NCBI GenBank assembly: GCA_017554335.1
Contig: JAFZIO010000055.1
Location: forward strand, 80,829 to 144,828
Direction of reading: 5' to 3'
Source: Bacteroidales bacterium
GTDB taxonomy: Bacteria > Bacteroidota > Bacteroidia > Bacteroidales > UBA932
DNA: 64,000 nucleotides
Shown here one piece after another: positions 1 through 64,000 of the stretch. The stretch's first letter is position 1; every line of letters begins with the position of its first letter. The notes under the pieces are model-generated. The model was not told where the DNA came from and did no database searches. It worked only from the letters and a program-made list of their open reading frames with translations. A program made the position numbers and the translations under genes.

Positions 1-2148
1 CACGGAGCCGGTGAAGCTGTTGTCGGAGAAACCGCTTATGCTGCCATAGTCGTAACCCATTATGCCTCCGGCATATACGGTTGCAGGATAGCTCGCATTG
101 CTTGCAGAGAACGCATTCTCCACAACAAGCTCGCCCTGGTTGACGTTGCCGCTGAGAGAGCTGACGTTGCCCGCCATGCCTATGATTCCGCCGGCGTTCA
201 CACCGTAGAAGGTAGATGAACTGGAAGGCGTCTTGTTGTGCCCGGAGGATGCTACCTTCATACTGATGCGCCCGGCGTTCACGTTGCCATTCAGCTCGTT
301 GGTGCCGCCGTCGCTCATTGCCGCGGCAAGAATACCGCCGATAATCTGGAGGCGGGTGGAGGAATTGGCGCTGTGGTTTATCTCCACGCTGCCTTCGTTG
401 CGGCACTGGGTGATGCTCACCCCGTCCGCACGCCCGGCAATGCCGCCTACGTAGTGCTGATGAACCGCCTCGCTGTATACCCGGCCCTTGTTCACGCAGT
501 TGCGGATTACGGGGATGGTCGCCCCTGCCTTGCAGGCCACCTTGCCTATGATGCCGCCTGCCGTGAAGAGGTCGTTCTGCGTGGCTGAATAGATAAGTTC
601 AATGTCACCCTCGTTGGTGCAGGAATCTATTGTAAGTTGCTTAGCCGTGCTGTAGATGAGGCCGACTATGCCGCCAAGGCCATAGGAACAATGGTTGCTG
701 CTGCGGACCTTGGCATAGTTGTGACAGTCGGTGACGGTTACGTCGGAGCTCTCCGTATTCTGGCCTCCGAGTATGCCTCCGGCCGCAACGTATTTATAAG
801 AGCTGCCGCTCGTAATCTCATGGTCTTCAATGGTTACGTCTCCGTAGTTCTTGCATCCGGAGATTTTCACATAGCCGGTAACCCAGCCGGCTATTCCTCC
901 TGCGCGGCTGCTGCGGTTGCTGCCCTTGGTCACCGTGACCGGGATGAAATTGGTAACATTGGTGATATTTGCGGCAGGCAGTGCTATAGGAGCTGTGTAG
1001 CTCCAATACGAACTGGTATTGGTGGTGTTGTATCCGCTCTTGATGCAGGAAGTGCCGTCGTAGGTCACGCCGTCCACGGAGCCCAAAACCAGGTTCTTGA
1101 CTTCCTTGGCATAACCTTTTCCGAAAAAGCCCACGCTGGCGAGCTCGTCGGACTGTATGTTGACGTGGCTGATGCAGTGGCCGGCCCCGTCGAATACGCC
1201 GGGATAACTGTCCGTGAGAGGGGTCCAGGCCTCGTTCTTCATATCTATATCCGCCGTCAAGATTACCGTATCACCTTCCGGGTTCCAGTTCTGCTTGTCT
1301 CCCGCCCAGGCCTTAAGTTCCTCGTAACTGCCGATCATATAGGCCCATTGTAACACGCCATCTCTCCCGGGGTCAATCTCCCTGCAACTGCTGCGATCCA
1401 GCCGGACATTCGGCACGGTCAAAGTACCTTTACGTATAGCTTTGCTTATCAGCGAGATACGCAGGTCGCCGGCGTTTCCGGGCAACAAAGCGACGAAATA
1501 TGAACCTGGCCTAAAGCACTCGCCGGCAGGAATAAAAGAAATCTTATCCGAGGCGCCTTCAACTTCGCTGAACTCCCCTGTCTCGGGATTCACGCTCACC
1601 TTGCCGGCCAAAGCGGCTCCGCTTGTACTCTGTATTAAAATACTGGAAATGTCACTGTCCGCAATCACCAGCTTCAGCAAAGCCCCCACATTCTTAAGCG
1701 AAAGGATCTGCGTATCGGAAACGCCCACAGCAGGAAGGGCTCCTTTTGCAATATTCTCGTCAGACAATTTCTGCTCGGCCGGTATAGAAGTCAGCAGTTT
1801 GCCGTCCTTGATGGCATTGCTCTCGCTGTAAGGGTAGATCATGTAATACGGTCCCAGAGAGTCGCCTTCGCCTTCCAGTTGCGCCTTTACGCCGTACGTA
1901 CCCTTGACCGTAAGCTTCCCGTGGGTCTTTCCCTTTCCGAAGTAGCTTACTGCGTCACCTCCGGACCAGGCAGGAATGCCCCCTTCTATCCTTTCGGAGA
2001 AGCTGGCCTCCACGTTCACGAGGCCTACTATGTTTTCGGGTACAGGATCGTCCGTATGGGGAGTCGGGGTATCACCGGGGTCGTCGGGTTGATTCTCGCA
2101 GGCAATGAGGGCTGCCGCGAGCATGATGGCGAGGCGTAACTGTTTCAT
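1..2148 (-). CDS. GLUG-repeat surface lipoprotein, C-terminus outside the window
   Basis: The frame is open from an ATG at 2148 to the window edge, giving 716 visible residues, so the 3' end of the gene is missing. The protein starts MKQLRLAIMLAAALIAC, a lipoprotein signal peptide with the lipobox cysteine at residue 17, followed by an acidic Pro-rich linker. Residues of about 40 to 270 resemble a fimbrillin-type beta domain (motif IPAWSGGDAVSYF). From about residue 300 there are eight or more copies of a GGI(A/V/L/I)G-centred repeat (GGIAG, GGILG, GGIVG, GGIIG, GGIMG) that match the GLUG motif seen in large bacterial surface proteins. It is probably surface exposed, with adhesion or binding as an inferred role. 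mazG lies 28 bp upstream on the same strand. Confidence 0.85.
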   Translation of the reverse strand, partial: MKQLRLAIMLAAALIACENQPDDPGDTPTPHTDDPVPENIVGLVNVEASFSERIEGGIPAWSGGDAVSYFGKGKTHGKLTVKGTYGVKAQLEGEGDSLGPYYMIYPYSESNAIKDGKLLTSIPAEQKLSDENIAKGALPAVGVSDTQILSLKNVGALLKLVIADSDISSILIQSTSGAALAGKVSVNPETGEFSEVEGASDKISFIPAGECFRPGSYFVALLPGNAGDLRISLISKAIRKGTLTVPNVRLDRSSCREIDPGRDGVLQWAYMIGSYEELKAWAGDKQNWNPEGDTVILTADIDMKNEAWTPLTDSYPGVFDGAGHCISHVNIQSDELASVGFFGKGYAKEVKNLVLGSVDGVTYDGTSCIKSGYNTTNTSSYWSYTAPIALPAANITNVTNFIPVTVTKGSNRSSRAGGIAGWVTGYVKISGCKNYGDVTIEDHEITSGSSYKYVAAGGILGGQNTESSDVTVTDCHNYAKVRSSNHCSYGLGGIVGLIYSTAKQLTIDSCTNEGDIELIYSATQNDLFTAGGIIGKVACKAGATIPVIRNCVNKGRVYSEAVHQHYVGGIAGRADGVSITQCRNEGSVEINHSANSSTRLQIIGGILAAAMSDGGTNELNGNVNAGRISMKVASSGHNKTPSSSSTFYGVNAGGIIGMAGNVSSLSGNVNQGELVVENAFSASNASYPATVYAGGIMGYDYGSISGFSDNSFTGSV

Positions 2149-2176
2149 ATTATAGAGTTTATGTGTGGTTAAGCAA

Positions 2177-2956
2177 TTATAGCCCCTTGGCTTTGGCCTC
2201 GTCCCAGATGGCGTCCATCTGGGCCAGGGAAAGGTCTGAGAACTTCAGGCCTTTTTTCAGTGTCTGCTCTTCAAGATAGGTGAAGCGGCGGCGGAATTTG
2301 CTGCAGGTGGCGCTGAGAGCCGCCTCGGCGTCGACGCCGTAAAGACGCGCAGCGTTAAGAACCGCAAACAACAAGTCTCCAAACTCACCAGGCCTGTGCT
2401 CATCGTCTGCCTCCTGCACCTCGCGAAGCTCCTCTGAGACCTTGTCCCAGACGTCCTCGCGCTTCTCCCAGTCGAAGCCGCAGCCGCGGGCCTTCTCCTG
2501 CATCGCAAGGGCCTTCAGAAGAGCCGGCATGGCGTCCGGAATGCCCTCAAGTACGGTCTTGTTGCCGCCCTTCTCCTTGGCCTTCACCAGTTCCCAGGTA
2601 TCGGCAATCTCCTTGGCGGACGTCTGCTTGCCGGCTTCGGGGCCGAACACGTGCGGGTGCCGGAAGATCATCTTCTCGCACACCTTGTCTATGCAGTCGG
2701 CAATGTCGAACGCTTCCTGCTCCTGCCCTATGCGCGCATAAAACACCATATGGTACAACAGGTCGCCTATCTCTTTGCAGACCGCCTGGCTCTCCCCTTT
2801 CATTATGGCGTCGCTGAGCTCATACACTTCCTCCTCGGTCAGGCGGCGTATGCTCTCCATGGTCTGCTCACCGTTCCAAGGGCAGCGTTCACGAAGGGCG
2901 TCCATTATATCTAACAGACGCCCGAACGCTTGAATCTTTTCTTCTCTTGTATGCAT
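2177..2956 (-). CDS. mazG: Nucleoside triphosphate pyrophosphohydrolase MazG
   Basis: The 259-residue protein has the length of classical tandem-domain MazG. The first domain carries the acidic metal-binding helix TEEEVYELSDAI and, after it, EIGDLLYHMVF; the second domain repeats this pattern with EELREVQEADDEH and EFGDLLFAVLNAARL. The family hydrolyses (d)NTPs to monophosphates and pyrophosphate, cleaning aberrant nucleotides and in some bacteria lowering ppGpp. The ATG at 2956 is the first methionine of the conserved N-terminus. It lies 40 bp downstream of the phosphotransacylase gene, with a short repeat of the SERSEE type in the gap, and may be read through from that operon. Confidence 0.95.
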   Translation of the reverse strand: MHTREEKIQAFGRLLDIMDALRERCPWNGEQTMESIRRLTEEEVYELSDAIMKGESQAVCKEIGDLLYHMVFYARIGQEQEAFDIADCIDKVCEKMIFRHPHVFGPEAGKQTSAKEIADTWELVKAKEKGGNKTVLEGIPDAMPALLKALAMQEKARGCGFDWEKREDVWDKVSEELREVQEADDEHRPGEFGDLLFAVLNAARLYGVDAEAALSATCSKFRRRFTYLEEQTLKKGLKFSDLSLAQMDAIWDEAKAKGL

Positions 2957-2960
2957 GTAG

Positions 2961-2985
2961 ATTCTTCGCTTCGCTCAGAATGACA
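2961..2985. repeat. Short interspersed repeat containing GAGCGAAGCGAAG
   Basis: Read on the minus strand the segment is TGTCATTCTGAGCGAAGCG followed by AAGAATC. ATTCT and AGAAT form a small stem around GAGCGAAGCG. The same 13-mer GAGCGAAGCGAAG occurs in the large palindromic elements near 10265 and 63448. Short repeats with this core are common between genes in gut bacterial genomes. It fills the gap between the phosphotransacylase and mazG. Confidence 0.6.
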
Positions 2986-2996
2986 GCAAACGCATG

Positions 2997-3908
2997 CTAT
3001 TTGCTGACGAACATCACCGCCTCGGCGATGGAGTTCAGCTTGGTGTCCACGCTGTCGGCGCGGGAAGCGAGGATACAAGGAGCCGTGGTACCCACGAGCA
3101 TGCCGGCCTGGCGCACACCCACGCAAAGCTTGCTGTTGGTCTTCCAGAACACGTTGGCGGACTCGATATTGGGGAACAGGAGGCAGTCGGCGTCTCCGGC
3201 AACCTCGCTCTTGAGCTTCTTGATCTGAACGGACTCGGGATCGATGCAGACGTCGAGGGCCAGAGGGCCGTCACCGATGCATCCGGGGATCTGTCCGCGG
3301 TCGCACATCTTGGCGAGCATGGCGCCTTCGATACAGGCAGGCATGGAGTCAAGCATCTGCTCGGAAGCGGCTACGAAGGCAATCTTCGGCTTCTCGATAC
3401 CGAACGACTTTGCGACACCAAGCAGGAATCCTGCGATCTTCACCTTCTGACGGAAGTCCGGCAGAGGCACGACGGCCATGTCGGAAAAGAAGATAAGCTT
3501 GGGATAATTGGGGTTCTCCACAACGCTCACGTGAGAAAGCAGCCCCTTCGGAGGCAGCAGACCGGTCTCCTTGTTCAGGATGGCGCGGAGGAACTTGTCG
3601 GTGGAGCAAAGGCCCTTCATGAGAACGTCGCCCTCACCGTCGTGCACCATCTGCACAGCCTGGGCCACGGCCTTGATTTCCACGGGGTTGTCCACCACGG
3701 TGAACTTGGCCATATCCAGCCCGTTGGCCTCACAGACTGCAGCTATCTTGGAAGCGTCGCCGACCAGGGTAACCTGAACGAAACCCATCTCCGCAGCCTT
3801 GTATGCGGCCTCGATGGAATGCTCGTCCACACCCCATGCAACAATCATCCTCTTGCAGATACCCTTTTCCTTCAGAGTCGCAAATACGTCGTTGAAATTC
3901 TTAATCAT
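2997..3908 (-). CDS. Phosphate acetyl/butyryltransferase family enzyme
   Basis: The 303-residue protein is the short, single-domain type of the PTA/PTB family, which moves an acyl group between CoA and phosphate. Recognisable segments are VDEHSIEAAYKAAEMGF near residue 28, DVLMKGLCSTDKFLRAILNK near 95 and the family C-terminal segment VFWKTNSKLCVGVRQAGMLV near 250. The gene follows acetate kinase by 6 bp, so the pair converts acyl-CoA to acyl-phosphate and then to the free acid plus ATP. Because the kinase is of the acetate type, acetyl-CoA (or propionyl-CoA) is the more likely substrate; sequence alone does not separate acetyl from butyryl specificity. Confidence 0.88.
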   Translation of the reverse strand: MIKNFNDVFATLKEKGICKRMIVAWGVDEHSIEAAYKAAEMGFVQVTLVGDASKIAAVCEANGLDMAKFTVVDNPVEIKAVAQAVQMVHDGEGDVLMKGLCSTDKFLRAILNKETGLLPPKGLLSHVSVVENPNYPKLIFFSDMAVVPLPDFRQKVKIAGFLLGVAKSFGIEKPKIAFVAASEQMLDSMPACIEGAMLAKMCDRGQIPGCIGDGPLALDVCIDPESVQIKKLKSEVAGDADCLLFPNIESANVFWKTNSKLCVGVRQAGMLVGTTAPCILASRADSVDTKLNSIAEAVMFVSK

Positions 3909-3914
3909 ATGATT

Positions 3915-5129
3915 TTATTCTTCTATTGTTGATACTATTCTCATGGTGTCGCGGGCGATAACCAGTTCCTCGTCCGTAGGGATCAGGGCCACCTTTACGG
4001 TAGAATCGGGGGTGGAGATAATGGTCTCGCCGTGGGCCTTCTCGTTGACCTCCGCGTTTATCTTTACGCCCATGTAACCCAGCTGTTCGCTCACGCGGCG
4101 GCGCAGGTGAGGATTGTTCTCGCCAATACCTGCGGTGAAGATAATCAGGTCTACGCCGTTCATCTCGGCAATGTATCCGCCCACCAGCTTCACTATGTCG
4201 AAGGTAAGCTTCTTGAGCACTATCTTTGCCTTGCGGTCACCCTGCTTTGCCAGGGCGTCCATGTCACGGGCGTCGGAACTTACGCCGCTGAGCCCGAGGA
4301 AGCCGCTCTTCTTGTTCATGACTTCCGTCATCTGGTCAGGCGTAAGGCCCTCTTTCTTCATGATATAAGGAACAATGTTGGCGTCGATGATACCGCAGCG
4401 GGTACCCATTATCATGCCCTCCAGCGGGGTGAAACCCATGGAAGTATCGATGCACTTTCCGTCCTTGATGGCGGTTACGGAGCTGCCGTTGCCTATGTGG
4501 CAGGTGATAATCCTGGAGTGCTCCAGGTCGAGGCCGGCCAGCTTGGCTCCCCTCTGGGATACATACTGGTGGCTGGTTCCGTGGGCTCCGTAGCGGCGTA
4601 CGTGATACTTCTCGTAATACTCATACGGAAGGGCGTACATGTAGGCGTACGGCTCCATGGTCTGATGGAAGGCGGTGTCGAAGGTAACCACCTGGGGCAC
4701 GTCGGGCAGCACTGCCGTTACTGCATGGATACCCAGAAGGTGGGCGGGATTGTGAAGCGGGGCGAAGTCGCAGCAGAAGCCTATCTTCTCCAGCACGTCA
4801 TCGTTTACGAGGGCGCTGCCGCTGAAGAAATCGGCACCCTGCACTATACGGTGGCCTACCGCCTCGATGTCGTCGAAAGACTTGAGCACGCCGTACTTGG
4901 GGTCGACGAGGGCGTCGAGCACCAGCTTCATACCTACTTTATGGTCGGGGATGGGCAGGTCGCGCTCGAAGCCTTCCTTGCCGGTGGGTTTGTGCTTTAT
5001 CGTGCCTTCGGGAAGTCCTATTTTCTCCACCAGGCCCTTTGCCAGAAGATCATACACATCATCGCTCTTCATATCCAGAAGCTGATACTTCACAGAAGAG
5101 CTGCCGCAATTGATTACCAGTATTATCAT
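3915..5129 (-). CDS. ackA: Acetate kinase
   Basis: The 404-residue length matches acetate kinase rather than the shorter butyrate kinase (about 355). The N-terminus ILVINCGSSSVKYQLLDM carries the NxxSSSxKY phosphate-binding motif. RRYGAHGTSHQYVSQR contains the conserved active-site HGTSH, and CHIGNGSSVTAIKDGK and GMIMGTRCGIIDANI are the adenosine-binding loops. It makes ATP and acetate from acetyl phosphate and ADP. It is the first gene of an ackA-phosphotransacylase(-mazG) transcription unit, with a TAnnTTTG promoter 20 bp upstream. Confidence 0.96.
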   Translation of the reverse strand: MIILVINCGSSSVKYQLLDMKSDDVYDLLAKGLVEKIGLPEGTIKHKPTGKEGFERDLPIPDHKVGMKLVLDALVDPKYGVLKSFDDIEAVGHRIVQGADFFSGSALVNDDVLEKIGFCCDFAPLHNPAHLLGIHAVTAVLPDVPQVVTFDTAFHQTMEPYAYMYALPYEYYEKYHVRRYGAHGTSHQYVSQRGAKLAGLDLEHSRIITCHIGNGSSVTAIKDGKCIDTSMGFTPLEGMIMGTRCGIIDANIVPYIMKKEGLTPDQMTEVMNKKSGFLGLSGVSSDARDMDALAKQGDRKAKIVLKKLTFDIVKLVGGYIAEMNGVDLIIFTAGIGENNPHLRRRVSEQLGYMGVKINAEVNEKAHGETIISTPDSTVKVALIPTDEELVIARDTMRIVSTIEE

Positions 5130-5149
5130 AAAGAGTGTTAATAAGTATA

Positions 5150-5157
5150 CAAAAATA
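5150..5157 (-). promoter_or_regulatory. -7 promoter element of ackA
   Basis: On the minus strand the octamer is TATTTTTG, matching the Bacteroidota -7 consensus TAnnTTTG, with its last base 20 bases before the ackA ATG. No convincing -33 TTG was found at the usual 19-21 bp spacing. Confidence 0.5.
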
Positions 5158-5197
5158 AGAAATTATTATCTAAATTGCAGCACTTAAACGAGAAACT

Positions 5198-6268
5198 GTG
5201 AAAAACGGAAGCGGAATTGTTTCCCTGTCATTCCCATTTGCGGCAGGAGTTACGGCGGCGGCGCTGGCGGCGGAGCCCTTTGCGGGCGCTCTGGCATGCA
5301 GCACAGCCGTCGTACTGCTTATCTGCCTGTGCGCCAGGAGCCCCGAAAGATGCAGCGTTGAGCTGGTCCTGCTGTACTTCTGCCTCGGAGCCCTGTGCTG
5401 GTGCAGCTCCGCCCTGACTCCCGCGCCGGCAAGGACAACACCCGCCGGAGCGCTTGCGGACGGCCTCTGGGCCCTGCTGGACAGGATACCGTTCGACGGG
5501 GAGCACAGCGGCGACATCATCAAGGCCCTGCTGACGGGACGCCGGAGCCAGCTCCCCCGGGAAACCGTTGCCGCCTTCCGCCGGAGCGGCGCCTCCCACA
5601 TCCTGGCACTGTCGGGCCTGCATCTGGGGGTCATTTACGCCTGCATACGGCGGGCGCTCGCTCCCATAGGCAACTCCCCGGCCGCACGCGGAATTCGCAG
5701 CGGCGTGACCATCGGCCTCTGCGGCCTCTACGCCCTTGCCACCGGGGCCTCCCCTTCCATCACCCGCGCCTTCCTGTTCATCTGCATCAACGAAGCCGGA
5801 AGGGCGATGAGCGGCCGTAAGCACTCCCCCCTCGGAACCTTCTGCCTGGCGCTCACCATCCAGCTGGCGCTGCGGCCCGACTACATAGCTTCCGTGGGCT
5901 TCCAGCTGTCGTATCTCTCCATGCTGGGCATCACCATACTCTACCCGCGGCTCGATAGTTGGTACCCGGAAGGCCGGCGCGGCGACCCCCTGCGGGCGAT
6001 ATGGAAGAGTGCCGCCATGTCGCTGTCCTGCCAGTTGTTTACGGCCCCGGTGGCGTGGTACCACTTCCGCAGCTTCCCCCTTTACTTCCTGATAACCAAC
6101 CTGATAGCTCTGCCGCTGAGCGAGCTGGCAATAATGGGAGCGGTGGCTGCGGCCATACTGGAGGCGGCATGCGGCTGCCCGCCGGTGCTTTCGCTGGCGT
6201 GCGGAAAAATGGTGCAGTTACTGGAATTCTGTCTGGAGACTATTGCTTCTCTTCCACTCCCTTATTGA
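5198..6268 (+). CDS. Short ComEC/Rec2-family membrane protein
   Basis: The 356-residue protein is hydrophobic with many predicted membrane helices. It contains the signature of the ComEC Competence domain: GDIIKALLTGRRSQLP, then FRRSGASHILALSGLHLGVI near residue 130, and YLSMLGITILYPRL near 240. Full ComEC proteins have about 700 residues, with an N-terminal OB-like domain and a C-terminal metallo-beta-lactamase domain. Both are missing here, so only the channel part is present. It may still serve DNA uptake together with partners encoded elsewhere. The start is GTG at 5198. The last 29 bp overlap, tail to tail, the 3' end of the RSH gene on the other strand. Confidence 0.8.
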   Translation: MKNGSGIVSLSFPFAAGVTAAALAAEPFAGALACSTAVVLLICLCARSPERCSVELVLLYFCLGALCWCSSALTPAPARTTPAGALADGLWALLDRIPFDGEHSGDIIKALLTGRRSQLPRETVAAFRRSGASHILALSGLHLGVIYACIRRALAPIGNSPAARGIRSGVTIGLCGLYALATGASPSITRAFLFICINEAGRAMSGRKHSPLGTFCLALTIQLALRPDYIASVGFQLSYLSMLGITILYPRLDSWYPEGRRGDPLRAIWKSAAMSLSCQLFTAPVAWYHFRSFPLYFLITNLIALPLSELAIMGAVAAAILEAACGCPPVLSLACGKMVQLLEFCLETIASLPLPY

Positions 6269-8126
6269 TGCGGCGTACCTCATCCACGCCGGGGATGGCG
6301 GAAATGCTGTCCATAGTGATATGAAGCTCGTCCACCGAATGTACGGGGAAGTCGATTATGCAGGTTACAATCTCATCCTCAGTATGGGTGGACAGCTGGT
6401 TCATGGAGAGATGCTGACGCTCCACGAAGCAGTCGATTATATCCCTGAGCAGGTGGTAGCGGTCTATGGCTACTATCTTGATAGTCACGGGATAAGTGCG
6501 TGACGGCTTTGACTCGAATGCCACGGAAACTATGCTGTTGCCGTTCTCTGACGCCAGTTTGATAGCCTCGGGGCAATGGCGGCTGTGTATGGTAATCTCG
6601 CCCTTCTGGTCCTTGAAACCAATGACCTCCTCGCCCGGCAGCGGGTTGCATTTCTTGCAAAGCTGGAACTCCAGCTTATCCTCGTCCTTCAGCAGGTCGT
6701 GCAGGCTGCGGCGGGCCTTATAGGTCTTGGCATAATCCAGCCACTCACGCTTGGGCACGACGTCCTCTGAAGTTCCGATTTCCACGCAGTCACCACGGTT
6801 GAGCGGGGTCTTTATGGGCTTGAGGGTGCCGTTTATGCGGGCGTACTTGGCGTGCTCCCCGATTTCAGAATGCACTTCGAAAGCGAAATCCAGGGCGGTT
6901 GCTCCCTTGGGCAGGATTATACCCTTGCCGTTGGGCGTAAAGGCAAGAATATCTTCGTTGTACAAGGACGAGCTCACGCTGTCCATGAAGATATATCCGT
7001 CGCCGCTCTCGGCTATGTTCTGAAGAACAGTCTTGAAACGCTCCAGCCAGCTCTCGTCACGCTCTACTATGCAGCCCAGGCGGGCGTTGCGGTGCATGCG
7101 CTCAGATGCGATATGAAGCTCTTCCCATGCTCCGGCGTCGTTCAGCAGCTGCACGTGGAAGCTCTGGTAACCGTTGTCTTTAGGATAATCGATATAGTTT
7201 ACGATGCTTGCCGGGCGCTCCTTGAAATGACTGGTAAGGCAGGAATAGATGAACAGGCTCGTATCTTTCTCCGGCGACTGGGACCTGCTCCACTCCGTAA
7301 TGGGATTGTAAATTACCCGGACGAAGTGCTTGAAATCCACTCGTGCAAAGTCACACTGGTTCTCACGCATCTCGCGCCACATGCTGTACGGCTTGCGGTA
7401 GCGAACCTGCACACGGGCGTCGACGCCGGACTCGTCGAGAATCTGCTTAATCTTGTCCGTAAACTCCTTGAGAGTAGCTTCCGTACGTATGCGGTCTTCG
7501 TCCAGCTGACGGGTAAGAAGCTCATACTCCCTGGGGCAGCGGAAACGGAAGGAAAGGTTCTCCAGCTCCGTTTTTACATGATAAAGCCCCAGGCGGCCGG
7601 CCAGTGGGGCATAAAAGAAGTCGGTTTCACCCGCTATTTTCATCTGCTTGTCCGGACGCATGCTGTCCAGAGTACGCATGTTATGAAGGCGGTCGCTGAG
7701 CTTGACGAGCAGGGCGCGGATATCGAAGTGTACGGACTCAAGGATCTGGCGGTAGTTGTCTACCTGCTTGGTATGCTCGTAGTTATGCTTCTTGCGCTTG
7801 GTTACCACGTCTACCAGGAAAGCCACGTCGTCGCCGAAACGTGCCCGTATGTCTTCCAGGGTGAAGCTGGTATCCTCCACCACGTCGTGAAGGAAAGCGG
7901 CTATAACTGTATTGGCGTCCAGTTCCAGCTCCTCCGCTGCAATCTGGGCCACGGCGATGGGATGCACGATATAAGGCTCGCCGGTATTCCGTTTCTGGCC
8001 TTCATGCGCGACCGCCGCCATTGCATAGGCGTCCTTGATTCGCTGAAGGTCTTCTTCCGAAACCCGCTTGGCCATCACGTCAAAGACGTGCTGCGCAGCC
8101 TGTTCTATCGTGTTGTTTTCTTCCAT
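6240..8126 (-). CDS. RelA/SpoT homologue (RSH), synthetase motifs divergent
   Basis: The 628-residue protein has the RSH order: HD hydrolase, synthetase, TGS and ACT domains. The hydrolase metal residues are intact (H55 in GEPYIVHP, H80-D81 in FLHDVVEDT, D145 in LVKLSDRLHNMRTL). The synthetase half is unusual: the R-x-K-x3-YS substrate motif reads RYRKPYS (residues 242-248), the expected D-x4-R motif reads VDFKHFVR (263-270), GYQSLHT reads GYQSFHV (319-325) and E-V-Q-I-R-T reads ELHIAS (336-341). TGS spans about 391-452, a Cys/His-containing segment about 489-520, and ACT the C-terminus. It likely degrades (p)ppGpp; synthesis is doubtful. It starts 11 bp after the FISUMP lipoprotein gene. Confidence 0.9.
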   Translation of the reverse strand: MEENNTIEQAAQHVFDVMAKRVSEEDLQRIKDAYAMAAVAHEGQKRNTGEPYIVHPIAVAQIAAEELELDANTVIAAFLHDVVEDTSFTLEDIRARFGDDVAFLVDVVTKRKKHNYEHTKQVDNYRQILESVHFDIRALLVKLSDRLHNMRTLDSMRPDKQMKIAGETDFFYAPLAGRLGLYHVKTELENLSFRFRCPREYELLTRQLDEDRIRTEATLKEFTDKIKQILDESGVDARVQVRYRKPYSMWREMRENQCDFARVDFKHFVRVIYNPITEWSRSQSPEKDTSLFIYSCLTSHFKERPASIVNYIDYPKDNGYQSFHVQLLNDAGAWEELHIASERMHRNARLGCIVERDESWLERFKTVLQNIAESGDGYIFMDSVSSSLYNEDILAFTPNGKGIILPKGATALDFAFEVHSEIGEHAKYARINGTLKPIKTPLNRGDCVEIGTSEDVVPKREWLDYAKTYKARRSLHDLLKDEDKLEFQLCKKCNPLPGEEVIGFKDQKGEITIHSRHCPEAIKLASENGNSIVSVAFESKPSRTYPVTIKIVAIDRYHLLRDIIDCFVERQHLSMNQLSTHTEDEIVTCIIDFPVHSVDELHITMDSISAIPGVDEVRRINKGVEEKQ

Positions 8127-8137
8127 CTGTTACCAAA

Positions 8138-9157
8138 TTATCTTACGCAGCGGACGCTGGCGGCGAAGGCCTGCTTGTCTGCAGTGCCCACGTATACGTT
8201 GTCGTATTGCTGGAAAATGTAGCGGTATACGCCCTTGCCCTCATACTCGTCCGAGGTCCAGAACACCGCATACTCCCCATATCCGGCGAAGCTGTATTTG
8301 TCGCTGCTGATGGTGGCATATCCTGTAGGAATGGCGCTGAGGGCCTTATCTTCAATATTCACCTCCCTGTAGTAGTCCCACATGAGGGAGCCGTTGAAGC
8401 GTGCCTTGACCATCAGCTTGCCTGCTCCGGAGGGCGAAGTCTGAAGCGGCTGGAGTTCTGCAGGAGCGCCTACGGACTTCAGCAAAGCGACCCACTCGGC
8501 ATCCGAAGGCAGATGCCAGCCTGAAGGGCATGCGGTCTGCGCCTCTTCCCAGGTGTAGTATGCACCGAAAATGTTCTGCATGGCAGGGCTGCTCAGGAAT
8601 GAATGCCCGAACACTTCCTTTTCATTTCCGTCTCGCCTGACAATGGAGAGGTTGCTCCTTAGCCAGTTGCATCCGCCGGCATTCTCCGCGTAATAGTCAC
8701 GGCCGTCCAGATTCACTTTCACCTCACCGGGATGGCTCTTTATATCCGTAATGGATCCGAGCTCAGGATCGTCGCTGACCACCACGAATGGCACGGAACC
8801 GGAAGTCACATAGTACTTGTCGTAAGACTGTACGGAATAGCCGGCGCATGCCAGGGAATAAGTTCCGAGCTCTGAAGGAACCACATAGGTATAAATCGCG
8901 CCTTCAGTCTTTAGGGTGTCCCTTTTGCTGGTGATGGGCGCGGTGAAATAATAAGCGATATCGGAACCGTCCGGGGACGTTACCCCATGAGGCTTGAAAG
9001 TGTAGGTCTCGCCGGGACGCACATAATACGGCATCTCATGGTCAATAGACAGGCTGCCGGTGAGATATTCCTTGGTTTCCTCTTCTTCTTTGCAAGACTG
9101 CATAAGAAGGGGCAGCGCAAGGGCGGAAAACAATATACCGAGTATGCGGAGTTTCAT
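8138..9157 (-). CDS. FISUMP-domain lipoprotein
   Basis: The 339-residue protein begins with a lipoprotein signal peptide ending LLMQSC, with the modified cysteine near residue 22 and a Glu/Lys-rich linker after it. Residues of about 35 to 135 look like an immunoglobulin- or PKD-like beta domain. The C-terminal half carries the Fibrobacter succinogenes major paralogous (FISUMP) signature YYTWEEAQTACPSGWHLPSD near residue 200, followed by VFWTSDEYEG and a final SVRCVR, a fold related to formylglycine-generating enzyme and C-type lectins. It is probably an outer-membrane-anchored surface protein; its ligand is unknown. Confidence 0.85.
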   Translation of the reverse strand: MKLRILGILFSALALPLLMQSCKEEEETKEYLTGSLSIDHEMPYYVRPGETYTFKPHGVTSPDGSDIAYYFTAPITSKRDTLKTEGAIYTYVVPSELGTYSLACAGYSVQSYDKYYVTSGSVPFVVVSDDPELGSITDIKSHPGEVKVNLDGRDYYAENAGGCNWLRSNLSIVRRDGNEKEVFGHSFLSSPAMQNIFGAYYTWEEAQTACPSGWHLPSDAEWVALLKSVGAPAELQPLQTSPSGAGKLMVKARFNGSLMWDYYREVNIEDKALSAIPTGYATISSDKYSFAGYGEYAVFWTSDEYEGKGVYRYIFQQYDNVYVGTADKQAFAASVRCVR

Positions 9158-9208
9158 TTTTCTTTGTTTACAAATTGCAAATATGCATAATTTTAAGTGA
9201 ATTTCCGC

Positions 9209-9217
9209 TACCTTTGT
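9209..9217 (+). promoter_or_regulatory. -7 promoter element of apbE
   Basis: TACCTTTGT matches TAnnTTTG. The octamer ends 20 bases before the ATG at 9237. An upstream in-frame start at 9216 would lie inside this element, so the 9237 start is preferred. Confidence 0.6.
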
Positions 9218-9236
9218 GCAAATACTTTGCCTAAAT

Positions 9237-10166
9237 ATGAGAGTCAGGATAATTCCACTTGCATTTGTGCTGATGGCAGTTACCGCATGCGGCAGCAGGT
9301 ACGAGACCGCCGGCGGTTATGCCCAGGGCGGCGTGTACCGCGTAGTCTACAACAGCTCCGGAGTCTCCATGAGCCGGCAGAAGGTGCAGGCGGCCATAGA
9401 CGGCATACTGGAAGCCGTCGACACCACTCTCTCCGGCTACAACAAGAAGTCGCTGCTCAGCCGCCGCAACGCCGGCGAGGCGGTGGAACTGAACGACATG
9501 TTCCGCGACATAGAGGCCAAGGCCGACATGTACTGCCGGATGAGCGGCGGAGCCTTCGACGCTGCGGCAGGTCCCCTCTTCGACATCTGGGGATTCGGTT
9601 TCACGGAAGGCAAGCTCCCGACGGAGGAGCAGATTGCCGAAGCGAAGGAACGCTGCAGCAGGCGCGAAGTGCTGAATTTCAACGCCATAGCCCAGGGATA
9701 CAGTTGCGACCTGGTGGCGGCCTACCTTCACTCCATCGGCGTCAAGGACATGCTGGTGGACATAGGCGAAATCTACTGCGAAGGGCTGAACCCGAAGGGC
9801 AAGGGGTGGGCTGTCGGAATCGATACGCCATCGGAGGACAATGCGGTACCCGGTTCCGAGCTCTCCGGCATCTGGCACTCCGACGGAGGCGCCCACGGAG
9901 TGGTGACCTCCGGCAACTACCGAAAATTCTACTATATCGACGGCAAGAAGTACGCCCACACCATCGACCCGCGGACGGGCCGCCCGGTGGAACATAACTT
10001 ATTGAGCGCCACGGTGGTAGCGCCCACCGCCACCGATGCCGACGCCCTTGCCACCTGGTTCATGGTGATCGGCAGCGACGAGGCCCGCTCCTACGTGGAG
10101 GCGCACCCCGGCATCGAGGCCTGCCTCATCACCTCCGACGGCACCTGGACCTCAGAAGGCTTCTGA
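9237..10166 (+). CDS. apbE: FAD:protein FMN transferase ApbE (lipoprotein)
   Basis: The 309-residue protein begins MRVRIIPLAFVLMAVTAC, a lipoprotein signal peptide with lipobox VTAC. ApbE enzymes covalently attach FMN to threonine residues of Nqr/Rnf subunits and related periplasmic flavoproteins. Family segments are GFNAIAQGYS-like LNFNAIAQGYSCDLVAAYL near residue 145, LVDIGEIYCEGLNPKGKGW with the conserved Gly-x-Pro region near 175, and the Mg-binding HTIDPRTGRPVEHN near 240. It is convergent with the lytic transglycosylase gene, and a long palindrome starts 4 bp after its stop codon. Confidence 0.93.
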   Translation: MRVRIIPLAFVLMAVTACGSRYETAGGYAQGGVYRVVYNSSGVSMSRQKVQAAIDGILEAVDTTLSGYNKKSLLSRRNAGEAVELNDMFRDIEAKADMYCRMSGGAFDAAAGPLFDIWGFGFTEGKLPTEEQIAEAKERCSRREVLNFNAIAQGYSCDLVAAYLHSIGVKDMLVDIGEIYCEGLNPKGKGWAVGIDTPSEDNAVPGSELSGIWHSDGGAHGVVTSGNYRKFYYIDGKKYAHTIDPRTGRPVEHNLLSATVVAPTATDADALATWFMVIGSDEARSYVEAHPGIEACLITSDGTWTSEGF

Positions 10167-10169
10167 CAG

Positions 10170-10316
10170 CCGCTGCTGGGCCGGACCAGGGGGTACTGCT
10201 GCGGCAACCCGTGGCCGCCCGTGGCCACGTGAACGGGAGGGGCCCATCGGAGATGGGAGGGATGAGCGAAGCGAAGGTTCTGCCGCAGCAGTACCCCCTG
10301 GCCCGGCCCGCAGCGG
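10170..10316. repeat. Palindromic element, copy 1 (between convergent genes)
   Basis: Arms 10170-10206 and 10281-10316 are inverted repeats of about 36 bp with one mismatch and one bulge. The 74-nt core carries GGGAGGGGCCC, a small CCCATC/GATGGG hairpin, GGGAGGG and GATGAGCGAAGCGAAGG. The element fills almost the whole gap between the stop codons of apbE and the lytic transglycosylase, so it can also act as a two-way terminator. Confidence 0.85.
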
Positions 10317-10318
10317 CG

Positions 10319-11200
10319 TTATCTCGGGATTTCGATTCGGTAGGTCTTGCGGGCCTTGTTGGTAAGGTGGTCGGAGCGGAGCCAGAGATTGGCGCGCAAA
10401 AGGGCGGCGTAGGACACGCCATAACGGGAGGCAAACTCCACCAGGCTGGGAATCGGTTCTGAAATAGTTACCGTCAGCTGCGGTTTAATCCAGGGATAGC
10501 GCTCATAAACGTCATAGCCGAAGGCAGATGGGTTGTCGAAGAGCATCTTGGCGGCAAGGATGCGATAAACATAGCGCGACGTTTCTTCCGGAAGCATCAG
10601 GTCGAAGAACGACTTCTGCCCTTGCTCCTCGATGCGGCGGGACATGCCGCCCATGCCGCAATTATAGCTTGCAGCCGCAGTAATCCAGTTGCCGTATCGT
10701 GCATATGCCCTCTTGATGAATGTGCACGCCGCTTCAGTCTCCTTGGTAATGTGATAACGCTCATCCACCTCGGAGTTGACCTCCAGGCCGAATTCCTGGG
10801 CCGTAGCCCTTGTGAACTGCCACAATCCGGCCGCACCCGTAACCGAAACCGCCTTAGGATCCAGGTTGCTCTCTATCACCATAAGGTACTTGAAGTCGTC
10901 GGGGATGCCCATTTCCTTCATGATAGGCGTCACCTGGGAGAAATACCTGAGGGAACGCTTCAGCATCAGCGTGGTCGTGGTGTGCATGTAGGTGAAGGTA
11001 ATCAGCTCCCTGTCCATGCGCTCGTACTTCTCTGCCGTATCGAAGCGCACCGTATCGCCGCAGAACACCACGTACGACGGCACCGACGGCGGCAGCGGAT
11101 GGCTGTTCTGATACACCCCCTGCCCGGCTGCCGGAACACCGACAAAGATGGCCAGCAGCAACGCCAGCAGCAGGATTAGTATTGTATGTTTCTTAATCAT
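10319..11200 (-). CDS. Membrane-bound or periplasmic lytic transglycosylase with LysM-like end
   Basis: The 293-residue protein has an N-terminal hydrophobic segment (ILILLLALLLAIFVGVPAAG) acting as a signal peptide or anchor. The SLT domain follows at about 85-215: LMVIESNLDPKAVSVTGAAG contains the catalytic glutamate in ESNLDP, then LWQFTRATAQEFGL, YGNWITAAASYNCGMG and ETSRYVYRILAAKML. The last 45 residues (EFASRYGVSYAALLRANLW) resemble a single LysM peptidoglycan-binding module. It cleaves the glycan strand to 1,6-anhydromuramyl ends. The arrangement is like MltD, although shorter and with only one LysM-like unit. Confidence 0.9.
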   Translation of the reverse strand: MIKKHTILILLLALLLAIFVGVPAAGQGVYQNSHPLPPSVPSYVVFCGDTVRFDTAEKYERMDRELITFTYMHTTTTLMLKRSLRYFSQVTPIMKEMGIPDDFKYLMVIESNLDPKAVSVTGAAGLWQFTRATAQEFGLEVNSEVDERYHITKETEAACTFIKRAYARYGNWITAAASYNCGMGGMSRRIEEQGQKSFFDLMLPEETSRYVYRILAAKMLFDNPSAFGYDVYERYPWIKPQLTVTISEPIPSLVEFASRYGVSYAALLRANLWLRSDHLTNKARKTYRIEIPR

Positions 11201-11214
11201 CAGTTGCTATTCCA

Positions 11215-11329
11215 GATGAAGGTGGTCTCTTTCGCAATCATAAGCACCCTCGCTTGTAGAGGGAGGGGCCCACGAAGTGGGAGGGCGAGGACCGGAGGTC
11301 CGAGGATGGAGAAAGAGACCACCTTCATC
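11215..11329. repeat. Palindromic element, copy 2
   Basis: GATGAAGGTGGTCTCTTTC (11215-11233) is repeated perfectly in inverse orientation at 11311-11329. The 77-nt core shares GGGAGGGGCCC and GGGAGGG with copies 1 and 3, contains a CCCAC/GTGGG hairpin, and ends with CGAGGACCGGAGGTCCGAGG instead of the GAGCGAAGCGAAG tail. It begins 14 bp from the transglycosylase start and ends 5 bp from the mnmA stop. Confidence 0.85.
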
Positions 11330-11334
11330 GTATA

Positions 11335-12642
11335 TCAAATTACACCGCTGCCGAGGAGTTCAGGGGCGTCGTACGGGTCTGAAGGGTCCCGGAGGGCGTA
11401 GAAGGCGGCGAACTGGCCGGGGGTGATGCTCCGCTGCGGCCTGTCGAAGCACACAAACAACCCTGCAGACCTCATCAGCAACGTCGCATCCTGCAGCTCC
11501 TGACGATAGCGAATGCGGCAACGGCAGCGCCGGACAGCACCAAGCGGCATCTCATGCTCCTGCCGCACCCAGTGCAGCTCCTCCGGAGCCACCCTCAGCA
11601 CGCTGCGGAACAAACCCTTGTGCTCCTCCCCCTCGCCCACATAAACGCGGTTGGCATCTATATCGGTAGCTATCACGAACAACGGATTCGCATGCCCGCC
11701 TATAGCCAGGCCCTTGCGCTGGCCAATAGTATAGAACTGCGCCCCATCATGGCGGCCGGCGATAACCCCGTGGGGATTCGCCTTGTAGCGCGTCTTCTTA
11801 ATATGCTTCTTGCCCGAACGGTAAGTCTCCGTCTCGAACTGAATATCACTGTAATCCAAAGGGGTGGCGAGCTCCGCCAACTCGGCGTCAGAAAGCGTCT
11901 CCCAGCCCTCCCGGCGGGCCTTGCCGACCAGCACGGAGTCGGCCTGATACTTCTCCGAATCGCCGTACCAGGCATCGAAAACCTCAACCACATCCCCTTC
12001 CACAGACCTTAGCTTCTGCTGCAGGAAAACAGGCAGGTCCACCTTGCCCACGAAGCAGATACCCTGAGAATCCTTCTTGTCGGCGGAAGGCAAGTCGGCC
12101 TCAGCTGCCAGGGCACGGACCTCCGACTTCAGCAGGCCGCCTATGGGAAAGAGGGCGCGGGACAGCTGCTCCTGGTCCAGCTGGCAAAGGAAATAGCTCT
12201 GGTCCTTGCCCGGGTCGATACCTTCAAGAAGCTTCCAGGAGCCGTCCGGAGCCTGCTCCTTGCGGCAATAGTGCCCCGTGGCGACCATGTCCGCCCCCAT
12301 CTCACGAGCCTTCTTCAGAAAAGCGTCGAACTTGATTTCCCTGTTGCACAACACGTCGGGATTGGGGGTACGGCCTCGGGCATACTCGTCGAACATATAG
12401 TCCACGACACGCTGGCGGTACTCCTTGGAAAGGTCGACGAAATAAAACGGAATCCCTATTTTACGGGCCACCAGTTCCGCCACGAACTTATCCTCCTCCC
12501 ACTCGCAGTCTCCGTGTAGGGTGCCCTCCGTGTCATGCCAGTTCTGCATGAACATGGCAAAAACATCGTAGCCCTGCTGCTTGAGCAACAGGGCCGCGAC
12601 ACTGGAGTCCACGCCTCCCGACAAACCTACGCAAACCTTCAT
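11335..12642 (-). CDS. mnmA: tRNA-specific 2-thiouridylase MnmA
   Basis: The PP-loop ATP motif SGGVDSS is at residues 8-14. The catalytic cysteines are in PDVLCNREIKFDAFL and in DSQGICFVGK, followed by FYTIGQRKGLAIGG. MnmA makes the 2-thio group of U34 in tRNA for Lys, Glu and Gln. The ATG at 12642 overlaps the lolA-like stop codon as ATGA, which favours it over an in-frame start 21 nt upstream. The 435-residue length exceeds the usual 360-380 because about 60 extra residues, including a Lys/Arg-rich stretch (SGKKHIKKTRYK), separate the second catalytic Cys region from the GQRKGL motif. Confidence 0.95.
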   Translation of the reverse strand: MKVCVGLSGGVDSSVAALLLKQQGYDVFAMFMQNWHDTEGTLHGDCEWEEDKFVAELVARKIGIPFYFVDLSKEYRQRVVDYMFDEYARGRTPNPDVLCNREIKFDAFLKKAREMGADMVATGHYCRKEQAPDGSWKLLEGIDPGKDQSYFLCQLDQEQLSRALFPIGGLLKSEVRALAAEADLPSADKKDSQGICFVGKVDLPVFLQQKLRSVEGDVVEVFDAWYGDSEKYQADSVLVGKARREGWETLSDAELAELATPLDYSDIQFETETYRSGKKHIKKTRYKANPHGVIAGRHDGAQFYTIGQRKGLAIGGHANPLFVIATDIDANRVYVGEGEEHKGLFRSVLRVAPEELHWVRQEHEMPLGAVRRCRCRIRYRQELQDATLLMRSAGLFVCFDRPQRSITPGQFAAFYALRDPSDPYDAPELLGSGVI

Positions 12643-13148
12643 CTGAGATCTGTAACCAGCCACTCGGCGCCCAGGGAGCCCACGTCGAAGACGAAGCCTT
12701 CCGTGCTGCCGCTGAGGGGCGATGGAGTAATGGCAGTGAATTTAAAGTTGATTGTAACCTCCTGCTCGGCGTTCCAGTAGCTTCCGCTAACGCTGTTCTC
12801 GCTTATCTTGAGGTTCTTCACGTTGTCAATCCATGCCGAAGGGTCAGCCAGGAAATCCTTTGTACCCTCCGAAGATTCTATATAGACTTCCAGGGCATCC
12901 CTGTCGACAACCCACTTGGTAGTACCGTCGCAGTACATCTCCAGGCTGTTGCCACGGACGCTGTAACAGTCTCCGTCCAGCACGACCTTGCCGTCCATCT
13001 TTACGGGAGCGGCGCCTTTAACGCCCAGGCTGTATTTAAAACTGACGCGGTTATTGGCTACAAGGCTCTTGAGATACCCGGCATCGTACTGGGCGGAAAG
13101 CGTGACGCTAACCACCGACAGCAAGATTGTCAACAAAAATCTTCTCAT
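12639..13148 (-). CDS. LolA-like outer membrane lipoprotein chaperone
   Basis: The 169-residue protein starts with a Sec signal peptide (MRRFLLTILLSVVSVTLSAQ). The rest is predicted to be mostly beta strand, as in LolA, with the run MDGKVVLDGDCYSVRGNSLE and LEMYCDGTTKWVVDRDALEV, a pattern typical of the LolA half-barrel. LolA carries lipoproteins across the periplasm to the outer membrane. It overlaps the ftsK stop by 4 nt, the arrangement common in Bacteroidota. The many lipoproteins in this window depend on such a carrier. Confidence 0.82.
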   Translation of the reverse strand: MRRFLLTILLSVVSVTLSAQYDAGYLKSLVANNRVSFKYSLGVKGAAPVKMDGKVVLDGDCYSVRGNSLEMYCDGTTKWVVDRDALEVYIESSEGTKDFLADPSAWIDNVKNLKISENSVSGSYWNAEQEVTINFKFTAITPSPLSGSTEGFVFDVGSLGAEWLVTDLR

Positions 13149-15562
13149 TTTCCGTACGTGTCTAAAATGCTCTGGAGGCTGTTCAGGTCGGGTATGAGAA
13201 CCTGTCTGGGCTTTGCGCCCTCCTGAGGCCCCACGACTCCCGCCGTCTCCAGCTGACCCATTACACGTGCAGCTTTCGCAAATCCCATACCGAGACGCGT
13301 CTGAAGATAAGAAGTGGATGCTTTTTGAGTGGTGACAACAAGCTCGGCAGCCTCGCGGAAACGCTCGTCAAGGTCGCTTAAGTCACCTCCGCCGCCACCG
13401 CTGCCACTTTCGCCCTCTTCTTTGACTTCAGGCAGGTAATACGGTGTGTTGTAGCTCTTTGCATAACCCTGCTGCGAGCTGATGAACTCGGTGATGTTGT
13501 CTATCTCTTCGCCGCTTACGTAACCGCATTGGATACGTTCGGTATCTATTCCGGCAGAGAAGAGCATGTCTCCCTTGCCTATCAGCTTTTCGGCTCCGGG
13601 GGCGTCAAGGATGGTCATGGAGTCCACCCTGGCGGCCACGCGGAAAGCGATACGCATAGGGAAGTTACTCTTGATGAGGCCGGAAATGACGTCCACGGAA
13701 GGCCTCTGGGTAGCCAGGATTACGTGGATACCGGCAGCACGGCCCTTCTGCGCCAGACGGATGATGGAGCCCGTGATGCTGCGTCCCACGGCCTTGGCCT
13801 CGGGCCCGCCGCCGCTGGTCATGGTAAGGTCTGCGTACTCGTCAACCACAACCACCAGATAAGGCAGGAAGCGGTGTCCCTGGTCGCTGCGCAGATGATG
13901 CTGCTTGAATTTATCGTTGTAAAGCGATATCTTGTTCACGCCGGCCTTGGAGAGCAGTTCGTAACGCTCGTCCATCTCTATGCACACGGAGCGAAGAATC
14001 TTTTCCGCATCCTTCGGCTTCTTGACTATGGCACTATTGAGCTCGTCCTCCTCGCTCGCGGCGCTGGGCAGCACCGCCAGATAGTGGTGCAGCAGCTGGG
14101 CATAGGAGGAGAATTCCACCATCTTGGGGTCTATGAAGACGAACTTCAGCTCGGAGGGGTGCCTGCTGTACAGCAGCGAGCTCACTATCACATTGAGGCC
14201 CACCGACTTGCCCTGCTTGGTAGCACCTGCGATAAGGAGGTGAGGCGCATCGGCAAGATCGAACACCTTGACCTTCTGGGTAATGGTGTAGCCGATGGCT
14301 ACCGGCAGGTCAGCCTTGCTCTGGCGGAACGCTTCGTCGTTCAGAAGAGCCTTCAGCGGCACTATGGAGGAGTAGTCGTTGGCCACTTCTATGCCGACGG
14401 AGTCTTCCAGCGTGACTACACGTACGCCCTTGGCCTTCAGCGACATGGCTATATCCTCCTGGAGCTTCTTGATGTCGGAGATCTTGACTCCGGGGGCAGG
14501 ATACACCTTGTAGAGCGTGACCGTCGGACCGACTATGGCAGTTACATCGTTGACCTGTATCTTGTAGTTGGCCAGGGCCGCGCGTATCTTGTTGCGGTTG
14601 CGCACCAGCTCCTCGGTGGAAACTTCGTGGCGGTTGCTTTCGTGCGCCTCAAGCAGATCCAGCGACGGAGGGAAGTTGAACTTGGGCAGGCCGTCCGGCG
14701 GATCCAGGCGGTTGTCGATGGGCTTGAGTTCCTTCTTGACGTCCGTATCCAGACCCTCTCCGCGCTCGATTTCCATTTCATCGTCATCCTGGAGAGCTTC
14801 GGGGGTCTCAGCTTCGGCCGCCTTGACGGCAGCGGCAGCAGCGGCAGCCTCCTGGGCCAGCCTTTCCTTCTCGGCACGGGCCCTTTCCGCCTCCTCTTCC
14901 TTCTGCCGGCGGCGCTCTTCGCGCTCTTCTTCCTTACGGCGACGGCGTTCCTCCCGTTCAGCTTCCAGCGCCAGCTCCTCTTCTTCGGAGACAGGCTTGA
15001 GCATGCCTGTGCCGGCCAGGAATCGGCTGAACTTACTGGAGCAGAAGAACAGCCACAAGGCTATCAGGAGCAGGACCAGAACAGCCGTCACTACAGGGCC
15101 TACTATACGCCAGGACCAATCGATTACAGCGGCTCCGCAAGCACCGCCAAGGCCACCGCCAAAGGCGTACTGCAGGCCCGCCAGCTTGCCGACGTACGCC
15201 AGCAGCAGCGATGCTGCGAACGCACCGGTAATGGTCAGGAGCACTGTACGCGCAAAAGAAAGTATCCACTTTCCGGTAAGCAGCTTGACCGACATCACCA
15301 CAAGGATGACCAGCAGGGCTATGCTGCCGAGCCCCAGGAAATCGCAGACGAAGAACTTGCCTGTCCTGTAGCCCAGAGAACCAGCCGCATTGGCTACTTC
15401 CTGGCCGGGGACAAAGCTCATATCCTGCTTCCAGTGAAGCAGATAAGACACTATTGCTATGAGTATGAAAAGGGTGACGGCCGCCACACAGAGACCCAGC
15501 AGCTTGACTGCCGCAGCCCTCTGGCTCTCATCCCAGTTGCGTATGAATGCGGGAGCTTTCAT
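13145..15562 (-). CDS. ftsK: DNA translocase FtsK/SpoIIIE
   Basis: The 805-residue protein has four or five membrane helices in the first 190 residues, then a highly charged Glu/Arg linker of about 60 residues (coiled coil, about 195-255). The motor domain has Walker A IAGATKQGKSVGLN and Walker B YLVVVVDEYADL, with LAQKGRAAGIHVILATQRP downstream. The C-terminal gamma winged helix (STSYLQTRLGMGFAKAARVM) would bind KOPS-like DNA sequences. It moves chromosome termini through the division septum. It sits between DUF4290 (1-nt overlap) and lolA (4-nt overlap). Confidence 0.97.
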   Translation of the reverse strand: MKAPAFIRNWDESQRAAAVKLLGLCVAAVTLFILIAIVSYLLHWKQDMSFVPGQEVANAAGSLGYRTGKFFVCDFLGLGSIALLVILVVMSVKLLTGKWILSFARTVLLTITGAFAASLLLAYVGKLAGLQYAFGGGLGGACGAAVIDWSWRIVGPVVTAVLVLLLIALWLFFCSSKFSRFLAGTGMLKPVSEEEELALEAEREERRRRKEEEREERRRQKEEEAERARAEKERLAQEAAAAAAAVKAAEAETPEALQDDDEMEIERGEGLDTDVKKELKPIDNRLDPPDGLPKFNFPPSLDLLEAHESNRHEVSTEELVRNRNKIRAALANYKIQVNDVTAIVGPTVTLYKVYPAPGVKISDIKKLQEDIAMSLKAKGVRVVTLEDSVGIEVANDYSSIVPLKALLNDEAFRQSKADLPVAIGYTITQKVKVFDLADAPHLLIAGATKQGKSVGLNVIVSSLLYSRHPSELKFVFIDPKMVEFSSYAQLLHHYLAVLPSAASEEDELNSAIVKKPKDAEKILRSVCIEMDERYELLSKAGVNKISLYNDKFKQHHLRSDQGHRFLPYLVVVVDEYADLTMTSGGGPEAKAVGRSITGSIIRLAQKGRAAGIHVILATQRPSVDVISGLIKSNFPMRIAFRVAARVDSMTILDAPGAEKLIGKGDMLFSAGIDTERIQCGYVSGEEIDNITEFISSQQGYAKSYNTPYYLPEVKEEGESGSGGGGGDLSDLDERFREAAELVVTTQKASTSYLQTRLGMGFAKAARVMGQLETAGVVGPQEGAKPRQVLIPDLNSLQSILDTYGK

Positions 15563-16236
15563 TACTTTCTCTTGCCCTTGTTGTTCTTACGGTGTCCGTT
15601 GCGGTTCTTGCCTCCGCCGCCCTGTCCTACGTTTATGTTTAGCCCGGGGCGGGAGTAGTTGGCGTCTATGTTTATCTGGTGCAGTTTAATGCCCTCGGGA
15701 ACCTTGAGCCGGTAATCGGAGAGCTTCTCTATATCGTTGAAGATGGTCTCGTCGGACACGCTGTCCTTGTTCCAGATGAGGTACTGCTGACGCATGTAGA
15801 TGGCCAGGGAGCGTATCATCTCGGTCTTAAGTTCGCTGTCCGGCTCCTCGCAGAGCAAGTTGATTATCTTCTCTATGTTACGGCCGTAATGGGTTGCCTT
15901 TATCTTGTCTCCCTTCATGGGGATGGGCACCGGGCGGGTGTTGAATTCCTCGGCCACGGGGCAGGGATAAGGGGAATCGACGTCCAGGTCGAATCCGGCA
16001 ATCATGTAAAGATGATCCCAGAGTTTATGGTCGTAATTGTCCAGCTGACGTACCTGCGGATTAAGCAGTTCCATGACCTTGACTATGGCGCGTGCCTGCT
16101 CGGTGCGCTTCTCCCTGTCCGGAATCTCCTTCATCTTCTCGACCATTTTCAGCACGTTGCGTCCATACTCGGGCATCTCAAGCTTCTCCCGCTCGGTATT
16201 GTAATCCAGCCCTATGTTGTTTGTAGTTTCTTCCAT
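15562..16236 (-). CDS. DUF4290 family protein
   Basis: The 224-residue protein matches the Bacteroidota-specific DUF4290 family: LDYNTEREKLEMPEYGRNVL at the start, LWDHLYMIAGFDLDVDSPYP in the middle and a Gly/Asn/Lys-rich basic tail after GLNINVGQG. No enzymatic motif is visible and the function is unknown. The ATG at 16236 is preferred to a TTG at 16263, because the TTG lies inside the -7 promoter element. The family is regularly found directly upstream of ftsK, as here, so a link with division or DNA segregation is a reasonable inference. Confidence 0.88.
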   Translation of the reverse strand: MEETTNNIGLDYNTEREKLEMPEYGRNVLKMVEKMKEIPDREKRTEQARAIVKVMELLNPQVRQLDNYDHKLWDHLYMIAGFDLDVDSPYPCPVAEEFNTRPVPIPMKGDKIKATHYGRNIEKIINLLCEEPDSELKTEMIRSLAIYMRQQYLIWNKDSVSDETIFNDIEKLSDYRLKVPEGIKLHQINIDANYSRPGLNINVGQGGGGKNRNGHRKNNKGKRK

Positions 16237-16260
16237 TATTCGAAGTATTCGGTTAGAAAG

Positions 16261-16268
16261 CAAATATA
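16261..16268 (-). promoter_or_regulatory. -7 promoter element of the DUF4290-ftsK operon
   Basis: On the minus strand the octamer is TATATTTG, ending 24 bases before the ATG at 16236. It is back to back with the plus-strand element at 16280-16287, with 11 bp between them. Confidence 0.6.
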
Positions 16269-16279
16269 ATATAAATTCT

Positions 16280-16287
16280 TATATTTG
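16280..16287 (+). promoter_or_regulatory. -7 promoter element of the HprK-like/PqqD cassette
   Basis: TATATTTG matches TAnnTTTG exactly. Only 9 bases separate it from the ATG at 16297, so the mRNA leader should be a few nucleotides long at most. Confidence 0.6.
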
Positions 16288-16296
16288 TAGGTTGTA

Positions 16297-17184
16297 ATGA
16301 CCAAGTATTTCAAAGTAGCCGAACACATTTTTTCTCTGGAGATGCCTGAGACCTGCTCCTTGTGGGCAAGACTCTCCCAATACGACCCGTTTGAGGTGGA
16401 AAAGCCCGCAGAGGCGCCTCTTTTCGTGCTCCACCTTGACCAGGGAAGCTACTCCCCCGCCGAGAAACGCGTCGTAATGTACGACGCTCCCACAGAAGAG
16501 GGGGAAACCGTCATAAAGTTATACAAGGAAGAAGGCGGATGGTCTTTCGACATGGCCCCGGACAAAAACGTCCCCTTCAATAGCCATATGCGCTCTACTG
16601 AAGATTTCGCCTCCGGTGTGTTGTATCTGGACACCCGCAGGGTGAGCGACGCAGTCTTCGGCATCAACAATTCGCTGATGCTGCTTTACGCCTTCCGCAC
16701 CGCGCCCCACGACACCCTCGAGCTGCACGCCTCCATGGTGAGCAACTCCGGGAAGGCCTTCCTCTTCCTGGCCCGCAGCGGCACCGGCAAGAGTACGCAC
16801 AGCAGCCTGTGGCTCAAGCATATACCCGGAAGCGAACTGATGAACGACGACAACCCGGTCGTGCGTGCATGGCCCGACGGGCGGGTGATCGCATACGGCA
16901 CCCCGTGGAGCGGGAAGACCCCCTGCTACCGCAATATAGAAGCGCCCGTAGGAGCATTCGTCCGCATCAAGAGGGCCCCCTACAACAAGATAAGTCCACT
17001 TAACCTGCTGCAGTCGTACGCCCTGCTGTACTCATCCTGCTCCGGTTTCAAGGCCGACAAGACCATGGCCGACGGCCTCCATTCCACACTGGAGAAGGCT
17101 GTAACAAGCACACCCTGCTTCGAGCTGGAGTGCCTGCCCGATGAAGAAGCGGCACGCGTCTGTGCGGCCGGAGTGCTCAAATGA
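16297..17184 (+). CDS. HPr kinase/PEPCK-like kinase of a peptide-maturation cassette
   Basis: The 295-residue protein has an N-terminal domain of about 130 residues with no clear match. A P-loop follows, ARSGTGKST at residues 159-167, then an acidic NDDNPVV motif (as in the HprK Walker B) and YGTPWSGK, a pattern typical of HprK-like kinases in Bacteroidota peptide clusters. Classical HPr kinase is unlikely, since no HPr or PTS gene is nearby. HprK homologues act as tailoring kinases in some lasso peptide pathways, so phosphorylation of a peptide is a possible role. It overlaps the peptidase gene by 4 nt and is the first of four overlapping genes. Confidence 0.75.
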   Translation: MTKYFKVAEHIFSLEMPETCSLWARLSQYDPFEVEKPAEAPLFVLHLDQGSYSPAEKRVVMYDAPTEEGETVIKLYKEEGGWSFDMAPDKNVPFNSHMRSTEDFASGVLYLDTRRVSDAVFGINNSLMLLYAFRTAPHDTLELHASMVSNSGKAFLFLARSGTGKSTHSSLWLKHIPGSELMNDDNPVVRAWPDGRVIAYGTPWSGKTPCYRNIEAPVGAFVRIKRAPYNKISPLNLLQSYALLYSSCSGFKADKTMADGLHSTLEKAVTSTPCFELECLPDEEAARVCAAGVLK

Positions 17185-17639
17185 ACGCCCGCAAAATCAT
17201 ACTTCCCAACGCCGTAATGCTCGGCGAAGTGTCCCGCCTGCTGCAGGAAGGGCACAGCGTCACCATTATGACCAAGGGGTCCAGCATGTCCCCTTTCATC
17301 CGGGGCGAGAGGGACAGCGTGGAGCTGGTCAAACGGGATACCGTAGAAGTCGGCGACATCGTACTCTGCCACCTGGGGAACGGCCACTATGTGCTCCACC
17401 GGGTGAACGCAATAAACGGCGACAAGGTACGGCTGAAGGGCGACGGCAACCTGGACGCCACCGAAGCCTGCACGCTGCAGGACGTTTGCGGAACGGCGGT
17501 CTCCATCCTCAACGGAGACAGGCGCCGCTTCGACTGCAACTCCCCCTCCTTCAAATGGATGAGCCGCTGCTGGGTGGCTGCGCCCCGTATCATAAGACGT
17601 TACATTTTAGGAATATACAGAAGAATAAAGATATTATGA
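17181..17639 (+). CDS. S24/S26-like signal peptidase of the PqqD cassette
   Basis: The 152-residue protein contains TKGSSMSPFIRG, the GxSMxP motif of S26 signal peptidases with probable nucleophile S35, and GHYVLHRV with H73. A histidine where bacterial signal peptidase I has lysine is typical of the S26B (Sec11/SipW-like) branch, so a Ser-His dyad is likely. There is no N-terminal membrane helix; the C-terminus is basic and amphipathic. In this setting it may cut a leader peptide or a secreted precursor. It overlaps both neighbours by 4 nt (ATGA). Confidence 0.78.
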   Translation: MNARKIILPNAVMLGEVSRLLQEGHSVTIMTKGSSMSPFIRGERDSVELVKRDTVEVGDIVLCHLGNGHYVLHRVNAINGDKVRLKGDGNLDATEACTLQDVCGTAVSILNGDRRRFDCNSPSFKWMSRCWVAAPRIIRRYILGIYRRIKIL

Positions 17640-17905
17640 AGACAGTAGAAGGATTCAAACTCCGTTCCCTCGCCAAGGAGTATATCATTACAGCCGAGGA
17701 CGTACGCAACATAAACTTCAACAAGCTGATATCCCTCAACGAGTCGGCAGCTTACCTGTGGGAGTCCGTCAACGGAAAGGAGTTTGACGCCGACACCCTG
17801 GCCGACCTGCTGACGGAGCGTTACGAAATTGACCGCGAGACCGCGCTGCGCGATTCCGAGGCCATTATCGTCAAGTGGAAAGAAGCCGGAATCGTAACTG
17901 AATAA
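17636..17905 (+). CDS. PqqD family peptide-binding protein
   Basis: The 89-residue protein starts MKTVEGFKLRSLAKEY and carries the PqqD core LISLNESAAYLWESVNGKEF followed by DTLADLLTERYEID, two features of the winged-helix RiPP recognition element. PqqD-like domains bind leader peptides and hand them to modifying enzymes. Its presence between a peptidase and an exporter is the strongest hint that the cassette handles a ribosomal peptide. The start ATG overlaps the peptidase stop (ATGA), and its stop overlaps the ABC transporter start (TAATG). Confidence 0.85.
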   Translation: MKTVEGFKLRSLAKEYIITAEDVRNINFNKLISLNESAAYLWESVNGKEFDADTLADLLTERYEIDRETALRDSEAIIVKWKEAGIVTE

Positions 17906-19536
17906 TGAAAGCTTTCCGCGAATGTTTCAGGGGATTGATGAGGACCATGCGTCCCCATCGCTTCCGCATTCTCATAAGCGGCCTCATTGGGCTCGTGGCG
18001 ATTGCGGCGTCCCTGGCATTCGTGTGGGTTTCCAAAAGAGTCGTCGACATTGCCACCGGAGATGCCTCAGGCGACCTCATGACCTTTGTAACGCTCATGC
18101 TCGGCATCATGCTCGTGCAGGTAATTGCCCGCGTGGGAGCCAATTACTGGCAGGGTTACATAGTCGTGAAGGCGCAGAACAGCATGCGGGAAGCCATGTT
18201 CCGCAAGGTCATGTTCGGCAGGTGGACAGGCAAGGACAAGCTTCACAGCGGAGATACGGTCAGCCGTCTGGAAGAAGATATTAGGGTGGTCGTGGATTTC
18301 ATCTGCGTCTCCCTGCCGGATGTTGTGGTAACGACCACCCAGCTTGTTGCCGCATCGGTTTATGTGTTCGTGCTGTCTCCCGATCTGGCCTGGATACTGC
18401 TTATAATAATGCCCGTCGCCGTTCTGTGCAGCCGATTGTTCTTCAAGAAGTTACGTGCGCTCACCAACGAGATCAGGGCGGCCGACGCCAAGGTTCAGGG
18501 TCATATCCAGGAGAACACCCAGCGCCGTATCCTGGTGCGCATGCTTGGTGCGGCTGGACGGGTTCTGGAAAAGCTTGGAGGCCTGCAGGAAACAGTCTAC
18601 GACAAGACCATAACAAGGCTGAATTACAACGCCGTTTCCCGTGGGTTCATGCATCTGGGATTCGCCTCCGGCTATGCCCTGGTGTTCTTGTGGGGCGTTT
18701 TCGGCCTGCGCGACAGCACCATCGGATACGGCACCATGGTAGCGTTCCTGCAGCTTGTGGGTCAGGTTCAGCGCCCTGTGGCGGGTCTGGCCAATCAGAT
18801 ACCGTCATTCATCAAGGCCCTTGCATCCGAAGACCGACTGCTCGACATAGAGAATGAGCCTCAGGAAGAAGAGGGAGAGGATATCGTTCTGCCCGGAGCT
18901 CCGGGAGTGCGGGTGGAAGACCTCAGCTTTACATACGAAGGCAGCCGGGCTGCCGTGGTAAAGGGTCTGGACTTCGATTTCGAGCCCGGAACCATGACCG
19001 CAATCATAGGATCCACCGGTGCCGGCAAATCCACCCTCGTGCGAGTTATTATGGCCCTCCTTCAGGCCGACAGCGGACGCGTCGTTTTGTATTCCGGCGG
19101 CGAGGAAGTGCCTTCCGGCGTACGCACGCGCTGCAATTTCATGTATGTGCCCCAGGGCAACAGCCTTATGAGCGGAACCATACGGGACAACCTGCTGATG
19201 GCCGACCCGGAGGCCGGTGAAGAGCGTCTGCGCGAGGTGCTTCATCTTGCCGCGGCCGACTTCGTTTATGAGCTGCAAGACGGCCTGGACACCGTGTGCG
19301 CAGAGATAGGCGCCGGCCTCAGCGAGGGACAGGCCCAGCGTATCGCGATTGCCCGCGCCCTGCTGCGTCCCGGCGGCATACTGGTACTCGACGAGGCCAC
19401 CTCCGCCCTCGATGCCGACACTGAGCTGGAACTGCTCGAGCGCCTCGGCGCGAAGTACAGGGGTTCGAAGACCATCCTCTGCATCACCCACCGCCCCGCC
19501 GCAACATCTTACGCGGACAAAGTGCTGAAGCTATAA
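17905..19536 (+). CDS. ABC exporter, fused permease and ATPase
   Basis: The 543-residue half-transporter has a type-I exporter membrane domain (about 1-300, with IAASLAFVWVSKRVVDIATG as the first helix region) and a nucleotide-binding domain. Walker A is GSTGAGKST, the signature LSEGQAQRIAIARALL and Walker B ILVLDEATSALD; the usual LSGGQ glycines are partly replaced by LSEGQ, as is frequent. There is no C39 peptidase domain, so leader removal would need the neighbouring S26-like peptidase. It would work as a homodimer exporting the product of the cassette. Confidence 0.88.
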   Translation: MKAFRECFRGLMRTMRPHRFRILISGLIGLVAIAASLAFVWVSKRVVDIATGDASGDLMTFVTLMLGIMLVQVIARVGANYWQGYIVVKAQNSMREAMFRKVMFGRWTGKDKLHSGDTVSRLEEDIRVVVDFICVSLPDVVVTTTQLVAASVYVFVLSPDLAWILLIIMPVAVLCSRLFFKKLRALTNEIRAADAKVQGHIQENTQRRILVRMLGAAGRVLEKLGGLQETVYDKTITRLNYNAVSRGFMHLGFASGYALVFLWGVFGLRDSTIGYGTMVAFLQLVGQVQRPVAGLANQIPSFIKALASEDRLLDIENEPQEEEGEDIVLPGAPGVRVEDLSFTYEGSRAAVVKGLDFDFEPGTMTAIIGSTGAGKSTLVRVIMALLQADSGRVVLYSGGEEVPSGVRTRCNFMYVPQGNSLMSGTIRDNLLMADPEAGEERLREVLHLAAADFVYELQDGLDTVCAEIGAGLSEGQAQRIAIARALLRPGGILVLDEATSALDADTELELLERLGAKYRGSKTILCITHRPAATSYADKVLKL

Positions 19537-19583
19537 AGCAGCAACGACCTGCCGTACCTCCTCAGAAGTAATATAAGGGCGCG

Positions 19584-19997
19584 TTAGAGCTGAATGGCAA
19601 TAAGCTCCTGTCCCAAGCGGTGAATGGCTTGCTCAATACGTTTTACTTGCTTTTTGCGAGGAACAGATTTGCCATTGGCATAATGCCACAGTTGCTTCTG
19701 GTTAATGCCGGTGAGGCGTTCCAGTCCTGACTTTGTGAATATTCCGGTGTAAATACCCAGGAGGCTGCTGATATCCATTTTGAAATGGATCGTATACTCT
19801 CCGGAAATGGCTTTGGGCACCTCACAACCACATTCTTTGCAGGTTTCTATGAAGGTGTTGATAGCTTCAGTCAGATTCTGCTTTATGCCGTCAATGGTAC
19901 TCCCTGTTGCTACAATGCCGTCCAATTCTTCGATGTATGCGGCGTAATTGTTTTCTGCAGTTTCTATTACTGCTGTAAGTGTTCTCGTCTTCTCCAT
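19584..19997 (-). CDS. hicB: HicB family antitoxin
   Basis: The 137-residue protein has the degenerate RNase H-like HicB fold: VIETAENNYAAYIEELDGIV followed by TGSTIDGIKQNLTEAI. The C-terminal part, LERLTGINQKQLWHYANGKS, is a helix-turn-helix that would bind the operon promoter. It neutralises HicA and represses transcription. It lies 2 bp downstream of hicA, so the toxin gene comes first, as is usual. Confidence 0.9.
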   Translation of the reverse strand: MEKTRTLTAVIETAENNYAAYIEELDGIVATGSTIDGIKQNLTEAINTFIETCKECGCEVPKAISGEYTIHFKMDISSLLGIYTGIFTKSGLERLTGINQKQLWHYANGKSVPRKKQVKRIEQAIHRLGQELIAIQL

Positions 19998-19999
19998 TT

Positions 20000-20197
20000 T
20001 TACTTCTTCTTTAATCCTGCTTCTCTCAAAATTGATCCTAGTGTTCCTTCTGGTAAGTCATCTTTTGGTGATCCAGCTACGATTATAGGTCGTCTGGCCC
20101 CCGGCTTGTAAAACTTATGATGGTCTCCTCTCGTCCCGACATAAAACCAGCCGTTTTTCTCTAATAAGGATATCACCTCATCTACTGTTTTCTTCAT
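20000..20197 (-). CDS. hicA: HicA family mRNA interferase toxin
   Basis: The 65-residue protein has the dsRBD-like HicA fold with ISLLEKNGWFYVGTRGDHHK, in which the catalytic histidine lies in the GDHHKF motif, and a C-terminal LPEGTLGSILREAGL. HicA cleaves mRNA and is held inactive by HicB. The operon has a near-consensus promoter immediately upstream (TTTG, 19 bp, TACTTTTG), which the HicB helix-turn-helix probably covers. Confidence 0.92.
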   Translation of the reverse strand: MKKTVDEVISLLEKNGWFYVGTRGDHHKFYKPGARRPIIVAGSPKDDLPEGTLGSILREAGLKKK

Positions 20198-20212
20198 AGT
20201 TTAATGGTTTTG

Positions 20213-20243
20213 CAAAAGTAACTAAATTTCTATTATCTGCAAA
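20213..20243 (-). promoter_or_regulatory. Promoter of hicAB (-33 and -7)
   Basis: On the minus strand TTTG (20240-20243) is followed by 19 bp and TACTTTTG (20213-20220). This is one of the best matches to the Bacteroidota consensus in the window. The -7 octamer ends 15 bases before the hicA ATG. Confidence 0.75.
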
Positions 20244-20447
20244 TTTTTTTGCAATGCAAAATGCAGATTCTCTCTGATATTTCAAAGATGAAAATGGCTG
20301 TTGGCCAATTTATTTTGAATTATTTCGAAAGAATCGTAAACTATTTTGGAGAAGAAAACCATAACAGCCAGCGTCTCAAAGAATTACGTATTATACCCGC
20401 ACGGCCGGGTGTTTTTCACAATCAGCTGATAATTAATTGATTACAAA

Positions 20448-20477
20448 TCTCCATGGTGCATTTTTACACCATGGAGA
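20448..20477. repeat. Hairpin repeat, copy A
   Basis: CTCCATGGTG and CACCATGGAG form a stem of 11 bp (with the flanking T-A pair) around the loop CATTTTTA. Nearly the same hairpin is found at 32858-32891, where only one loop base differs. On the plus strand a GGTTTTTG run follows, so it could terminate transcripts. Confidence 0.8.
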
Positions 20478-20537
20478 ATAGGTTTTTGTTGATAATCAAC
20501 GAATTATAAAAAACGCACGACGAGCCAAAAAAATCCC

Positions 20538-20546
20538 TATCTTTGC
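20538..20546 (+). promoter_or_regulatory. -7 promoter element of the radical SAM operon
   Basis: TATCTTTGC matches TAnnTTTG. The octamer ends 6 bases before the ATG at 20552, so transcription would start at or next to the A of the start codon. A TTG at 20543 in the same frame lies inside the element and is rejected as a start. Confidence 0.55.
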
Positions 20547-20551
20547 TACCT

Positions 20552-21775
20552 ATGAAAACCTTTGAACCTCTATACTCTAAGAAGCTCACGGTATATGATA
20601 TTCCGGGCTTTAAGCCGCAATTGGTTGATGCGGAGTATCTTACAAATCTAGGTGTTCAAACCGTGCCCTCGCAGGAGACATTGGAAGCTTTGAAGCGGGG
20701 ATCGGAAGTGTTCTCCAAGCGTTTCAATGAGCGCCTTCTTATCCCCCGCCAGCGCTATACCGAAGATGAAATAGACCCTGAGGCAATTACCAAAGAAGTC
20801 CATAATTACACCGGAAAATGCCCGGCTCTTACCTGGGAAATCAACCCGGTACAGGGATGTGGTGTAGGGTGCCAGTACTGCCTGGTTTCTGACGGAGTCC
20901 ATGAGCAGGAGCTTACCGCTCACCTCAACTATCATTTGTATGTGCGCCGTCTCCTTGAAGAGCAGAACGGCCCGGACAGCCAGAACGCAAGACACTATTA
21001 TTATTTCTCGCCCAAGACAGAGGCCTTTCAGGAGGCTACTCTGCACACCGGCATAGCGCACCGTATCCTGAGGGAATTCATAGCGCACTTCGAACGCAAT
21101 CCCCAGTCCCAGGCGCGTCTGTTCATTGCCTCAAAGGCCGGCCTCAAGCATCTCCGGATAGAAGATGAAGGAGAAAGCATACTCGACCTTTTCTCCCGGC
21201 TCAAAGGCCGCATGCAGTTCAACACCAGCGTCTCCATAATGCCGGATGCATTCAGGGATATCCTGGAGCCGTATGCCGCACCCCTGTCGGAGCGTATGGC
21301 CGCCGTACGCGCGTGCCGCGATGCCGGCGTTGCTGCAAATTCAGCTCTCGTCCAACCCATAATCACCCCCTGGCTCAGCGACCAGCATATCAAGGAGTTC
21401 TTCGGAATGCTGAACGATGCGGGCATAATCAACTACAAGCCGGAATTCCTTACCGCCTGCGTGGAGAATCTGGCCATGCTCGGCCAGTACCTCGGGGTGT
21501 TTGACAAGGCGTTGGAAAGGCAGCTTTACGATGATTACCTTATGCCTTCAAATGCCGCCCACAGGAAGCAGCGCGGCCGTATCGCTCCTGACAAACAGCG
21601 CAGCGTGGAGTGCCTGAAGCGTCTTATGAGCTACACCGACACCCTGGGAATGAGCATCAGCATATGCTATTGGGTCAGGGCCCAGCTTGGCATCAGCGAA
21701 GATATGATTCCCATAGTCAACCGTAACGGCTTCCAATGCCTTGGTTATCAGTCCGAGCTGTTCAAGAATGTATAG
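20552..21775 (+). CDS. Radical SAM protein, spore-photoproduct-lyase-like
   Basis: The 407-residue protein contains NPVQGCGVGCQYCLVSDG with cysteines C103, C107 and C110, the CX3CX2C motif that binds the [4Fe-4S] cluster and SAM. The surrounding pattern (ALTWEINPVQGCGVGCQYC and later ASKAGLKHLR) resembles SplB-like radical SAM proteins rather than the SPASM peptide modifiers; no C-terminal auxiliary cluster is visible. The substrate is not known. It is the first gene of a five-gene operon and overlaps the ATP-grasp-like gene by 8 nt, so it probably acts early in that pathway. Confidence 0.8.
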   Translation: MKTFEPLYSKKLTVYDIPGFKPQLVDAEYLTNLGVQTVPSQETLEALKRGSEVFSKRFNERLLIPRQRYTEDEIDPEAITKEVHNYTGKCPALTWEINPVQGCGVGCQYCLVSDGVHEQELTAHLNYHLYVRRLLEEQNGPDSQNARHYYYFSPKTEAFQEATLHTGIAHRILREFIAHFERNPQSQARLFIASKAGLKHLRIEDEGESILDLFSRLKGRMQFNTSVSIMPDAFRDILEPYAAPLSERMAAVRACRDAGVAANSALVQPIITPWLSDQHIKEFFGMLNDAGIINYKPEFLTACVENLAMLGQYLGVFDKALERQLYDDYLMPSNAAHRKQRGRIAPDKQRSVECLKRLMSYTDTLGMSISICYWVRAQLGISEDMIPIVNRNGFQCLGYQSELFKNV

Positions 21776-22937
21776 CGACCTCTCAGATTATTACCTTCAC
21801 TGGTATCACGAGCGCCCTATGGCCGTGACGCAGCAGAGGCGTGACGAGCTGCGCCGCGTGCACCGTTGCCTGATGGCATGCATCAATCACTTCGTACAGC
21901 ATTACGAAAGTCTGACCGCCCGCTACATGCCGCTGAGCGACAAGGAGTTGGAGATACTGGATGAGCAGTGCCGCATTATGCCTTTCCGCGCCGGCACCTT
22001 CCGCCCGGATTACATTATCACCGACACAGGAGAACTGAGGCTTTGCGAAATCACCTCCCGTTTCTTCGCCCACGGCATCTTCATGGGCTGGTTCGGAGAC
22101 CAGTACGCCAAGTCCTACTGCAAAGCCCACGGCCTCCCGGAGCCGGAGAGCCGCTTCTCCGAGATGATGGACTATATGCTGGAAATCACCGGCGGCGCCA
22201 GGCGCATGTTCGTCTTCAAAAGCTCCGACCGCACCAGCGAAATCAGGCTTTACAAGCGTTTCTATGAGGCCCACGGCATAGAGGTGAAGGTGCTGGAGGC
22301 GGCGGAGGTGGAGCCGGCCCGCAAGGAATGGGACCGCCCCGGAACCTTCCTGGTAAGCGCCCTCAACCAGAAGGACATACTCGCCCTGCAGATGGACACC
22401 CTTCGCGCCATGATGCGCCTCGGCTGCTACAGCGACTTCCGCAACATATTCCTCATCCACGACAAGCGCTTCATGCATATGTGGTTCGAGGACAGCTTCA
22501 CCGGCGGCTGCCTAAGCCCGGAAGATGCCGCATTCCTGCGGGCGCACGCCATTCCCACTTACCTTACGCCTCCTGCGGACGCCCGCGGCAACAAGGATGC
22601 CTACATCCTCAAGCCGTGGCGGCTCGGCAAAAGCGAAGGTGTACACGCCGGCCCGCTCACCCCGGCGGCCGATTGGGAGCAGTTGTTCCTCAGCGGAGCG
22701 GCCGACGGAATGATCGCCCAGCCCTTCCTGCGCCAGCGGACCTGCAGGACCGAATTCGAAGGTACGCCGTTCGACGATTACGCCTGCGGCATGATGCTCT
22801 GCGTGGACGACAAATACTTCGATTCCGGCTACTTCCGTTGCTCCAGCATCCCCGTCACCAATCAGGGAGACGACCGCAAAGCGGCAGTAATACATACGGA
22901 CGACCCTGCTACCCTCAAGCTCTGCGACCTGCTATGA
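21768..22937 (+). CDS. ATP-grasp-like ligase (circularly permuted type)
   Basis: The 389-residue product starts MYSDLSDYYLHWYHERP. FRPDYIITDTGELRLCEITS near residue 85 resembles the acidic metal-binding strand of glutathionylspermidine-synthase-like, circularly permuted ATP-grasp proteins, and DAYILKPWRLGKSEGVHAG near 280 looks like the ATP-binding lysine and Gly loop. Such enzymes form amide bonds through an acyl phosphate. The assignment rests on these motifs only. The ATG at 21768 overlaps the previous stop by 8 nt, and the stop overlaps the WbqC start (ATGA). Confidence 0.6.
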   Translation: MYSDLSDYYLHWYHERPMAVTQQRRDELRRVHRCLMACINHFVQHYESLTARYMPLSDKELEILDEQCRIMPFRAGTFRPDYIITDTGELRLCEITSRFFAHGIFMGWFGDQYAKSYCKAHGLPEPESRFSEMMDYMLEITGGARRMFVFKSSDRTSEIRLYKRFYEAHGIEVKVLEAAEVEPARKEWDRPGTFLVSALNQKDILALQMDTLRAMMRLGCYSDFRNIFLIHDKRFMHMWFEDSFTGGCLSPEDAAFLRAHAIPTYLTPPADARGNKDAYILKPWRLGKSEGVHAGPLTPAADWEQLFLSGAADGMIAQPFLRQRTCRTEFEGTPFDDYACGMMLCVDDKYFDSGYFRCSSIPVTNQGDDRKAAVIHTDDPATLKLCDLL

Positions 22938-23626
22938 CTCTGTCCGCAAACCAGCCGTACTTCCTTCCGTATTTCCCATACTGGCAGCTGATTGCAGCGG
23001 CCGACACCTTCCTTGTCAGCGACGATTACGCTTTCATGAAGGGCAAGTGGATACCCCGCAACCGCATTCTGGTCAACGGGCGGCCGCAATACTTCAGAAT
23101 TGAAGTAGAAGACCAGAGCTGTCACAGGCTCATCAAAGACTGCCGCATAGTCCCCGTTGCCGTTCACGATAAGCTCCGCACTCTGGAGATGGCCTATCAC
23201 AAGGCACCCAATTTCGTTGACGGATACGAACTTGCAGAAAGGATATTGCGCTATCCGGATACCAACCTGGCAGGCTTCCTGCACCATTCCATCATAGAAG
23301 TCTGCGAGTATCTCGGCATTACCACTAAGCTTATGAAGACCTCCGACCTGCCCGGCAACTGCCTGCTGCGCAAGGAGAAACGCATTTACGATTTCTGCCG
23401 GCGACTGGGAGTGGACAGGTACATAAATGCAATCGGAGGGCAGAATCTATACTTCAAGGATGATTTCAGGAAAGAAGGCATAGACTTGCATTTCATATGC
23501 TCCGAAGCTGCGCCCTACGACCAGGGCATAGGCCGCTATGTGCCTGACCTTTCGGTAATTGACGTAATAATGTTCAACTCCCGCGACGCCCTGCATGAGC
23601 GCCTGGGACAATACCGTTTGCTATGA
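22934..23626 (+). CDS. WbqC family protein
   Basis: The 230-residue protein begins MTLSANQPYFLPYFPYWQLI, the characteristic N-terminal segment of the WbqC family, with FLVSDDYAFMKGKWIPRNRI and KTSDLPG-like and YINAIGGQNLY segments downstream. WbqC proteins occur in O-antigen and other glycan loci and in natural product clusters next to aminotransferases; their reaction is not established in what I can rely on, and acyl or amide transfer has been suggested by context. Both ends overlap neighbours by 4 nt. Confidence 0.85.
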   Translation: MTLSANQPYFLPYFPYWQLIAAADTFLVSDDYAFMKGKWIPRNRILVNGRPQYFRIEVEDQSCHRLIKDCRIVPVAVHDKLRTLEMAYHKAPNFVDGYELAERILRYPDTNLAGFLHHSIIEVCEYLGITTKLMKTSDLPGNCLLRKEKRIYDFCRRLGVDRYINAIGGQNLYFKDDFRKEGIDLHFICSEAAPYDQGIGRYVPDLSVIDVIMFNSRDALHERLGQYRLL

Positions 23627-24426
23627 TGGTCAGCGTCATCTGCCTGGCCTACAATCATGAGGCTTATATTCGCGATACCCTTGAAGGTTTCGTGAGGCAG
23701 AAGACCGGCTTTCCCTTCGAAGTGCTGGTACATGACGACGCCTCCACGGACGGCACTGCAGATATAATACGGGAGTACGCCAAACGCTACCCGGAAATAA
23801 TACATCCTGTCCTCGAAACCGAAAACCAGTATTCCAAAGGAGTAATAATAGCAAGGGATATCCTTTTCCCGCTGGTGCGTGGCCGCTATGTCGCTCTGTG
23901 TGAAGGAGATGACTACTGGAGCGACCCGCTTAAGCTGAGCAAGCAGGTAGAGGCGTTGGAGGCTTGCCCGGAAGTGGATATCTGTGCACACAGGGTACAG
24001 AAGATCAAAAATGGAAAAGCTCACGGGTACGTGGGCCCGGGAGGCCGCAGGCGCATCATTCCGGTAGAGCGGGTTATCCGTGGAGGCGGAGGTTTCGTAG
24101 CCACTTGCAGCCTGATGTGCCGCAGAGAAGCCTACCTGCTGGATACGCCCATGAGGCGCGAGCTCTTTTTCGATTATACTCTTCAGATCCAGGGCTCCCT
24201 GCATGGCGGCATGTTGTATCTGCCTGACTGCATGGCAGTTTACCGCCGCGGAGTACCCATGTCCTGGACCGCCAGGAATATAGGACGCCACAAAACAGGC
24301 CACTATATGAAGTTCATCAGTATGCTGGATGCCCTTGACAGTTATACGGGGGGCAAGTACTCGCGCGTCATTCGAGCCCGGCGGCGCCGGTACAAAATTC
24401 ATCAGTTCTTCAGGAAAATGATATGA
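23623..24426 (+). CDS. GT2 family glycosyltransferase
   Basis: The 267-residue protein has the GT-A fold signature VSVICLAYNHEAYIRDTLEG at the N-terminus, LVHDDASTDGTADIIREYA near residue 36 (nucleotide-sugar binding) and ALCEGDDYWSDPLKLSKQVE near 85, with the DD that binds the metal. GGGFVATCSLMCRREAYLL near 150 is the acceptor-side segment common in this subfamily. It should move a sugar from a nucleotide donor to an acceptor made by the operon. It starts within the WbqC stop codon and ends within the aminotransferase start (ATGA). Confidence 0.9.
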   Translation: MMVSVICLAYNHEAYIRDTLEGFVRQKTGFPFEVLVHDDASTDGTADIIREYAKRYPEIIHPVLETENQYSKGVIIARDILFPLVRGRYVALCEGDDYWSDPLKLSKQVEALEACPEVDICAHRVQKIKNGKAHGYVGPGGRRRIIPVERVIRGGGGFVATCSLMCRREAYLLDTPMRRELFFDYTLQIQGSLHGGMLYLPDCMAVYRRGVPMSWTARNIGRHKTGHYMKFISMLDALDSYTGGKYSRVIRARRRRYKIHQFFRKMI

Positions 24427-25550
24427 AACTGAAAGTTACACGCACCACTCTGCCTCCTTTCGAGGAGTTCTGCGATGAGATACGTCCCCTCTGGGACAGC
24501 CACTGGGTGACTAACATGGGCGAAAAGCACGACGCCCTGGAGGCCGCCCTGCGCGAGCGTACCGGCTGCGGCGTGACCCTTTTCTCCAACGGCCACCTGG
24601 CTCTGGAGGCGGCTCTGGAGGCACTCGGACTGCCTGCAGGCTCCGAGGTCATAACCACCCCCTTCACCTTCGTTTCTACCACCCACGCCATAGTCCGCAG
24701 GGGCCTGCGACCCGTGTTTTGCGACGTTCGTCCGTCCGACGGAACCCTCGACCCCGATTGCCTGGAGCCGCTGATCAACGAACGCACCTCCGCCATCCTC
24801 CCGGTCCACGTTTACGGGAACGTATGTGATGTGGAGCGTATTGGGACAATAGCGGCAAGGCACGGCCTGAAGGTGATTTACGATGCCGCACATGCCTTCG
24901 GGGTGCGATACAAGGGCATGCCGGCGGAGTCGTTCGGAGACGCGTCGGTGCTGAGTTTCCACGCCACCAAGGTGTTCAGCACGGTCGAGGGTGGAGCGGT
25001 CTGCTGGCACGATAAGGCCATAGAGCGCCGCCTGAAGGACCTCAAGAACTTCGGCATACGGGATACCGAACACTGCGAGGCGGTGGGCGGAAATGCCAAG
25101 CTGGACGAACTGCGTGCGGCCATGGGAATCTGCAACTTGCGTCATTTCGACGAGGCAGTTGCACGCCGGCGCGAGGCTGCTATGCTCTACCGCAAGCTGC
25201 TTGCAGGCGCCGGAGACCCCGTACCCTTCCCCTCGGAACTGCCGGCCGGCGTCGAGCCCAACTGGTCCTATTTCCCAGTGCTTTTCAGCACCCGGGCCCG
25301 GCGGGATGCGGCTTACGACGCCCTTGCCGCCGCGGGAATCGGCTCGCGAAAGTATTTCTGGCCGCTGACTTCAGATGCCGGATGTTACGACTACGATTCT
25401 TCGAAGACTCCCGTCGCCCGCGACCTCTCATCGCGCTCCGGCACCCCAGTCGCCCGCGACCTCGCATCGCGTGTGCTCTGCCTTCCCCTCAGCCCCTACA
25501 TAACGCCGGAGGAAATTGAATCGGTCGTCCGCTTGAGCGTATCACTCTGA
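24423..25550 (+). CDS. DegT/DnrJ/EryC1/StrS family aminotransferase
   Basis: The 375-residue protein has the PLP-dependent sugar aminotransferase pattern: VTLFSNGHLALEAALEALGL near 55, VIYDAAHAFGVRYKG near 150 and SFHATKVFSTVEGGAV with the PLP lysine at K183. It probably transaminates a keto sugar nucleotide or a related carbonyl compound. Near the C-terminus TPVARDL-SSR is repeated as TPVARDL-ASR by a 36-bp tandem duplication, 12 residues longer than the usual family pattern. It is the last gene of the operon; its stop is followed by a tandem 51-bp repeat. Confidence 0.9.
   Translation: MKLKVTRTTLPPFEEFCDEIRPLWDSHWVTNMGEKHDALEAALRERTGCGVTLFSNGHLALEAALEALGLPAGSEVITTPFTFVSTTHAIVRRGLRPVFCDVRPSDGTLDPDCLEPLINERTSAILPVHVYGNVCDVERIGTIAARHGLKVIYDAAHAFGVRYKGMPAESFGDASVLSFHATKVFSTVEGGAVCWHDKAIERRLKDLKNFGIRDTEHCEAVGGNAKLDELRAAMGICNLRHFDEAVARRREAAMLYRKLLAGAGDPVPFPSELPAGVEPNWSYFPVLFSTRARRDAAYDALAAAGIGSRKYFWPLTSDAGCYDYDSSKTPVARDLSSRSGTPVARDLASRVLCLPLSPYITPEEIESVVRLSVSL
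25407..25478 (+). repeat. In-frame 36-bp tandem duplication within the aminotransferase gene
   Basis: Units 25407-25442 and 25443-25478 match at 26 of the first 29 bases, then diverge. Both encode TPVARDL followed by SSR or ASR. The duplicated block is GTCGCCCGCGACCTC-based, and the frame is kept. Confidence 0.8.
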
Positions 25551-25593
25551 CCATCGGCTCATATAGCCTTTGAGGCGCAGGTGGTTACGCGCC

Positions 25594-25693
25594 GGCCGGA
25601 AAACCGGGCGTTTTGACGCAAACCGGACTAATTTGCGGCAGTTTGGCCGGGAAACCGGGCGCTTTGACGCAAATCGGACTAATTTGCGGCAGT
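25594..25693. repeat. Two tandem 51-bp units between convergent genes
   Basis: Units start at 25594 and 25645. They differ at 3 of 49 aligned bases, all transitions. Each contains CCGG-AAAA-CCGG or its variant, then GACGCAAA and CGGACTAATTTGCGGC, where CGCAAA and TTTGCG can pair. The block fills most of the gap between the aminotransferase and the FAD oxidoreductase, which converge here. Confidence 0.85.
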
Positions 25694-25703
25694 CGAGCGA
25701 CTG

Positions 25704-27239
25704 TCAGACATTCAGGCCTTCCGAAGCCGCTACTGCGCAGCGGATGCCGTCGATGGCGCTGGAGACTATGCCTCCGGAGTAACCGGCACCTTCGCCGCAG
25801 GGGTAGACGCCCGGCATGGAGAGGGCTTCGAGGGTCTCCGGGTCGCGCGGTACGCGTATGGGCGACGACGTGCGGGATTCCACGCCCAGCAGCAGGGCGG
25901 CGTTGGTATAGTAGCCTTTCATTTTCACTCTAGGGAAGGCCTTCTGGAGGCGCTGGGCCACTATTGGCGGGAGCAGTTCGTGCAGCGGTGCGCTTATTAC
26001 CCCGGGGAAATAAGAGGTGGGCGGCATCTTTTTGCTTATTTTGCCGAGGCAGAAGTCTTCCATCCTTTGGGCCGGTGCGGCCATGGGGTTCTGCGGGAGG
26101 TCTTTTTCCCCGCTGCAGCGGCGGCGTTCGCAGTAGTCGAACATTTCCCGTTCGACTTTCTGCTGGAAGTCCATGAGGCGGAAGGGGCTGTCGCCGGGCA
26201 CGTCTTCCGGTTCGATTTGGACGACGACGCCGGCGTTGGCGAATTTGCCGTTGCGGCCGGAGTTGGACATGCCGTTGAGTACGACCGTTCCGGGCTCGGT
26301 GGAGGAAGGGACGAGTATGCCGCCGGGGCACATGCAGAAGGAGAATACTCCCCTGCCGTCGACCTGCTCCACGAAGGAGTATTCGGCGGCGGGTATGCCG
26401 GGTTTCCAGGTGCCGTGGTATTGGTGGAAGTTGATTTTCTCTTGCGGGTGTTCGACGCGGACGCCGAGGGCGAATCCCTTGGCTTCCAGCGGCACGCCGC
26501 CGCGATCCAGCATCTCGTACACGTCCCGTGCCGAGTGGCCGGTGGCCAATATCACCTTCGCCCCTTTGAACTCTCGTCCGTCGGCCGTCTTGACCAGCAT
26601 CTGCTCCGCTGCGCAGATGCTGGTCACTTTGCTCGCAAAGTGGTATTCGCCACCGTGGTCGATGATGCAGCGGCGGATGTTTTCCACGACGGTCGGGAGT
26701 TTGTCGGAGCCGATGTGGGGGTGGGCGTCGATGAGTATGTCTTTGGAGGCGCCGAAGGCGACGAGCTGGTGGAGGACTTCGCGGTTGTCGCCGCGCTTGG
26801 AGGAGCGTGTATAGAGTTTGCCGTCGGAGAATGCGCCGGCGCCGCCTTCGCCGTAGCAGTAGTTGGAATCGGGATCCACTACGCCCTCGCGGGAGAGGCG
26901 AGCCATGTCGAACTTGCGGGCGTGGACGTCTTTGCCGCGCTCCAGCACTATGGGCTTGATGCCAAGCGTGAGGAGCTTAAGGGCGGCGAACATGCCTGCA
27001 GGACCGGCTCCTACTACAATTACCGCCGGAGCGTCGTGAACGTCCTGATAGGGTGCCTGAACGTAGACATCCGGCTCTTCTCCGGGACCGTAAGCTTCGT
27101 ACTGGTAGCGCCATACGGGTTCTTTGCGGGCATCTATCGAGCGCTTTTTCAGCACCCATTTCATTCCCCCGGCCTTGGCCTCAATCTCCTTCAGCCTCGG
27201 CTCCCTTGTGAGCGGGCAGGTTATCTCGAATTCTTTCAT
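25704..27239 (-). CDS. FAD-dependent oxidoreductase (COG2509-like)
   Basis: The 511-residue protein has an N-terminal region of about 85 residues before the Rossmann FAD motif VIVVGAGPAGMFAALKLL. The conserved GEGGAGAFSDGKLYTR segment and the second nucleotide motif VILATGHSARDVYEML support the uncharacterised FAD dehydrogenase family. The C-terminal GVYPCGEGAGYSGGIVSSAI is the FAD-ribityl GD-like motif. The substrate is unknown. It overlaps the helicase gene by 4 nt, probably through compact gene packing rather than a shared function. Confidence 0.88.
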   Translation of the reverse strand: MKEFEITCPLTREPRLKEIEAKAGGMKWVLKKRSIDARKEPVWRYQYEAYGPGEEPDVYVQAPYQDVHDAPAVIVVGAGPAGMFAALKLLTLGIKPIVLERGKDVHARKFDMARLSREGVVDPDSNYCYGEGGAGAFSDGKLYTRSSKRGDNREVLHQLVAFGASKDILIDAHPHIGSDKLPTVVENIRRCIIDHGGEYHFASKVTSICAAEQMLVKTADGREFKGAKVILATGHSARDVYEMLDRGGVPLEAKGFALGVRVEHPQEKINFHQYHGTWKPGIPAAEYSFVEQVDGRGVFSFCMCPGGILVPSSTEPGTVVLNGMSNSGRNGKFANAGVVVQIEPEDVPGDSPFRLMDFQQKVEREMFDYCERRRCSGEKDLPQNPMAAPAQRMEDFCLGKISKKMPPTSYFPGVISAPLHELLPPIVAQRLQKAFPRVKMKGYYTNAALLLGVESRTSSPIRVPRDPETLEALSMPGVYPCGEGAGYSGGIVSSAIDGIRCAVAASEGLNV

Positions 27240-30007
27240 ACTTCAACTACTTTATCTTCAGGGACGTACCAGACGTAACCGCGGACGGTCTTAAAGCCCA
27301 TCTGGCGGTAGAGTTTCATGTAGCGGCGGACTTGCCACAGGTAGCTGTCGCGTTCGGCACCGAATTTATAATCGATTACCGTAACGCTGCCGTCCGGTCC
27401 CATGACAACGCGGTCGGGGCGGTTGCGCGAGCCGTCGGCGCCGAAGACGGTGATCTCGTTGCGGGCACGAAGGGCGCCCCTGGCACCGGCTCCGGCCTCA
27501 ACACGATCTCCTGAGAACCACTCCGGGTGGGCCTCGATGCGCGCCGTCAGCATGGCGCGGGACTCGGGATCCATGTCCAGCGGCAACCCGGCGGCAGAAT
27601 CAGCCAGTGCCAACGCCGCATGCAATTCTATGCCCCGCAGGCGGCCGGAGGCTTCGGCTCCGGTATGCCCGTCTTCGCCGAAGTAGTCCAAGGCGTCTTC
27701 CGATGCATGCAGGCGGCCTCCCAGCGGCACGGAAACATATCCGGCGTGTATAGCCGTGCCTTCCGACGAAGGTTTGCGGCTCATCTTGCTGAAGTCGTAC
27801 GGCACTCCGCTCACTATGCCCTCGTTGCCTTTGGACCATGCGTACAGCAGCTCGGAGAAGTTACTCCAATCAATGTCCAGGCCCTTTTTCAGCTTGGGCA
27901 GCTTGCCTGCTGCAGGTATCCTGGATATTACATGCAGGCTCTTTGATGCACGGGTGAGCGCCACATAGAACAGATTCATATTGTCTACCAGCTGCAGGGC
28001 GCGCTCTGCTTCCCAGTCGGCCGCAAACAGGGTGTTCACAGAACTGCCGCTCAGGCTCACCGGATAAATGCCGTCCAGCTCGTGCCCAAGAGAGGTTCCG
28101 CCGCCGTTCAGCACGCACCAGCGGGTCTCTTTCTGGGACATTACGACCTTCTCTGCGAAGGGGAAAATGACGTGCGGGAACTCCAGTCCTTTGGATTTAT
28201 GGATGGTAAGGATGCGCACGGCATCCGAATTCTCCGGAGAACCGATGAAAATGGACTCTTTTTCGTTCCACTGGCGTATGAACGAGCGCAGGTTGTTGCC
28301 GTTGGCGGTCACCCAGTCCTGCAGGCGGTCCATGAAAGTGCTGATATAGAGCGCCTCCGCGCGGAAGGTCTCCGGGTCGAAGCGCTCGAGGTCCCGCAGC
28401 AGGCTCTCGCAGAAATCGATCAGCGAGTGGTACGCCTCAGGGAACGTGATGCCTATCGAGCGGGCTATATAGCTGCCGACGCTGTTGGCCGGGTTGTCGT
28501 AGAAAGTAAGCAGAGACACCAGCCGGCGCACGCTTACGGCCGATTTGAGGTCGAGCGAGTCGTCGGAAATAACGGGTACGCCGGCGGAAATCAGGGCCTC
28601 TGCCAGCACGGCGCCTTCCTTGTGCCCGCGTACCAGGATGGCAATGTCGCCATACAGGGCACCGCGGGAACGTACGTCCTTGACCGACTCCAGCACCGCC
28701 TCAGCCTGGTCGGACGTGAAACTCAGCCGCACGCAGCCTTCCTGAGGCTCGTCCGACTTAGCCTCCTGCTTCACGTTGGCGTACATCTCCTTCAGCCCGA
28801 GCTTTTCTGCGGCGAAGGAGAAGAAGTCGCTGTTGAACTCCACTATACTGCTGGCACTGCGCCAGTTGAAATCCGGCGACTCCACTTCTGCGGACGGGAA
28901 TTCCTTCTGCACCTCCGAGCCCAGCAGACGCCAGTCGGAGTCACGCCAGCGGTAGATGCTCTGCTTGACGTCGCCCACGATGAGGTTGGCGCCGGCGGCA
29001 TCGGCATCATGCAGCAGAGGGAGGAAATTGTCCCACTGCATGCGGGAGGTATCCTGGAACTCGTCCAGCAGATAGTGGGCGTAGCGGGTGCCCGTCTTTT
29101 CGTAGACGAAGGGGGCGTCGGAGCCGTCGATTATGTCCCTCAGCATGGTGTTGGACTCGTCCAGCGGCAGCACGTTCTTCTCGTTCAGCAGCTTGCCGTA
29201 CTCCTCCTCGAACTCCCTGGCGACGCCGAGGGAATAGAGGCAGCCCCTCACTATGCAGGCGGTAGCGTATGCGGCAAACTCTCCTTCGAACAGATCCCGT
29301 ACGCCGGAGGCGTCCAGGGCCTTTTTGGTGGACGGGAACTTCAGGTCCTTGTCTTTTTCGACCGTGATTCCAAGCGCCGCGGCCTTGTCTTCGAATTCCT
29401 TGCAGATGCGGTTGCAGCTGGCCCGGAGGCTCTTCAGGCGCTCCTTCGACCAGGCCTCGGAGACATTCAGGCCGGTGGCGGCAAGCAGTTGGCGGAACTC
29501 TTCGTTCTTGAGGCGGCCGCCCATCTCGGCAAGTCCTTCGTCCAGGCGGAAACGTTTGCTTCTGGAGATCTGCTCCAGGGCGTTGCTGCGCAACCAGTCG
29601 GCCAGGTCGGTCTTCTCCTCCGTGAGACCGTCGAGCACACGGTCTACCGCCTCGTCTATCAGGGAGGCCTTGTCCAGCTCCACCTGCCAGGAGTTATGCT
29701 GTCCGAGCTCCCTTGCGAAAGCGCGCAGGGTCTGCTGGAAGAAACGGTCTATGGTGCTGACTCCGAAGGCCCCGTAATCGTGTAGTATGCTCAGCAGGTA
29801 ATGGCGTGCGGTGGAGTTGCTGCGGGCTTCTTCTGCCAGGTCCCTGAGTATGCGGGCCTTCATTTCCGCGGTTGCCTTGTTGGTGAAGGTCACAGCCAGC
29901 AGGTGCCGGTACGCGAACGGGTCCCCGGAATTCAGTAGGTATTCCAGGTAGGTGTGGGACAGGCGGTAAGTCTTGCCCGATCCTGCGCTTGCCTTAATAA
30001 TGTTCAT
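27236..30007 (-). CDS. UvrD-like helicase/nuclease, AddA-like subunit
   Basis: The 923-residue superfamily 1 helicase starts MNIIKASAGSGKTYRLSHTY with Walker A ASAGSGKT at residues 6-13. Motif II is HYLLDEFQDTSRMQWDNF, and QSIYRWRDSDWRLL and VRILTIHKSKGLEFPHVIFP are motifs III and V; LFYVALTRASKSLHVISR is motif VI. A C-terminal PD-(D/E)XK nuclease is suggested by RPDRVV and VTVIDYKFG. With the next gene it forms an AddAB/RecBCD-type double-strand-break processing enzyme. It overlaps that partner by 4 nt. Confidence 0.9.
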   Translation of the reverse strand: MNIIKASAGSGKTYRLSHTYLEYLLNSGDPFAYRHLLAVTFTNKATAEMKARILRDLAEEARSNSTARHYLLSILHDYGAFGVSTIDRFFQQTLRAFARELGQHNSWQVELDKASLIDEAVDRVLDGLTEEKTDLADWLRSNALEQISRSKRFRLDEGLAEMGGRLKNEEFRQLLAATGLNVSEAWSKERLKSLRASCNRICKEFEDKAAALGITVEKDKDLKFPSTKKALDASGVRDLFEGEFAAYATACIVRGCLYSLGVAREFEEEYGKLLNEKNVLPLDESNTMLRDIIDGSDAPFVYEKTGTRYAHYLLDEFQDTSRMQWDNFLPLLHDADAAGANLIVGDVKQSIYRWRDSDWRLLGSEVQKEFPSAEVESPDFNWRSASSIVEFNSDFFSFAAEKLGLKEMYANVKQEAKSDEPQEGCVRLSFTSDQAEAVLESVKDVRSRGALYGDIAILVRGHKEGAVLAEALISAGVPVISDDSLDLKSAVSVRRLVSLLTFYDNPANSVGSYIARSIGITFPEAYHSLIDFCESLLRDLERFDPETFRAEALYISTFMDRLQDWVTANGNNLRSFIRQWNEKESIFIGSPENSDAVRILTIHKSKGLEFPHVIFPFAEKVVMSQKETRWCVLNGGGTSLGHELDGIYPVSLSGSSVNTLFAADWEAERALQLVDNMNLFYVALTRASKSLHVISRIPAAGKLPKLKKGLDIDWSNFSELLYAWSKGNEGIVSGVPYDFSKMSRKPSSEGTAIHAGYVSVPLGGRLHASEDALDYFGEDGHTGAEASGRLRGIELHAALALADSAAGLPLDMDPESRAMLTARIEAHPEWFSGDRVEAGAGARGALRARNEITVFGADGSRNRPDRVVMGPDGSVTVIDYKFGAERDSYLWQVRRYMKLYRQMGFKTVRGYVWYVPEDKVVEV

Positions 30008-32772
30008 CGTCCGCAGATTGTTCTGAAGTCACACCATTCACATTTCTTAACGTCATCCGTACGAGCCCACGGGTTGTCTGGATCTGCAATCTCCGCCAAT
30101 ATGGCGTCCAGTTCCTGCTCCATCATGGCGCAGTATTCATCGTCCAGCTCCAGACAATGCACGGGCTCGCCGCCCATCAACCCTGCAGGCTGGTATATGG
30201 CGCCTTCCACCTCGGCATCAGGGAACATGGCCTGCACCATACGTTTGTATAGATACAGCTGGAAGCCTATTTTGGGCAGGCCGTTGCCTGTAAATTGCAA
30301 GTCCTTTTCTTCCACGCGGCCGGTCTTGTAATCCACAACCCTCAACTTGCCCGGGGCCGTGCAGTCCAGCCTGTCGACGAATCCTATGAAGTTGAAGCCG
30401 CCGGCCTGAAGATGGGCTTCCAGCTCCACTCCCTTGATGGTCATGCGGCCGGTCTTCTCCAACATGGCAGCGTCCGCCGCCAGTACAGCATCTACATAAC
30501 GGCAGATGAGGTCGGCAAAAACCAGGTTGCGCCCGCTCACCTCGAAGGTGTTCAGCTGCTTGCAGATGAGCTGGCCCACAAGCTCGCGTATGCGTTTCTT
30601 GTCTTTCCGCAGTGCTTCTATGAAAGCTTTATCTATGCTTCTGTCTGCAGGATACAGTATCTCCATCGCCTTGTGGAGCACGGTACCTATCATTCCGGAA
30701 TCCAGGAATTCGGAGACTTCTTTCTCTGCCTGCAGGCCTTCCACTTTGGAGTAGAAGAAGCTTGCGGGGCAATCGGCGTAATTCCTTATGGAGCTGGCGG
30801 AAAGGTGCGCGGAGGCAAGCTTGCGGAGATGCTCCGGGGTCTTTGCCACGGCCCCGGTCTGAAGCGTACCGCCAAGCTCGGTCTGCACCTCAAAGCGGTT
30901 TATCTTTACCCCGAAATGCAGCTCCAGCTGGCTCAGGTAGCGGCTCTTCTCCCCTCCCTTAAGGCCCTCCGTGCGGGAATCGTAAACCATCCACACCCTG
31001 GAGGCGCGCTGAATCATACGGTAGAAATAGTATGCCCAGACGGCATCCTGGTACTCGTACGTCGGCAGGCCGAAGCCCTTGCGGAGCTCCGGAGGCACGA
31101 AGGAGGCGCTGACGGAGCGGCGCGGGAACACGCCCTCGTTGCAGCTGAGGATGATCAGGTTGTCGAAGTCCAGGGCCCTGAGCTCCAGGGGACCCATAAT
31201 CTGCATGCCTTCCAGAGGCTCGCCCTGGAAAGGAACCGTCGCCATGGCCGTCAGCTGACCCAGCAGGCGGAAGAACGACGAAGGGGTGATTTCCAGCTCG
31301 TACTTTTGCAAATCGGCCAGCTGCTGATGGCAGATACGGGCGAAATCCAGCTCCAGCTGCATCTCAGGATCGTCCTTGACGGCGAGGGCAAGGGTAACTA
31401 GGACATCCTGCATCCATCGGCAGATGTCGCTAACCTGCTTCTTGTCAGCCGCCGTACTGCGGACCACCGGCCGGAAAATGGCCTCCAGCACGGGATGGCC
31501 TTTCAGCTCGGCCTCGGAGATATAGTAAGCCCGCTTCTTGCGGCACTTCTCCAGGACCGCCGTCCCTTCATCCCCTATCGCTTTACGCACCAGGGAGTTG
31601 GAGACCAGTGTCCAGACTTGCTTATGGTAGAAGAAGTATGAGCCGTCCCGTTCGCGCAGGTGCAGCTGCAGATCGCCCAGGTCCGTCAGCAGCACGCCCA
31701 GCTGGCTGCCCGAGATGGGGTAGCCCATGGTCACGTTGAGCTTGGACACATGCTCCGGGACGGAGTTCAGAACCGGAATCAGCAGGTTTTCGTCCGGCAG
31801 CACCACGGCCGTCTCGATTCCGGGAGTCCGGGTGCAGCGGCCCAGGAGTTCCGGCAGCTGCTTTGCCTGCAGCATGCCTCCGGGCACGCTGAGGACGTTG
31901 AATTCACACTCCGGCAGGCCCTCGGGGTCAGGCTCGAACGCCTGGGGAAATTCCTGAACGAAGCCGCCCAGGAAAAAGGAGGACTTGTTGTGCTTGTCTT
32001 TTATGAAGTCCGAGCGCCAGTCCCAGCAGAACTCGGCCAGACCGGCGTTGCGCAGACGTCGCAGCATGGTCTTCTCGCACTCGTTCAGGGCATTCAGGCC
32101 CACGAAAACGAACTTGTCGCTCCAGGGGAAACGCTCCGCCATTATATCTGCCGCCGGAGTCGAATCCAGGCGTTCGCAGAGCTGACGGTACACCTTGCCT
32201 TCGTACCACATGCCTTTTGCCGTCAGCGTCTCGTTGAAACGTTCGTAGAGCGGCAGCAGTATGCGCCAGATGCTCAGGAAACTCTCCTTGACGCTGCCGG
32301 GGCTGAGGAAGTGGCGGGTGAAGCGGCGCACGGCCTCCCTCTGGGTGTCGGTGAGCCAGGACCAGTCGTCCTGCATGGCCTTGAGGTCGCTGACGTTGGT
32401 GAAGAGGTGGTCCGCGCGCACGAGGTACTTGTCCACGTCGTCGAAGTCGCCCAGGATGGTATCGCCCCAGAAGATGAAGTCGTCAAGCGTCTCGGCGGCG
32501 GGGTTCAGCTCCTTGTAGCAGCGGTAGAGTTCGATAAGCAGGGGTATGCGCCCCGTAACGCCGGCTCCCGCAGCCCGGTAGAAGAAGTCGTTCATGGTGA
32601 ACAGCTGCGGGCTCACCGCCGGTCCCTTTCCGCCCGCAGCAATCTCCTGCCCCAGGTAGTGCTCGAAAAAGCGGAGCGCCCTGCGGTTCGGGAAGACGAA
32701 ACACAAGGTGCTTATTTCCGGGCCGTCATCTTTGAAATAGTGACGGGCTACCTGTTTAAGGAAAGGAGTCAT
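30004..32772 (-). CDS. PD-(D/E)XK nuclease, AddB-like subunit
   Basis: The 922-residue protein carries a C-terminal nuclease with FIGFVDRLDC and LRVVDYKTG. A cysteine in SIRNYADCPASFFYSKVEG plus the final CEWCDFRTIC make the four-cysteine iron-sulfur clamp known from AddB. No Walker A motif is visible near the N-terminus, so ATP hydrolysis would rest with the AddA-like partner. The ATG at 32772 is preferred because the -7 element lies 5 bases upstream; the open frame continues further up, but that part reads through a repeat hairpin and a promoter. Confidence 0.85.
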   Translation of the reverse strand: MTPFLKQVARHYFKDDGPEISTLCFVFPNRRALRFFEHYLGQEIAAGGKGPAVSPQLFTMNDFFYRAAGAGVTGRIPLLIELYRCYKELNPAAETLDDFIFWGDTILGDFDDVDKYLVRADHLFTNVSDLKAMQDDWSWLTDTQREAVRRFTRHFLSPGSVKESFLSIWRILLPLYERFNETLTAKGMWYEGKVYRQLCERLDSTPAADIMAERFPWSDKFVFVGLNALNECEKTMLRRLRNAGLAEFCWDWRSDFIKDKHNKSSFFLGGFVQEFPQAFEPDPEGLPECEFNVLSVPGGMLQAKQLPELLGRCTRTPGIETAVVLPDENLLIPVLNSVPEHVSKLNVTMGYPISGSQLGVLLTDLGDLQLHLRERDGSYFFYHKQVWTLVSNSLVRKAIGDEGTAVLEKCRKKRAYYISEAELKGHPVLEAIFRPVVRSTAADKKQVSDICRWMQDVLVTLALAVKDDPEMQLELDFARICHQQLADLQKYELEITPSSFFRLLGQLTAMATVPFQGEPLEGMQIMGPLELRALDFDNLIILSCNEGVFPRRSVSASFVPPELRKGFGLPTYEYQDAVWAYYFYRMIQRASRVWMVYDSRTEGLKGGEKSRYLSQLELHFGVKINRFEVQTELGGTLQTGAVAKTPEHLRKLASAHLSASSIRNYADCPASFFYSKVEGLQAEKEVSEFLDSGMIGTVLHKAMEILYPADRSIDKAFIEALRKDKKRIRELVGQLICKQLNTFEVSGRNLVFADLICRYVDAVLAADAAMLEKTGRMTIKGVELEAHLQAGGFNFIGFVDRLDCTAPGKLRVVDYKTGRVEEKDLQFTGNGLPKIGFQLYLYKRMVQAMFPDAEVEGAIYQPAGLMGGEPVHCLELDDEYCAMMEQELDAILAEIADPDNPWARTDDVKKCEWCDFRTICGR

Positions 32773-32777
32773 GCTAA

Positions 32778-32785
32778 CAAATATA
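32778..32785 (-). promoter_or_regulatory. -7 promoter element of the AddBA-like operon
   Basis: On the minus strand TATATTTG ends 5 bases before the ATG at 32772. Transcription would begin at or just before the start codon, so the leader is at most a few bases. No clear -33 TTG is found at 19-21 bp. Confidence 0.5.
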
Positions 32786-32857
32786 CGAAGATTCTTGAGA
32801 TTTCTTTCACGGACGAGCAGCGTTTTTTCTAAGTTGCTGGCTGCCAGGCACAAACAA

Positions 32858-32891
32858 AATCTCCATGGTGCAGTTTTACACCATGGAGATT
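32858..32891. repeat. Hairpin repeat, copy B (probable terminator of the porin gene)
   Basis: A 13-bp stem (AATCTCCATGGTG with CACCATGGAGATT) encloses the loop CAGTTTTA. Read on the minus strand it is followed by TTTTGTTTG, so it can end transcription of the porin operon. Copy A at 20448-20477 has the same stem core. Confidence 0.8.
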
Positions 32892-32931
32892 GCATAAGTC
32901 CTTATGTCTCAGGATATTAAGAAAAACGCTC

Positions 32932-33969
32932 TTAGAACCTGATATAGGCCATGAACCAAATGTCGTTGTAGTTGAGCTTGGCAGCAGTGTGATCGTTGTG
33001 ATAACGGTACTCGAGCTGGAAGTTCAGGTTCTTGTGCAGGCGGAAGTTCATACATGCGCTGTACATGTCGTGGCTGCTGTCTGCAGTGCCATGGGCGCGG
33101 AACTCATCCCACTTGAGGTAGAGTTTGAGCCAGTCGGTGAAAGGGATGCCCACGGTTGCGTAGAGAGCATCTGCGGCGCCGCTCTGCTCGACCTCGCCGG
33201 CGATTGCGGTGGCATACTCGGCACGGACGGTCCAGTTGTTGCGGTCGAACTTCAGGCCGGCGCTGACGCGCTCACGCTTGAGGTCGACGCCGTCTCCGTT
33301 GCGCCAGTTGCCCATCCATCCGAATGCACCCAGGTACAGGCCCTTGATGGGCTGGAACTGGATGGTTCCGATGATGTCTTTCTGCTTGTTGGCATCAGCC
33401 AAATTGATGCCCTGACCGTTGTACAGACCGAGCTGGTAGTGCACCAGGCGGTAGCCTTCCTTACCGATGGGGAAAAGGTCACCCTGGATCTGGATACCCT
33501 GGTCACGGCCACCCATGTTGGCTTCGCCGAGGCGGTCGCCCATACCTGCCATCTTCTGCACAAGGAAGGAGAAGTCACCAACACCTACGTCCCAGGGGTT
33601 CATGGGGTTCTCGAAGGTAAATGCCCTCTTGAACTGACCCATCTTCACGGAGAACTCGGGCCACCTTGCCCACTCGATGTAGAAGTCCTTCACATGCGGC
33701 TTTTCGCCGTTTGCCTGGAACTGTATACGATACTTGAAATCGTTGTAGATGCTACCGTCCACGTATGCACGGATGAGCCTGCAGTTGAATCCGCCCGGTT
33801 TCTCGGGATTGAGGTCGGAATACTTGTAAGCGCCGATTATGTAAGCGCCCACCTTGGGTGTGCTGAAGAACTTGGTCTCCTTGTAGCCGTACTTGGGAGC
33901 GGTGGCGTCCTGGGCCAGAGCGGCCACGGAAACCAGTGCGACGGCGATAGTTATGAATAGTTTTTTCAT
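32932..33969 (-). CDS. Outer membrane porin (phosphate-selective porin O/P-like)
   Basis: The 345-residue protein has a Sec signal peptide (MKKLFITIAVALVSVAALAQ) and alternating hydrophobic strands ending in a C-terminal aromatic, MAYIRF, typical of outer membrane barrels. Family segments are NDFKYRIQFQANGEK, FYIEWARWPEFSVKMGQFKR and GDLFPIGKEGYRLVHYQLG. It should form a 16-strand barrel for anions. It lies 4 bp downstream of the DASS transporter, so porin and inner membrane carrier probably import the same anionic substrate. Confidence 0.88.
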   Translation of the reverse strand: MKKLFITIAVALVSVAALAQDATAPKYGYKETKFFSTPKVGAYIIGAYKYSDLNPEKPGGFNCRLIRAYVDGSIYNDFKYRIQFQANGEKPHVKDFYIEWARWPEFSVKMGQFKRAFTFENPMNPWDVGVGDFSFLVQKMAGMGDRLGEANMGGRDQGIQIQGDLFPIGKEGYRLVHYQLGLYNGQGINLADANKQKDIIGTIQFQPIKGLYLGAFGWMGNWRNGDGVDLKRERVSAGLKFDRNNWTVRAEYATAIAGEVEQSGAADALYATVGIPFTDWLKLYLKWDEFRAHGTADSSHDMYSACMNFRLHKNLNFQLEYRYHNDHTAAKLNYNDIWFMAYIRF

Positions 33970-33973
33970 GCTG

Positions 33974-35428
33974 TTATGCCATAGGGAAAGGGAAAATCTT
34001 GGTGAGCAGGAAGTAACCGAGCACGAAGCCGATTACGCCTACTATGAGACCCACCTTCGTCATGTCGGAAGTCTTCACCAGACCGGTAGAAGAAGCGATT
34101 GCATTCGGAGGGGTGGAGATAGGGAAAAGCATGGCGATGGAGGCGCAGACGGCGATGAAAGGGACCATTGCGTACATGCCGCCGAGGGCCATGAACTGGG
34201 CGTTGTTGGCTGCGGAAGGGTCTGCCATTGCAGTACCGACGACCACGAGGATAGGAACCAGCAGGGCCGCAGTTGCGGAGTTGCTGATGAAGTTGGAAAG
34301 GAAGTAGCAGACCAGACCGGCGATGATGAGCACGAGGGCCACGTTCATTGCACTGAAAGGAATGGCGTTGATAAGCACTGATGCAAGTCCGGTCTTGTTA
34401 AGGCCGGTACCGAGTGCGAAACCTCCTGCTACCAACCAGAGCACGCTCCAGTTGATTTCCTTGATATCTTCCTTGGTGAATACTCCGGTGCAGGTGTAGA
34501 CAGCCAGAGGGATAAGGGCCACGATGTTGGAGTTGATTCCGGTGATGGACTCGGTAACCCAGAGGAGGATGGTCACGAAGAAGGTGATCCATGCCACATA
34601 GTCCTTCCATGTCCACTTGTGCTCCTTGGTCTCGATCTTGAGCTCGATGCTCTGGGACTTGAAGGGGAAGAAAAGGCGAAGGAGTACCCATGCGATGACA
34701 ATCATGATTGCCACGTAAGGGATCATCCTGGACATCCAGGTTGCGAAACCGATCTGGTAGCCGGCGTTCTCGAGGGCGCCGATTGCGATGGCGTTGGGGG
34801 GAGTTCCGATAGGGGTTCCTATACCGCCGAGGTTGGCTGCTACGGGGATAGAGAGCGCGAGGCCCACCTTTCCGGTCTCATCTTCGGGAAGAGCCTTGAG
34901 CACGGGTGCCAGGAACGCCAGCATCATGGCGGCGGTGGCGGTGTTGCTCATGAACATGGAGAACACGGAAATGATGATGAGGAAGCCGAGAAGCACCATC
35001 TTGGGCTTCTTGCCGAAGATGCTGAGGAGGCTCTTGGCAATGACGGCGTCCATACCGTACTTGGAAGCGATGATGGCGAGCACGAATCCGCCCATGAAGA
35101 GCATGACCACAGGATCCGCGAAGGATGCCATGATGCTCTTGTAATCTACCAGGGATCCGGCCTCGGGGCTGCAAAGGAATGCAAGTCCCTTGTTGGAAAC
35201 GGTGAGAAGCATCACCACTATAACTATCAGGGAAGTTGTCCAGTTGGGGATAATCTCAAACATCCACATGAGTGCCGCAAATGCGAAAATGGCAATCATA
35301 CGCTGCTGGACGGGAGTGAGGTCCGCGATACCGAAAGCAGAGGTAGGGAGGGCCCAAAGCAGGATTGTGACTATGAGCACGATAGGCAGAAGTACACAAT
35401 ACTTTACAGAAAACTTACTGTTAGACAT
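33974..35428 (-). CDS. DASS (SLC13) family sodium/anion symporter
   Basis: The 484-residue protein has 11 or so membrane helices. The family marks are SNTATAAMMLAFLAPVLKAL and IGTPIGTPPNAIAI (the first SNT-type motif), and SNSATAALLVPILVVVG near the C-terminal half with FPISTPPNAIASSTGLVKTS, the second. These Ser-Asn-Thr/Ser loops bind sodium and the carboxylate. Substrates in the family are C4-dicarboxylates, citrate or sulfate. The ATG at 35428 fits the hydrophobic N-terminus; a TTG 36 nt upstream sits inside the promoter. Confidence 0.93.
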   Translation of the reverse strand: MSNSKFSVKYCVLLPIVLIVTILLWALPTSAFGIADLTPVQQRMIAIFAFAALMWMFEIIPNWTTSLIVIVVMLLTVSNKGLAFLCSPEAGSLVDYKSIMASFADPVVMLFMGGFVLAIIASKYGMDAVIAKSLLSIFGKKPKMVLLGFLIIISVFSMFMSNTATAAMMLAFLAPVLKALPEDETGKVGLALSIPVAANLGGIGTPIGTPPNAIAIGALENAGYQIGFATWMSRMIPYVAIMIVIAWVLLRLFFPFKSQSIELKIETKEHKWTWKDYVAWITFFVTILLWVTESITGINSNIVALIPLAVYTCTGVFTKEDIKEINWSVLWLVAGGFALGTGLNKTGLASVLINAIPFSAMNVALVLIIAGLVCYFLSNFISNSATAALLVPILVVVGTAMADPSAANNAQFMALGGMYAMVPFIAVCASIAMLFPISTPPNAIASSTGLVKTSDMTKVGLIVGVIGFVLGYFLLTKIFPFPMA

Positions 35429-35451
35429 ATTGATGTAATAAATGTTACCTT

Positions 35452-35465
35452 TTTGCGGCCGCAAA
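35452..35465. promoter_or_regulatory. 14-bp perfect palindrome between divergent promoters
   Basis: TTTGCGGCCGCAAA is perfectly self-complementary. It overlaps the -7 element of the DASS gene and lies 16 bp from that of the iron-sulfur gene, so it may be an operator for both. The alternative is chance in a GC-rich patch. Confidence 0.35.
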
Positions 35466-35469
35466 TTTA
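35462..35469 (-). promoter_or_regulatory. -7 promoter element of the DASS-porin operon
   Basis: On the minus strand the octamer is TAAATTTG, ending 33 bases before the ATG at 35428. It stands back to back with the plus-strand element at 35482-35489, with 12 bp between. Confidence 0.55.
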
Positions 35470-35481
35470 GACAAATATTTT

Positions 35482-35489
35482 TATATTTG
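35482..35489 (+). promoter_or_regulatory. -7 promoter element of the iron-sulfur protein gene
   Basis: TATATTTG ends 5 bases before the ATG at 35495, so the mRNA should be leaderless or nearly so. Confidence 0.55.
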
Positions 35490-35494
35490 TAATT

Positions 35495-37519
35495 ATGAAA
35501 TCGACTATTCGCAAGAACTGGCCTAAATATGCCCTGCAGTGGGGTGTTCTGGCCGCATTGGTATTTTTCCTCAGCGGCCTGGCCGCAAAGATTTTCCCCA
35601 AGCTTGGCGCTTCAGACCCTGAGGCGTGGTGTCCCCTCGGAGGCCTCGAGGCCCTGACCACATGGTTCACCAGGGGCTCGCTCCCCTGCTCCATGAGCTC
35701 CTCACAGATTCTGATGGGCATAATACTGGCAGCTGCCGTAATACTCTTCGGCAAGCTTTTCTGCGCCTACCTGTGCCCCATCGGTTCCGTAGAGGACCTC
35801 TTGACCAAAGCCCGCAAGGCCATAGGCATAGGAGGAGTTGAAATACGGGAAGGCAGCATCTTGGACAAGGTTCTCCGCCTCCTCAAGTACGTTCTGCTGT
35901 TCTGGGTGTTCTACTCCACCGCCACTGCCAGCGAGCTGTTTTGCCGCAAATTCGACCCTTATTATGCAATCGCTACCGGGTTCAAGGGAGAGCTGGTGCT
36001 TTGGATGAGCCTGGTTTGCCTGGGCATCGTAATCCTGTTCGGTTTCTTTATCAAGCGTTTCTTCTGCCGCTACCTCTGCCCGCTCGGAGCCGCAGCCAAC
36101 ACCTTCCGTTTCTGGCTGCCGCTGCTGCTTCTGGCCGGCCTGTGGTGGCTCCTCAGCGCCGTCGGAGTGCCTCTCCAATGGTGGATGCTGCTTGCAGCCT
36201 TCTGCCTCATGGGCTACCTGCTGGAGATCCTGTACCGCAAGCCCAAGCTACAGCTGCTGCATGTCATTTATGACGACGACAACTGCACCCGGCGCTGCTA
36301 CAGCTGCCAGAAGAACTGCCCCTACAACATCGACATACCGGCCAGCGGCGGCATCGTAACGCACGTCGACTGTACGCTCTGCGGCGAGTGCATACATGCC
36401 TGTCCCACCCACGCCCTCAGCTTCGGCGTGGTCGCCAAGCCCATGAGCAAGGGCTTCGGACGCTTCGTACCGGCCATTGTCGCCATCGTCCTCACCGCCG
36501 CAGGCATAATCTTCGGCGGCCGCTTCGAAGTGCCTACCATAGACGAGAAATGGGGCATCGAAGAGGGCATGGAGCTTAAGACCCTCCGCATCGAGAACCT
36601 CACCAGCGTGCATTGCTACGGCAGCTCCATGGCCTTCAAGGGCAAGATGGAGAACGTACGCGGCGTGCACGGAGTCAGGACCTACGCCAGCTCGCACACC
36701 GTAGTGCTTACCTACGACCCCAAGGTAACCAGCGAAGAGAAGCTCCTGGAAGACATCTACGAGCCTTCCCACTTCCGCGTAAACTCCCCCGACCCTGCTG
36801 AATACAAGGAACTTAAGATTCAGACCATACGCACCGAGCACATGCCCAACAAGACGGACCTCAACTACCTGGGCCTGCAGATGCGCATGAGCGGCAAAAA
36901 GATATTCGGCATTGAGTCCGAATACGACTGTCCCCTCATCATCCGTGTGTATTCCGATCCCGCCGAGGAGCTGAACGAAGACTGGTATCGCGAGATAGTC
37001 GAAAAGAAGGTTCTGGCCATGCCAATTCACGGCGGCGGCGTCAAGGAGACTCCTGTCGACTTCGACTTCGTGCGCCTGGAGAAAGGCCAGGGCAAGATAG
37101 GCATCGCCGATTACCTGGAGCGCATGTTCGACCCCTTCAGCGCCGAGTTCAACGGCCGCTACCCCTCCGGCGACACGACAATAGTACGCAAGCGCGCCGA
37201 GGTTTACGCCGACAAGCCGCAGTATATCTATGAATTTGAGGACCAGAACTACGAGAAGCCCATTATCATGAGGGCCATGCCGTTCGTGAGCAACTATCTC
37301 TCCAAGGAAGAAGGAGTAATAGGAGTGTACCTCAAACTCAACGACGCCCTGAAGCCCAGCATCCAGATACGTTACGCCAGCCCGATGACTGACGAGAAGA
37401 TCTGGGAGATGCTGCAGGCCGAAAAGTGGATAATCACTTATGCCGTCGACGACGTGCGCGAAGTGGATCCCAAGATGAAGTTCGACAAGAAAGGTGTAGT
37501 TCGCCAATACAACAAGTAG
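35495..37519 (+). CDS. NapH/NosR-like membrane iron-sulfur protein with HMA-like domain
   Basis: The 674-residue protein has membrane helices in the first 250 residues and two cytoplasmic FCxYLCP motifs (FCAYLCPIGSV and FFCRYLCPLGAA), a NapH/NosR-type signature. Two ferredoxin-like clusters follow, CTRRCYSCQKNCPYNI near 267 and CTLCGECIHACPTHALSF near 292. After one more helix comes a domain like heavy-metal-associated domains (LTSVHCYGSSMAFKGKMENV), but with a single cysteine instead of CxxC. The C-terminal 200 residues match nothing I recognise. It is likely an electron-transfer protein of the inner membrane. The GH2 gene follows 3 bp downstream. Confidence 0.82.
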   Translation: MKSTIRKNWPKYALQWGVLAALVFFLSGLAAKIFPKLGASDPEAWCPLGGLEALTTWFTRGSLPCSMSSSQILMGIILAAAVILFGKLFCAYLCPIGSVEDLLTKARKAIGIGGVEIREGSILDKVLRLLKYVLLFWVFYSTATASELFCRKFDPYYAIATGFKGELVLWMSLVCLGIVILFGFFIKRFFCRYLCPLGAAANTFRFWLPLLLLAGLWWLLSAVGVPLQWWMLLAAFCLMGYLLEILYRKPKLQLLHVIYDDDNCTRRCYSCQKNCPYNIDIPASGGIVTHVDCTLCGECIHACPTHALSFGVVAKPMSKGFGRFVPAIVAIVLTAAGIIFGGRFEVPTIDEKWGIEEGMELKTLRIENLTSVHCYGSSMAFKGKMENVRGVHGVRTYASSHTVVLTYDPKVTSEEKLLEDIYEPSHFRVNSPDPAEYKELKIQTIRTEHMPNKTDLNYLGLQMRMSGKKIFGIESEYDCPLIIRVYSDPAEELNEDWYREIVEKKVLAMPIHGGGVKETPVDFDFVRLEKGQGKIGIADYLERMFDPFSAEFNGRYPSGDTTIVRKRAEVYADKPQYIYEFEDQNYEKPIIMRAMPFVSNYLSKEEGVIGVYLKLNDALKPSIQIRYASPMTDEKIWEMLQAEKWIITYAVDDVREVDPKMKFDKKGVVRQYNK

Positions 37520-37522
37520 AAG

Positions 37523-39370
37523 ATGAAGAAAATAGTCCTGATGATTGCTTGTGCCGTGCTTTGCTGCGGCACTGCATCCGGCTGGCAGCCGGGAGACGGC
37601 CTCAAGACCCGCTGGGCGGCCGACGTCAACCCTTCAAACCCGCTTCCGGAGTATCCCCGTCCGCAGATGGTACGCCCCGAGTGGCAGAACCTCAACGGTT
37701 TATGGAACTACGCCATACTGCCGGTCGCCGATGAGTACGTCAAACCCGAAGGCGAAATTCTTGTGCCCTTCTGTGCCGAATCCGCCCTTTCCGGCGTCAA
37801 GCGTCACGTTGGTGAGGAGAACGCCCTCTGGTACGAACGCAGCTTCACCGTCCCCAGGAATTGGAAGGGACGCGACGTGCTCCTGCACTTCGGCGCCGTA
37901 GACTGGAAGGCAGAGGTGTGGGTCAACGGAACCAAGGTCGGCGAGCACACGGGAGGCTACGCCCCCTTCTGCTTCAACATCACCAAGGCTCTTAAGAAGA
38001 GCGGCAAGCAGACCCTCCGCGTACGCGTCTGGGATGCCTCCGACGCCGGATTCCAACCCCGCGGCAAGCAGATAGAGCACACCCACGGCATCTGGTACAC
38101 CCCCGTCACCGGAATATGGCAGACGGTATGGATGGAGCCGGTGGACGCAAGGGCGCACATAGTCTCCTACTACCCCGTCTGGGATGCCGCCAGCTCCACC
38201 CTGAACGTCTCCGTGGATGCCGAGGGCAGCTACGACGAGGCGCGCGTGGAGCTCAGCTACCAGGGAGGCATAGTCGGCAACGGTTTCTCGATTAAGGTCG
38301 ACAACCCCAGGCTCTGGTCGCCCGACACCCCTGAGATATACGACATCGCTGTCAAGCTAATCAAGGACGGCAAGACCATCGACAGGGTGGAAGGCTACAC
38401 CTGCCTGCGCAGCGTGGGCATGGTGGCCGACCCCAAACCGGACCGCAACACCAACTCCTACAAGCGCATAGGCCTCAACGGCGAGCGCACCTTCTTCTTC
38501 GGCCCGCTGGACCAGGGATGGTGGCCCGACGGCCTCTACACCGCACCTACGGACGAGGCGCTCAAGTTCGACATCATGAAGGTCAAGGAGTGGGGATGGA
38601 ACATGATACGCAAGCACATCAAGGTGGAGCCGGCCCGCTGGTACTACTGGTGCGACATGCTCGGCGTGAGCGTGTGGCAGGATATGCCATGCATTGCAGA
38701 CCACAGCAGCAGGACCAATGTCTGGCGCAAGCCGGAGATTGCGGAAATGCAGTCCAACAAATGGCCCAACGACAGCTTCATCGGCGGCACCGACTGCATA
38801 GTTCCGCAGGAGTGGAAAGACAATTATTATAAGGAGTGGGGCGAGATTATCGCCGCCCTGAAGGGATTCCAGTGCATTACGGTGTGGGTACCGTTCAACG
38901 AAGCCTGGGGGCAGTTCGACACTCCCGAGGTGGTCAAGTTCACACGCGAGCAGGATCCTACCCGCCTTGTTAATGAAGCTTCCGGAGGCAATTACGCCTT
39001 CGCAGGAGACATCCTGGACATCCACCACTACTCCTGCCCCGCAATGAACTGTTTCGAGTCCAGGTTCATCAACGTGCTCGGCGAGTACGGCGGCCTCGGC
39101 TACCCTGTGCCCGGACACCTCTGGCAGGAAGAGAATAACTGGGGTTATGGCTCCGTGCTTCATTCCGGAGCCGAGGTCCAGGCACTTTACGACAAGTTCG
39201 CGGAGATGCTGAAAGTATTTATCAGCACCGGCTGTTCTTCCGCAGTATATACCCAGATTACCGATGTGGAGATAGAGGTAAACGGAATTATGACCTACGA
39301 CCGTGAAGTCGTGAAACTGGACGAGAAAAAGTTCCGCGAGACCAACCTTTCCGTGATAGAGTCGCTATGA
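37523..39370 (+). CDS. Glycoside hydrolase family 2 protein
   Basis: The 615-residue protein has a Sec signal peptide (MKKIVLMIACAVLCCGTASG) and the GH2 order: sugar-binding beta sandwich (LWYERSFTVP, VWVNGTKVGEHTGGYAPF), immunoglobulin-like domain and TIM barrel. WGWNMIRKHIKVEPARWYYW is the barrel entry region, FNEAWGQFD holds the acid/base glutamate, and NVLGEYGGLGYPVPGH holds the nucleophile glutamate. It should act in the periplasm or, after export, on beta-linked oligosaccharides; galactoside, mannoside or glucuronide specificity cannot be told. The next lipoprotein gene overlaps it by 4 nt. Confidence 0.9.
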   Translation: MKKIVLMIACAVLCCGTASGWQPGDGLKTRWAADVNPSNPLPEYPRPQMVRPEWQNLNGLWNYAILPVADEYVKPEGEILVPFCAESALSGVKRHVGEENALWYERSFTVPRNWKGRDVLLHFGAVDWKAEVWVNGTKVGEHTGGYAPFCFNITKALKKSGKQTLRVRVWDASDAGFQPRGKQIEHTHGIWYTPVTGIWQTVWMEPVDARAHIVSYYPVWDAASSTLNVSVDAEGSYDEARVELSYQGGIVGNGFSIKVDNPRLWSPDTPEIYDIAVKLIKDGKTIDRVEGYTCLRSVGMVADPKPDRNTNSYKRIGLNGERTFFFGPLDQGWWPDGLYTAPTDEALKFDIMKVKEWGWNMIRKHIKVEPARWYYWCDMLGVSVWQDMPCIADHSSRTNVWRKPEIAEMQSNKWPNDSFIGGTDCIVPQEWKDNYYKEWGEIIAALKGFQCITVWVPFNEAWGQFDTPEVVKFTREQDPTRLVNEASGGNYAFAGDILDIHHYSCPAMNCFESRFINVLGEYGGLGYPVPGHLWQEENNWGYGSVLHSGAEVQALYDKFAEMLKVFISTGCSSAVYTQITDVEIEVNGIMTYDREVVKLDEKKFRETNLSVIESL

Positions 39371-40341
39371 GGAAGCTGCTGATTGTTGTTTCTTCTGCGC
39401 TTCTGCTGGCCGCGTGCGCAGAGGTCCGGAAGCCCGTGCCCGAACTGCTGTTCAGTTTCTGCGACTATCCGGAGCTGGAGCATTCCCACAACGTGCAGGG
39501 ATGCGCAGTTTACGGCGACTTGCTGTTCAGCATGCAGGACAAAGGCTGGTGCAACGTATTCGATCTGGAGACTCATGAGCTCGCCGCACAGTTCCCACTT
39601 GGTTCGTACGGCAAGAACAACCACGCCAACGTAGCTTTCTTCGGGCCTGCCAGGTACGACTCTTCCGACAAGTTCCCCCTGCTCTATGTGTCGCAGTGCA
39701 TGAGCAAGCCGGTTGAGGAAATAGGTCTTGCCGAGACGGATTCCCTGTCGCGCCTGCTGTTCGTGGAAAGGATTCTGGCCGACGAGGCCGGGGTGCCCTT
39801 CGGCTCGGAGCTGGTGCAGCTGGTCCATTATGATCCGTCGGAATGGAACTCCCGCCTGTGGATTGCGGACGTCAAGCGGCCGGATGTTATCTACTGCTAC
39901 GGCAACACCGTGGGCAACGAGAAGCCCGGCAACCATATTGTGGTCAAAACTTTTGCGTTCCCGGAATTCTCTTCCGACCGTTTCCTGGTGTCTCTTACAG
40001 ATGCCGACGTGATTGACTCATGCTACTTCGACCAGTTGCTTCCGGATGGTACCCGCGGGCCGCAGAACAACATCCTTCAGGGTGCCGCCGTCTTCGACGG
40101 AGTGCTTTTCCTGCCTTGCGGCACCGGCAGCGAGCGGCATCCCAGCGAGGTATTCTTCGCCGGAGTGCGCAAGCATACCGGCAAGTACGGCTGCCTGGAT
40201 TTCACCGACGCCGTCCCTCATGAGATGGAAGACTTCGACCTCTGGGACGACATGATCATCTGCCCCTGCAACACAGACAACGCCGGTGCTGTTTACGGCA
40301 TCCCGTACAAAGGGTTCGTAAGATCGATGAGAAAGAAATAG
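39367..40341 (+). CDS. Lipoprotein of unknown function
   Basis: The 324-residue protein begins MRKLLIVVSSALLLAAC, a lipoprotein signal peptide with lipobox LAAC. The mature part is rich in short beta-like segments (GCAVYGDLLFSMQDKGWC, LLYVSQCMSKP, AAVFDGVLFLPCGTG) with regular spacing, which suggests a beta propeller. No family is recognised. It shares an operon with the GH2 glycosidase (4-nt overlap), so a role in binding or processing the same glycan is possible but not shown. Two clusters of repeats follow its stop codon. Confidence 0.7.
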   Translation: MRKLLIVVSSALLLAACAEVRKPVPELLFSFCDYPELEHSHNVQGCAVYGDLLFSMQDKGWCNVFDLETHELAAQFPLGSYGKNNHANVAFFGPARYDSSDKFPLLYVSQCMSKPVEEIGLAETDSLSRLLFVERILADEAGVPFGSELVQLVHYDPSEWNSRLWIADVKRPDVIYCYGNTVGNEKPGNHIVVKTFAFPEFSSDRFLVSLTDADVIDSCYFDQLLPDGTRGPQNNILQGAAVFDGVLFLPCGTGSERHPSEVFFAGVRKHTGKYGCLDFTDAVPHEMEDFDLWDDMIICPCNTDNAGAVYGIPYKGFVRSMRKK

Positions 40342-40350
40342 CAAGCAGGT

Positions 40351-40427
40351 GCGGGGCAGGTCCGATTATTCGCAGGGGACCGGCAGCACTAGATTGCGTG
40401 AATTGCAGAAAAGCGGGGCAGGTCCGA
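40351..40427. repeat. Direct repeat GCGGGGCAGGTCCGA, two copies
   Basis: GCGGGGCAGGTCCGA occurs at 40351-40365 and 40413-40427 in the same orientation. The second copy is also the left arm of the terminator hairpin. Confidence 0.7.
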
Positions 40428-40449
40428 CCACTATTTTCGGACCTGCCCC
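40415..40449. terminator. Two-way terminator hairpin between convergent operons
   Basis: GGGGCAGGTCCGA (40415-40427) pairs perfectly with TCGGACCTGCCCC (40437-40449) around a 9-base loop. The flanks are ACTTTATC on the plus side and GCTTTTCTG on the minus side. It lies between the GH2-lipoprotein operon and the fimbrial operon, which converge. Confidence 0.8.
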
Positions 40450-40473
40450 ACTTTATCGCCCATTACACCCTCG

Positions 40474-42585
40474 CTATTCAGAATAGTTTTCTACCGTCCA
40501 GCCGGACGGGATTTTAGCTGCGCCCGTCCCCCCCCAGTCGGCAGATGGTGCCTTGATAAAGGTACCGGAAGCAGCGACGCCGGTAACCCAATTTGAAGTG
40601 TTAGTACCCATTCCAGATGTCGCAAGACAAGTGATCTTTTTGAGCTTTGAGCAATTTTGGAACATTCCCTGGTAAGCTGTTGTAGCAATCGTGGGAGCCG
40701 GAAGAAGAGGAGATTCAGTCAAGCTGGAACAACCACTGAACATTGTTAGATAACAAGATGTTCCAAGGGTTGTAGCAGGCAATTCGGGGGCTGTAGTCAT
40801 CTTATTGCATCCCTCAAACATACTGGCATAGGCCTGGTTCGTCCCCGATTCGAAAGATGTCGCAGGCAAACGGTCAATGGGTGTCTCGGTAAACCCTGTA
40901 CATCCTTTAAACATCAACTTACAGCCAGACTGTCCAACTGTAGTTACATTGAGTGTTAACTTTTTCCCTTCTTTCAGAGTCAGCCAAGTCATTTGCCAGA
41001 AAGTACGCTGGAAATTAGCGTTCCCAATAGTAGTCCTGGGTGTCCACACATCACCAACCTTATCGCACAACAAGTACATCAGCTCCCCATAAACATAACA
41101 GCTTACATCCTGATTACTGGAGTTCTTAGAAGTAAACAATGCCTTGGGGCTACTGTTGGATTGACCCACAGTAGACATGTTCGTACGGAAAGAAACCTTG
41201 TCACCTACATTAGTAAGAGTAATTGCCTCATTAGCTGTATAATTAGACCAGTTGGAACCGTCGGTACTATATTGAACGTAAGTGCTACCACTTGTCCCAT
41301 ACCGGAATTTAATAATGGTCCCGGCAGTACGGGCTTCTATGGTGAAGCCATCATATGTAACTACTTTTTCAATCGTGCGGACATAAGCTAAACCAGAACC
41401 GGGAATGGAGGCGGGGCTAGGAATTACGATGGTGGTACCGTTGTCGGCAATATCGAAGGAGTTGGCAAAGCCCGCCATCCAGTAGTTGGTGACTGAACCA
41501 CTCCAAGGGATGTAAATGTATTTATTGGGGGCGGAAGCGGAAAGCACCAGGGAACCATGGGCGCCCCAGATATCCATAGGCATCCAGGTAGCTTTCTGAC
41601 TGTCTATGAGATTACTCCAATCCGTTTCGTCAGGAAGATCTTCTCCGGATAAAGGGACAAAACTATTATCCTTGAGCTCACCCAAATCCCACGGATGCTC
41701 GGCTCCTTCATTCTCGGTCTTCCAGCTTCCGTTTGCGACCATCACATGCCGGGAGCCTCCTACTCTGGGCCAACTGCTGTATGAAGGAAGCTGATAGGCC
41801 TTGTTGGCAACAAGGGCATTTCTGTTCTTATAAAAATGGGAGTAATCGTCTCCTATTTTAAGGGCAAAGTAATAATCTGCGGTCTCTGACGCTGCTATCA
41901 CCGGAATACCGCTCACATAGTAGCCTTCTTCATTTTCAAGAGTATCTGCATAGCCGGTGATGGGGATGCCGGCGTCGCCGGTGTCCACCGTCACAGCACC
42001 GTTAGAGGCGGATATGCCTGAAATAATGGCAGGGCGAAGGGCATTACAGGCCAGCTGGATGGTTCCGGAAGCACTTGTGTATGGAATATAAAACTGTACG
42101 TAAGTTTTAGGCTTCACCATCTGGATTGTAGCCGAAAAGATTTGCTCCGCTCCTATCGTTTCCACTGTGTAAGGAACGTTGCTGGCGTAGAAATAGTATG
42201 TGTCTGTACCCTCGTCAAATGTCCACTTGTTGTCGTTTTCGACATATGTGGGATGGGCGTTATTACCGTAGGGCAGATAAACGGCCTGGAGGTTTCCTGA
42301 TGCACCAAATATTGGAGCGTCCACATATGCTTCAGTCCAAACCGTACCGTTATACGAAGTAGTGAGATAGCCCGTAGTACAACCGGAGATAAAGATAAAT
42401 ACTTTGTCTCCGTTTTCCCAGTCGGTTTTAATACCTTTGGTGCCGTCCGGATGTTGGATGGTGATGTTGAAACGAAGATTGGAGAGATCAACCCGGTTCC
42501 CGTCATTGATCAAAACGGGTTCCTCCTGCCGGCACGCAGTAAATGCCAGCAGCAGGGTGAGCAGTGTGATAAACCATTTTCTCAT
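40474..42585 (-). CDS. Fimbrillin-like lipoprotein with BspA-type leucine-rich repeats
   Basis: The 703-residue protein has lipobox FTAC and a first beta strand ending in a TKG site (HPDGTKG), as in fimbrillins that are cleaved after an early Arg or Lys. The middle is beta rich. The last 150 residues hold leucine-rich BspA-like repeats of about 24 residues: ASMFEGCNKMTTAPELPATT and LTMFSGCSSLTESPLLPAPT, each with a xxCYxxMFxGC core. The end reads IPSGWTVENYSE. GGAGGAG 8 nt before the ATG at 42585 supports that start. It is the last gene of the fimbrial operon and probably a tip or adhesin component. Confidence 0.82.
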   Translation of the reverse strand: MRKWFITLLTLLLAFTACRQEEPVLINDGNRVDLSNLRFNITIQHPDGTKGIKTDWENGDKVFIFISGCTTGYLTTSYNGTVWTEAYVDAPIFGASGNLQAVYLPYGNNAHPTYVENDNKWTFDEGTDTYYFYASNVPYTVETIGAEQIFSATIQMVKPKTYVQFYIPYTSASGTIQLACNALRPAIISGISASNGAVTVDTGDAGIPITGYADTLENEEGYYVSGIPVIAASETADYYFALKIGDDYSHFYKNRNALVANKAYQLPSYSSWPRVGGSRHVMVANGSWKTENEGAEHPWDLGELKDNSFVPLSGEDLPDETDWSNLIDSQKATWMPMDIWGAHGSLVLSASAPNKYIYIPWSGSVTNYWMAGFANSFDIADNGTTIVIPSPASIPGSGLAYVRTIEKVVTYDGFTIEARTAGTIIKFRYGTSGSTYVQYSTDGSNWSNYTANEAITLTNVGDKVSFRTNMSTVGQSNSSPKALFTSKNSSNQDVSCYVYGELMYLLCDKVGDVWTPRTTIGNANFQRTFWQMTWLTLKEGKKLTLNVTTVGQSGCKLMFKGCTGFTETPIDRLPATSFESGTNQAYASMFEGCNKMTTAPELPATTLGTSCYLTMFSGCSSLTESPLLPAPTIATTAYQGMFQNCSKLKKITCLATSGMGTNTSNWVTGVAASGTFIKAPSADWGGTGAAKIPSGWTVENYSE

Positions 42586-42602
42586 TATCGTCTCCTCCAT
42601 CG

Positions 42603-45600
42603 TTAAAAATCTTCTTCCGCATCAAACGGACTCTCCGGGAATTCGGGTCTGAAGCCATTACGGACGGTCCAGCCGACGGGGATTCCGCTGGCACTATTCC
42701 TGGGCCAGGAGGCCGAGTTGCTCTGGGTAAACGTACCGGTAGCAGCAACATTCTGCAGCCAGTCAGTGGTACTTCCGTTAATGCAGATATCACTGACAGC
42801 CACACATCTGACAACGTTCAGCAGGGAACAGCCATAGAACATTCGGCGATAGCAATCTTTTACCAATGCAGAGGCCGGAAGGTCAGGGGCCGACGTCAGG
42901 CCTGTACAACCCTCAAACATGGAATAATAACAGGCTTCCGCAAGCGTAGTGGCAGGCAATTCAGGAGCGGACGTCAAACCCGTACATCCCTTGAACATAG
43001 CCTTATAGCAACTGGTAGCCAAGCCGGACACAGGCAGGAATCCGTCAGGAAGATCAGCCAGAGAAGTACATCCCTCAAACATGCTCTCGTAACATGATGC
43101 CGCGAGTGTTGAGACAGGCAACTCCGGAATGGCCGTTAAACCTGTGCAACCCTTGAACATGGCCTTATAGCAGCTCGGCTTGCATGTAAGCATCGGCATA
43201 ATCAGTTCAGACGCATCTGTAAGGTTTTCATGGCCACTGAAACACTCATAGAAAGTCCAGTCACCAGTAATCCCACTTGATCCCAGTGCAGGATAATCAT
43301 CGCCCACGATAAGGGAGGCAATGTTTCCGCCGATTGAAAAATGGCCGTCCTTCTGAGTCTTGTCTGAACCGGGACTATAGCAGTAGAACCTGCTGGAACC
43401 GCCCCAAGCGTTAATAGTTGCGGTTGATCGGAAGAAAACCTTGATGCCTCTTGGAATCTCAATCTCAGAATTCTTGGTATACGTCTGCCAACCTTCTTCG
43501 TTGTAGTTATACTCCAGATTGTCCTGATTGACAACAACGATACAACCACCTATTGTATCATAATCGGCCTGCACGTAGAATTGGCCAGTAAATCCTGATA
43601 CATTGATAAAAGAGGTGTAGCCTTTTATGAAATAATCGTTAGCTACCCAGATGGTGGTTGCGCTGGCGCTGGTATTGGACTTGAAATAACTGGAGAAAGT
43701 GACCGTACCGTCCGTGACGGGGAGACTGTTATACTCGTCCAAGGTGAGTGTCCTGATAAACTGGATGGTTTGCTTTCCTGCATACCCTTCAGTATCCGAT
43801 ATTGAGAGACCCGATTGAACGGGAAGATTGTTGTCGGTAATCTCGTTATCCGGAGTAAGGGTAGGACGCTCTGCCTCCATCGTGAATTCCAGAGGGAACA
43901 TAGATGTCGGCAAGCCGGCGGGAATGGTAACATTCACGATCTGCCTTGCTCCTTTTTGAAGAGCAAGCTCGGAAGAAGCGCAGGTAACTGTCATGGACTG
44001 TTTCTTCTGCAGGGTAATTTCCACCTCCCTGTACAGGGGATATTCCTCGAAGGTGTACAGGTTCCGTCCGGTTATCTTGATTTTTTGCGTTTTAGTCTGG
44101 GAACCTGGCGCCTTTGTATTGAAGCGGACAATCCTGAATCCAGGTTCTCCGCCCATGGTCTGTGAAGCCGGATAGAAACTTTGGACCTCATTGCCTACGT
44201 CATCGTACAGGATAAGAATGTCTTCCGATTCGCCGTCCATTTGCTCAAGTTCTACGGATACTGCGCCCCAGTCCACATTTGGCTCAGAAGAGTTAATGTC
44301 GTTGAAGAACCGGGCATAAATATAATAGTATCCTTCTTCATTGGGGCCTGTATAGGTCTTTGCCATGAACGGCTCTACGACAAGACGCGTCTGGCCGTTT
44401 GAAATATCGGAAAGATGCCTCATGGAGATATCGGCCGATATATCCTCTGCACCGGAAGACTGTGCTGCCGCCTCCGGAGTGGAAACGCCTATGGAAGAGA
44501 TGCGGTTGAGCTGGATGTTGTACCTGAAATTCCTGTATATTGGATAATACTGGTAAATTGACTGATAATTCACCACCTTGGTCTCCATCAGGTCAAGACG
44601 GTAATAGTAATACTCTTCGTCGCCGAATTTTCCGCGGATGATAACGAACGTAGGTTCCAGGTTATCGTTGGGAATATTCCGTTCATACAGATAGAAACCC
44701 TGATCGGGGTCATTCTTGTCGTACCGGATTACCCTGCCGCCGCTGGTCGACGGATCCTCAAACATGGCCGCACTAGGAATAACATGGTCAAATTCCACGT
44801 TTGGAGACAAATAACCAAGATACTCAAGATCTTCATCCAAATTCTTGAAACTGCAACGCTCGTATCCGCTGAAACGGTAACTTTCGCCAAAATTATAATT
44901 AAAGTTAAAGGCATCCTTTATGTCACCGGCATTACTCCGGTACGGAGCAACAGATCCATTCTTGGGATAATAAATCACAGCATAGCTATAAAGCTCAAAA
45001 CCGTCTTCCGGAGCCGTAGAGTCGGTCACCTGGATTTTGGCATAATTACGTATAAGGGGTACGTGCTTCATGGCCGCAGCAGCTTCATCTGAGGGCAAAT
45101 ATGACCCTCCCTCCATAATGGGGTTGTTATGGCTGTCCACCTTTGCGTGGACAGCAGGCATATTCACCCTCTGCCAATACGCCTGTTTACCCTCATAAGA
45201 CTGAAGTGTCGGAAGAATCTGATACGCGTATGAACCGGTAACAAGCTGGTTCTCATCTATATTGCCAAGGAAGTACACGGTACGGTGTGAGTCTGTAAGC
45301 TCAAGCTGAACCTTGAACGAATACATTGTCACAGATGTAACTCCGTCTGTAAGAGGATAATCAGCCACTTCGCCAACCGGAACTTCTTCCACCACAGGAA
45401 CTCCATGCTCATCCAAAATAATCTCGGCCTTCCTGATATACTTGATACTCTGGGTGCCGCCGCAGACAATAAGATAAAGCTTGTCCGGATCCAGATAGGG
45501 ATCTCCGGTAATAAGGCCCTCGCTTCCTTCAACGCCCTTGGTTGTTGGAGCAACGCGCACATCCGGTACGGAGAACGTAAATGTCACAGGCTTGCCCTCA

Positions 45601-45698
45601 AGGGACGGGTCCCACTCTCCGGGGATTTCACTCTCCAGATTGGGCACACAAGCCATTACGGCAAACAGCGCAATCATGTATGCAAGCAGCCTTCTCAT
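42603..45698 (-). CDS. Large fimbrial lipoprotein with leucine-rich repeats
   Basis: The 1031-residue protein has lipobox VMAC and a first strand with TFTFSVPDVRVAPTTKG, the fimbrillin strand followed by a Lys site. The long beta-rich middle (about 50-800) resembles large Bacteroidales surface lipoproteins of the DUF4906 kind, which occur in Mfa-type loci. The last 180 residues carry at least four BspA-like repeats, for example SMFEGCTGLTSAPDLPASA. The end, GIPVGWTVRNG, matches the last gene of the operon. It overlaps the preceding gene by 4 nt. Confidence 0.8.
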   Translation of the reverse strand: MRRLLAYMIALFAVMACVPNLESEIPGEWDPSLEGKPVTFTFSVPDVRVAPTTKGVEGSEGLITGDPYLDPDKLYLIVCGGTQSIKYIRKAEIILDEHGVPVVEEVPVGEVADYPLTDGVTSVTMYSFKVQLELTDSHRTVYFLGNIDENQLVTGSYAYQILPTLQSYEGKQAYWQRVNMPAVHAKVDSHNNPIMEGGSYLPSDEAAAAMKHVPLIRNYAKIQVTDSTAPEDGFELYSYAVIYYPKNGSVAPYRSNAGDIKDAFNFNYNFGESYRFSGYERCSFKNLDEDLEYLGYLSPNVEFDHVIPSAAMFEDPSTSGGRVIRYDKNDPDQGFYLYERNIPNDNLEPTFVIIRGKFGDEEYYYYRLDLMETKVVNYQSIYQYYPIYRNFRYNIQLNRISSIGVSTPEAAAQSSGAEDISADISMRHLSDISNGQTRLVVEPFMAKTYTGPNEEGYYYIYARFFNDINSSEPNVDWGAVSVELEQMDGESEDILILYDDVGNEVQSFYPASQTMGGEPGFRIVRFNTKAPGSQTKTQKIKITGRNLYTFEEYPLYREVEITLQKKQSMTVTCASSELALQKGARQIVNVTIPAGLPTSMFPLEFTMEAERPTLTPDNEITDNNLPVQSGLSISDTEGYAGKQTIQFIRTLTLDEYNSLPVTDGTVTFSSYFKSNTSASATTIWVANDYFIKGYTSFINVSGFTGQFYVQADYDTIGGCIVVVNQDNLEYNYNEEGWQTYTKNSEIEIPRGIKVFFRSTATINAWGGSSRFYCYSPGSDKTQKDGHFSIGGNIASLIVGDDYPALGSSGITGDWTFYECFSGHENLTDASELIMPMLTCKPSCYKAMFKGCTGLTAIPELPVSTLAASCYESMFEGCTSLADLPDGFLPVSGLATSCYKAMFKGCTGLTSAPELPATTLAEACYYSMFEGCTGLTSAPDLPASALVKDCYRRMFYGCSLLNVVRCVAVSDICINGSTTDWLQNVAATGTFTQSNSASWPRNSASGIPVGWTVRNGFRPEFPESPFDAEEDF

Positions 45699-48412
45699 CT
45701 TTCCTTATCTCCCCAAATAAACTGATCACGCGGATTATGACGAGGATCTCCCTCCAGTCCGTCAATTTCATCCCAATACCAGGAATCATACACGCAACGG
45801 AGCAGGGCTGTTTTACTGCTGTCATCCACAACGCTGCTTCCCGATACCTTGATAGCACCGTTTGCCGACCAATATACGCTGCCGTTATTGAACAGGAATT
45901 CAAAGAAGCCCTTTGCAGAAAGCTGGCCGATAAAGTTGATTTCCGCCTTGGTAGGAAGGCGCCAGCGCCCGGCGGGGAAACCGTCTTCCTGAAAAGCCGC
46001 GCAGCGATACTCGGCATATTTCATGTCAAGATTACCAAATTCAATACCGCTGAATTTTGAGGAAATACGGTAGCTTGGAGCCACCATGTTTTCCGTTCTG
46101 GTAGACTTCTCTGTGGGATAATACCACTTGAGAGACCTGTACTGCTCATCCCCGTACAGGGCCTTGGCCTTGTTGAAGCCAGTCCTTGTCCGGTCAGGCT
46201 CGTAAGTACCATAGGGATTCATCTCCGGAGAAAGCGGGCGTATTGATTCAAGAATAGTATGGTCATGAACTTTGTCCGCTTCCGTACTACCGTTAATGGT
46301 GAAGATATACAAGCCCGGATACTTTACAGGACTATCAAGATTATTGACATTATTCTCACGCGGATCACCGATTACGAACTTGGAAGTGGAGGGCAGAACG
46401 GTAACATGGATATCATATATCTCCTTGGAACCTCCAGTGTACCATACAGTCTGCCATTGATACTCTCTTTTATTATTATCCGTTTTTAATGTGAAGTATC
46501 TGTCTTCGGTTCCCTGAGGGGATTTTGTCTCAGATCTCACAAAACGTCCGCCGTTCACATAGACATAACCCCAGGGCTTATCGGCCCATGGCTCTGAACT
46601 ATTCGGATCCGTATAACCATAAAGGTCCTTTGTAGCGGTACTTGCCGGATTACGCCTCTGTATCTCTGTATCCGAATTGCGGAGTTTTTCAATGTAGATA
46701 CCCGGACGCTGCACAACTGTTATGTGCCGCAGGTACTGAGAGTAAGTAACGGACGTAGGATCATCGACCAAATCGGTATGGATAATATCAAAATCAATGG
46801 TATATACAGAATAGTCAAAGTCGTCCTTGGTGTTGTCATTCACCAACTCGTGGTTAAGTATGATTGCCGTAGATGTGTTTGTGAGCCACTTGGACGGCTC
46901 CCATTTCTCCTTTCCGGCGGGCTGGTTGGTATAATCCAGATAATAACCGTCGTCCGCATTACCCCGTATCCAGGCGTGAAGCTTATTATTATACGCGTTC
47001 AATACGTAGCCATTTTTGCCAATTTCCCCCATAAATGGCCTTGTTGCCGTAACGCTGCCGTTTACCACCGTCACATTATGGCTGGACAGGAAGGGAATAG
47101 TGAGCGTATTCATATTATTGATCTCCCATGACGCCTTGTCCACGGACAGATAACGGGCCTTGCTGATTACTGCATATTTATTGATAGCCAGGGACTTGTT
47201 CTGCCAGTCCAGAAGATAGCAGGTAGGATCGAGGACTGCCTTGCCCTCGTCCGTCTCAGATCCAAGGATGGACACGTCTACAAAGAAACCGTACCATTTG
47301 TTGCGCTTCAGCTCATTGAACGGCAGATATACCTTGTAATAGTACTTGCGCCTGTCGTAGTCATAACCGTTCCGGGCAAGCCGTCTCCAGTCCATCTCCA
47401 GCTTTATGTACGGAGGCTCCGGGGGAAGCCCGTTCTCAAGAGCGCCATCAACATAGTCAATTTCCGAATAAACTGACTTGTCTGTCGACCAAGTTGACGG
47501 ATAGGAATACATGGGCCATGTGGTTATGTAGTCCTTGCCGCCCACATTCTCGGGCTCGAAATAACTGGTGCCGTTTGCCCTTACAAAAGGTCTTCTGCAA
47601 GACTCATCCCTGTAAAAGAAGTATTCAGGATCAGGATCCTTGGTAGCCATATCCGGCAGGGGCGCATTGTCATTACTGCTCAGCACCACGGATTTGATTC
47701 CGTCCATAAGATAGGCACGCATGGTGTGCAGGACCGGCTCCCATATCTCGTCAAGGTCATGCGCGCTGTCCTGGTGGTGAAGGGTTACACTGGCGGCAAC
47801 GTTTACGCCGATGGTGAGCTTTGAGGCAAAACGATATACCGGAATTGTTGCAACCACGTTAATGGCGGCATCTTCATCATACTGAACAACAGCACTGCCA
47901 TCCATCATGAAACCAGGCTGAACGTAGTCGGATTCATTATGGGCAAAATCAGTCAAGACGCGTCTTGCCGCCAGGTCATTGCGGGACGTTGCCGATAAAT
48001 CACTGATGAACGATGAATCAAAATTGACCAGTGCGTACACCGTTGCCTGATTGTTGTTTGCCGATGTGAAAATATACCCGATAATATCTTTCTTGACTAC
48101 CAGGTTAAAAGTCTCGGACCAGTTGCCGGGCGTCATGGAGTCGCTGCTCAGTTCCTTGCGGACATGGAAGACCGCGTCGGCATCGGCAGAAGGGGCGGAT
48201 CCGGGATAGAAGAGGAAATCTACAGACCTTATGATGTTTTCATTGAAAGCCTGTTCTCCGTCTTTTGTAGGATCTGCCTTTGTGAGGGCGGCATCGTCAC
48301 ACAATATCGTAAGCTGCAAATCCGGCGTCTCCATAGAGGGCACAACTTCTTTTGCACATCCGTTAACCAGGAGTGCAAGCAGCAAAACGATATGAAGCAT
48401 GCGCCTATTCAT
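45695..48412 (-). CDS. Large fimbrial lipoprotein with FISUMP-like C-terminus
   Basis: The 905-residue protein begins MNRRMLHIVLLLALLVNGC (lipobox VNGC) and has a first strand plus LTKADPT site, as in fimbrillins. Residues of about 60 to 760 are beta rich with no recognised family. The last 130 residues include GRWRLPTKAEINFIGQLS, VYWSANGAIKV and ALLRCVYDSWYWDE, the pattern of FISUMP/C-type-lectin-like modules. It may be a tip or base subunit. The ATG at 48412 overlaps the upstream gene by 8 nt. Confidence 0.75.
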   Translation of the reverse strand: MNRRMLHIVLLLALLVNGCAKEVVPSMETPDLQLTILCDDAALTKADPTKDGEQAFNENIIRSVDFLFYPGSAPSADADAVFHVRKELSSDSMTPGNWSETFNLVVKKDIIGYIFTSANNNQATVYALVNFDSSFISDLSATSRNDLAARRVLTDFAHNESDYVQPGFMMDGSAVVQYDEDAAINVVATIPVYRFASKLTIGVNVAASVTLHHQDSAHDLDEIWEPVLHTMRAYLMDGIKSVVLSSNDNAPLPDMATKDPDPEYFFYRDESCRRPFVRANGTSYFEPENVGGKDYITTWPMYSYPSTWSTDKSVYSEIDYVDGALENGLPPEPPYIKLEMDWRRLARNGYDYDRRKYYYKVYLPFNELKRNKWYGFFVDVSILGSETDEGKAVLDPTCYLLDWQNKSLAINKYAVISKARYLSVDKASWEINNMNTLTIPFLSSHNVTVVNGSVTATRPFMGEIGKNGYVLNAYNNKLHAWIRGNADDGYYLDYTNQPAGKEKWEPSKWLTNTSTAIILNHELVNDNTKDDFDYSVYTIDFDIIHTDLVDDPTSVTYSQYLRHITVVQRPGIYIEKLRNSDTEIQRRNPASTATKDLYGYTDPNSSEPWADKPWGYVYVNGGRFVRSETKSPQGTEDRYFTLKTDNNKREYQWQTVWYTGGSKEIYDIHVTVLPSTSKFVIGDPRENNVNNLDSPVKYPGLYIFTINGSTEADKVHDHTILESIRPLSPEMNPYGTYEPDRTRTGFNKAKALYGDEQYRSLKWYYPTEKSTRTENMVAPSYRISSKFSGIEFGNLDMKYAEYRCAAFQEDGFPAGRWRLPTKAEINFIGQLSAKGFFEFLFNNGSVYWSANGAIKVSGSSVVDDSSKTALLRCVYDSWYWDEIDGLEGDPRHNPRDQFIWGDKER

Positions 48413-50090
48413 TCGTAAAATACGTGTACCACAAAGGGTCAAGCCTGAACCTGTAACTGTCTATGGATTCAGAACCGAGGTCTACATAAATACCTTCCCT
48501 TGTTTCCACACAGAAATGAAGGTCAATACTCTGTCCTTCCAACTGCTGGTCTGTATAAACGGCCGTATTGGCCTTAACCTCAACGGTTATCTGGCAATCT
48601 TCTATGCGCCCGTTCTCAAGATTATTCTGGCCGTTACTATAGATGACTTCCGACAGAGGGCTTACGATGAAGGCATTCGGAAGCTGCGAGCCATCTGCCG
48701 GGACAGGTTCAATGAAAAGCGTCGCTCCTACAGGAGTAGAAATAATAATCTCACCCCTTACGATATTCTCCCCTTCAATACCTGCCACGGTATGCCAGAA
48801 ATAGATGTCATAGAATCCGTCGTCCGTCTCCGTCTTGTAGAATGATCTGGTCGGAGTCTCAAATACCGTAAAACGGCGGATCACATTTACAGTACCTTCA
48901 GTAAAGTCAAAAGAATGGCTCTCCCACTCCCAAGGCATCACCTGCACCTTTAATTGCAGCTTCATAGTTTCCTCTACGAAGCATGCGTATACAATCCATG
49001 TGTGGTTGCGGGAGAACACGTCATTGGAGTCCATTGAGAAACGGGCGGTCTGAACGTCTCCGTCCGGAGTTGTGCGATATAAAATCCTTCCGGAGATGGT
49101 CTTGTCTGTCTCACGCAGATAAATGGGGCCAACCTGGGAATCGGCCGACACAGCGGCATCGAGCCTTGACTCATAGTGGTCTGCCGTTTCTGTCTCATTC
49201 CCAAAGCCACGGAAGAAAAGGGACTCCGGGTCTTCCACTATAGAGAGTTTACTGTTGGAGATAAGCGGATTCCCGCCTGAGCCGCTTATTGAGGCTGACA
49301 AGGGAACATAGTTTGGAGTATCTCCAAGGTCAAACGTCCTATCTGTGAACAGGCGTTCGGTAGTTGATATCTGACAATCCTTGCCGTCATTTGTACCGTC
49401 AAACGACACGCCTACTATCTCACAGGCATCGTTTGCAATATCGGCAGGAGTTTCTCCGCTGGCAGGAATACCCTGCTGGCAGAACACAAAGCGTATCTTG
49501 GAGACGGCCCTGATAAGTCTGATTGTGCTTATGTTAAGAACCGGATAGCCGCCTGTAACATCGCCCCCCTTAAGTACACCGGACATAGGAAGGCCCGCAT
49601 CCGGAACTGCCCTTGTGAGAGGCCAGTTGCCGCCTATTTTGTTTATTACCAGCTGGTCAAGAGCATCACGTGATGTTCCCTCCCCAGGCACATCTGTTAC
49701 AGCAGATGCCGCATTTGCCACTACATATACGTCAACCTTGGGGCGTGAAGAGGAAGACAGCAAGTTGAACATGGCTTCAGTCAGCGGCAGACCGAAGCGG
49801 GTAATTGTAGAGTTGGGGATTCCGGTTCTTTGTAAATCTGTCCCGAAGCTCTTGTAACTTATAAGAGTTCCGTCATCAGACAGGAATGCCCAGATCTGAA
49901 GCGAAGTTATTCTCAACTCATCGTCAAGCGGGTTAACTGTTCCGGTTTCCGCCCGCGTCATTACTGAGCCGGGAATGTACAGTGACACCATAAGCTGGGT
50001 ATCTTCCCGGCTTATATTATCTCTTATGCACGACACGGCCGACAGCACCATAAGCGCTGCCAATACTATGATATGCCTTATCCTGTACAT
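48405..50090 (-). CDS. Fimbrial subunit lipoprotein
   Basis: The 561-residue protein has lipobox AVSC near residue 21. LMVSLYIPGSVMTRAETG is the classic fimbrillin first strand followed by a TRA cleavage site. RLIRAVSKIRFVFC near residue 195 is the conserved basic core segment of fimbrillin-type N-terminal domains. It probably is a minor or accessory pilin. Its start codon is next to the stop of the preceding gene, with no gap, which points to translational coupling. Confidence 0.78.
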   Translation of the reverse strand: MYRIRHIIVLAALMVLSAVSCIRDNISREDTQLMVSLYIPGSVMTRAETGTVNPLDDELRITSLQIWAFLSDDGTLISYKSFGTDLQRTGIPNSTITRFGLPLTEAMFNLLSSSSRPKVDVYVVANAASAVTDVPGEGTSRDALDQLVINKIGGNWPLTRAVPDAGLPMSGVLKGGDVTGGYPVLNISTIRLIRAVSKIRFVFCQQGIPASGETPADIANDACEIVGVSFDGTNDGKDCQISTTERLFTDRTFDLGDTPNYVPLSASISGSGGNPLISNSKLSIVEDPESLFFRGFGNETETADHYESRLDAAVSADSQVGPIYLRETDKTISGRILYRTTPDGDVQTARFSMDSNDVFSRNHTWIVYACFVEETMKLQLKVQVMPWEWESHSFDFTEGTVNVIRRFTVFETPTRSFYKTETDDGFYDIYFWHTVAGIEGENIVRGEIIISTPVGATLFIEPVPADGSQLPNAFIVSPLSEVIYSNGQNNLENGRIEDCQITVEVKANTAVYTDQQLEGQSIDLHFCVETREGIYVDLGSESIDSYRFRLDPLWYTYFTNE

Positions 50091-51743
50091 CTAAAAATCC
50101 AAAACTATTGACTGAGGAGTAATCTGAGACCACTTCATCTCCGCCACAACTCCAATCTCCAACTGCGGAGACCTTAGGTCCGGAACAGTGTTGTAAGCGC
50201 TTCTCAGGCCATCTACCCTTACCTTCATGATGGTTTTCTGGTCTTTAGTGAAAACGCTCCCGGAAGATGGCGCTTCAAGAACTCCGGCAAGGTAAAACTT
50301 ACACCAGGGAAGGATATCACCCTGCTGGCAATAACGTGTATAGCCGGTTGCATTCCTGAATTCCAGGGCAAAATGCACATCCTTTCCCATTTCTGTCTGC
50401 AGGACCAGTGCCTGTACTGTCTTCCCGGCTTCGCCAATGGAAATACCGCTTACAGTATTGTCATAAATGAACCTTGATTCTCCAGTGCTTGGCAGGAACC
50501 TGAAATCCACGTCCCTCTGGCCTCCAATAATGATACCAGTGAGAGGACATCCGTTTATCAGACTTGCATCTTCAGAGTCAGGCTCCTTAAGACTGAGTTC
50601 CACCAGGGCAACACCATATTGCAACTTATCTACTATAGCTACGGATTGGGTAAAGCCATTGACAACATCTCCGTCCTGATAACGGTCAAGAATATCGCCC
50701 CAGTCTTCCATGTCTTGCGTGTAAGCGCTACGGACATTATCGGAAATGGAAGTCTTTATGGAACTGTTTGTATAGTACCACAGGCTTGGCGGATAACAGT
50801 ACGATGCCGGATTTACAAGAGCGATGTTCACACTGTTAATAAGGCGGATGAACTCTTTGCCGTTCCACCAAAAACCAAAAGAACCTTCTGGAATGCCATG
50901 CGATGCGGGGAAAGCAGATCCCACAGAGGCCAAGGACTCTGAAAAAGTGGCAATCGCAGCCTGAATGAGGCGTATCTCCTGTAAAAGATCTTCACTTTCA
51001 TAAGGAATCCTCCACAGTGCCGACTGAATCTCCGAGCGAATCTGGTTAAAGGCCGCATAAGAGCAGGAAAGAATCTGGTTTTCCCTTTTTACCGCGTCAA
51101 AAATACTCACAACAGAAGCGTACTGCGACCCTTTCATCAAAGACATTATTGCATTAAGCTGGTCCAGCAGTTCATCGGCCTTGCTCTCTATTTCTGAAAG
51201 TTCGCCGGGTTCGCCGCCAGAAAGTATAGGTTCCAGATGGAAAGAAATGTCTTCCGATACCGAAGGGTTTGAAAGGCCTTCGGAGTTTAGGACACCGTAC
51301 TGGTGCTTAGTTACTTTGGAGGCGCCATTGTCCGGAGCTTTTCCGTATGTGAGTACGCGGTTCATTCCGCTTGGGACAATGGCGCTGCCAAAGAAATGTG
51401 AGTTGTTATTGGGAACAAGGCCGGATCTGCTGATTCCGGTATTTGCCAGGGCCACATTCTGGGAGCCCAGGCGGGTATCCTGGGGTTCCACATGAGCGTT
51501 GTCCGTGTTGAATGGTATTATGTACAACTCCTCAATACCCCTGAATACGCCTCCGGATTGAGTTATTTCGGAGCTCATCTTGGTGGCTGTTCCCTGCCCG
51601 GATTTAACATTATTGAAAGACATTACCAGTGAGATGGTATGACCCCCTGCATCATCTGTGTCCAGGCGCGCACAGCCGGCAACTGCCCATACCAGAGGTA
51701 TGAGCAGCTTGCACAGCTTAAACGATGCAGAAGGTCTAATCAT
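50091..51743 (-). CDS. Fimbrillin-family lipoprotein, paralogue of the upstream subunit
   Basis: The 550-residue protein has lipobox VAGC, then LVMSFNNVKSGQGTATKM with the strand-plus-Lys site. It shares the pattern LWYYTNSSIKT (LWYYVNSPIRT upstream) and the end LRSAYNTVPDLRSPQL with the upstream gene, so the two arose by duplication. In the shared C-terminal region the spacing of strands is the same. It could be an accessory pilin that joins to the major subunit. It starts 6 bp after the upstream stop. Confidence 0.78.
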   Translation of the reverse strand: MIRPSASFKLCKLLIPLVWAVAGCARLDTDDAGGHTISLVMSFNNVKSGQGTATKMSSEITQSGGVFRGIEELYIIPFNTDNAHVEPQDTRLGSQNVALANTGISRSGLVPNNNSHFFGSAIVPSGMNRVLTYGKAPDNGASKVTKHQYGVLNSEGLSNPSVSEDISFHLEPILSGGEPGELSEIESKADELLDQLNAIMSLMKGSQYASVVSIFDAVKRENQILSCSYAAFNQIRSEIQSALWRIPYESEDLLQEIRLIQAAIATFSESLASVGSAFPASHGIPEGSFGFWWNGKEFIRLINSVNIALVNPASYCYPPSLWYYTNSSIKTSISDNVRSAYTQDMEDWGDILDRYQDGDVVNGFTQSVAIVDKLQYGVALVELSLKEPDSEDASLINGCPLTGIIIGGQRDVDFRFLPSTGESRFIYDNTVSGISIGEAGKTVQALVLQTEMGKDVHFALEFRNATGYTRYCQQGDILPWCKFYLAGVLEAPSSGSVFTKDQKTIMKVRVDGLRSAYNTVPDLRSPQLEIGVVAEMKWSQITPQSIVLDF

Positions 51744-51749
51744 ATAAGA

Positions 51750-54092
51750 CTATAACACAATATCGTCATACGAAAGACCAGGAGTCCACTGGAGATCAAC
51801 TGAAAGGCCTAATGACATCTGGGAGGCACGAAGGTCGGGCATAGTATAATATGCATTCTTCAGCGAGTTCTGTTTCAGATTAAATGTAATGGATGTCATG
51901 AAGTCCTGCATGAACACGCGGGCAATATGCTTGGACTTACCAGCATTATCTGAATATGTAGCTGCGTCAACATCATACACAGGAGGAATCTCGTGGTCCG
52001 TTGGCCAGGTCAGACTACTGATCTGTGCAGTGGTCGGTTTCTGAATGAGTGCGACCAGATAGAAGAAGCCGTCTTTAGGTATCAGGTTATCCCTTCCCCA
52101 GAACGCGTCACCATTATTCTTGAACTCAAGAGCAATATAAACATCATTCTGGTCTGCCTGAGTACCTGTGCCTGTTGTCCCTGTTGAATTGTAGTTGTCA
52201 TATACAAGCGTGTAATTCTCTCCTCCGGCCACAGTAGGGACTGCTTTGCTCTGTATTGAAGAGTCATAGATAACGCCATCAAACTTTGAATAATCGGTGG
52301 CAGAAGAAGGCGTATTATCGGCAGTATAGTACCTTGTGAACTGCCAGTTCATCCTGGGGTTAACGCCACCTACCAGAACACCATGCAATTCAAGATTAAG
52401 GTTAGCCTTTGCTATTTCGCGGTCAGTCACATCTTCCGTCATTGCAGCGCGGTTGTCAAAATAGGAGTCATCGGCTAAGGCAACCGTGGTCTTTAACAAT
52501 GCCACTCCATAATTTATGTTGTTCTTTACTGCAACGCCTCTTGTAGAGGACTCAACCTTGCCCCTTGCGGCCCAACCGCCTGCTGTCCAGCTTTCGTCTG
52601 CTTTCCAAGGGTTCACACCGTTGGGATAATCGCTGGTCAAAAGATCCGACTTGCTGGTGGTCCTGATAGGGCTGTTGACATAATACCAGAGTTCAGCGGG
52701 ATGCATGTACTTCCTGGGGTCAAATGAAGCCATATTGGGATTAACCAAAGGTTTATTGGGATGCAGGTAGTAGAATACATCCGCGTCATTTAAACCATTA
52801 TTATCTTCGTCTTTTCCAACATTGGTTGGAGCCCCGCTCATAGAAGCACCTTCACTGAAGAAAGCAAGCTGAGCAGCACCTCTGGGAATGCCAAAATCTT
52901 CAAACGGATGTCCGTTCAGATCCATTGCCCCGGAAAAATTCGTAGTCCATTCAGCGTCAGTAAGCAGATGATATGATGACACAACCGAGGTTTTGATAGT
53001 GGAAATCTCTTTATAATTACCGGTATTAACGTCAAAATACAATTCTGCCCTATCCAGGATTGCCAAGGCAAGACGCTTTGCATTTGCCTCATATTCGTTT
53101 GTAGGTGTAGCTTCACTTGCCGCCAAGATAACCTTGTACATATCAATAATCATTCTCTTGATAGCACCTGATGATCCGGTACGATACTCATTATTTCTGA
53201 TGTATGTAAACAAGTAATAGCAGCGGCCAAGAACCTCTTCCAGTCCTATAATAGTACGGCCCATGCCGAAGCCGGCGTCTGATGAATAACGGCTGGCGGC
53301 ACCTTGTGTTTGTATTTCATACTGATGTCCCAGCGCATTCCAGCTCAAGTCACGATGTCCTACCCCAGTATAAGCGTATGTTTCTGGAGTAGTGCCTTGT
53401 GCCACCGGATATGTACTGCCCGGGAATCCAAACAACGGATCTTCAGTTGCGGGAACCTCCATTCCAAGAATATCATTAATCACGTAAATCATCAGGGCAG
53501 CTGTTGCATCATATGCTTTAACCTGAGCGTCAGTATCAAGAATCCTCTGTGCGGCAATAATTGTTTCGGAAGGGTTAGCACTGAATGTGGTGGCGCTCAT
53601 GTTTGTTCCGCCATACTCAGCACTTGCAGCATTACCTCCCTTTATAGCCTTGCCATACAGCAAAACCGCATCTGTACCCACAGGGATAGAAAGTTGGAGA
53701 ACACGGTTGGAAGACTCGGTAACATTCTTATTGCTGTCTCCATCTCCGGTGTTATTAACAGTGTTACTTGAGTACAGTGTCCCAAGATCGAATAACTTGG
53801 AAGTGGAATTGGTCCAACCGGAAGTTTTCAAAACGAAAGCGTTTTTGTCAGGTGCCATTCCGGCGGTGTACACATAAAGCTTGGCATTGTCAATACCATT
53901 GAAATTGTGATTCATCTGAACAGCGTTCGCAGACATCTTTGTTTCAGGTGCGGCTGCCACATTGAGAACAAACTGGGTGGTCACTTCCTTGACTCCGTCC
54001 CGGGTCACGGTGTTGTCCAGCTGCTCTGTTTGGCAAGCTGCGGCTGCGAGTACCATTGTACCCACTAAAGCCAGTTTAAATAATTTTGTCAT
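51750..54092 (-). CDS. Major fimbrial subunit (Mfa1-like)
   Basis: The 780-residue protein starts MTKLFKLALVGTMVLAAAAC with lipobox AAAC. The first strand TQFVLNVAAAPETKMSANAV carries a Lys site where a trypsin-like protease could release the mature pilin. The first-gene position, behind a TACTTTTG promoter and an AT-rich 60-nt leader, suits the most abundant subunit. The length is above the 350-600 usual for Mfa1 or FimA; the family claim rests on N- and C-terminal patterns. The ATG at 54092 is chosen over one two codons upstream, because the signal peptide fits better. Confidence 0.75.
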   Translation of the reverse strand: MTKLFKLALVGTMVLAAAACQTEQLDNTVTRDGVKEVTTQFVLNVAAAPETKMSANAVQMNHNFNGIDNAKLYVYTAGMAPDKNAFVLKTSGWTNSTSKLFDLGTLYSSNTVNNTGDGDSNKNVTESSNRVLQLSIPVGTDAVLLYGKAIKGGNAASAEYGGTNMSATTFSANPSETIIAAQRILDTDAQVKAYDATAALMIYVINDILGMEVPATEDPLFGFPGSTYPVAQGTTPETYAYTGVGHRDLSWNALGHQYEIQTQGAASRYSSDAGFGMGRTIIGLEEVLGRCYYLFTYIRNNEYRTGSSGAIKRMIIDMYKVILAASEATPTNEYEANAKRLALAILDRAELYFDVNTGNYKEISTIKTSVVSSYHLLTDAEWTTNFSGAMDLNGHPFEDFGIPRGAAQLAFFSEGASMSGAPTNVGKDEDNNGLNDADVFYYLHPNKPLVNPNMASFDPRKYMHPAELWYYVNSPIRTTSKSDLLTSDYPNGVNPWKADESWTAGGWAARGKVESSTRGVAVKNNINYGVALLKTTVALADDSYFDNRAAMTEDVTDREIAKANLNLELHGVLVGGVNPRMNWQFTRYYTADNTPSSATDYSKFDGVIYDSSIQSKAVPTVAGGENYTLVYDNYNSTGTTGTGTQADQNDVYIALEFKNNGDAFWGRDNLIPKDGFFYLVALIQKPTTAQISSLTWPTDHEIPPVYDVDAATYSDNAGKSKHIARVFMQDFMTSITFNLKQNSLKNAYYTMPDLRASQMSLGLSVDLQWTPGLSYDDIVL

Positions 54093-54154
54093 AAACATTG
54101 TGATTGAAATAATATTTTTTGTTTTATAATATATGTATCACGCGGATAAACGTG

Positions 54155-54162
54155 CAAAAGTA
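54155..54162 (-). promoter_or_regulatory. -7 promoter element of the fimbrial operon
   Basis: On the minus strand TACTTTTG matches TAnnTTTG and lies about 60 bp upstream of the ATG at 54092. The leader is AT rich (TATAAAACAAAAAATATTA). The -33 at 19 bp is not a TTG, which suggests that an activator is needed. Confidence 0.55.
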
Positions 54163-54227
54163 CCCTTTTTGACCTTTCAGCATGTTGCAAAAATTGAAAA
54201 GTTCGGTCACTTTTTAACTATTTTTTT

Positions 54228-54235
54228 TAATTTTG
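54228..54235 (+). promoter_or_regulatory. -7 promoter element of the AraC-type regulator
   Basis: TAATTTTG matches TAnnTTTG and ends 22 bases before the ATG at 54258 (10 before the alternative GTG at 54246). Confidence 0.5.
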
Positions 54236-54257
54236 AAACATATTAGTGAAATTCGGC

Positions 54258-55370
54258 ATGAACATCACATATATTCTCTCAATTATAGCGACTACGGCAG
54301 AAGCGTCAATCTGCTTATTATGTGCACGTCAATTGTGGCATATGCGCAAGGATTCAAGGGACCGTTCAAGGCGTCTTTTAGCCTTCGGCTCCCTCATGAG
54401 CGGGCTGCTTGCAGCCTTAGCGCTGATGGGCAACGTAAGCGCCGGAGAATCCAACACCGCGGTTCCCATGCTCCATCCCTACATCGGCTATATTTACCTT
54501 ACCATGCACATCATAATGACGCTGTATCCCATCTCGGTTGTAAGGCCGGACTGGCTCACCACGCGCAGGTCCTTTTTCCTGTTCCTGCCCACCGCAGTGT
54601 TTGCAATAGCATTCATATGCTTCACGGGACACTGGACTCCCCTGTACACTTTTGAGCAGCTCGTCGAGAATATTGCAAAACCCGATGTAATAGTAAGACT
54701 GGCATCATTGTTAATTATGCTGCCTTACTGCCTCATACTGTTCTTCCTGCCATATAACTATCGTCAAAGCTCGGCATCTTTCCGTTGGATTCTTAATTAC
54801 AGCTTCGGTCTGCTGGTCCTGTGCATTGTGCACATCACGCTGATGCTCACGTACTACACGCCGCTTATGATAGCGCTGCCCATTCTGGCCACAGTTTTCT
54901 ATGCCTTCTCCACGGAATATGAGCTGGAAGACCGCCTGCTGCCGGCTAATCTGCCGGAGCCGGTAGCTGAACCGGTTTCTGCTGTTGAACCTGCCGCTGC
55001 AATTGAGACCGCCGCGTCCGTTGAGCCGGCCAATGAGGCCGGCCTGTGGTCCAGGGTATGCCAAATAATGGACACGGAAGAAGCCTGGAGAGATCCGGAC
55101 CTCTCCCTTATAGAACTCACCCACCGCTGCGCCACAAACGTCACCTACCTCAACCGCATCATCCGTGAAGAAACGGGGGGCGGCTTCAAGGAAATGCTTA
55201 ACCGCAAGCGTATCGGCAGCGTTGTAGCCCAGCTTCAGGAAAATCCAAAAACAGATATTCAGGACGCATTCTTCAACGCCGGTTACCGTTCCCGCATCAC
55301 CGCCTGGCGCAATTTCAAAGACATCGTGGGTGTCACCCCCACTGAATTCCGTGCTAATAATACCCAATAA
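54258..55370 (+). CDS. Membrane-bound AraC-type regulator
   Basis: The 370-residue protein has six or seven membrane helices in the first 225 residues (ITYILSIIATTAEASICLLC and SFGLLVLCIVHITLMLTYYT are two of them), a Pro/Glu/Ala-rich linker, then two helix-turn-helix units. SLIELTHRCATNVTYLNRII and DIQDAFFNAGYRSRITAWRN plus FKDIVGVTPTEFRAN are the AraC family DNA-binding marks. It is divergent from the fimbrial operon and is the best candidate for its control, perhaps in answer to a membrane or surface signal. A GTG at 54246 is an alternative start. Confidence 0.85.
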   Translation: MNITYILSIIATTAEASICLLCARQLWHMRKDSRDRSRRLLAFGSLMSGLLAALALMGNVSAGESNTAVPMLHPYIGYIYLTMHIIMTLYPISVVRPDWLTTRRSFFLFLPTAVFAIAFICFTGHWTPLYTFEQLVENIAKPDVIVRLASLLIMLPYCLILFFLPYNYRQSSASFRWILNYSFGLLVLCIVHITLMLTYYTPLMIALPILATVFYAFSTEYELEDRLLPANLPEPVAEPVSAVEPAAAIETAASVEPANEAGLWSRVCQIMDTEEAWRDPDLSLIELTHRCATNVTYLNRIIREETGGGFKEMLNRKRIGSVVAQLQENPKTDIQDAFFNAGYRSRITAWRNFKDIVGVTPTEFRANNTQ

Positions 55371-55373
55371 ACG

Positions 55374-55399
55374 AAAAAAAGCCTCGCAAAAAGCGAGGC
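55374..55399 (-). terminator. Intrinsic terminator of the tRNA-Pro gene
   Basis: GCCTCGC (55381-55387) and GCGAGGC (55393-55399) form a 7-bp stem with a 5-base loop. On the minus strand it is followed by a run of seven T (55374-55380). It lies 1 bp from the tRNA 3' end. Confidence 0.9.
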
Positions 55400-55400
55400 T

Positions 55401-55476
55401 TGGTCTGGATGACTGGACTTGAACCAGCGACCTCCTGGTCCCTAACCAGGTGCGCTACCAACTGCGCCACATCCAG
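55401..55476 (-). tRNA. tRNA-Pro (anticodon AGG)
   Basis: The minus strand folds as a tRNA: acceptor stem CTGGATG/CATCCAG, D arm GCGC/GCGC, anticodon stem CCTGG/CCAGG with loop TTAGGGA, and T arm CTGG/CCAG with loop TTCAAGT. The discriminator is A, and CCA is encoded at the end. The C1-G72 pair is the proline identity mark and the anticodon AGG reads CCU. A 34 is unusual for bacterial proline tRNAs (see findings). The promoter at 55487-55518 and the terminator at 55374-55399 complete a stand-alone unit. Confidence 0.93.
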
Positions 55477-55486
55477 AAGTGGACGG

Positions 55487-55518
55487 CAAAGATATAAACT
55501 TTTTGGAATACCTCCAAA
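55487..55518 (-). promoter_or_regulatory. Promoter of the tRNA-Pro gene (-33 and -7)
   Basis: On the minus strand TTTG (55515-55518) is followed by 20 bp and TATCTTTG (55487-55494). The -7 octamer ends 10 bases before the tRNA 5' end. Confidence 0.75.
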
Positions 55519-55528
55519 CATTTTTTTG

Positions 55529-55536
55529 TAAATTTG
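55529..55536 (+). promoter_or_regulatory. -7 promoter element of the CobW GTPase gene
   Basis: TAAATTTG ends 7 bases before the ATG at 55544, so the mRNA leader would be very short. Confidence 0.55.
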
Positions 55537-55543
55537 CGCCGCT

Positions 55544-56689
55544 ATGACAATAGATATGGAAACAAGGCAGGTGCCGGTACTGCTTTTGACCGGCTATCTT
55601 GGGAGCGGCAAGACCACCCTCCTCAACCGCATACTCGCAAACCGCAAAGGTATTAAGTTCGCCGTAATAGTCAACGACATAGGCGAGGTCAATATAGATG
55701 CCGACCTTATCCAGAAAGGCGGCGTGGTAGGCCAGGGAGACGACTCCCTCGTCGCACTGCAGAACGGCTGCATCTGCTGCACCCTCAAAATGGACCTGGT
55801 ACAGCAAATCGCCGACCTGGTATCTTCCAAACTGTTCGACTATATAGTAATAGAGGCCAGCGGCATCTGCGAGCCCGCCCCCATTGCCAACACCATCTGC
55901 ACCATGCCTTCCTTCGGCGTGCAGTACACACGCGGCGCCGTCCCCTACGTGGACTGCATCGTAACCGTGGTCGACTCCCTCCGCATGAAGGATGAATTCG
56001 CCGGCGGCAACGCCCTGCAGAAAGAAGACATAGACGACGAAGACCTGGAGAAGCTCATCATCGAGCAGCTGGAATTCTGCAACATAGTGCTGCTGAACAA
56101 GGCCTCCGAGCTCACCAAAGAAGAGTTGGGCCGCCTGCGTGCCATAGTCAAGGGCATCAACCCCGGAGCCAAGGTCCTGGAGTGCGACTACGGCGACATC
56201 GACCTGGACGAGATAATCTACACCGGCATGTTCGACTTCGACGCCGTTGCCACTTCCGCCGCCTGGATAGCCGCCATCGAAGGTGAGGACGAGGAGGAAG
56301 AGGCAGAAGGCGAGGCGCTGGAGTACGGCATCGACACCTTCGTCTACACCCGCCGCGAGCCCTTCGACATCAATAAGTTCGACAACTTCATCTTCAAGCA
56401 CTGGCCTGCCGGAATCATACGCGCCAAAGGCCTCTGCTACTTCGCCACCGAGCCCGACCAGTGCTACCTCTTCGAGCAGGCGGGACGGCAGAAGCTCATC
56501 AAGGACGCCGGCCTGTGGTACGCCACCATGGACGAATACGAGCTGCAGCTCCAGATGGAGCGCGACCCGCAGCTGCGCCGCGACTGGGATCCGGTGTACG
56601 GCGACAGGATGCAGAAGATCGTCTTCATCGGCCAGCACCTCGATAAAGAAGAGATCACGCGACTGATGGATTCCTGCAAAGCGGAATAG
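55544..56689 (+). CDS. CobW/G3E family metallochaperone GTPase
   Basis: The 381-residue protein has Walker A GYLGSGKT at residues 17-24 and the metal-binding NGCICCTL with cysteines C76, C78 and C79 (CxCC). The G4 motif reads NKAS instead of NKxD. IVIEASGICEPAPIA near 105 carries the switch II-like ESSG region. The C-terminal CobW_C domain begins near YGIDTFVYTRREPF. The acidic stretch EGEDEEEEAEGE near 245 may bind metal. With the CDF exporter 70 bp downstream, a role in zinc supply or balance is the best inference. Confidence 0.9.
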   Translation: MTIDMETRQVPVLLLTGYLGSGKTTLLNRILANRKGIKFAVIVNDIGEVNIDADLIQKGGVVGQGDDSLVALQNGCICCTLKMDLVQQIADLVSSKLFDYIVIEASGICEPAPIANTICTMPSFGVQYTRGAVPYVDCIVTVVDSLRMKDEFAGGNALQKEDIDDEDLEKLIIEQLEFCNIVLLNKASELTKEELGRLRAIVKGINPGAKVLECDYGDIDLDEIIYTGMFDFDAVATSAAWIAAIEGEDEEEEAEGEALEYGIDTFVYTRREPFDINKFDNFIFKHWPAGIIRAKGLCYFATEPDQCYLFEQAGRQKLIKDAGLWYATMDEYELQLQMERDPQLRRDWDPVYGDRMQKIVFIGQHLDKEEITRLMDSCKAE

Positions 56690-56758
56690 CTATCATCAAA
56701 AGTTGGTATTGCACCCCGGCGCAGATATGCCGTACTTTGCAGAAAAATTCTACGAATT

Positions 56759-57667
56759 ATGGCACATGAACATCATCACCACCATCACCATGAGGTCGCA
56801 GACGTTGCGACCCTGAAAGGTGTATATACTGTTTCCATCATCCTCAACCTGGCGTTCGTGCTCATAGAGGCGGGCGTGGGCTTCTGGGGCAACTCCCTGG
56901 GCCTGCTTTCCGACGCCGGGCACAACCTGAGCGACGTTTTCTCCCTGCTGCTTGCCATGGTGGCGCTGCGGCTTGCGGCCACCAGGAGCACCAAGACCAT
57001 GACCTACGGCTACCGTAAGGGATCGGTCCTGATTTCCCTGCTGAACGCCATCATACTGCTGGTGGCCGTCGGCGCCATCCTGGTCGAAAGTGTACATAAG
57101 TTCCGCGAGCCGGTTGACGTGAACGGCGGCGCGGTGGCATGGACCGCAGGCGCCGGCATACTGGTCAACGGACTCACAGCGTTCCTGCTGATGAAGCACC
57201 GCAAGAACGACCTCAACGCCAAGGGAGCCTTCCTGCACATGGCGGCGGACACCCTGGTATCGGTCGGCGTACTCATTTCCGGAGTCGTCATCTCCTTCAC
57301 CGGCTGGAACTTCATCGACCCCGTCATCGGTATCGTAGTGGCGCTGATCATACTTGCAGGCACCTGGGAGCTGCTTTCCGAGAGCCTCCGCCTGAGCATG
57401 GACGCCGTGCCGGAAGGCATAAACAGCGACGAAGTGCTGGAGCACATGAAGGAAGTGCCGGGAGTGGAAGAAATCCACCACGTCCACATCTGGCCCATCA
57501 GCACCACCGAAACTGCCCTTACCGCCCATGCCGTAATTGCGGAAGGCACAGAGCCGGAGGCCGCTGTAGCCGGTATCAAGGCTGAGCTGAAGGAGCACGG
57601 CATCACCCACGCCACCATAGAAACGGAGCGTTCCGGACACCCCTGTACCGACCATGAGTGTTGCTAA
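56759..57667 (+). CDS. Cation diffusion facilitator (zinc exporter)
   Basis: The 302-residue protein begins MAHEHHHHHHHEVAD, a histidine run that binds metal. Six membrane helices follow. LLSDAGHNLSDVFSLLLA in helix 2 and HMAADTLVSVGVLI in helix 5 hold the HxxxD metal site of zinc-type CDF proteins. A cytoplasmic domain carries VEEIHHVHIWPIS near residue 240, and the end is TDHECC. Its -7-like sequence is TACTTTG, one base short of consensus. It exports zinc, cobalt or cadmium and complements the CobW-like gene upstream. Confidence 0.93.
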   Translation: MAHEHHHHHHHEVADVATLKGVYTVSIILNLAFVLIEAGVGFWGNSLGLLSDAGHNLSDVFSLLLAMVALRLAATRSTKTMTYGYRKGSVLISLLNAIILLVAVGAILVESVHKFREPVDVNGGAVAWTAGAGILVNGLTAFLLMKHRKNDLNAKGAFLHMAADTLVSVGVLISGVVISFTGWNFIDPVIGIVVALIILAGTWELLSESLRLSMDAVPEGINSDEVLEHMKEVPGVEEIHHVHIWPISTTETALTAHAVIAEGTEPEAAVAGIKAELKEHGITHATIETERSGHPCTDHECC

Positions 57668-57693
57668 CCGGTACACACGCAAGACGGAATAAT

Positions 57694-58383
57694 CTAGAAC
57701 AGCTTCTTGGGAGTAGTTGCAATAAAGTCTTTGAGATAGAACGGCTCGAAGTAGGCCGTATCGCGATAGTTGCCGGCCTGCCACTCGCGCAACGCCGGCT
57801 GCAGCATCGCCTCCGCCGTCGGGCACTCCTGCCGGAACCACCGTCCCTCCCCTGCCAGCACGGGTTCGCACTTGGCAACGCCATCTCCGATAAAGACGGT
57901 GCCGCAAAGCGTAGCTCCGAAGAGCGCTTCGGCACCGTCGACCACTACCGGGGCAATTTCGGTAAGGCGCTGGCCATCAGCGGTATAGACGGCGGTGTAG
58001 ACCTCCATGCGGCGGGCGTCGATCATGGGAACGATGTAGCGGCAACCATCGGGCAGGCCGGCGGCAACAGCCTGCGCCACCAGCACGTCCAGGGTACTCA
58101 CGGCGAGCAGCGGGATACCGCCACCGAAGCACAAGCCCTTGGCCGTAGAAGACCCCACCCGCAAGCCGGTATACGACCCCGGCCCCATACTCAGGCACAC
58201 CGCATCGCAATCGGAGACCTTCAGCCCCCTCTCGTCCAGCACCTCCTTGACGAACGGAGCCGTCATGGCGGCATGCGCCCTGGGCTCGGAACTGTGACGG
58301 ACCGCGGTAACAACATCACCCTCCATCAGTGCAACCGAGCACAGGGAGGTAGAAGTCTCTAATAGTATAATGGCGGGAGACAT
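57694..58383 (-). CDS. tsaB: tRNA threonylcarbamoyladenosine biosynthesis protein TsaB
   Basis: The 229-residue protein has the ASKHA-fold start ILLETSTSLCSVALMEG and the conserved VCLSMGPGSYTGLRVGSSTA near residue 65, with KGLCFGGGIPLLAVSTLDVL next to it. TsaB is the inactive partner that, with TsaD and TsaE, makes t6A37 in ANN-decoding tRNAs. The length fits. It follows cvpA with a 25-nt overlap. Confidence 0.94.
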   Translation of the reverse strand: MSPAIILLETSTSLCSVALMEGDVVTAVRHSSEPRAHAAMTAPFVKEVLDERGLKVSDCDAVCLSMGPGSYTGLRVGSSTAKGLCFGGGIPLLAVSTLDVLVAQAVAAGLPDGCRYIVPMIDARRMEVYTAVYTADGQRLTEIAPVVVDGAEALFGATLCGTVFIGDGVAKCEPVLAGEGRWFRQECPTAEAMLQPALREWQAGNYRDTAYFEPFYLKDFIATTPKKLF

Positions 58384-58889
58384 ACCTCTGGAGTAACGTA
58401 TTTGGCAAAGAACATCTTGATCTGCGGGAAAAGATGCATCGCAAAATCCCTCAGCCTCGGATAGACCTTAAGGTCGGAATACTTGGCAGGATCCATGAAA
58501 TTCCAGCTCTCGTTCAATCCCTCGAAGGCGGAAATCAGCAAGCCCAGCACAAGCGTGGCAGCAAAGAAAGCGAACACTCCGCCGAGAGACCGGTTAAGCC
58601 AACTCAAAGTGGCTATTTTTATGACTCTGGTAATCAGGACGCCCACCAGGGCCATCACCAGGGCACATACCAGGAAAATTGCAACAAAGCACAATATATA
58701 AGTAACTTTCTCCTCCGAACCGAACTGCGCCATAGCCACTTTAGTAAGGTCCGGAGCAAAACGGCTGGCAATCAGAAGCCCCACAACTATCGAAGACAAG
58801 GACACCACCTGGGTAACAAGCCCTTTGTAAAAACCTGAAATAACTGCAAAAACAAGGAGGACCAATAAGATAATGTCGAACGTTGCCAT
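58359..58889 (-). CDS. CvpA family membrane protein
   Basis: The 176-residue protein has four membrane helices and starts MATFDIILLVLLVFAVISGF, with YKGLVTQVVSLSSIVVGLLI as the second helix, the CvpA family pattern. CvpA is an inner membrane protein needed for colicin V production in Escherichia coli and for bile tolerance in other bacteria. The ATG at 58889 is chosen because the longer upstream frame runs into the ileS gene on the opposite strand. The gene is divergent from ileS. Confidence 0.85.
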   Translation of the reverse strand: MATFDIILLVLLVFAVISGFYKGLVTQVVSLSSIVVGLLIASRFAPDLTKVAMAQFGSEEKVTYILCFVAIFLVCALVMALVGVLITRVIKIATLSWLNRSLGGVFAFFAATLVLGLLISAFEGLNESWNFMDPAKYSDLKVYPRLRDFAMHLFPQIKMFFAKYVTPEVCLPPLYY

Positions 58890-58918
58890 TGTTAAACCCT
58901 GCGAAATGATTATATTTG
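58889..58918 (+). promoter_or_regulatory. Promoter of the ileS operon (-33 and -7)
   Basis: TTG (58889-58891) is followed by 19 bp and TATATTTG (58911-58918). The -7 octamer ends 40 bases before the ileS ATG. The -33 overlaps the cvpA start codon on the other strand. Confidence 0.65.
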
Positions 58919-58940
58919 CATATTTATTAAATGCGTCGTG

Positions 58941-58948
58941 CAAAAGTA
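58941..58948 (-). promoter_or_regulatory. -7 promoter element of cvpA-tsaB
   Basis: On the minus strand TACTTTTG ends 51 bases before the cvpA ATG. It lies downstream of the ileS -7, so the two transcripts would overlap at their 5' ends by about 10 nt. Confidence 0.55.
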
Positions 58949-58958
58949 GCGAAAAAAT

Positions 58959-61900
58959 ATGACATTTAAAGAATATAAGGGATTGGATTTGGTGGCCGCC
59001 GGGAATGAAATCCTGGAGCGCTGGAAGAAGATGGATGCGTTCGGCAAGTCGCTCGAACTCAGGGAAGGCGCCCCCGAATTCATTTTCTTCGAAGGTCCCC
59101 CCAGCGCCAACGGCATGCCGGGCATCCACCATGTGATGGCCCGCAGCATCAAGGACGCCGTCTGCCGATACAAGACGCAGAGCGGCTTCAAGGTGCGCCG
59201 CAGAGCAGGCTGGGACACTCACGGACTCCCCGTAGAACTCGGCGTCGAGAAGATGCTGGGCATCACCAAGGAAGACATAGGAAGCAAGATAAGCGTGGCC
59301 GACTACAACGCCGCCTGCCGCCGCGAAGTGATGAAGTACACCGCCGAATGGCGCAACCTCACCGAGCGCATAGGCTACTGGGTGGACATGGACGACCCGT
59401 ACATCACCTACGACAACCGGTACATCGAGACCCTCTGGTACCTGCTTAAGGACATCTACGGCAAGGGGCTGCTATACAAGGGCAAGTCCATCCAGCCGTA
59501 CAGCCCCGCAGCCGGCACCGGCCTCAGCACGCACGAGCTCAACCAGCCCGGCTGCTACAGGGACGTAAAGGACACCACCTGCTGCGCCCAGTTCAAGGTA
59601 GTGGGAGAAGAAGACCTGTACTTCCTGGCATGGACCACCACCCCCTGGACCCTGCCGTCCAACACCGCCCTCTGCGTGGGCCCGGAAATAGAATACGTAA
59701 AGGTACGCAGCGCCAACCCGTACACCGGAGCGCCTGCCACCTACATACTTGCGAAGGCCCTCGTGGGCGCATGGTTCAACGACAAGGTGCCTTACGAAGT
59801 GCTTCCCGGCACCTTCAAGGGCAAGGAACTCGTGGGCATGCGTTACGAGCAGCTCATCCCCTGGTTCCGTCCGGACGAAGGCGCGTTCCGCGTGATACCG
59901 GGCGACTACGTGACCACGGAGGACGGTACCGGTATCGTCCACATCGCCCCGACCTTCGGTGCCGATGATGCCAAGGTAGCCCGTCTCGCCGGCGTGCCCG
60001 CCCTTACGGTGACGGACAAGGACGGCAACCCGCAGGCCCAGGTGGACCTCCGCGGCCGCTTCTACCGCATCGAGGACCTCGACCCGAAGTACGTGGCCGA
60101 ACGCGTCGACGCCTCCTACTCCGAGTGGGCCGGCCGTTATGTCAAGAATTCCTACGACGCCTCGCTGCCCGAGGACGCCCCTACGCTGGACGTGGACATC
60201 TGCGTGATGCTCAAGGCCGCCGGCAAGGCGTTCCGCATCGAGAAGCACGTCCACTCATATCCCCACTGCTGGCGTACCGACAAGCCGGTGCTTTACTACC
60301 CGCTGGACAGCTGGTTCATCCGCACCACCGCCGTACGCGAGAAGATGATGGAGCTGAACGACCAGATTGCCTGGAAACCCGAATCCACCGGCACAGGCCG
60401 CTTCGGCAAGTGGCTGGAGAACATCCAGGACTGGAACCTCAGCCGCAGCCGCTACTGGGGCACTCCCCTGCCCGTATGGCGCACCGAGGACGGCCGTGAG
60501 GAGATCTGCATAGGCAGCGTACGCGAGCTCTGGGACGAGATAGACAAATCCGTGGCCGCCGGCTTCATGGCCTCCAATCCCCTGAGGGACAAGGGCTTCG
60601 ACCCGGCCGACATGAGCAAGGAGAACTACGACCGCATAGACCTCCACCGCCCGTACGTGGACCAGATCTTCCTGGTCAGCCCGAGCGGCAAGAAGATGAC
60701 CCGCGAGACGGACCTCATAGACGTTTGGTTCGACTCCGGAGCCATGCCGTACGCCCAGACCGGCCTCCGCGGCATCAAGAGCCCGGACTTCGGCTGCACC
60801 GCCGACTTCATCGCCGAGGGCGTGGACCAGACACGCGGATGGTTCTACACCCTGCACGCCATTCATACCATGGTCAGCGGCACGCCTGCCTTCAGGCGCG
60901 TGATTTCCAACGGCCTGGTGCTGGACAAGAAGGGCGAAAAGATGAGCAAGAGGCTGGGCAACGCCGTGGATCCTTTCAAGGCCATGGACAATTACGGCCC
61001 CGACGCCCTCCGCTGGTACATGATGACCAACGCACAGCCCTGGGACAACCTGAAGTTCGACGAGGCCGGAGTGGAAGAGGTACGCCGCAAGTTCTTCGGC
61101 ACGCTGTATAATTCCTACTCCGTGTTCGCGCTTTACGCCAACCTGGACGGCTTCGACCCTGCAGCGCCGGCCGTGCCCTATGAGAGCAGGCCTTTGTTCG
61201 ACCGCTGGATAATCAGCAAGCTGAATACCCTCGCACGCCGCGTACACGAGGCTTACGAGGACTACGATATCACCACCGCAGGCCGCCTGGTGCAGGATTT
61301 CGTCTGCGATGACGTGAGCAACTGGTACATTCGTCTGAACAAGAAGCGCCTCTGGGGCTCCGGCATGGGAGACGACAAGCTCGCCGCCTACCAGACCCTG
61401 TACGAGGTACTTAAGGGCGTTGCCCTGATGGGCGCCCCCATAGCTCCGTTCTTCATGGAGCGCCTCTGGCTGGACCTGGTGCCCGGCAGTGAGTCCGTGC
61501 ATTTCGAGGCCATGCCCGTATGCCGCCGGGAACTGGTCGACGAGGCCCTCGAAGAGAGCATGTCCTTCGCCCAGAAGGCCTCCTCGATGGTGCTGGCCCT
61601 CCGCAAGAAGGTCGGCATCAACGTCCGCAAGCCGCTGGCAAAGGTGCTGGTGCCCGTTCTGGACGACGAGGTGAAGGCGCACATCGAGAAGGTTCGCGAC
61701 ATATTCCTGACCGAGGTTAACGTGAAGGATCTGGAGTTCCTGCACGACACCACCGGCATCATCACCAAGAAGATCAAGCCCAACTTCAAGACCCTGGGCA
61801 AGATTTACGGCAAGCAGATGAAGGAGATAGCCGCAGCGTTCGGCACCCTGGGCCAGGAAGTCATTGCAGATATCGAGCGCTCCGAGGAATATGCCCTTGA

Positions 61901-62306
61901 GCTGCCTTCAGGCACCGTTCTGCTGCACCCCGGCGACTACGAGATAAACTCCGAGGACATGCCTGGCTGGCTGGTGGCTACCGAAGGCACGCTTACAGTC
62001 GCACTTGATATTGTACAGACTCCCGAGCTGGTGCTGGAAGGCACGGCCCGCGAACTCATTCACCCTATACAGAATCTTCGCAAGGAGAGCGGATTCGAGC
62101 TCACCGACAGGATAGACAGCGTTATTTACGCCGACAGAGAAGCCTACGACAGCATACGCAAGGCCCTGGATGCCTTCGGCGGCTACGTAGCGTCCCAGAC
62201 TTTGTCTGTGAGCCTTGAGCTCAAGCCCCTTGCAGAAGCTCCCGCAGACGCCTCCGAGGTGGCCTGGGATAATGGATCGATTAAAATTAACCTTAAACGT
62301 AAATAA
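58959..62306 (+). CDS. ileS: Isoleucyl-tRNA synthetase
   Basis: The 1115-residue class I synthetase has GPPSANGMPGIHHVMAR near residue 48, where GIHH replaces the classic HIGH motif, and KGEKMSKRLGNAVDPF with the KMSKS lysines near 655. The editing (CP1) domain lies between, with WTTTPWTLPSNTALCVGPE. The GMPGIHH form and length place it in the eukaryote-like type 2 group, which is typical of Bacteroidota and is less sensitive to mupirocin in other bacteria. The C-terminal 250 residues form the anticodon-binding and tail domain. The dksA-like gene follows 3 bp downstream. Confidence 0.97.
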   Translation: MTFKEYKGLDLVAAGNEILERWKKMDAFGKSLELREGAPEFIFFEGPPSANGMPGIHHVMARSIKDAVCRYKTQSGFKVRRRAGWDTHGLPVELGVEKMLGITKEDIGSKISVADYNAACRREVMKYTAEWRNLTERIGYWVDMDDPYITYDNRYIETLWYLLKDIYGKGLLYKGKSIQPYSPAAGTGLSTHELNQPGCYRDVKDTTCCAQFKVVGEEDLYFLAWTTTPWTLPSNTALCVGPEIEYVKVRSANPYTGAPATYILAKALVGAWFNDKVPYEVLPGTFKGKELVGMRYEQLIPWFRPDEGAFRVIPGDYVTTEDGTGIVHIAPTFGADDAKVARLAGVPALTVTDKDGNPQAQVDLRGRFYRIEDLDPKYVAERVDASYSEWAGRYVKNSYDASLPEDAPTLDVDICVMLKAAGKAFRIEKHVHSYPHCWRTDKPVLYYPLDSWFIRTTAVREKMMELNDQIAWKPESTGTGRFGKWLENIQDWNLSRSRYWGTPLPVWRTEDGREEICIGSVRELWDEIDKSVAAGFMASNPLRDKGFDPADMSKENYDRIDLHRPYVDQIFLVSPSGKKMTRETDLIDVWFDSGAMPYAQTGLRGIKSPDFGCTADFIAEGVDQTRGWFYTLHAIHTMVSGTPAFRRVISNGLVLDKKGEKMSKRLGNAVDPFKAMDNYGPDALRWYMMTNAQPWDNLKFDEAGVEEVRRKFFGTLYNSYSVFALYANLDGFDPAAPAVPYESRPLFDRWIISKLNTLARRVHEAYEDYDITTAGRLVQDFVCDDVSNWYIRLNKKRLWGSGMGDDKLAAYQTLYEVLKGVALMGAPIAPFFMERLWLDLVPGSESVHFEAMPVCRRELVDEALEESMSFAQKASSMVLALRKKVGINVRKPLAKVLVPVLDDEVKAHIEKVRDIFLTEVNVKDLEFLHDTTGIITKKIKPNFKTLGKIYGKQMKEIAAAFGTLGQEVIADIERSEEYALELPSGTVLLHPGDYEINSEDMPGWLVATEGTLTVALDIVQTPELVLEGTARELIHPIQNLRKESGFELTDRIDSVIYADREAYDSIRKALDAFGGYVASQTLSVSLELKPLAEAPADASEVAWDNGSIKINLKRK

Positions 62307-62308
62307 AT

Positions 62309-62710
62309 ATGGCAGAAGAAGTTAAAACACGCTATTCCGACGAGGAACTCGCCGAGTTCAAGGCTATCATCGATGAGATGCTCGAAAAGGCTCGTGCAGA
62401 GTATGAGACTCTCCGCCACGTTATCATGCATAACGGTTCCAATGACATTGAGGACACGTCACCTTCTTTCAAGACCGTGGAGGATGACGGTGCTAACCAG
62501 CTTTCCAAGGAGGAGGCCAGCCAGCTCGCTCAGCGCCAGTACAAGTTCATCCAGAATCTGGAGGCTGCTTTGGTGCGCATAGAGAACAAGACTTACGGTA
62601 TCTGCCGTGAGACCGGCAAGCTTATCCCCAAGGAGCGCCTGCGTCTGGTTCCTCATGCCACCCTGACCGTGGAAGCCAAGGAGAAACTCGCTAAGTCCGG
62701 AAGGAAATGA
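62309..62710 (+). CDS. TraR/DksA family protein without the zinc cysteines
   Basis: The 133-residue protein has an N-terminal coiled coil (YSDEELAEFKAIIDEMLEKA) and the DksA-type end YGICRETGKLIPKERLRLVP. Only one cysteine of the usual four remains; HATLTVEAKEK is where the second pair would be. This cysteine-poor form is usual in Bacteroidota. It should enter the secondary channel of RNA polymerase and change initiation, perhaps with ppGpp. It lies between ileS and lspA (4-nt overlap with lspA). Confidence 0.88.
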   Translation: MAEEVKTRYSDEELAEFKAIIDEMLEKARAEYETLRHVIMHNGSNDIEDTSPSFKTVEDDGANQLSKEEASQLAQRQYKFIQNLEAALVRIENKTYGICRETGKLIPKERLRLVPHATLTVEAKEKLAKSGRK

Positions 62711-63279
62711 AAGTTTCCAGAGGAGCGAGGCTGATTGTTCTCGGGGTCCTTCTGGTGGTTATTGATCAGGTTATCAAGTACTTGGTCAAGACCAACATGG
62801 AGCTCGGCCAGCAGATTTATGTCCTGGGCGACTGGTTCCGTATCTGCTTCGTAGAGAACGAGGGAATGGCCTTCGGAATGAAGTTCGGAGGCGCAGTGGG
62901 CAAGTTCCTGCTGTCGTTGTTCCGCATCGTGCTTTGCGGGGCCCTGATTTGGTGGATCACGTCGCTGAACCGCAATGGAAAGGCGCCCGTGGGTGTTCTC
63001 GTGGGCCTTACCCTGATTACCGCAGGGGCTTTCGGCAACATTATCGACTGCCTTTTCTACGGCATGATCTGGGACTATGCTCCGTTCATGTTCGGCAAGG
63101 TTGTAGATATGTTCTATTTCCCGCTTATCCACAATTCCGCCGGGGAGGTTATTTTCTTCAGCCCCGTGTTCAACTTTGCGGATTCGTGTGTTACGGTGGG
63201 TGCTTTCTACCTGATTCTTTTCCAGTGGAAGTTCTTCGCTTCCGATGACAAGCCGAAGGATGACAAGAAGGCTGCTTAG
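62707..63279 (+). CDS. lspA: Lipoprotein signal peptidase (signal peptidase II)
   Basis: The 190-residue protein has four membrane helices. VVIDQVIKYLVKTNM is the first conserved block, VENEGMAFGM the second, AGAFGNIIDCLFYG and FNFADSCVTVGAFYL hold the catalytic aspartates. It cuts the diacylglyceryl-modified prolipoprotein before the cysteine, so it serves every lipoprotein in this window. The last 20 nt overlap the start of the histidine phosphatase gene. The C-terminus is short and basic. Confidence 0.95.
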   Translation: MKVSRGARLIVLGVLLVVIDQVIKYLVKTNMELGQQIYVLGDWFRICFVENEGMAFGMKFGGAVGKFLLSLFRIVLCGALIWWITSLNRNGKAPVGVLVGLTLITAGAFGNIIDCLFYGMIWDYAPFMFGKVVDMFYFPLIHNSAGEVIFFSPVFNFADSCVTVGAFYLILFQWKFFASDDKPKDDKKAA

Positions 63280-64000
63280 CGTCCTGGCGGCAGCTCTGGT
63301 TCTCTGCTCCTGCGGCAGCGACGCGGGAGAGGGAATATCCGGCGAAACCGTGTCCACCCTCGGACGCGTTAGAGGGAGGGGCCCGCAGGATGCGACCGGG
63401 CGTGTGGAGCTTGCTCCTAAACGGGCGGAAACAGACTGTGGGAGGGATGAGCGAAGCGAAGTTTCGCCGGGTATTCCCTCTCCCGCAGAATCAGCTGCCG
63501 CAGAGTGGTGCCTCGGTACGTCGCGACTGTATCCGGAGACGGTGCCGGCGGTACCGAAGGCGCCACGGGGATACGTCCCGGTGTATCTAAGCCACTACGG
63601 CCGTCACGGATCCCGGTACCTGGTAGATCCCGGACAGTATAAGAATGTGTATGAGGTACTGTCTGCAGCGGCTGCGGAAGGCAAGCTGACTGAAGAAGGC
63701 GAGCGTGTGTGGCAGTTTTATTCGTCCGTTTACCCGTCGTTTGACAAACACGAAGGCGAGCTTACGCCGCTCGGCGCCGCTCAGCATCGTGCAATAGCTG
63801 CGCGGATGGTGCAGAATTATCCCCGTCTTTTCCGCAGCGACAGCCGGATAGAAGCCAACTCCACCAATCTGGAGCGCACTATGCTCTCCATGCAGTACTT
63901 CACCCAGGGCCTGCTGTCTCTCCGCCCCAAGCTCCGGATTCACGCAGATGCGTCACGGAGTTACATGGGCCGCATCAACCAGCACACGCTGGAGAATCCC
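63260..64000 (+). CDS. Histidine phosphatase lipoprotein, 3' end outside the window
   Basis: The frame is open from ATG 63260 to the window edge, giving 247 residues. MTRRLLSVLAAALVLCSC is a lipoprotein signal peptide. YLSHYGRHGSRYLVDPG near residue 114 holds the RHGxR catalytic motif of the histidine acid phosphatase/MINPP group, and ANSTNLERTMLSMQYF is the expected downstream segment. It likely hydrolyses inositol or sugar phosphates in the periplasm. Residues of about 21 to 83 are encoded by a palindromic element kept in frame, between the lipobox and the catalytic domain. The 20-nt overlap with lspA suggests co-transcription. Confidence 0.85.
   Translation, partial: MTRRLLSVLAAALVLCSCGSDAGEGISGETVSTLGRVRGRGPQDATGRVELAPKRAETDCGRDERSEVSPGIPSPAESAAAEWCLGTSRLYPETVPAVPKAPRGYVPVYLSHYGRHGSRYLVDPGQYKNVYEVLSAAAAEGKLTEEGERVWQFYSSVYPSFDKHEGELTPLGAAQHRAIAARMVQNYPRLFRSDSRIEANSTNLERTMLSMQYFTQGLLSLRPKLRIHADASRSYMGRINQHTLENP
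63310..63502. repeat. Palindromic element, copy 3, in frame within the histidine phosphatase gene
   Basis: Arms 63323-63348 and 63460-63485 are inverted repeats of 26 bp with one mismatch, and outer arms CTGCGGCAGC (63310-63319) and GCTGCCGCAG (63493-63502) pair as well. The 111-nt core carries GGGAGGGGCCC, GTGGGAGGG and GATGAGCGAAGCGAAG, as in copy 1. The frame stays open through all of it. Confidence 0.85.

Follow-up and report, generated by a model that had tools for sequence, protein, structure and literature searches.

The window analysed here, a 64-kb stretch of DNA from the genome G000, ends within a gene for a MINPP-like histidine phosphatase lipoprotein, which lies downstream of lspA and contains a palindromic element in its reading frame. 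The features of this locus, and the other copies of the element in the window, are as follows:

62707..63279, + strand: lspA, signal peptidase II, the upstream neighbour (PF01252, E 2.5e-34)
63245..64000, + strand: histidine phosphatase (branch 2) lipoprotein, MINPP-like, continuing past the contig end (PF00328)
63310..63503, + strand: complete palindromic element, in frame (open frame, inverted repeat, model match at 63321-63487)
63310..63349, + strand: 5' arm, similar to the element-free orthologous site in G129 (local alignment)
63350..63367, + strand: P2 hairpin GTGTCC-ACCCTC-GGACGC (aligned copies and pair counts)
63357..63376, + strand: pseudoknot, loop CCCTC (63357-63361) with GAGGG (63372-63376)
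63382..63442, + strand: P3 helix CCC/GGG around the extra stretch of the long variant
63444..63461, + strand: conserved GGGATGAG, short P4 hairpin and GCGAAG (aligned copies)
63461..63503, + strand: 3' arm, the inverted partner of the 5' arm
10182..10304, + strand: second family copy (covariance model, 107.1 bits)
11212..11331, + strand: third, diverged family copy (covariance model, 46.9 bits)

Positions 63310-63503 form a palindrome, though an imperfect one, around a structured core. As an inverted repeat, the arms align over 39 nt on 43 nt (86% identity; E 1.2e-7 for the 64-kb window). A covariance model was derived from an alignment of 103 copies that left out the one in this phosphatase gene because of its length; this model matched positions 63321-63487 with a score of 104.5 bits (E 3.7e-26). 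The arms and the model match establish that the palindromic element of the original prediction is real. It had been described as a third copy, which is correct, since the model located two others in the window, at 10182-10304 and 11212-11331, the former apparently sitting past the stop of the gene on its left. As claimed, no stop interrupts the frame that runs from 63245 across the two arms and the core to the end of the window. About 50 nt of extra sequence lie inside the third helix (P3) of the window copy and of a few others; it was seen in L002, L113 and, at the fmt site, in G127. In L010, L117, L124, L125 and L177, a long variant has about 40 additional nt separating P2 from the pseudoknot strand (CCCCGAAGGGCAGATGTCCCC...).

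Two contigs of G000 with overlapping ends, C51 and C50, share the phosphatase gene between them. Over residues 206-251, the protein encoded in the window is 100% identical to C50, on which the 3' part of the gene forms an open frame of 292 residues. An orthologue contained whole in one contig (L176) matched solved chains named multiple inositol polyphosphate phosphatase 1. This match starts at query residue 90, and the catalytic domain therefore begins right behind the element, which places the insert between the lipobox cysteine and the catalytic domain of a histidine phosphatase lipoprotein, in agreement with the original prediction. Judging from the sequence, the insert peptide is probably retained in the mature phosphatase.

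With lspA as a syntenic anchor, a match was obtained in 137 of 151 genomes of the genus, and the downstream gene was read at the best 30 of these 137 loci. The phosphatase was found downstream of lspA in nine of the 30 (G000, G043, G127, G063, G023, G120, G064, G121 and G129). A tenth case, with the element present, comes from the named set (L176). The element follows the cysteine in the window (G000) and in G043, G127, G063, G023 and G120. The copy in this gene is in the sense orientation in G063 and antisense in G023 and G120, with similar arms, and G043 and G127 contain an antisense copy together with what appears by eye to be the remnant of a sense copy. In G064, the element lies ahead of the hydrophobic part of the signal peptide, and the orthologues from G129 and G121 are element-free. 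The distance from the cysteine to a conserved tryptophan is 65 residues in the window, versus 15 and 17 residues from the two cysteines of G129; in G121 it is 30 residues from the nearest cysteine. The alignment of homologues proposed as a check thus gave the expected result, with the block lacking in G129 and G121 and present after the cysteine in the element carriers. The prediction that about 60 residues had been added holds for the palindrome itself, which spans about 64 codons, but not for the net insert, which amounts to about 48-50 residues relative to the closest element-free orthologue, G129, and is shorter than the palindrome since the 5' side is similar to the host's own sequence. 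A deletion may have left the G129 site as a scar.

Two side observations concern this locus. The lspA matches were in two pieces in G054, G118, G119, G130, G134, G137 and G163, a hint of insertions or frame breaks. A 57-nt hairpin with perfect arms of 20 nt lies in frame in the signal-peptide region of the phosphatase in L193 and L192 (G023 and G120), and the two species have its loop in opposite orientations.

Distribution of the family and fold of its core

The covariance model detected the family in 53 of 61 genomes of the genus, G000 included, with at least 43 copies in G000 (all copy counts are lower bounds). In an order-wide sample, three of 149 genomes were positive, G000 among them, i.e., two of 148 others: one from another genus of the same family (5 copies) and one from another family (3 copies). 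Many of the genomes used are incomplete metagenome bins. A DNA search of G000 with the window copy yielded 36 matches, mostly limited to the two conserved core blocks, and a DNA search of 41 genomes gave a match in 20, all belonging to one genus. At least 109 stretches were recovered by a pattern scan of named genomes; the 80 matches listed were from metagenome bins assigned to Bacteroidales, Bacteroidia or Bacteroidaceae and from Candidatus Cacconaster scatequi, and many of the bins among these 80 bear ruminant or horse names.

For the structural analysis, copies of more than 150 nt, including that of the window, were excluded before alignment, and 103 of 119 non-redundant copies were retained after the manual removal of 16, some of them long variants and the rest taken out with no formal criterion. 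The structure scored consists of an outer stem (P1), three hairpins (P2, P3 and P4) and a pseudoknot between the P2 loop and the strand after P2. Across the 103 copies, 81.4% of the cells of the whole structure are paired, versus 64.2% after shuffling and 36-47% in the slid controls, and two-sided changes were observed in all five helices. Pseudoknot cells are paired in 99.6% of cases, with two-sided changes at two of the five pairs (GC 64, UA 20 and AU 17 at one pair; UA 72 and CG 29 at the next), and P1 is variable at all 23 pairs, yet 70.9% of its cells are paired. Pairing often fails elsewhere, at one P2 pair in 40 copies and at the inner P3 pairs in 23-50 copies, and the number of further pair types was not exceptional, being reached by 48 of 500 shuffles. 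Since kinship inflates pair counts, our case rests on two observations: the slide control, and the pseudoknot pairs switching together. The core of about 75-85 nt folds, with a covarying pseudoknot, and this covariation suggests that a folded intermediate is under selection. Pairwise identity is 80% in the core (columns 64-108), versus 34% in the 5' arm (columns 17-39).

When nine element-bearing loci were compared with the Rfam covariance models, the element was overlapped by just two microRNA models, far under their cut-offs. A hammerhead-like reading of the GATGAG-hairpin-GCGAAG segment was rejected because the residues that the hammerhead motif has before GATGA and at the 15.1/16.1 pair are absent.

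A second core (GTTACTCAGCCGCAGC...GGACGTAGCC), unrelated in sequence to the first, was also observed between private complementary arms. Seven copies were present in the fetched loci (L273 1663, - strand; L259 1660, + strand; L253, L258, L279, L312 and L123), and two further matches of this pattern are due to chance. In two relatives, the second core occupies the same site at which L007 of G000 has the first core.

Copies within other protein-coding genes

An ORF spanning the element, under the length limits applied, was present for 74 of 141 element instances in the fetched loci and absent for 67. Thirty-four of the 40 spanning ORFs tested matched an NCBIfam family (E 1e-8 or better). A single profile match extended across the insert in 11 of them: PrmC (L003), AtpG, DnaX (twice), Fmt, YgiQ (twice), RsmE, PolA, a MocR-like regulator and RecG. 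In five more, the profile matched in two or more stretches, with coordinates known for the best stretch alone: UvrA, FolC (twice), TilS and PrmC (L128). These 16 ORFs represent 12 different genes, and their copies are 5 sense and 11 antisense. A Dpp5-like peptidase (L122), also with two stretches, was left out because its insert is near the N terminus; the remaining profile matches were on one side of the insert or involved neighbouring domains. The set of spanning ORFs is biased because it was chosen for being open; over the 103 aligned copies, stops are absent from 102 of the 309 frames in sense and from 196 of the 309 in antisense. In G000, 15 of the 25 copies examined were genic on profile or orthologue evidence, and all of these are in frame.

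The positions of several inserts could be compared with solved chains. AroB (L010 504-1892) contains two elements, one in each orientation, ahead of HGEA; they contribute about 118 extra residues between chain residues 287 and 289 of 3okf, the downstream part of the match scoring just 6.5 bits. The PrmC insert falls between residues 30 and 32 of 4dzr, with a weak upstream part, that of AtpG after residue 58 of 4xd7, and that of PolA between two aligned domains. By our reading of these alignments, all four inserts are at linker or loop positions.

No broken genes were found among the 67 copies lacking a spanning ORF, with the ORFs of the fetched loci as comparators. One homologous ORF was matched on both sides in six of these 67. 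On inspection, two of the six (L157 and L089) proved to be shadow frames and three (L004, L172 and L149) intergenic; the sixth, L106, is an in-frame copy in ksgA that had been counted as lacking a spanning ORF because it fell outside the length limit. Many essential enzymes of these uncultured gut bacteria appear to carry a stretch of selfish DNA within the protein.

Movement of the element and origin of its arms

We propose, with a probability of roughly 0.77, that the insert belongs to a genus-level family of small non-autonomous mobile elements that is moved in trans, lies in frame in the phosphatase and is translated as extra residues. The conserved core would fold as single-stranded RNA or DNA (P2, P3, P4 and the pseudoknot) and be closed by a long outer stem, the arms of which differ at each locus and stay complementary. 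Copies would arise via the folded single strand, with the enzymes presumably supplied in trans, and genic copies would persist where they preserve the frame and occupy a loop or linker. That frames are open in either orientation suggests that the element may be transcribed and translated, yielding 45-60 extra residues; in the phosphatase, the insert would have lengthened the tether from the lipid anchor to the MINPP-like domain. No transposition event was seen in the genomes compared.

The arms of the same copy pair at 71%, versus 49% for arms taken from different copies, and the own partner outperformed 95% of the others in just 55 of the 103 copies. The core was found flipped between similar arms (L191 versus L193, and L021 versus L249), and at orthologous sites it is sometimes of another subtype or flipped, with the arms similar. 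Template switching or recombination between the arms would be the simplest way in which the core could flip with the arms staying matched.

A different origin of the arms, at or after insertion, by inverted copying of the host flank with the folded core as a primer, is possible, if doubtful. The 5' arm of the window copy aligns with the G129 site, where no element is present (score 36; p 0.0005, the minimum for 2000 shuffles), and the 3' arm is its inverse; L176, in the same gene, gave p 0.016, the outer 5' arm of L012 matches its element-free site, partly as plain flank, and the second, unrelated core also has private complementary arms. However, the G129 site, which may be a scar, also resembles the inverse of the window arm (score 27, p 0.001), because it is partly self-complementary. 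The comparison of arm origins comprised 11 pairs, as many subjects among the 21 aligned pairs had elements of their own or decayed ones and were unused; neither arm of L007, L026 or L088 was present in the element-free site, and just the 3' side matched, partly as flank, for L172 and one of two L027 comparisons. Furthermore, L005 and L006 have common arms at two loci, and arms can therefore travel with the element. As a general rule for all arms, inverted copying of host DNA was rejected, since it fits the window and perhaps L012, and not L007, L026 and L088. As speculation, and quite unlikely as a whole, a core might spread without ends of its own, its 3' end folding back and copying host DNA into private arms, with at least two cores doing so, flipping and being kept as coding sequence.

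We consider it unlikely that the family is of the REP/REPIN type and moved by a RAYT (Y1, HUH) transposase. A Y1_Tnp match (E 0.001 or better) was found in 45 of 53 element-bearing genomes versus one of eight element-free genomes (Fisher p 1e-4), and the element could act as folded single-stranded DNA. However, this co-occurrence may be explained by common ancestry and bin completeness; eight of the 53 element-bearing genomes gave no Y1_Tnp match, and G013, 96% complete and with 11 elements, has none. The element (model R1) was near one of 24 Y1 loci (L319) and does not generally flank RAYT genes, and at several of the 20 Y1 loci viewed the Y1 gene is flanked by other hairpins (by eye). The GTAG and CGTC tags are inconsistent, being found in 31 and 27 of 103 copies, respectively, and in four of 103 apiece when the count is confined to the 12 outermost nt of the aligned segment, the true ends of the element being uncertain. 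In the Y1 loci L310, L315, L318, L320 and L326, a RAYT-like gene has its own distinct hairpins on both sides (by eye). A reverse transcriptase was rejected as the mobiliser: RVT_1 gave no match in six of the seven richest genomes (at least 38 elements; incomplete genomes), namely G000, G004, G023, G043, G063 and G064 (38-46 elements each), and was present in G011 (39).

Removal of the element before the protein is made, by self-excision of an intron-like RNA or by ribosomal skipping of the hairpin as in Magnusiomyces, is improbable. The covarying pseudoknotted fold of the core and the insertions inside conserved enzymes are in keeping with it, but the genic copies are open in both orientations, and an antisense transcript contains the complement of the core. 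An excised element would require no open frame, and many frames contain stops, yet the genic copies use open ones, in a set chosen for open frames. A MITE of a DD(E/D) insertion sequence is highly improbable: the element is small, repeated, palindromic and scattered within and between genes, but it lacks conserved terminal inverted repeats, the mark of a MITE, the outer arms being its least conserved part (34% identity versus 80% in the core), and visual comparison of five sites with distant relatives showed no recognisable target duplication. That there was no insertion and that the block is an ordinary fast-evolving linker is hardly credible, since, although linker length varies without the element (15-17 residues in G129, 30 in G121), the repeat family refutes it, with at least 43 occurrences of the core in G000 and with the element itself as the difference between orthologues.

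Relation to known palindromic repeats

Among the known systems closest to the proposed family of small elements are the Rickettsia palindromic elements (RPEs), to which the original prediction had likened the insert; the likeness was upheld by in-frame copies in conserved enzymes, genome-wide and in both orientations, and by analogy the element can be said to behave like them. RPEs are described as repeats of about 105-150 bp, found between genes and in frame in conserved genes (PMC2229807, PMC10969869). Like them, the present element is a short palindrome, with at least 43 copies in G000, in frame in conserved genes. Unlike RPEs, it occurs in a different phylum and has a conserved pseudoknotted core between long private arms; these arms stay matched, whereas RPE repeats are said to lose identity with time (PMC6649704). 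In-frame small repeats in conserved genes are, according to the portions of the literature consulted, best known from Rickettsia, and less so for ERIC, NEMIS and REP (PMC2229807, PMC10969869, PMC3733652).

REPs have been reported inside genes, including repair genes, and REPs of the CGTC type are reported from Bacteroidetes (PMC3733652). The element resembles REP/REPIN systems with RAYT in being a short dispersed palindrome that co-occurs with Y1 genes, and differs from them in lying near one of 24 Y1 genes, in having no consistent tag and in conserving the core instead of the outer stem. ERIC, NEMIS, YPAL and other MITEs are small repeats, some of which are described as fused in frame to genes; they are marked by terminal inverted repeats (PMC2229807), unlike our element, the ends of which are variable. 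In the mitochondria of Nematomorpha, matched inverted repeats are kept in coding sequence and template switching has been proposed, the available part of that account mentioning no common core or dispersal family (PMC6649704). In Magnusiomyces mitochondria, palindromic bypassed elements are inserted in protein genes (PMC6649704); these are untranslated, whereas the element described here has open frames in both orientations.

Our literature search found no account of such elements in Bacteroidales. A gut lineage of this order has tens of copies per genome, in genes for replication, repair, translation and ATP synthase, and the many related genomes make the birth, flipping and fate of inserts, and any seeding of new protein segments by them, directly testable. 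The covarying pseudoknot provides a handle on finding the mobiliser. What looks new is the lineage, the extent of insertion into housekeeping genes, a core with a covarying pseudoknot, and arms that are private to each copy and yet matched.
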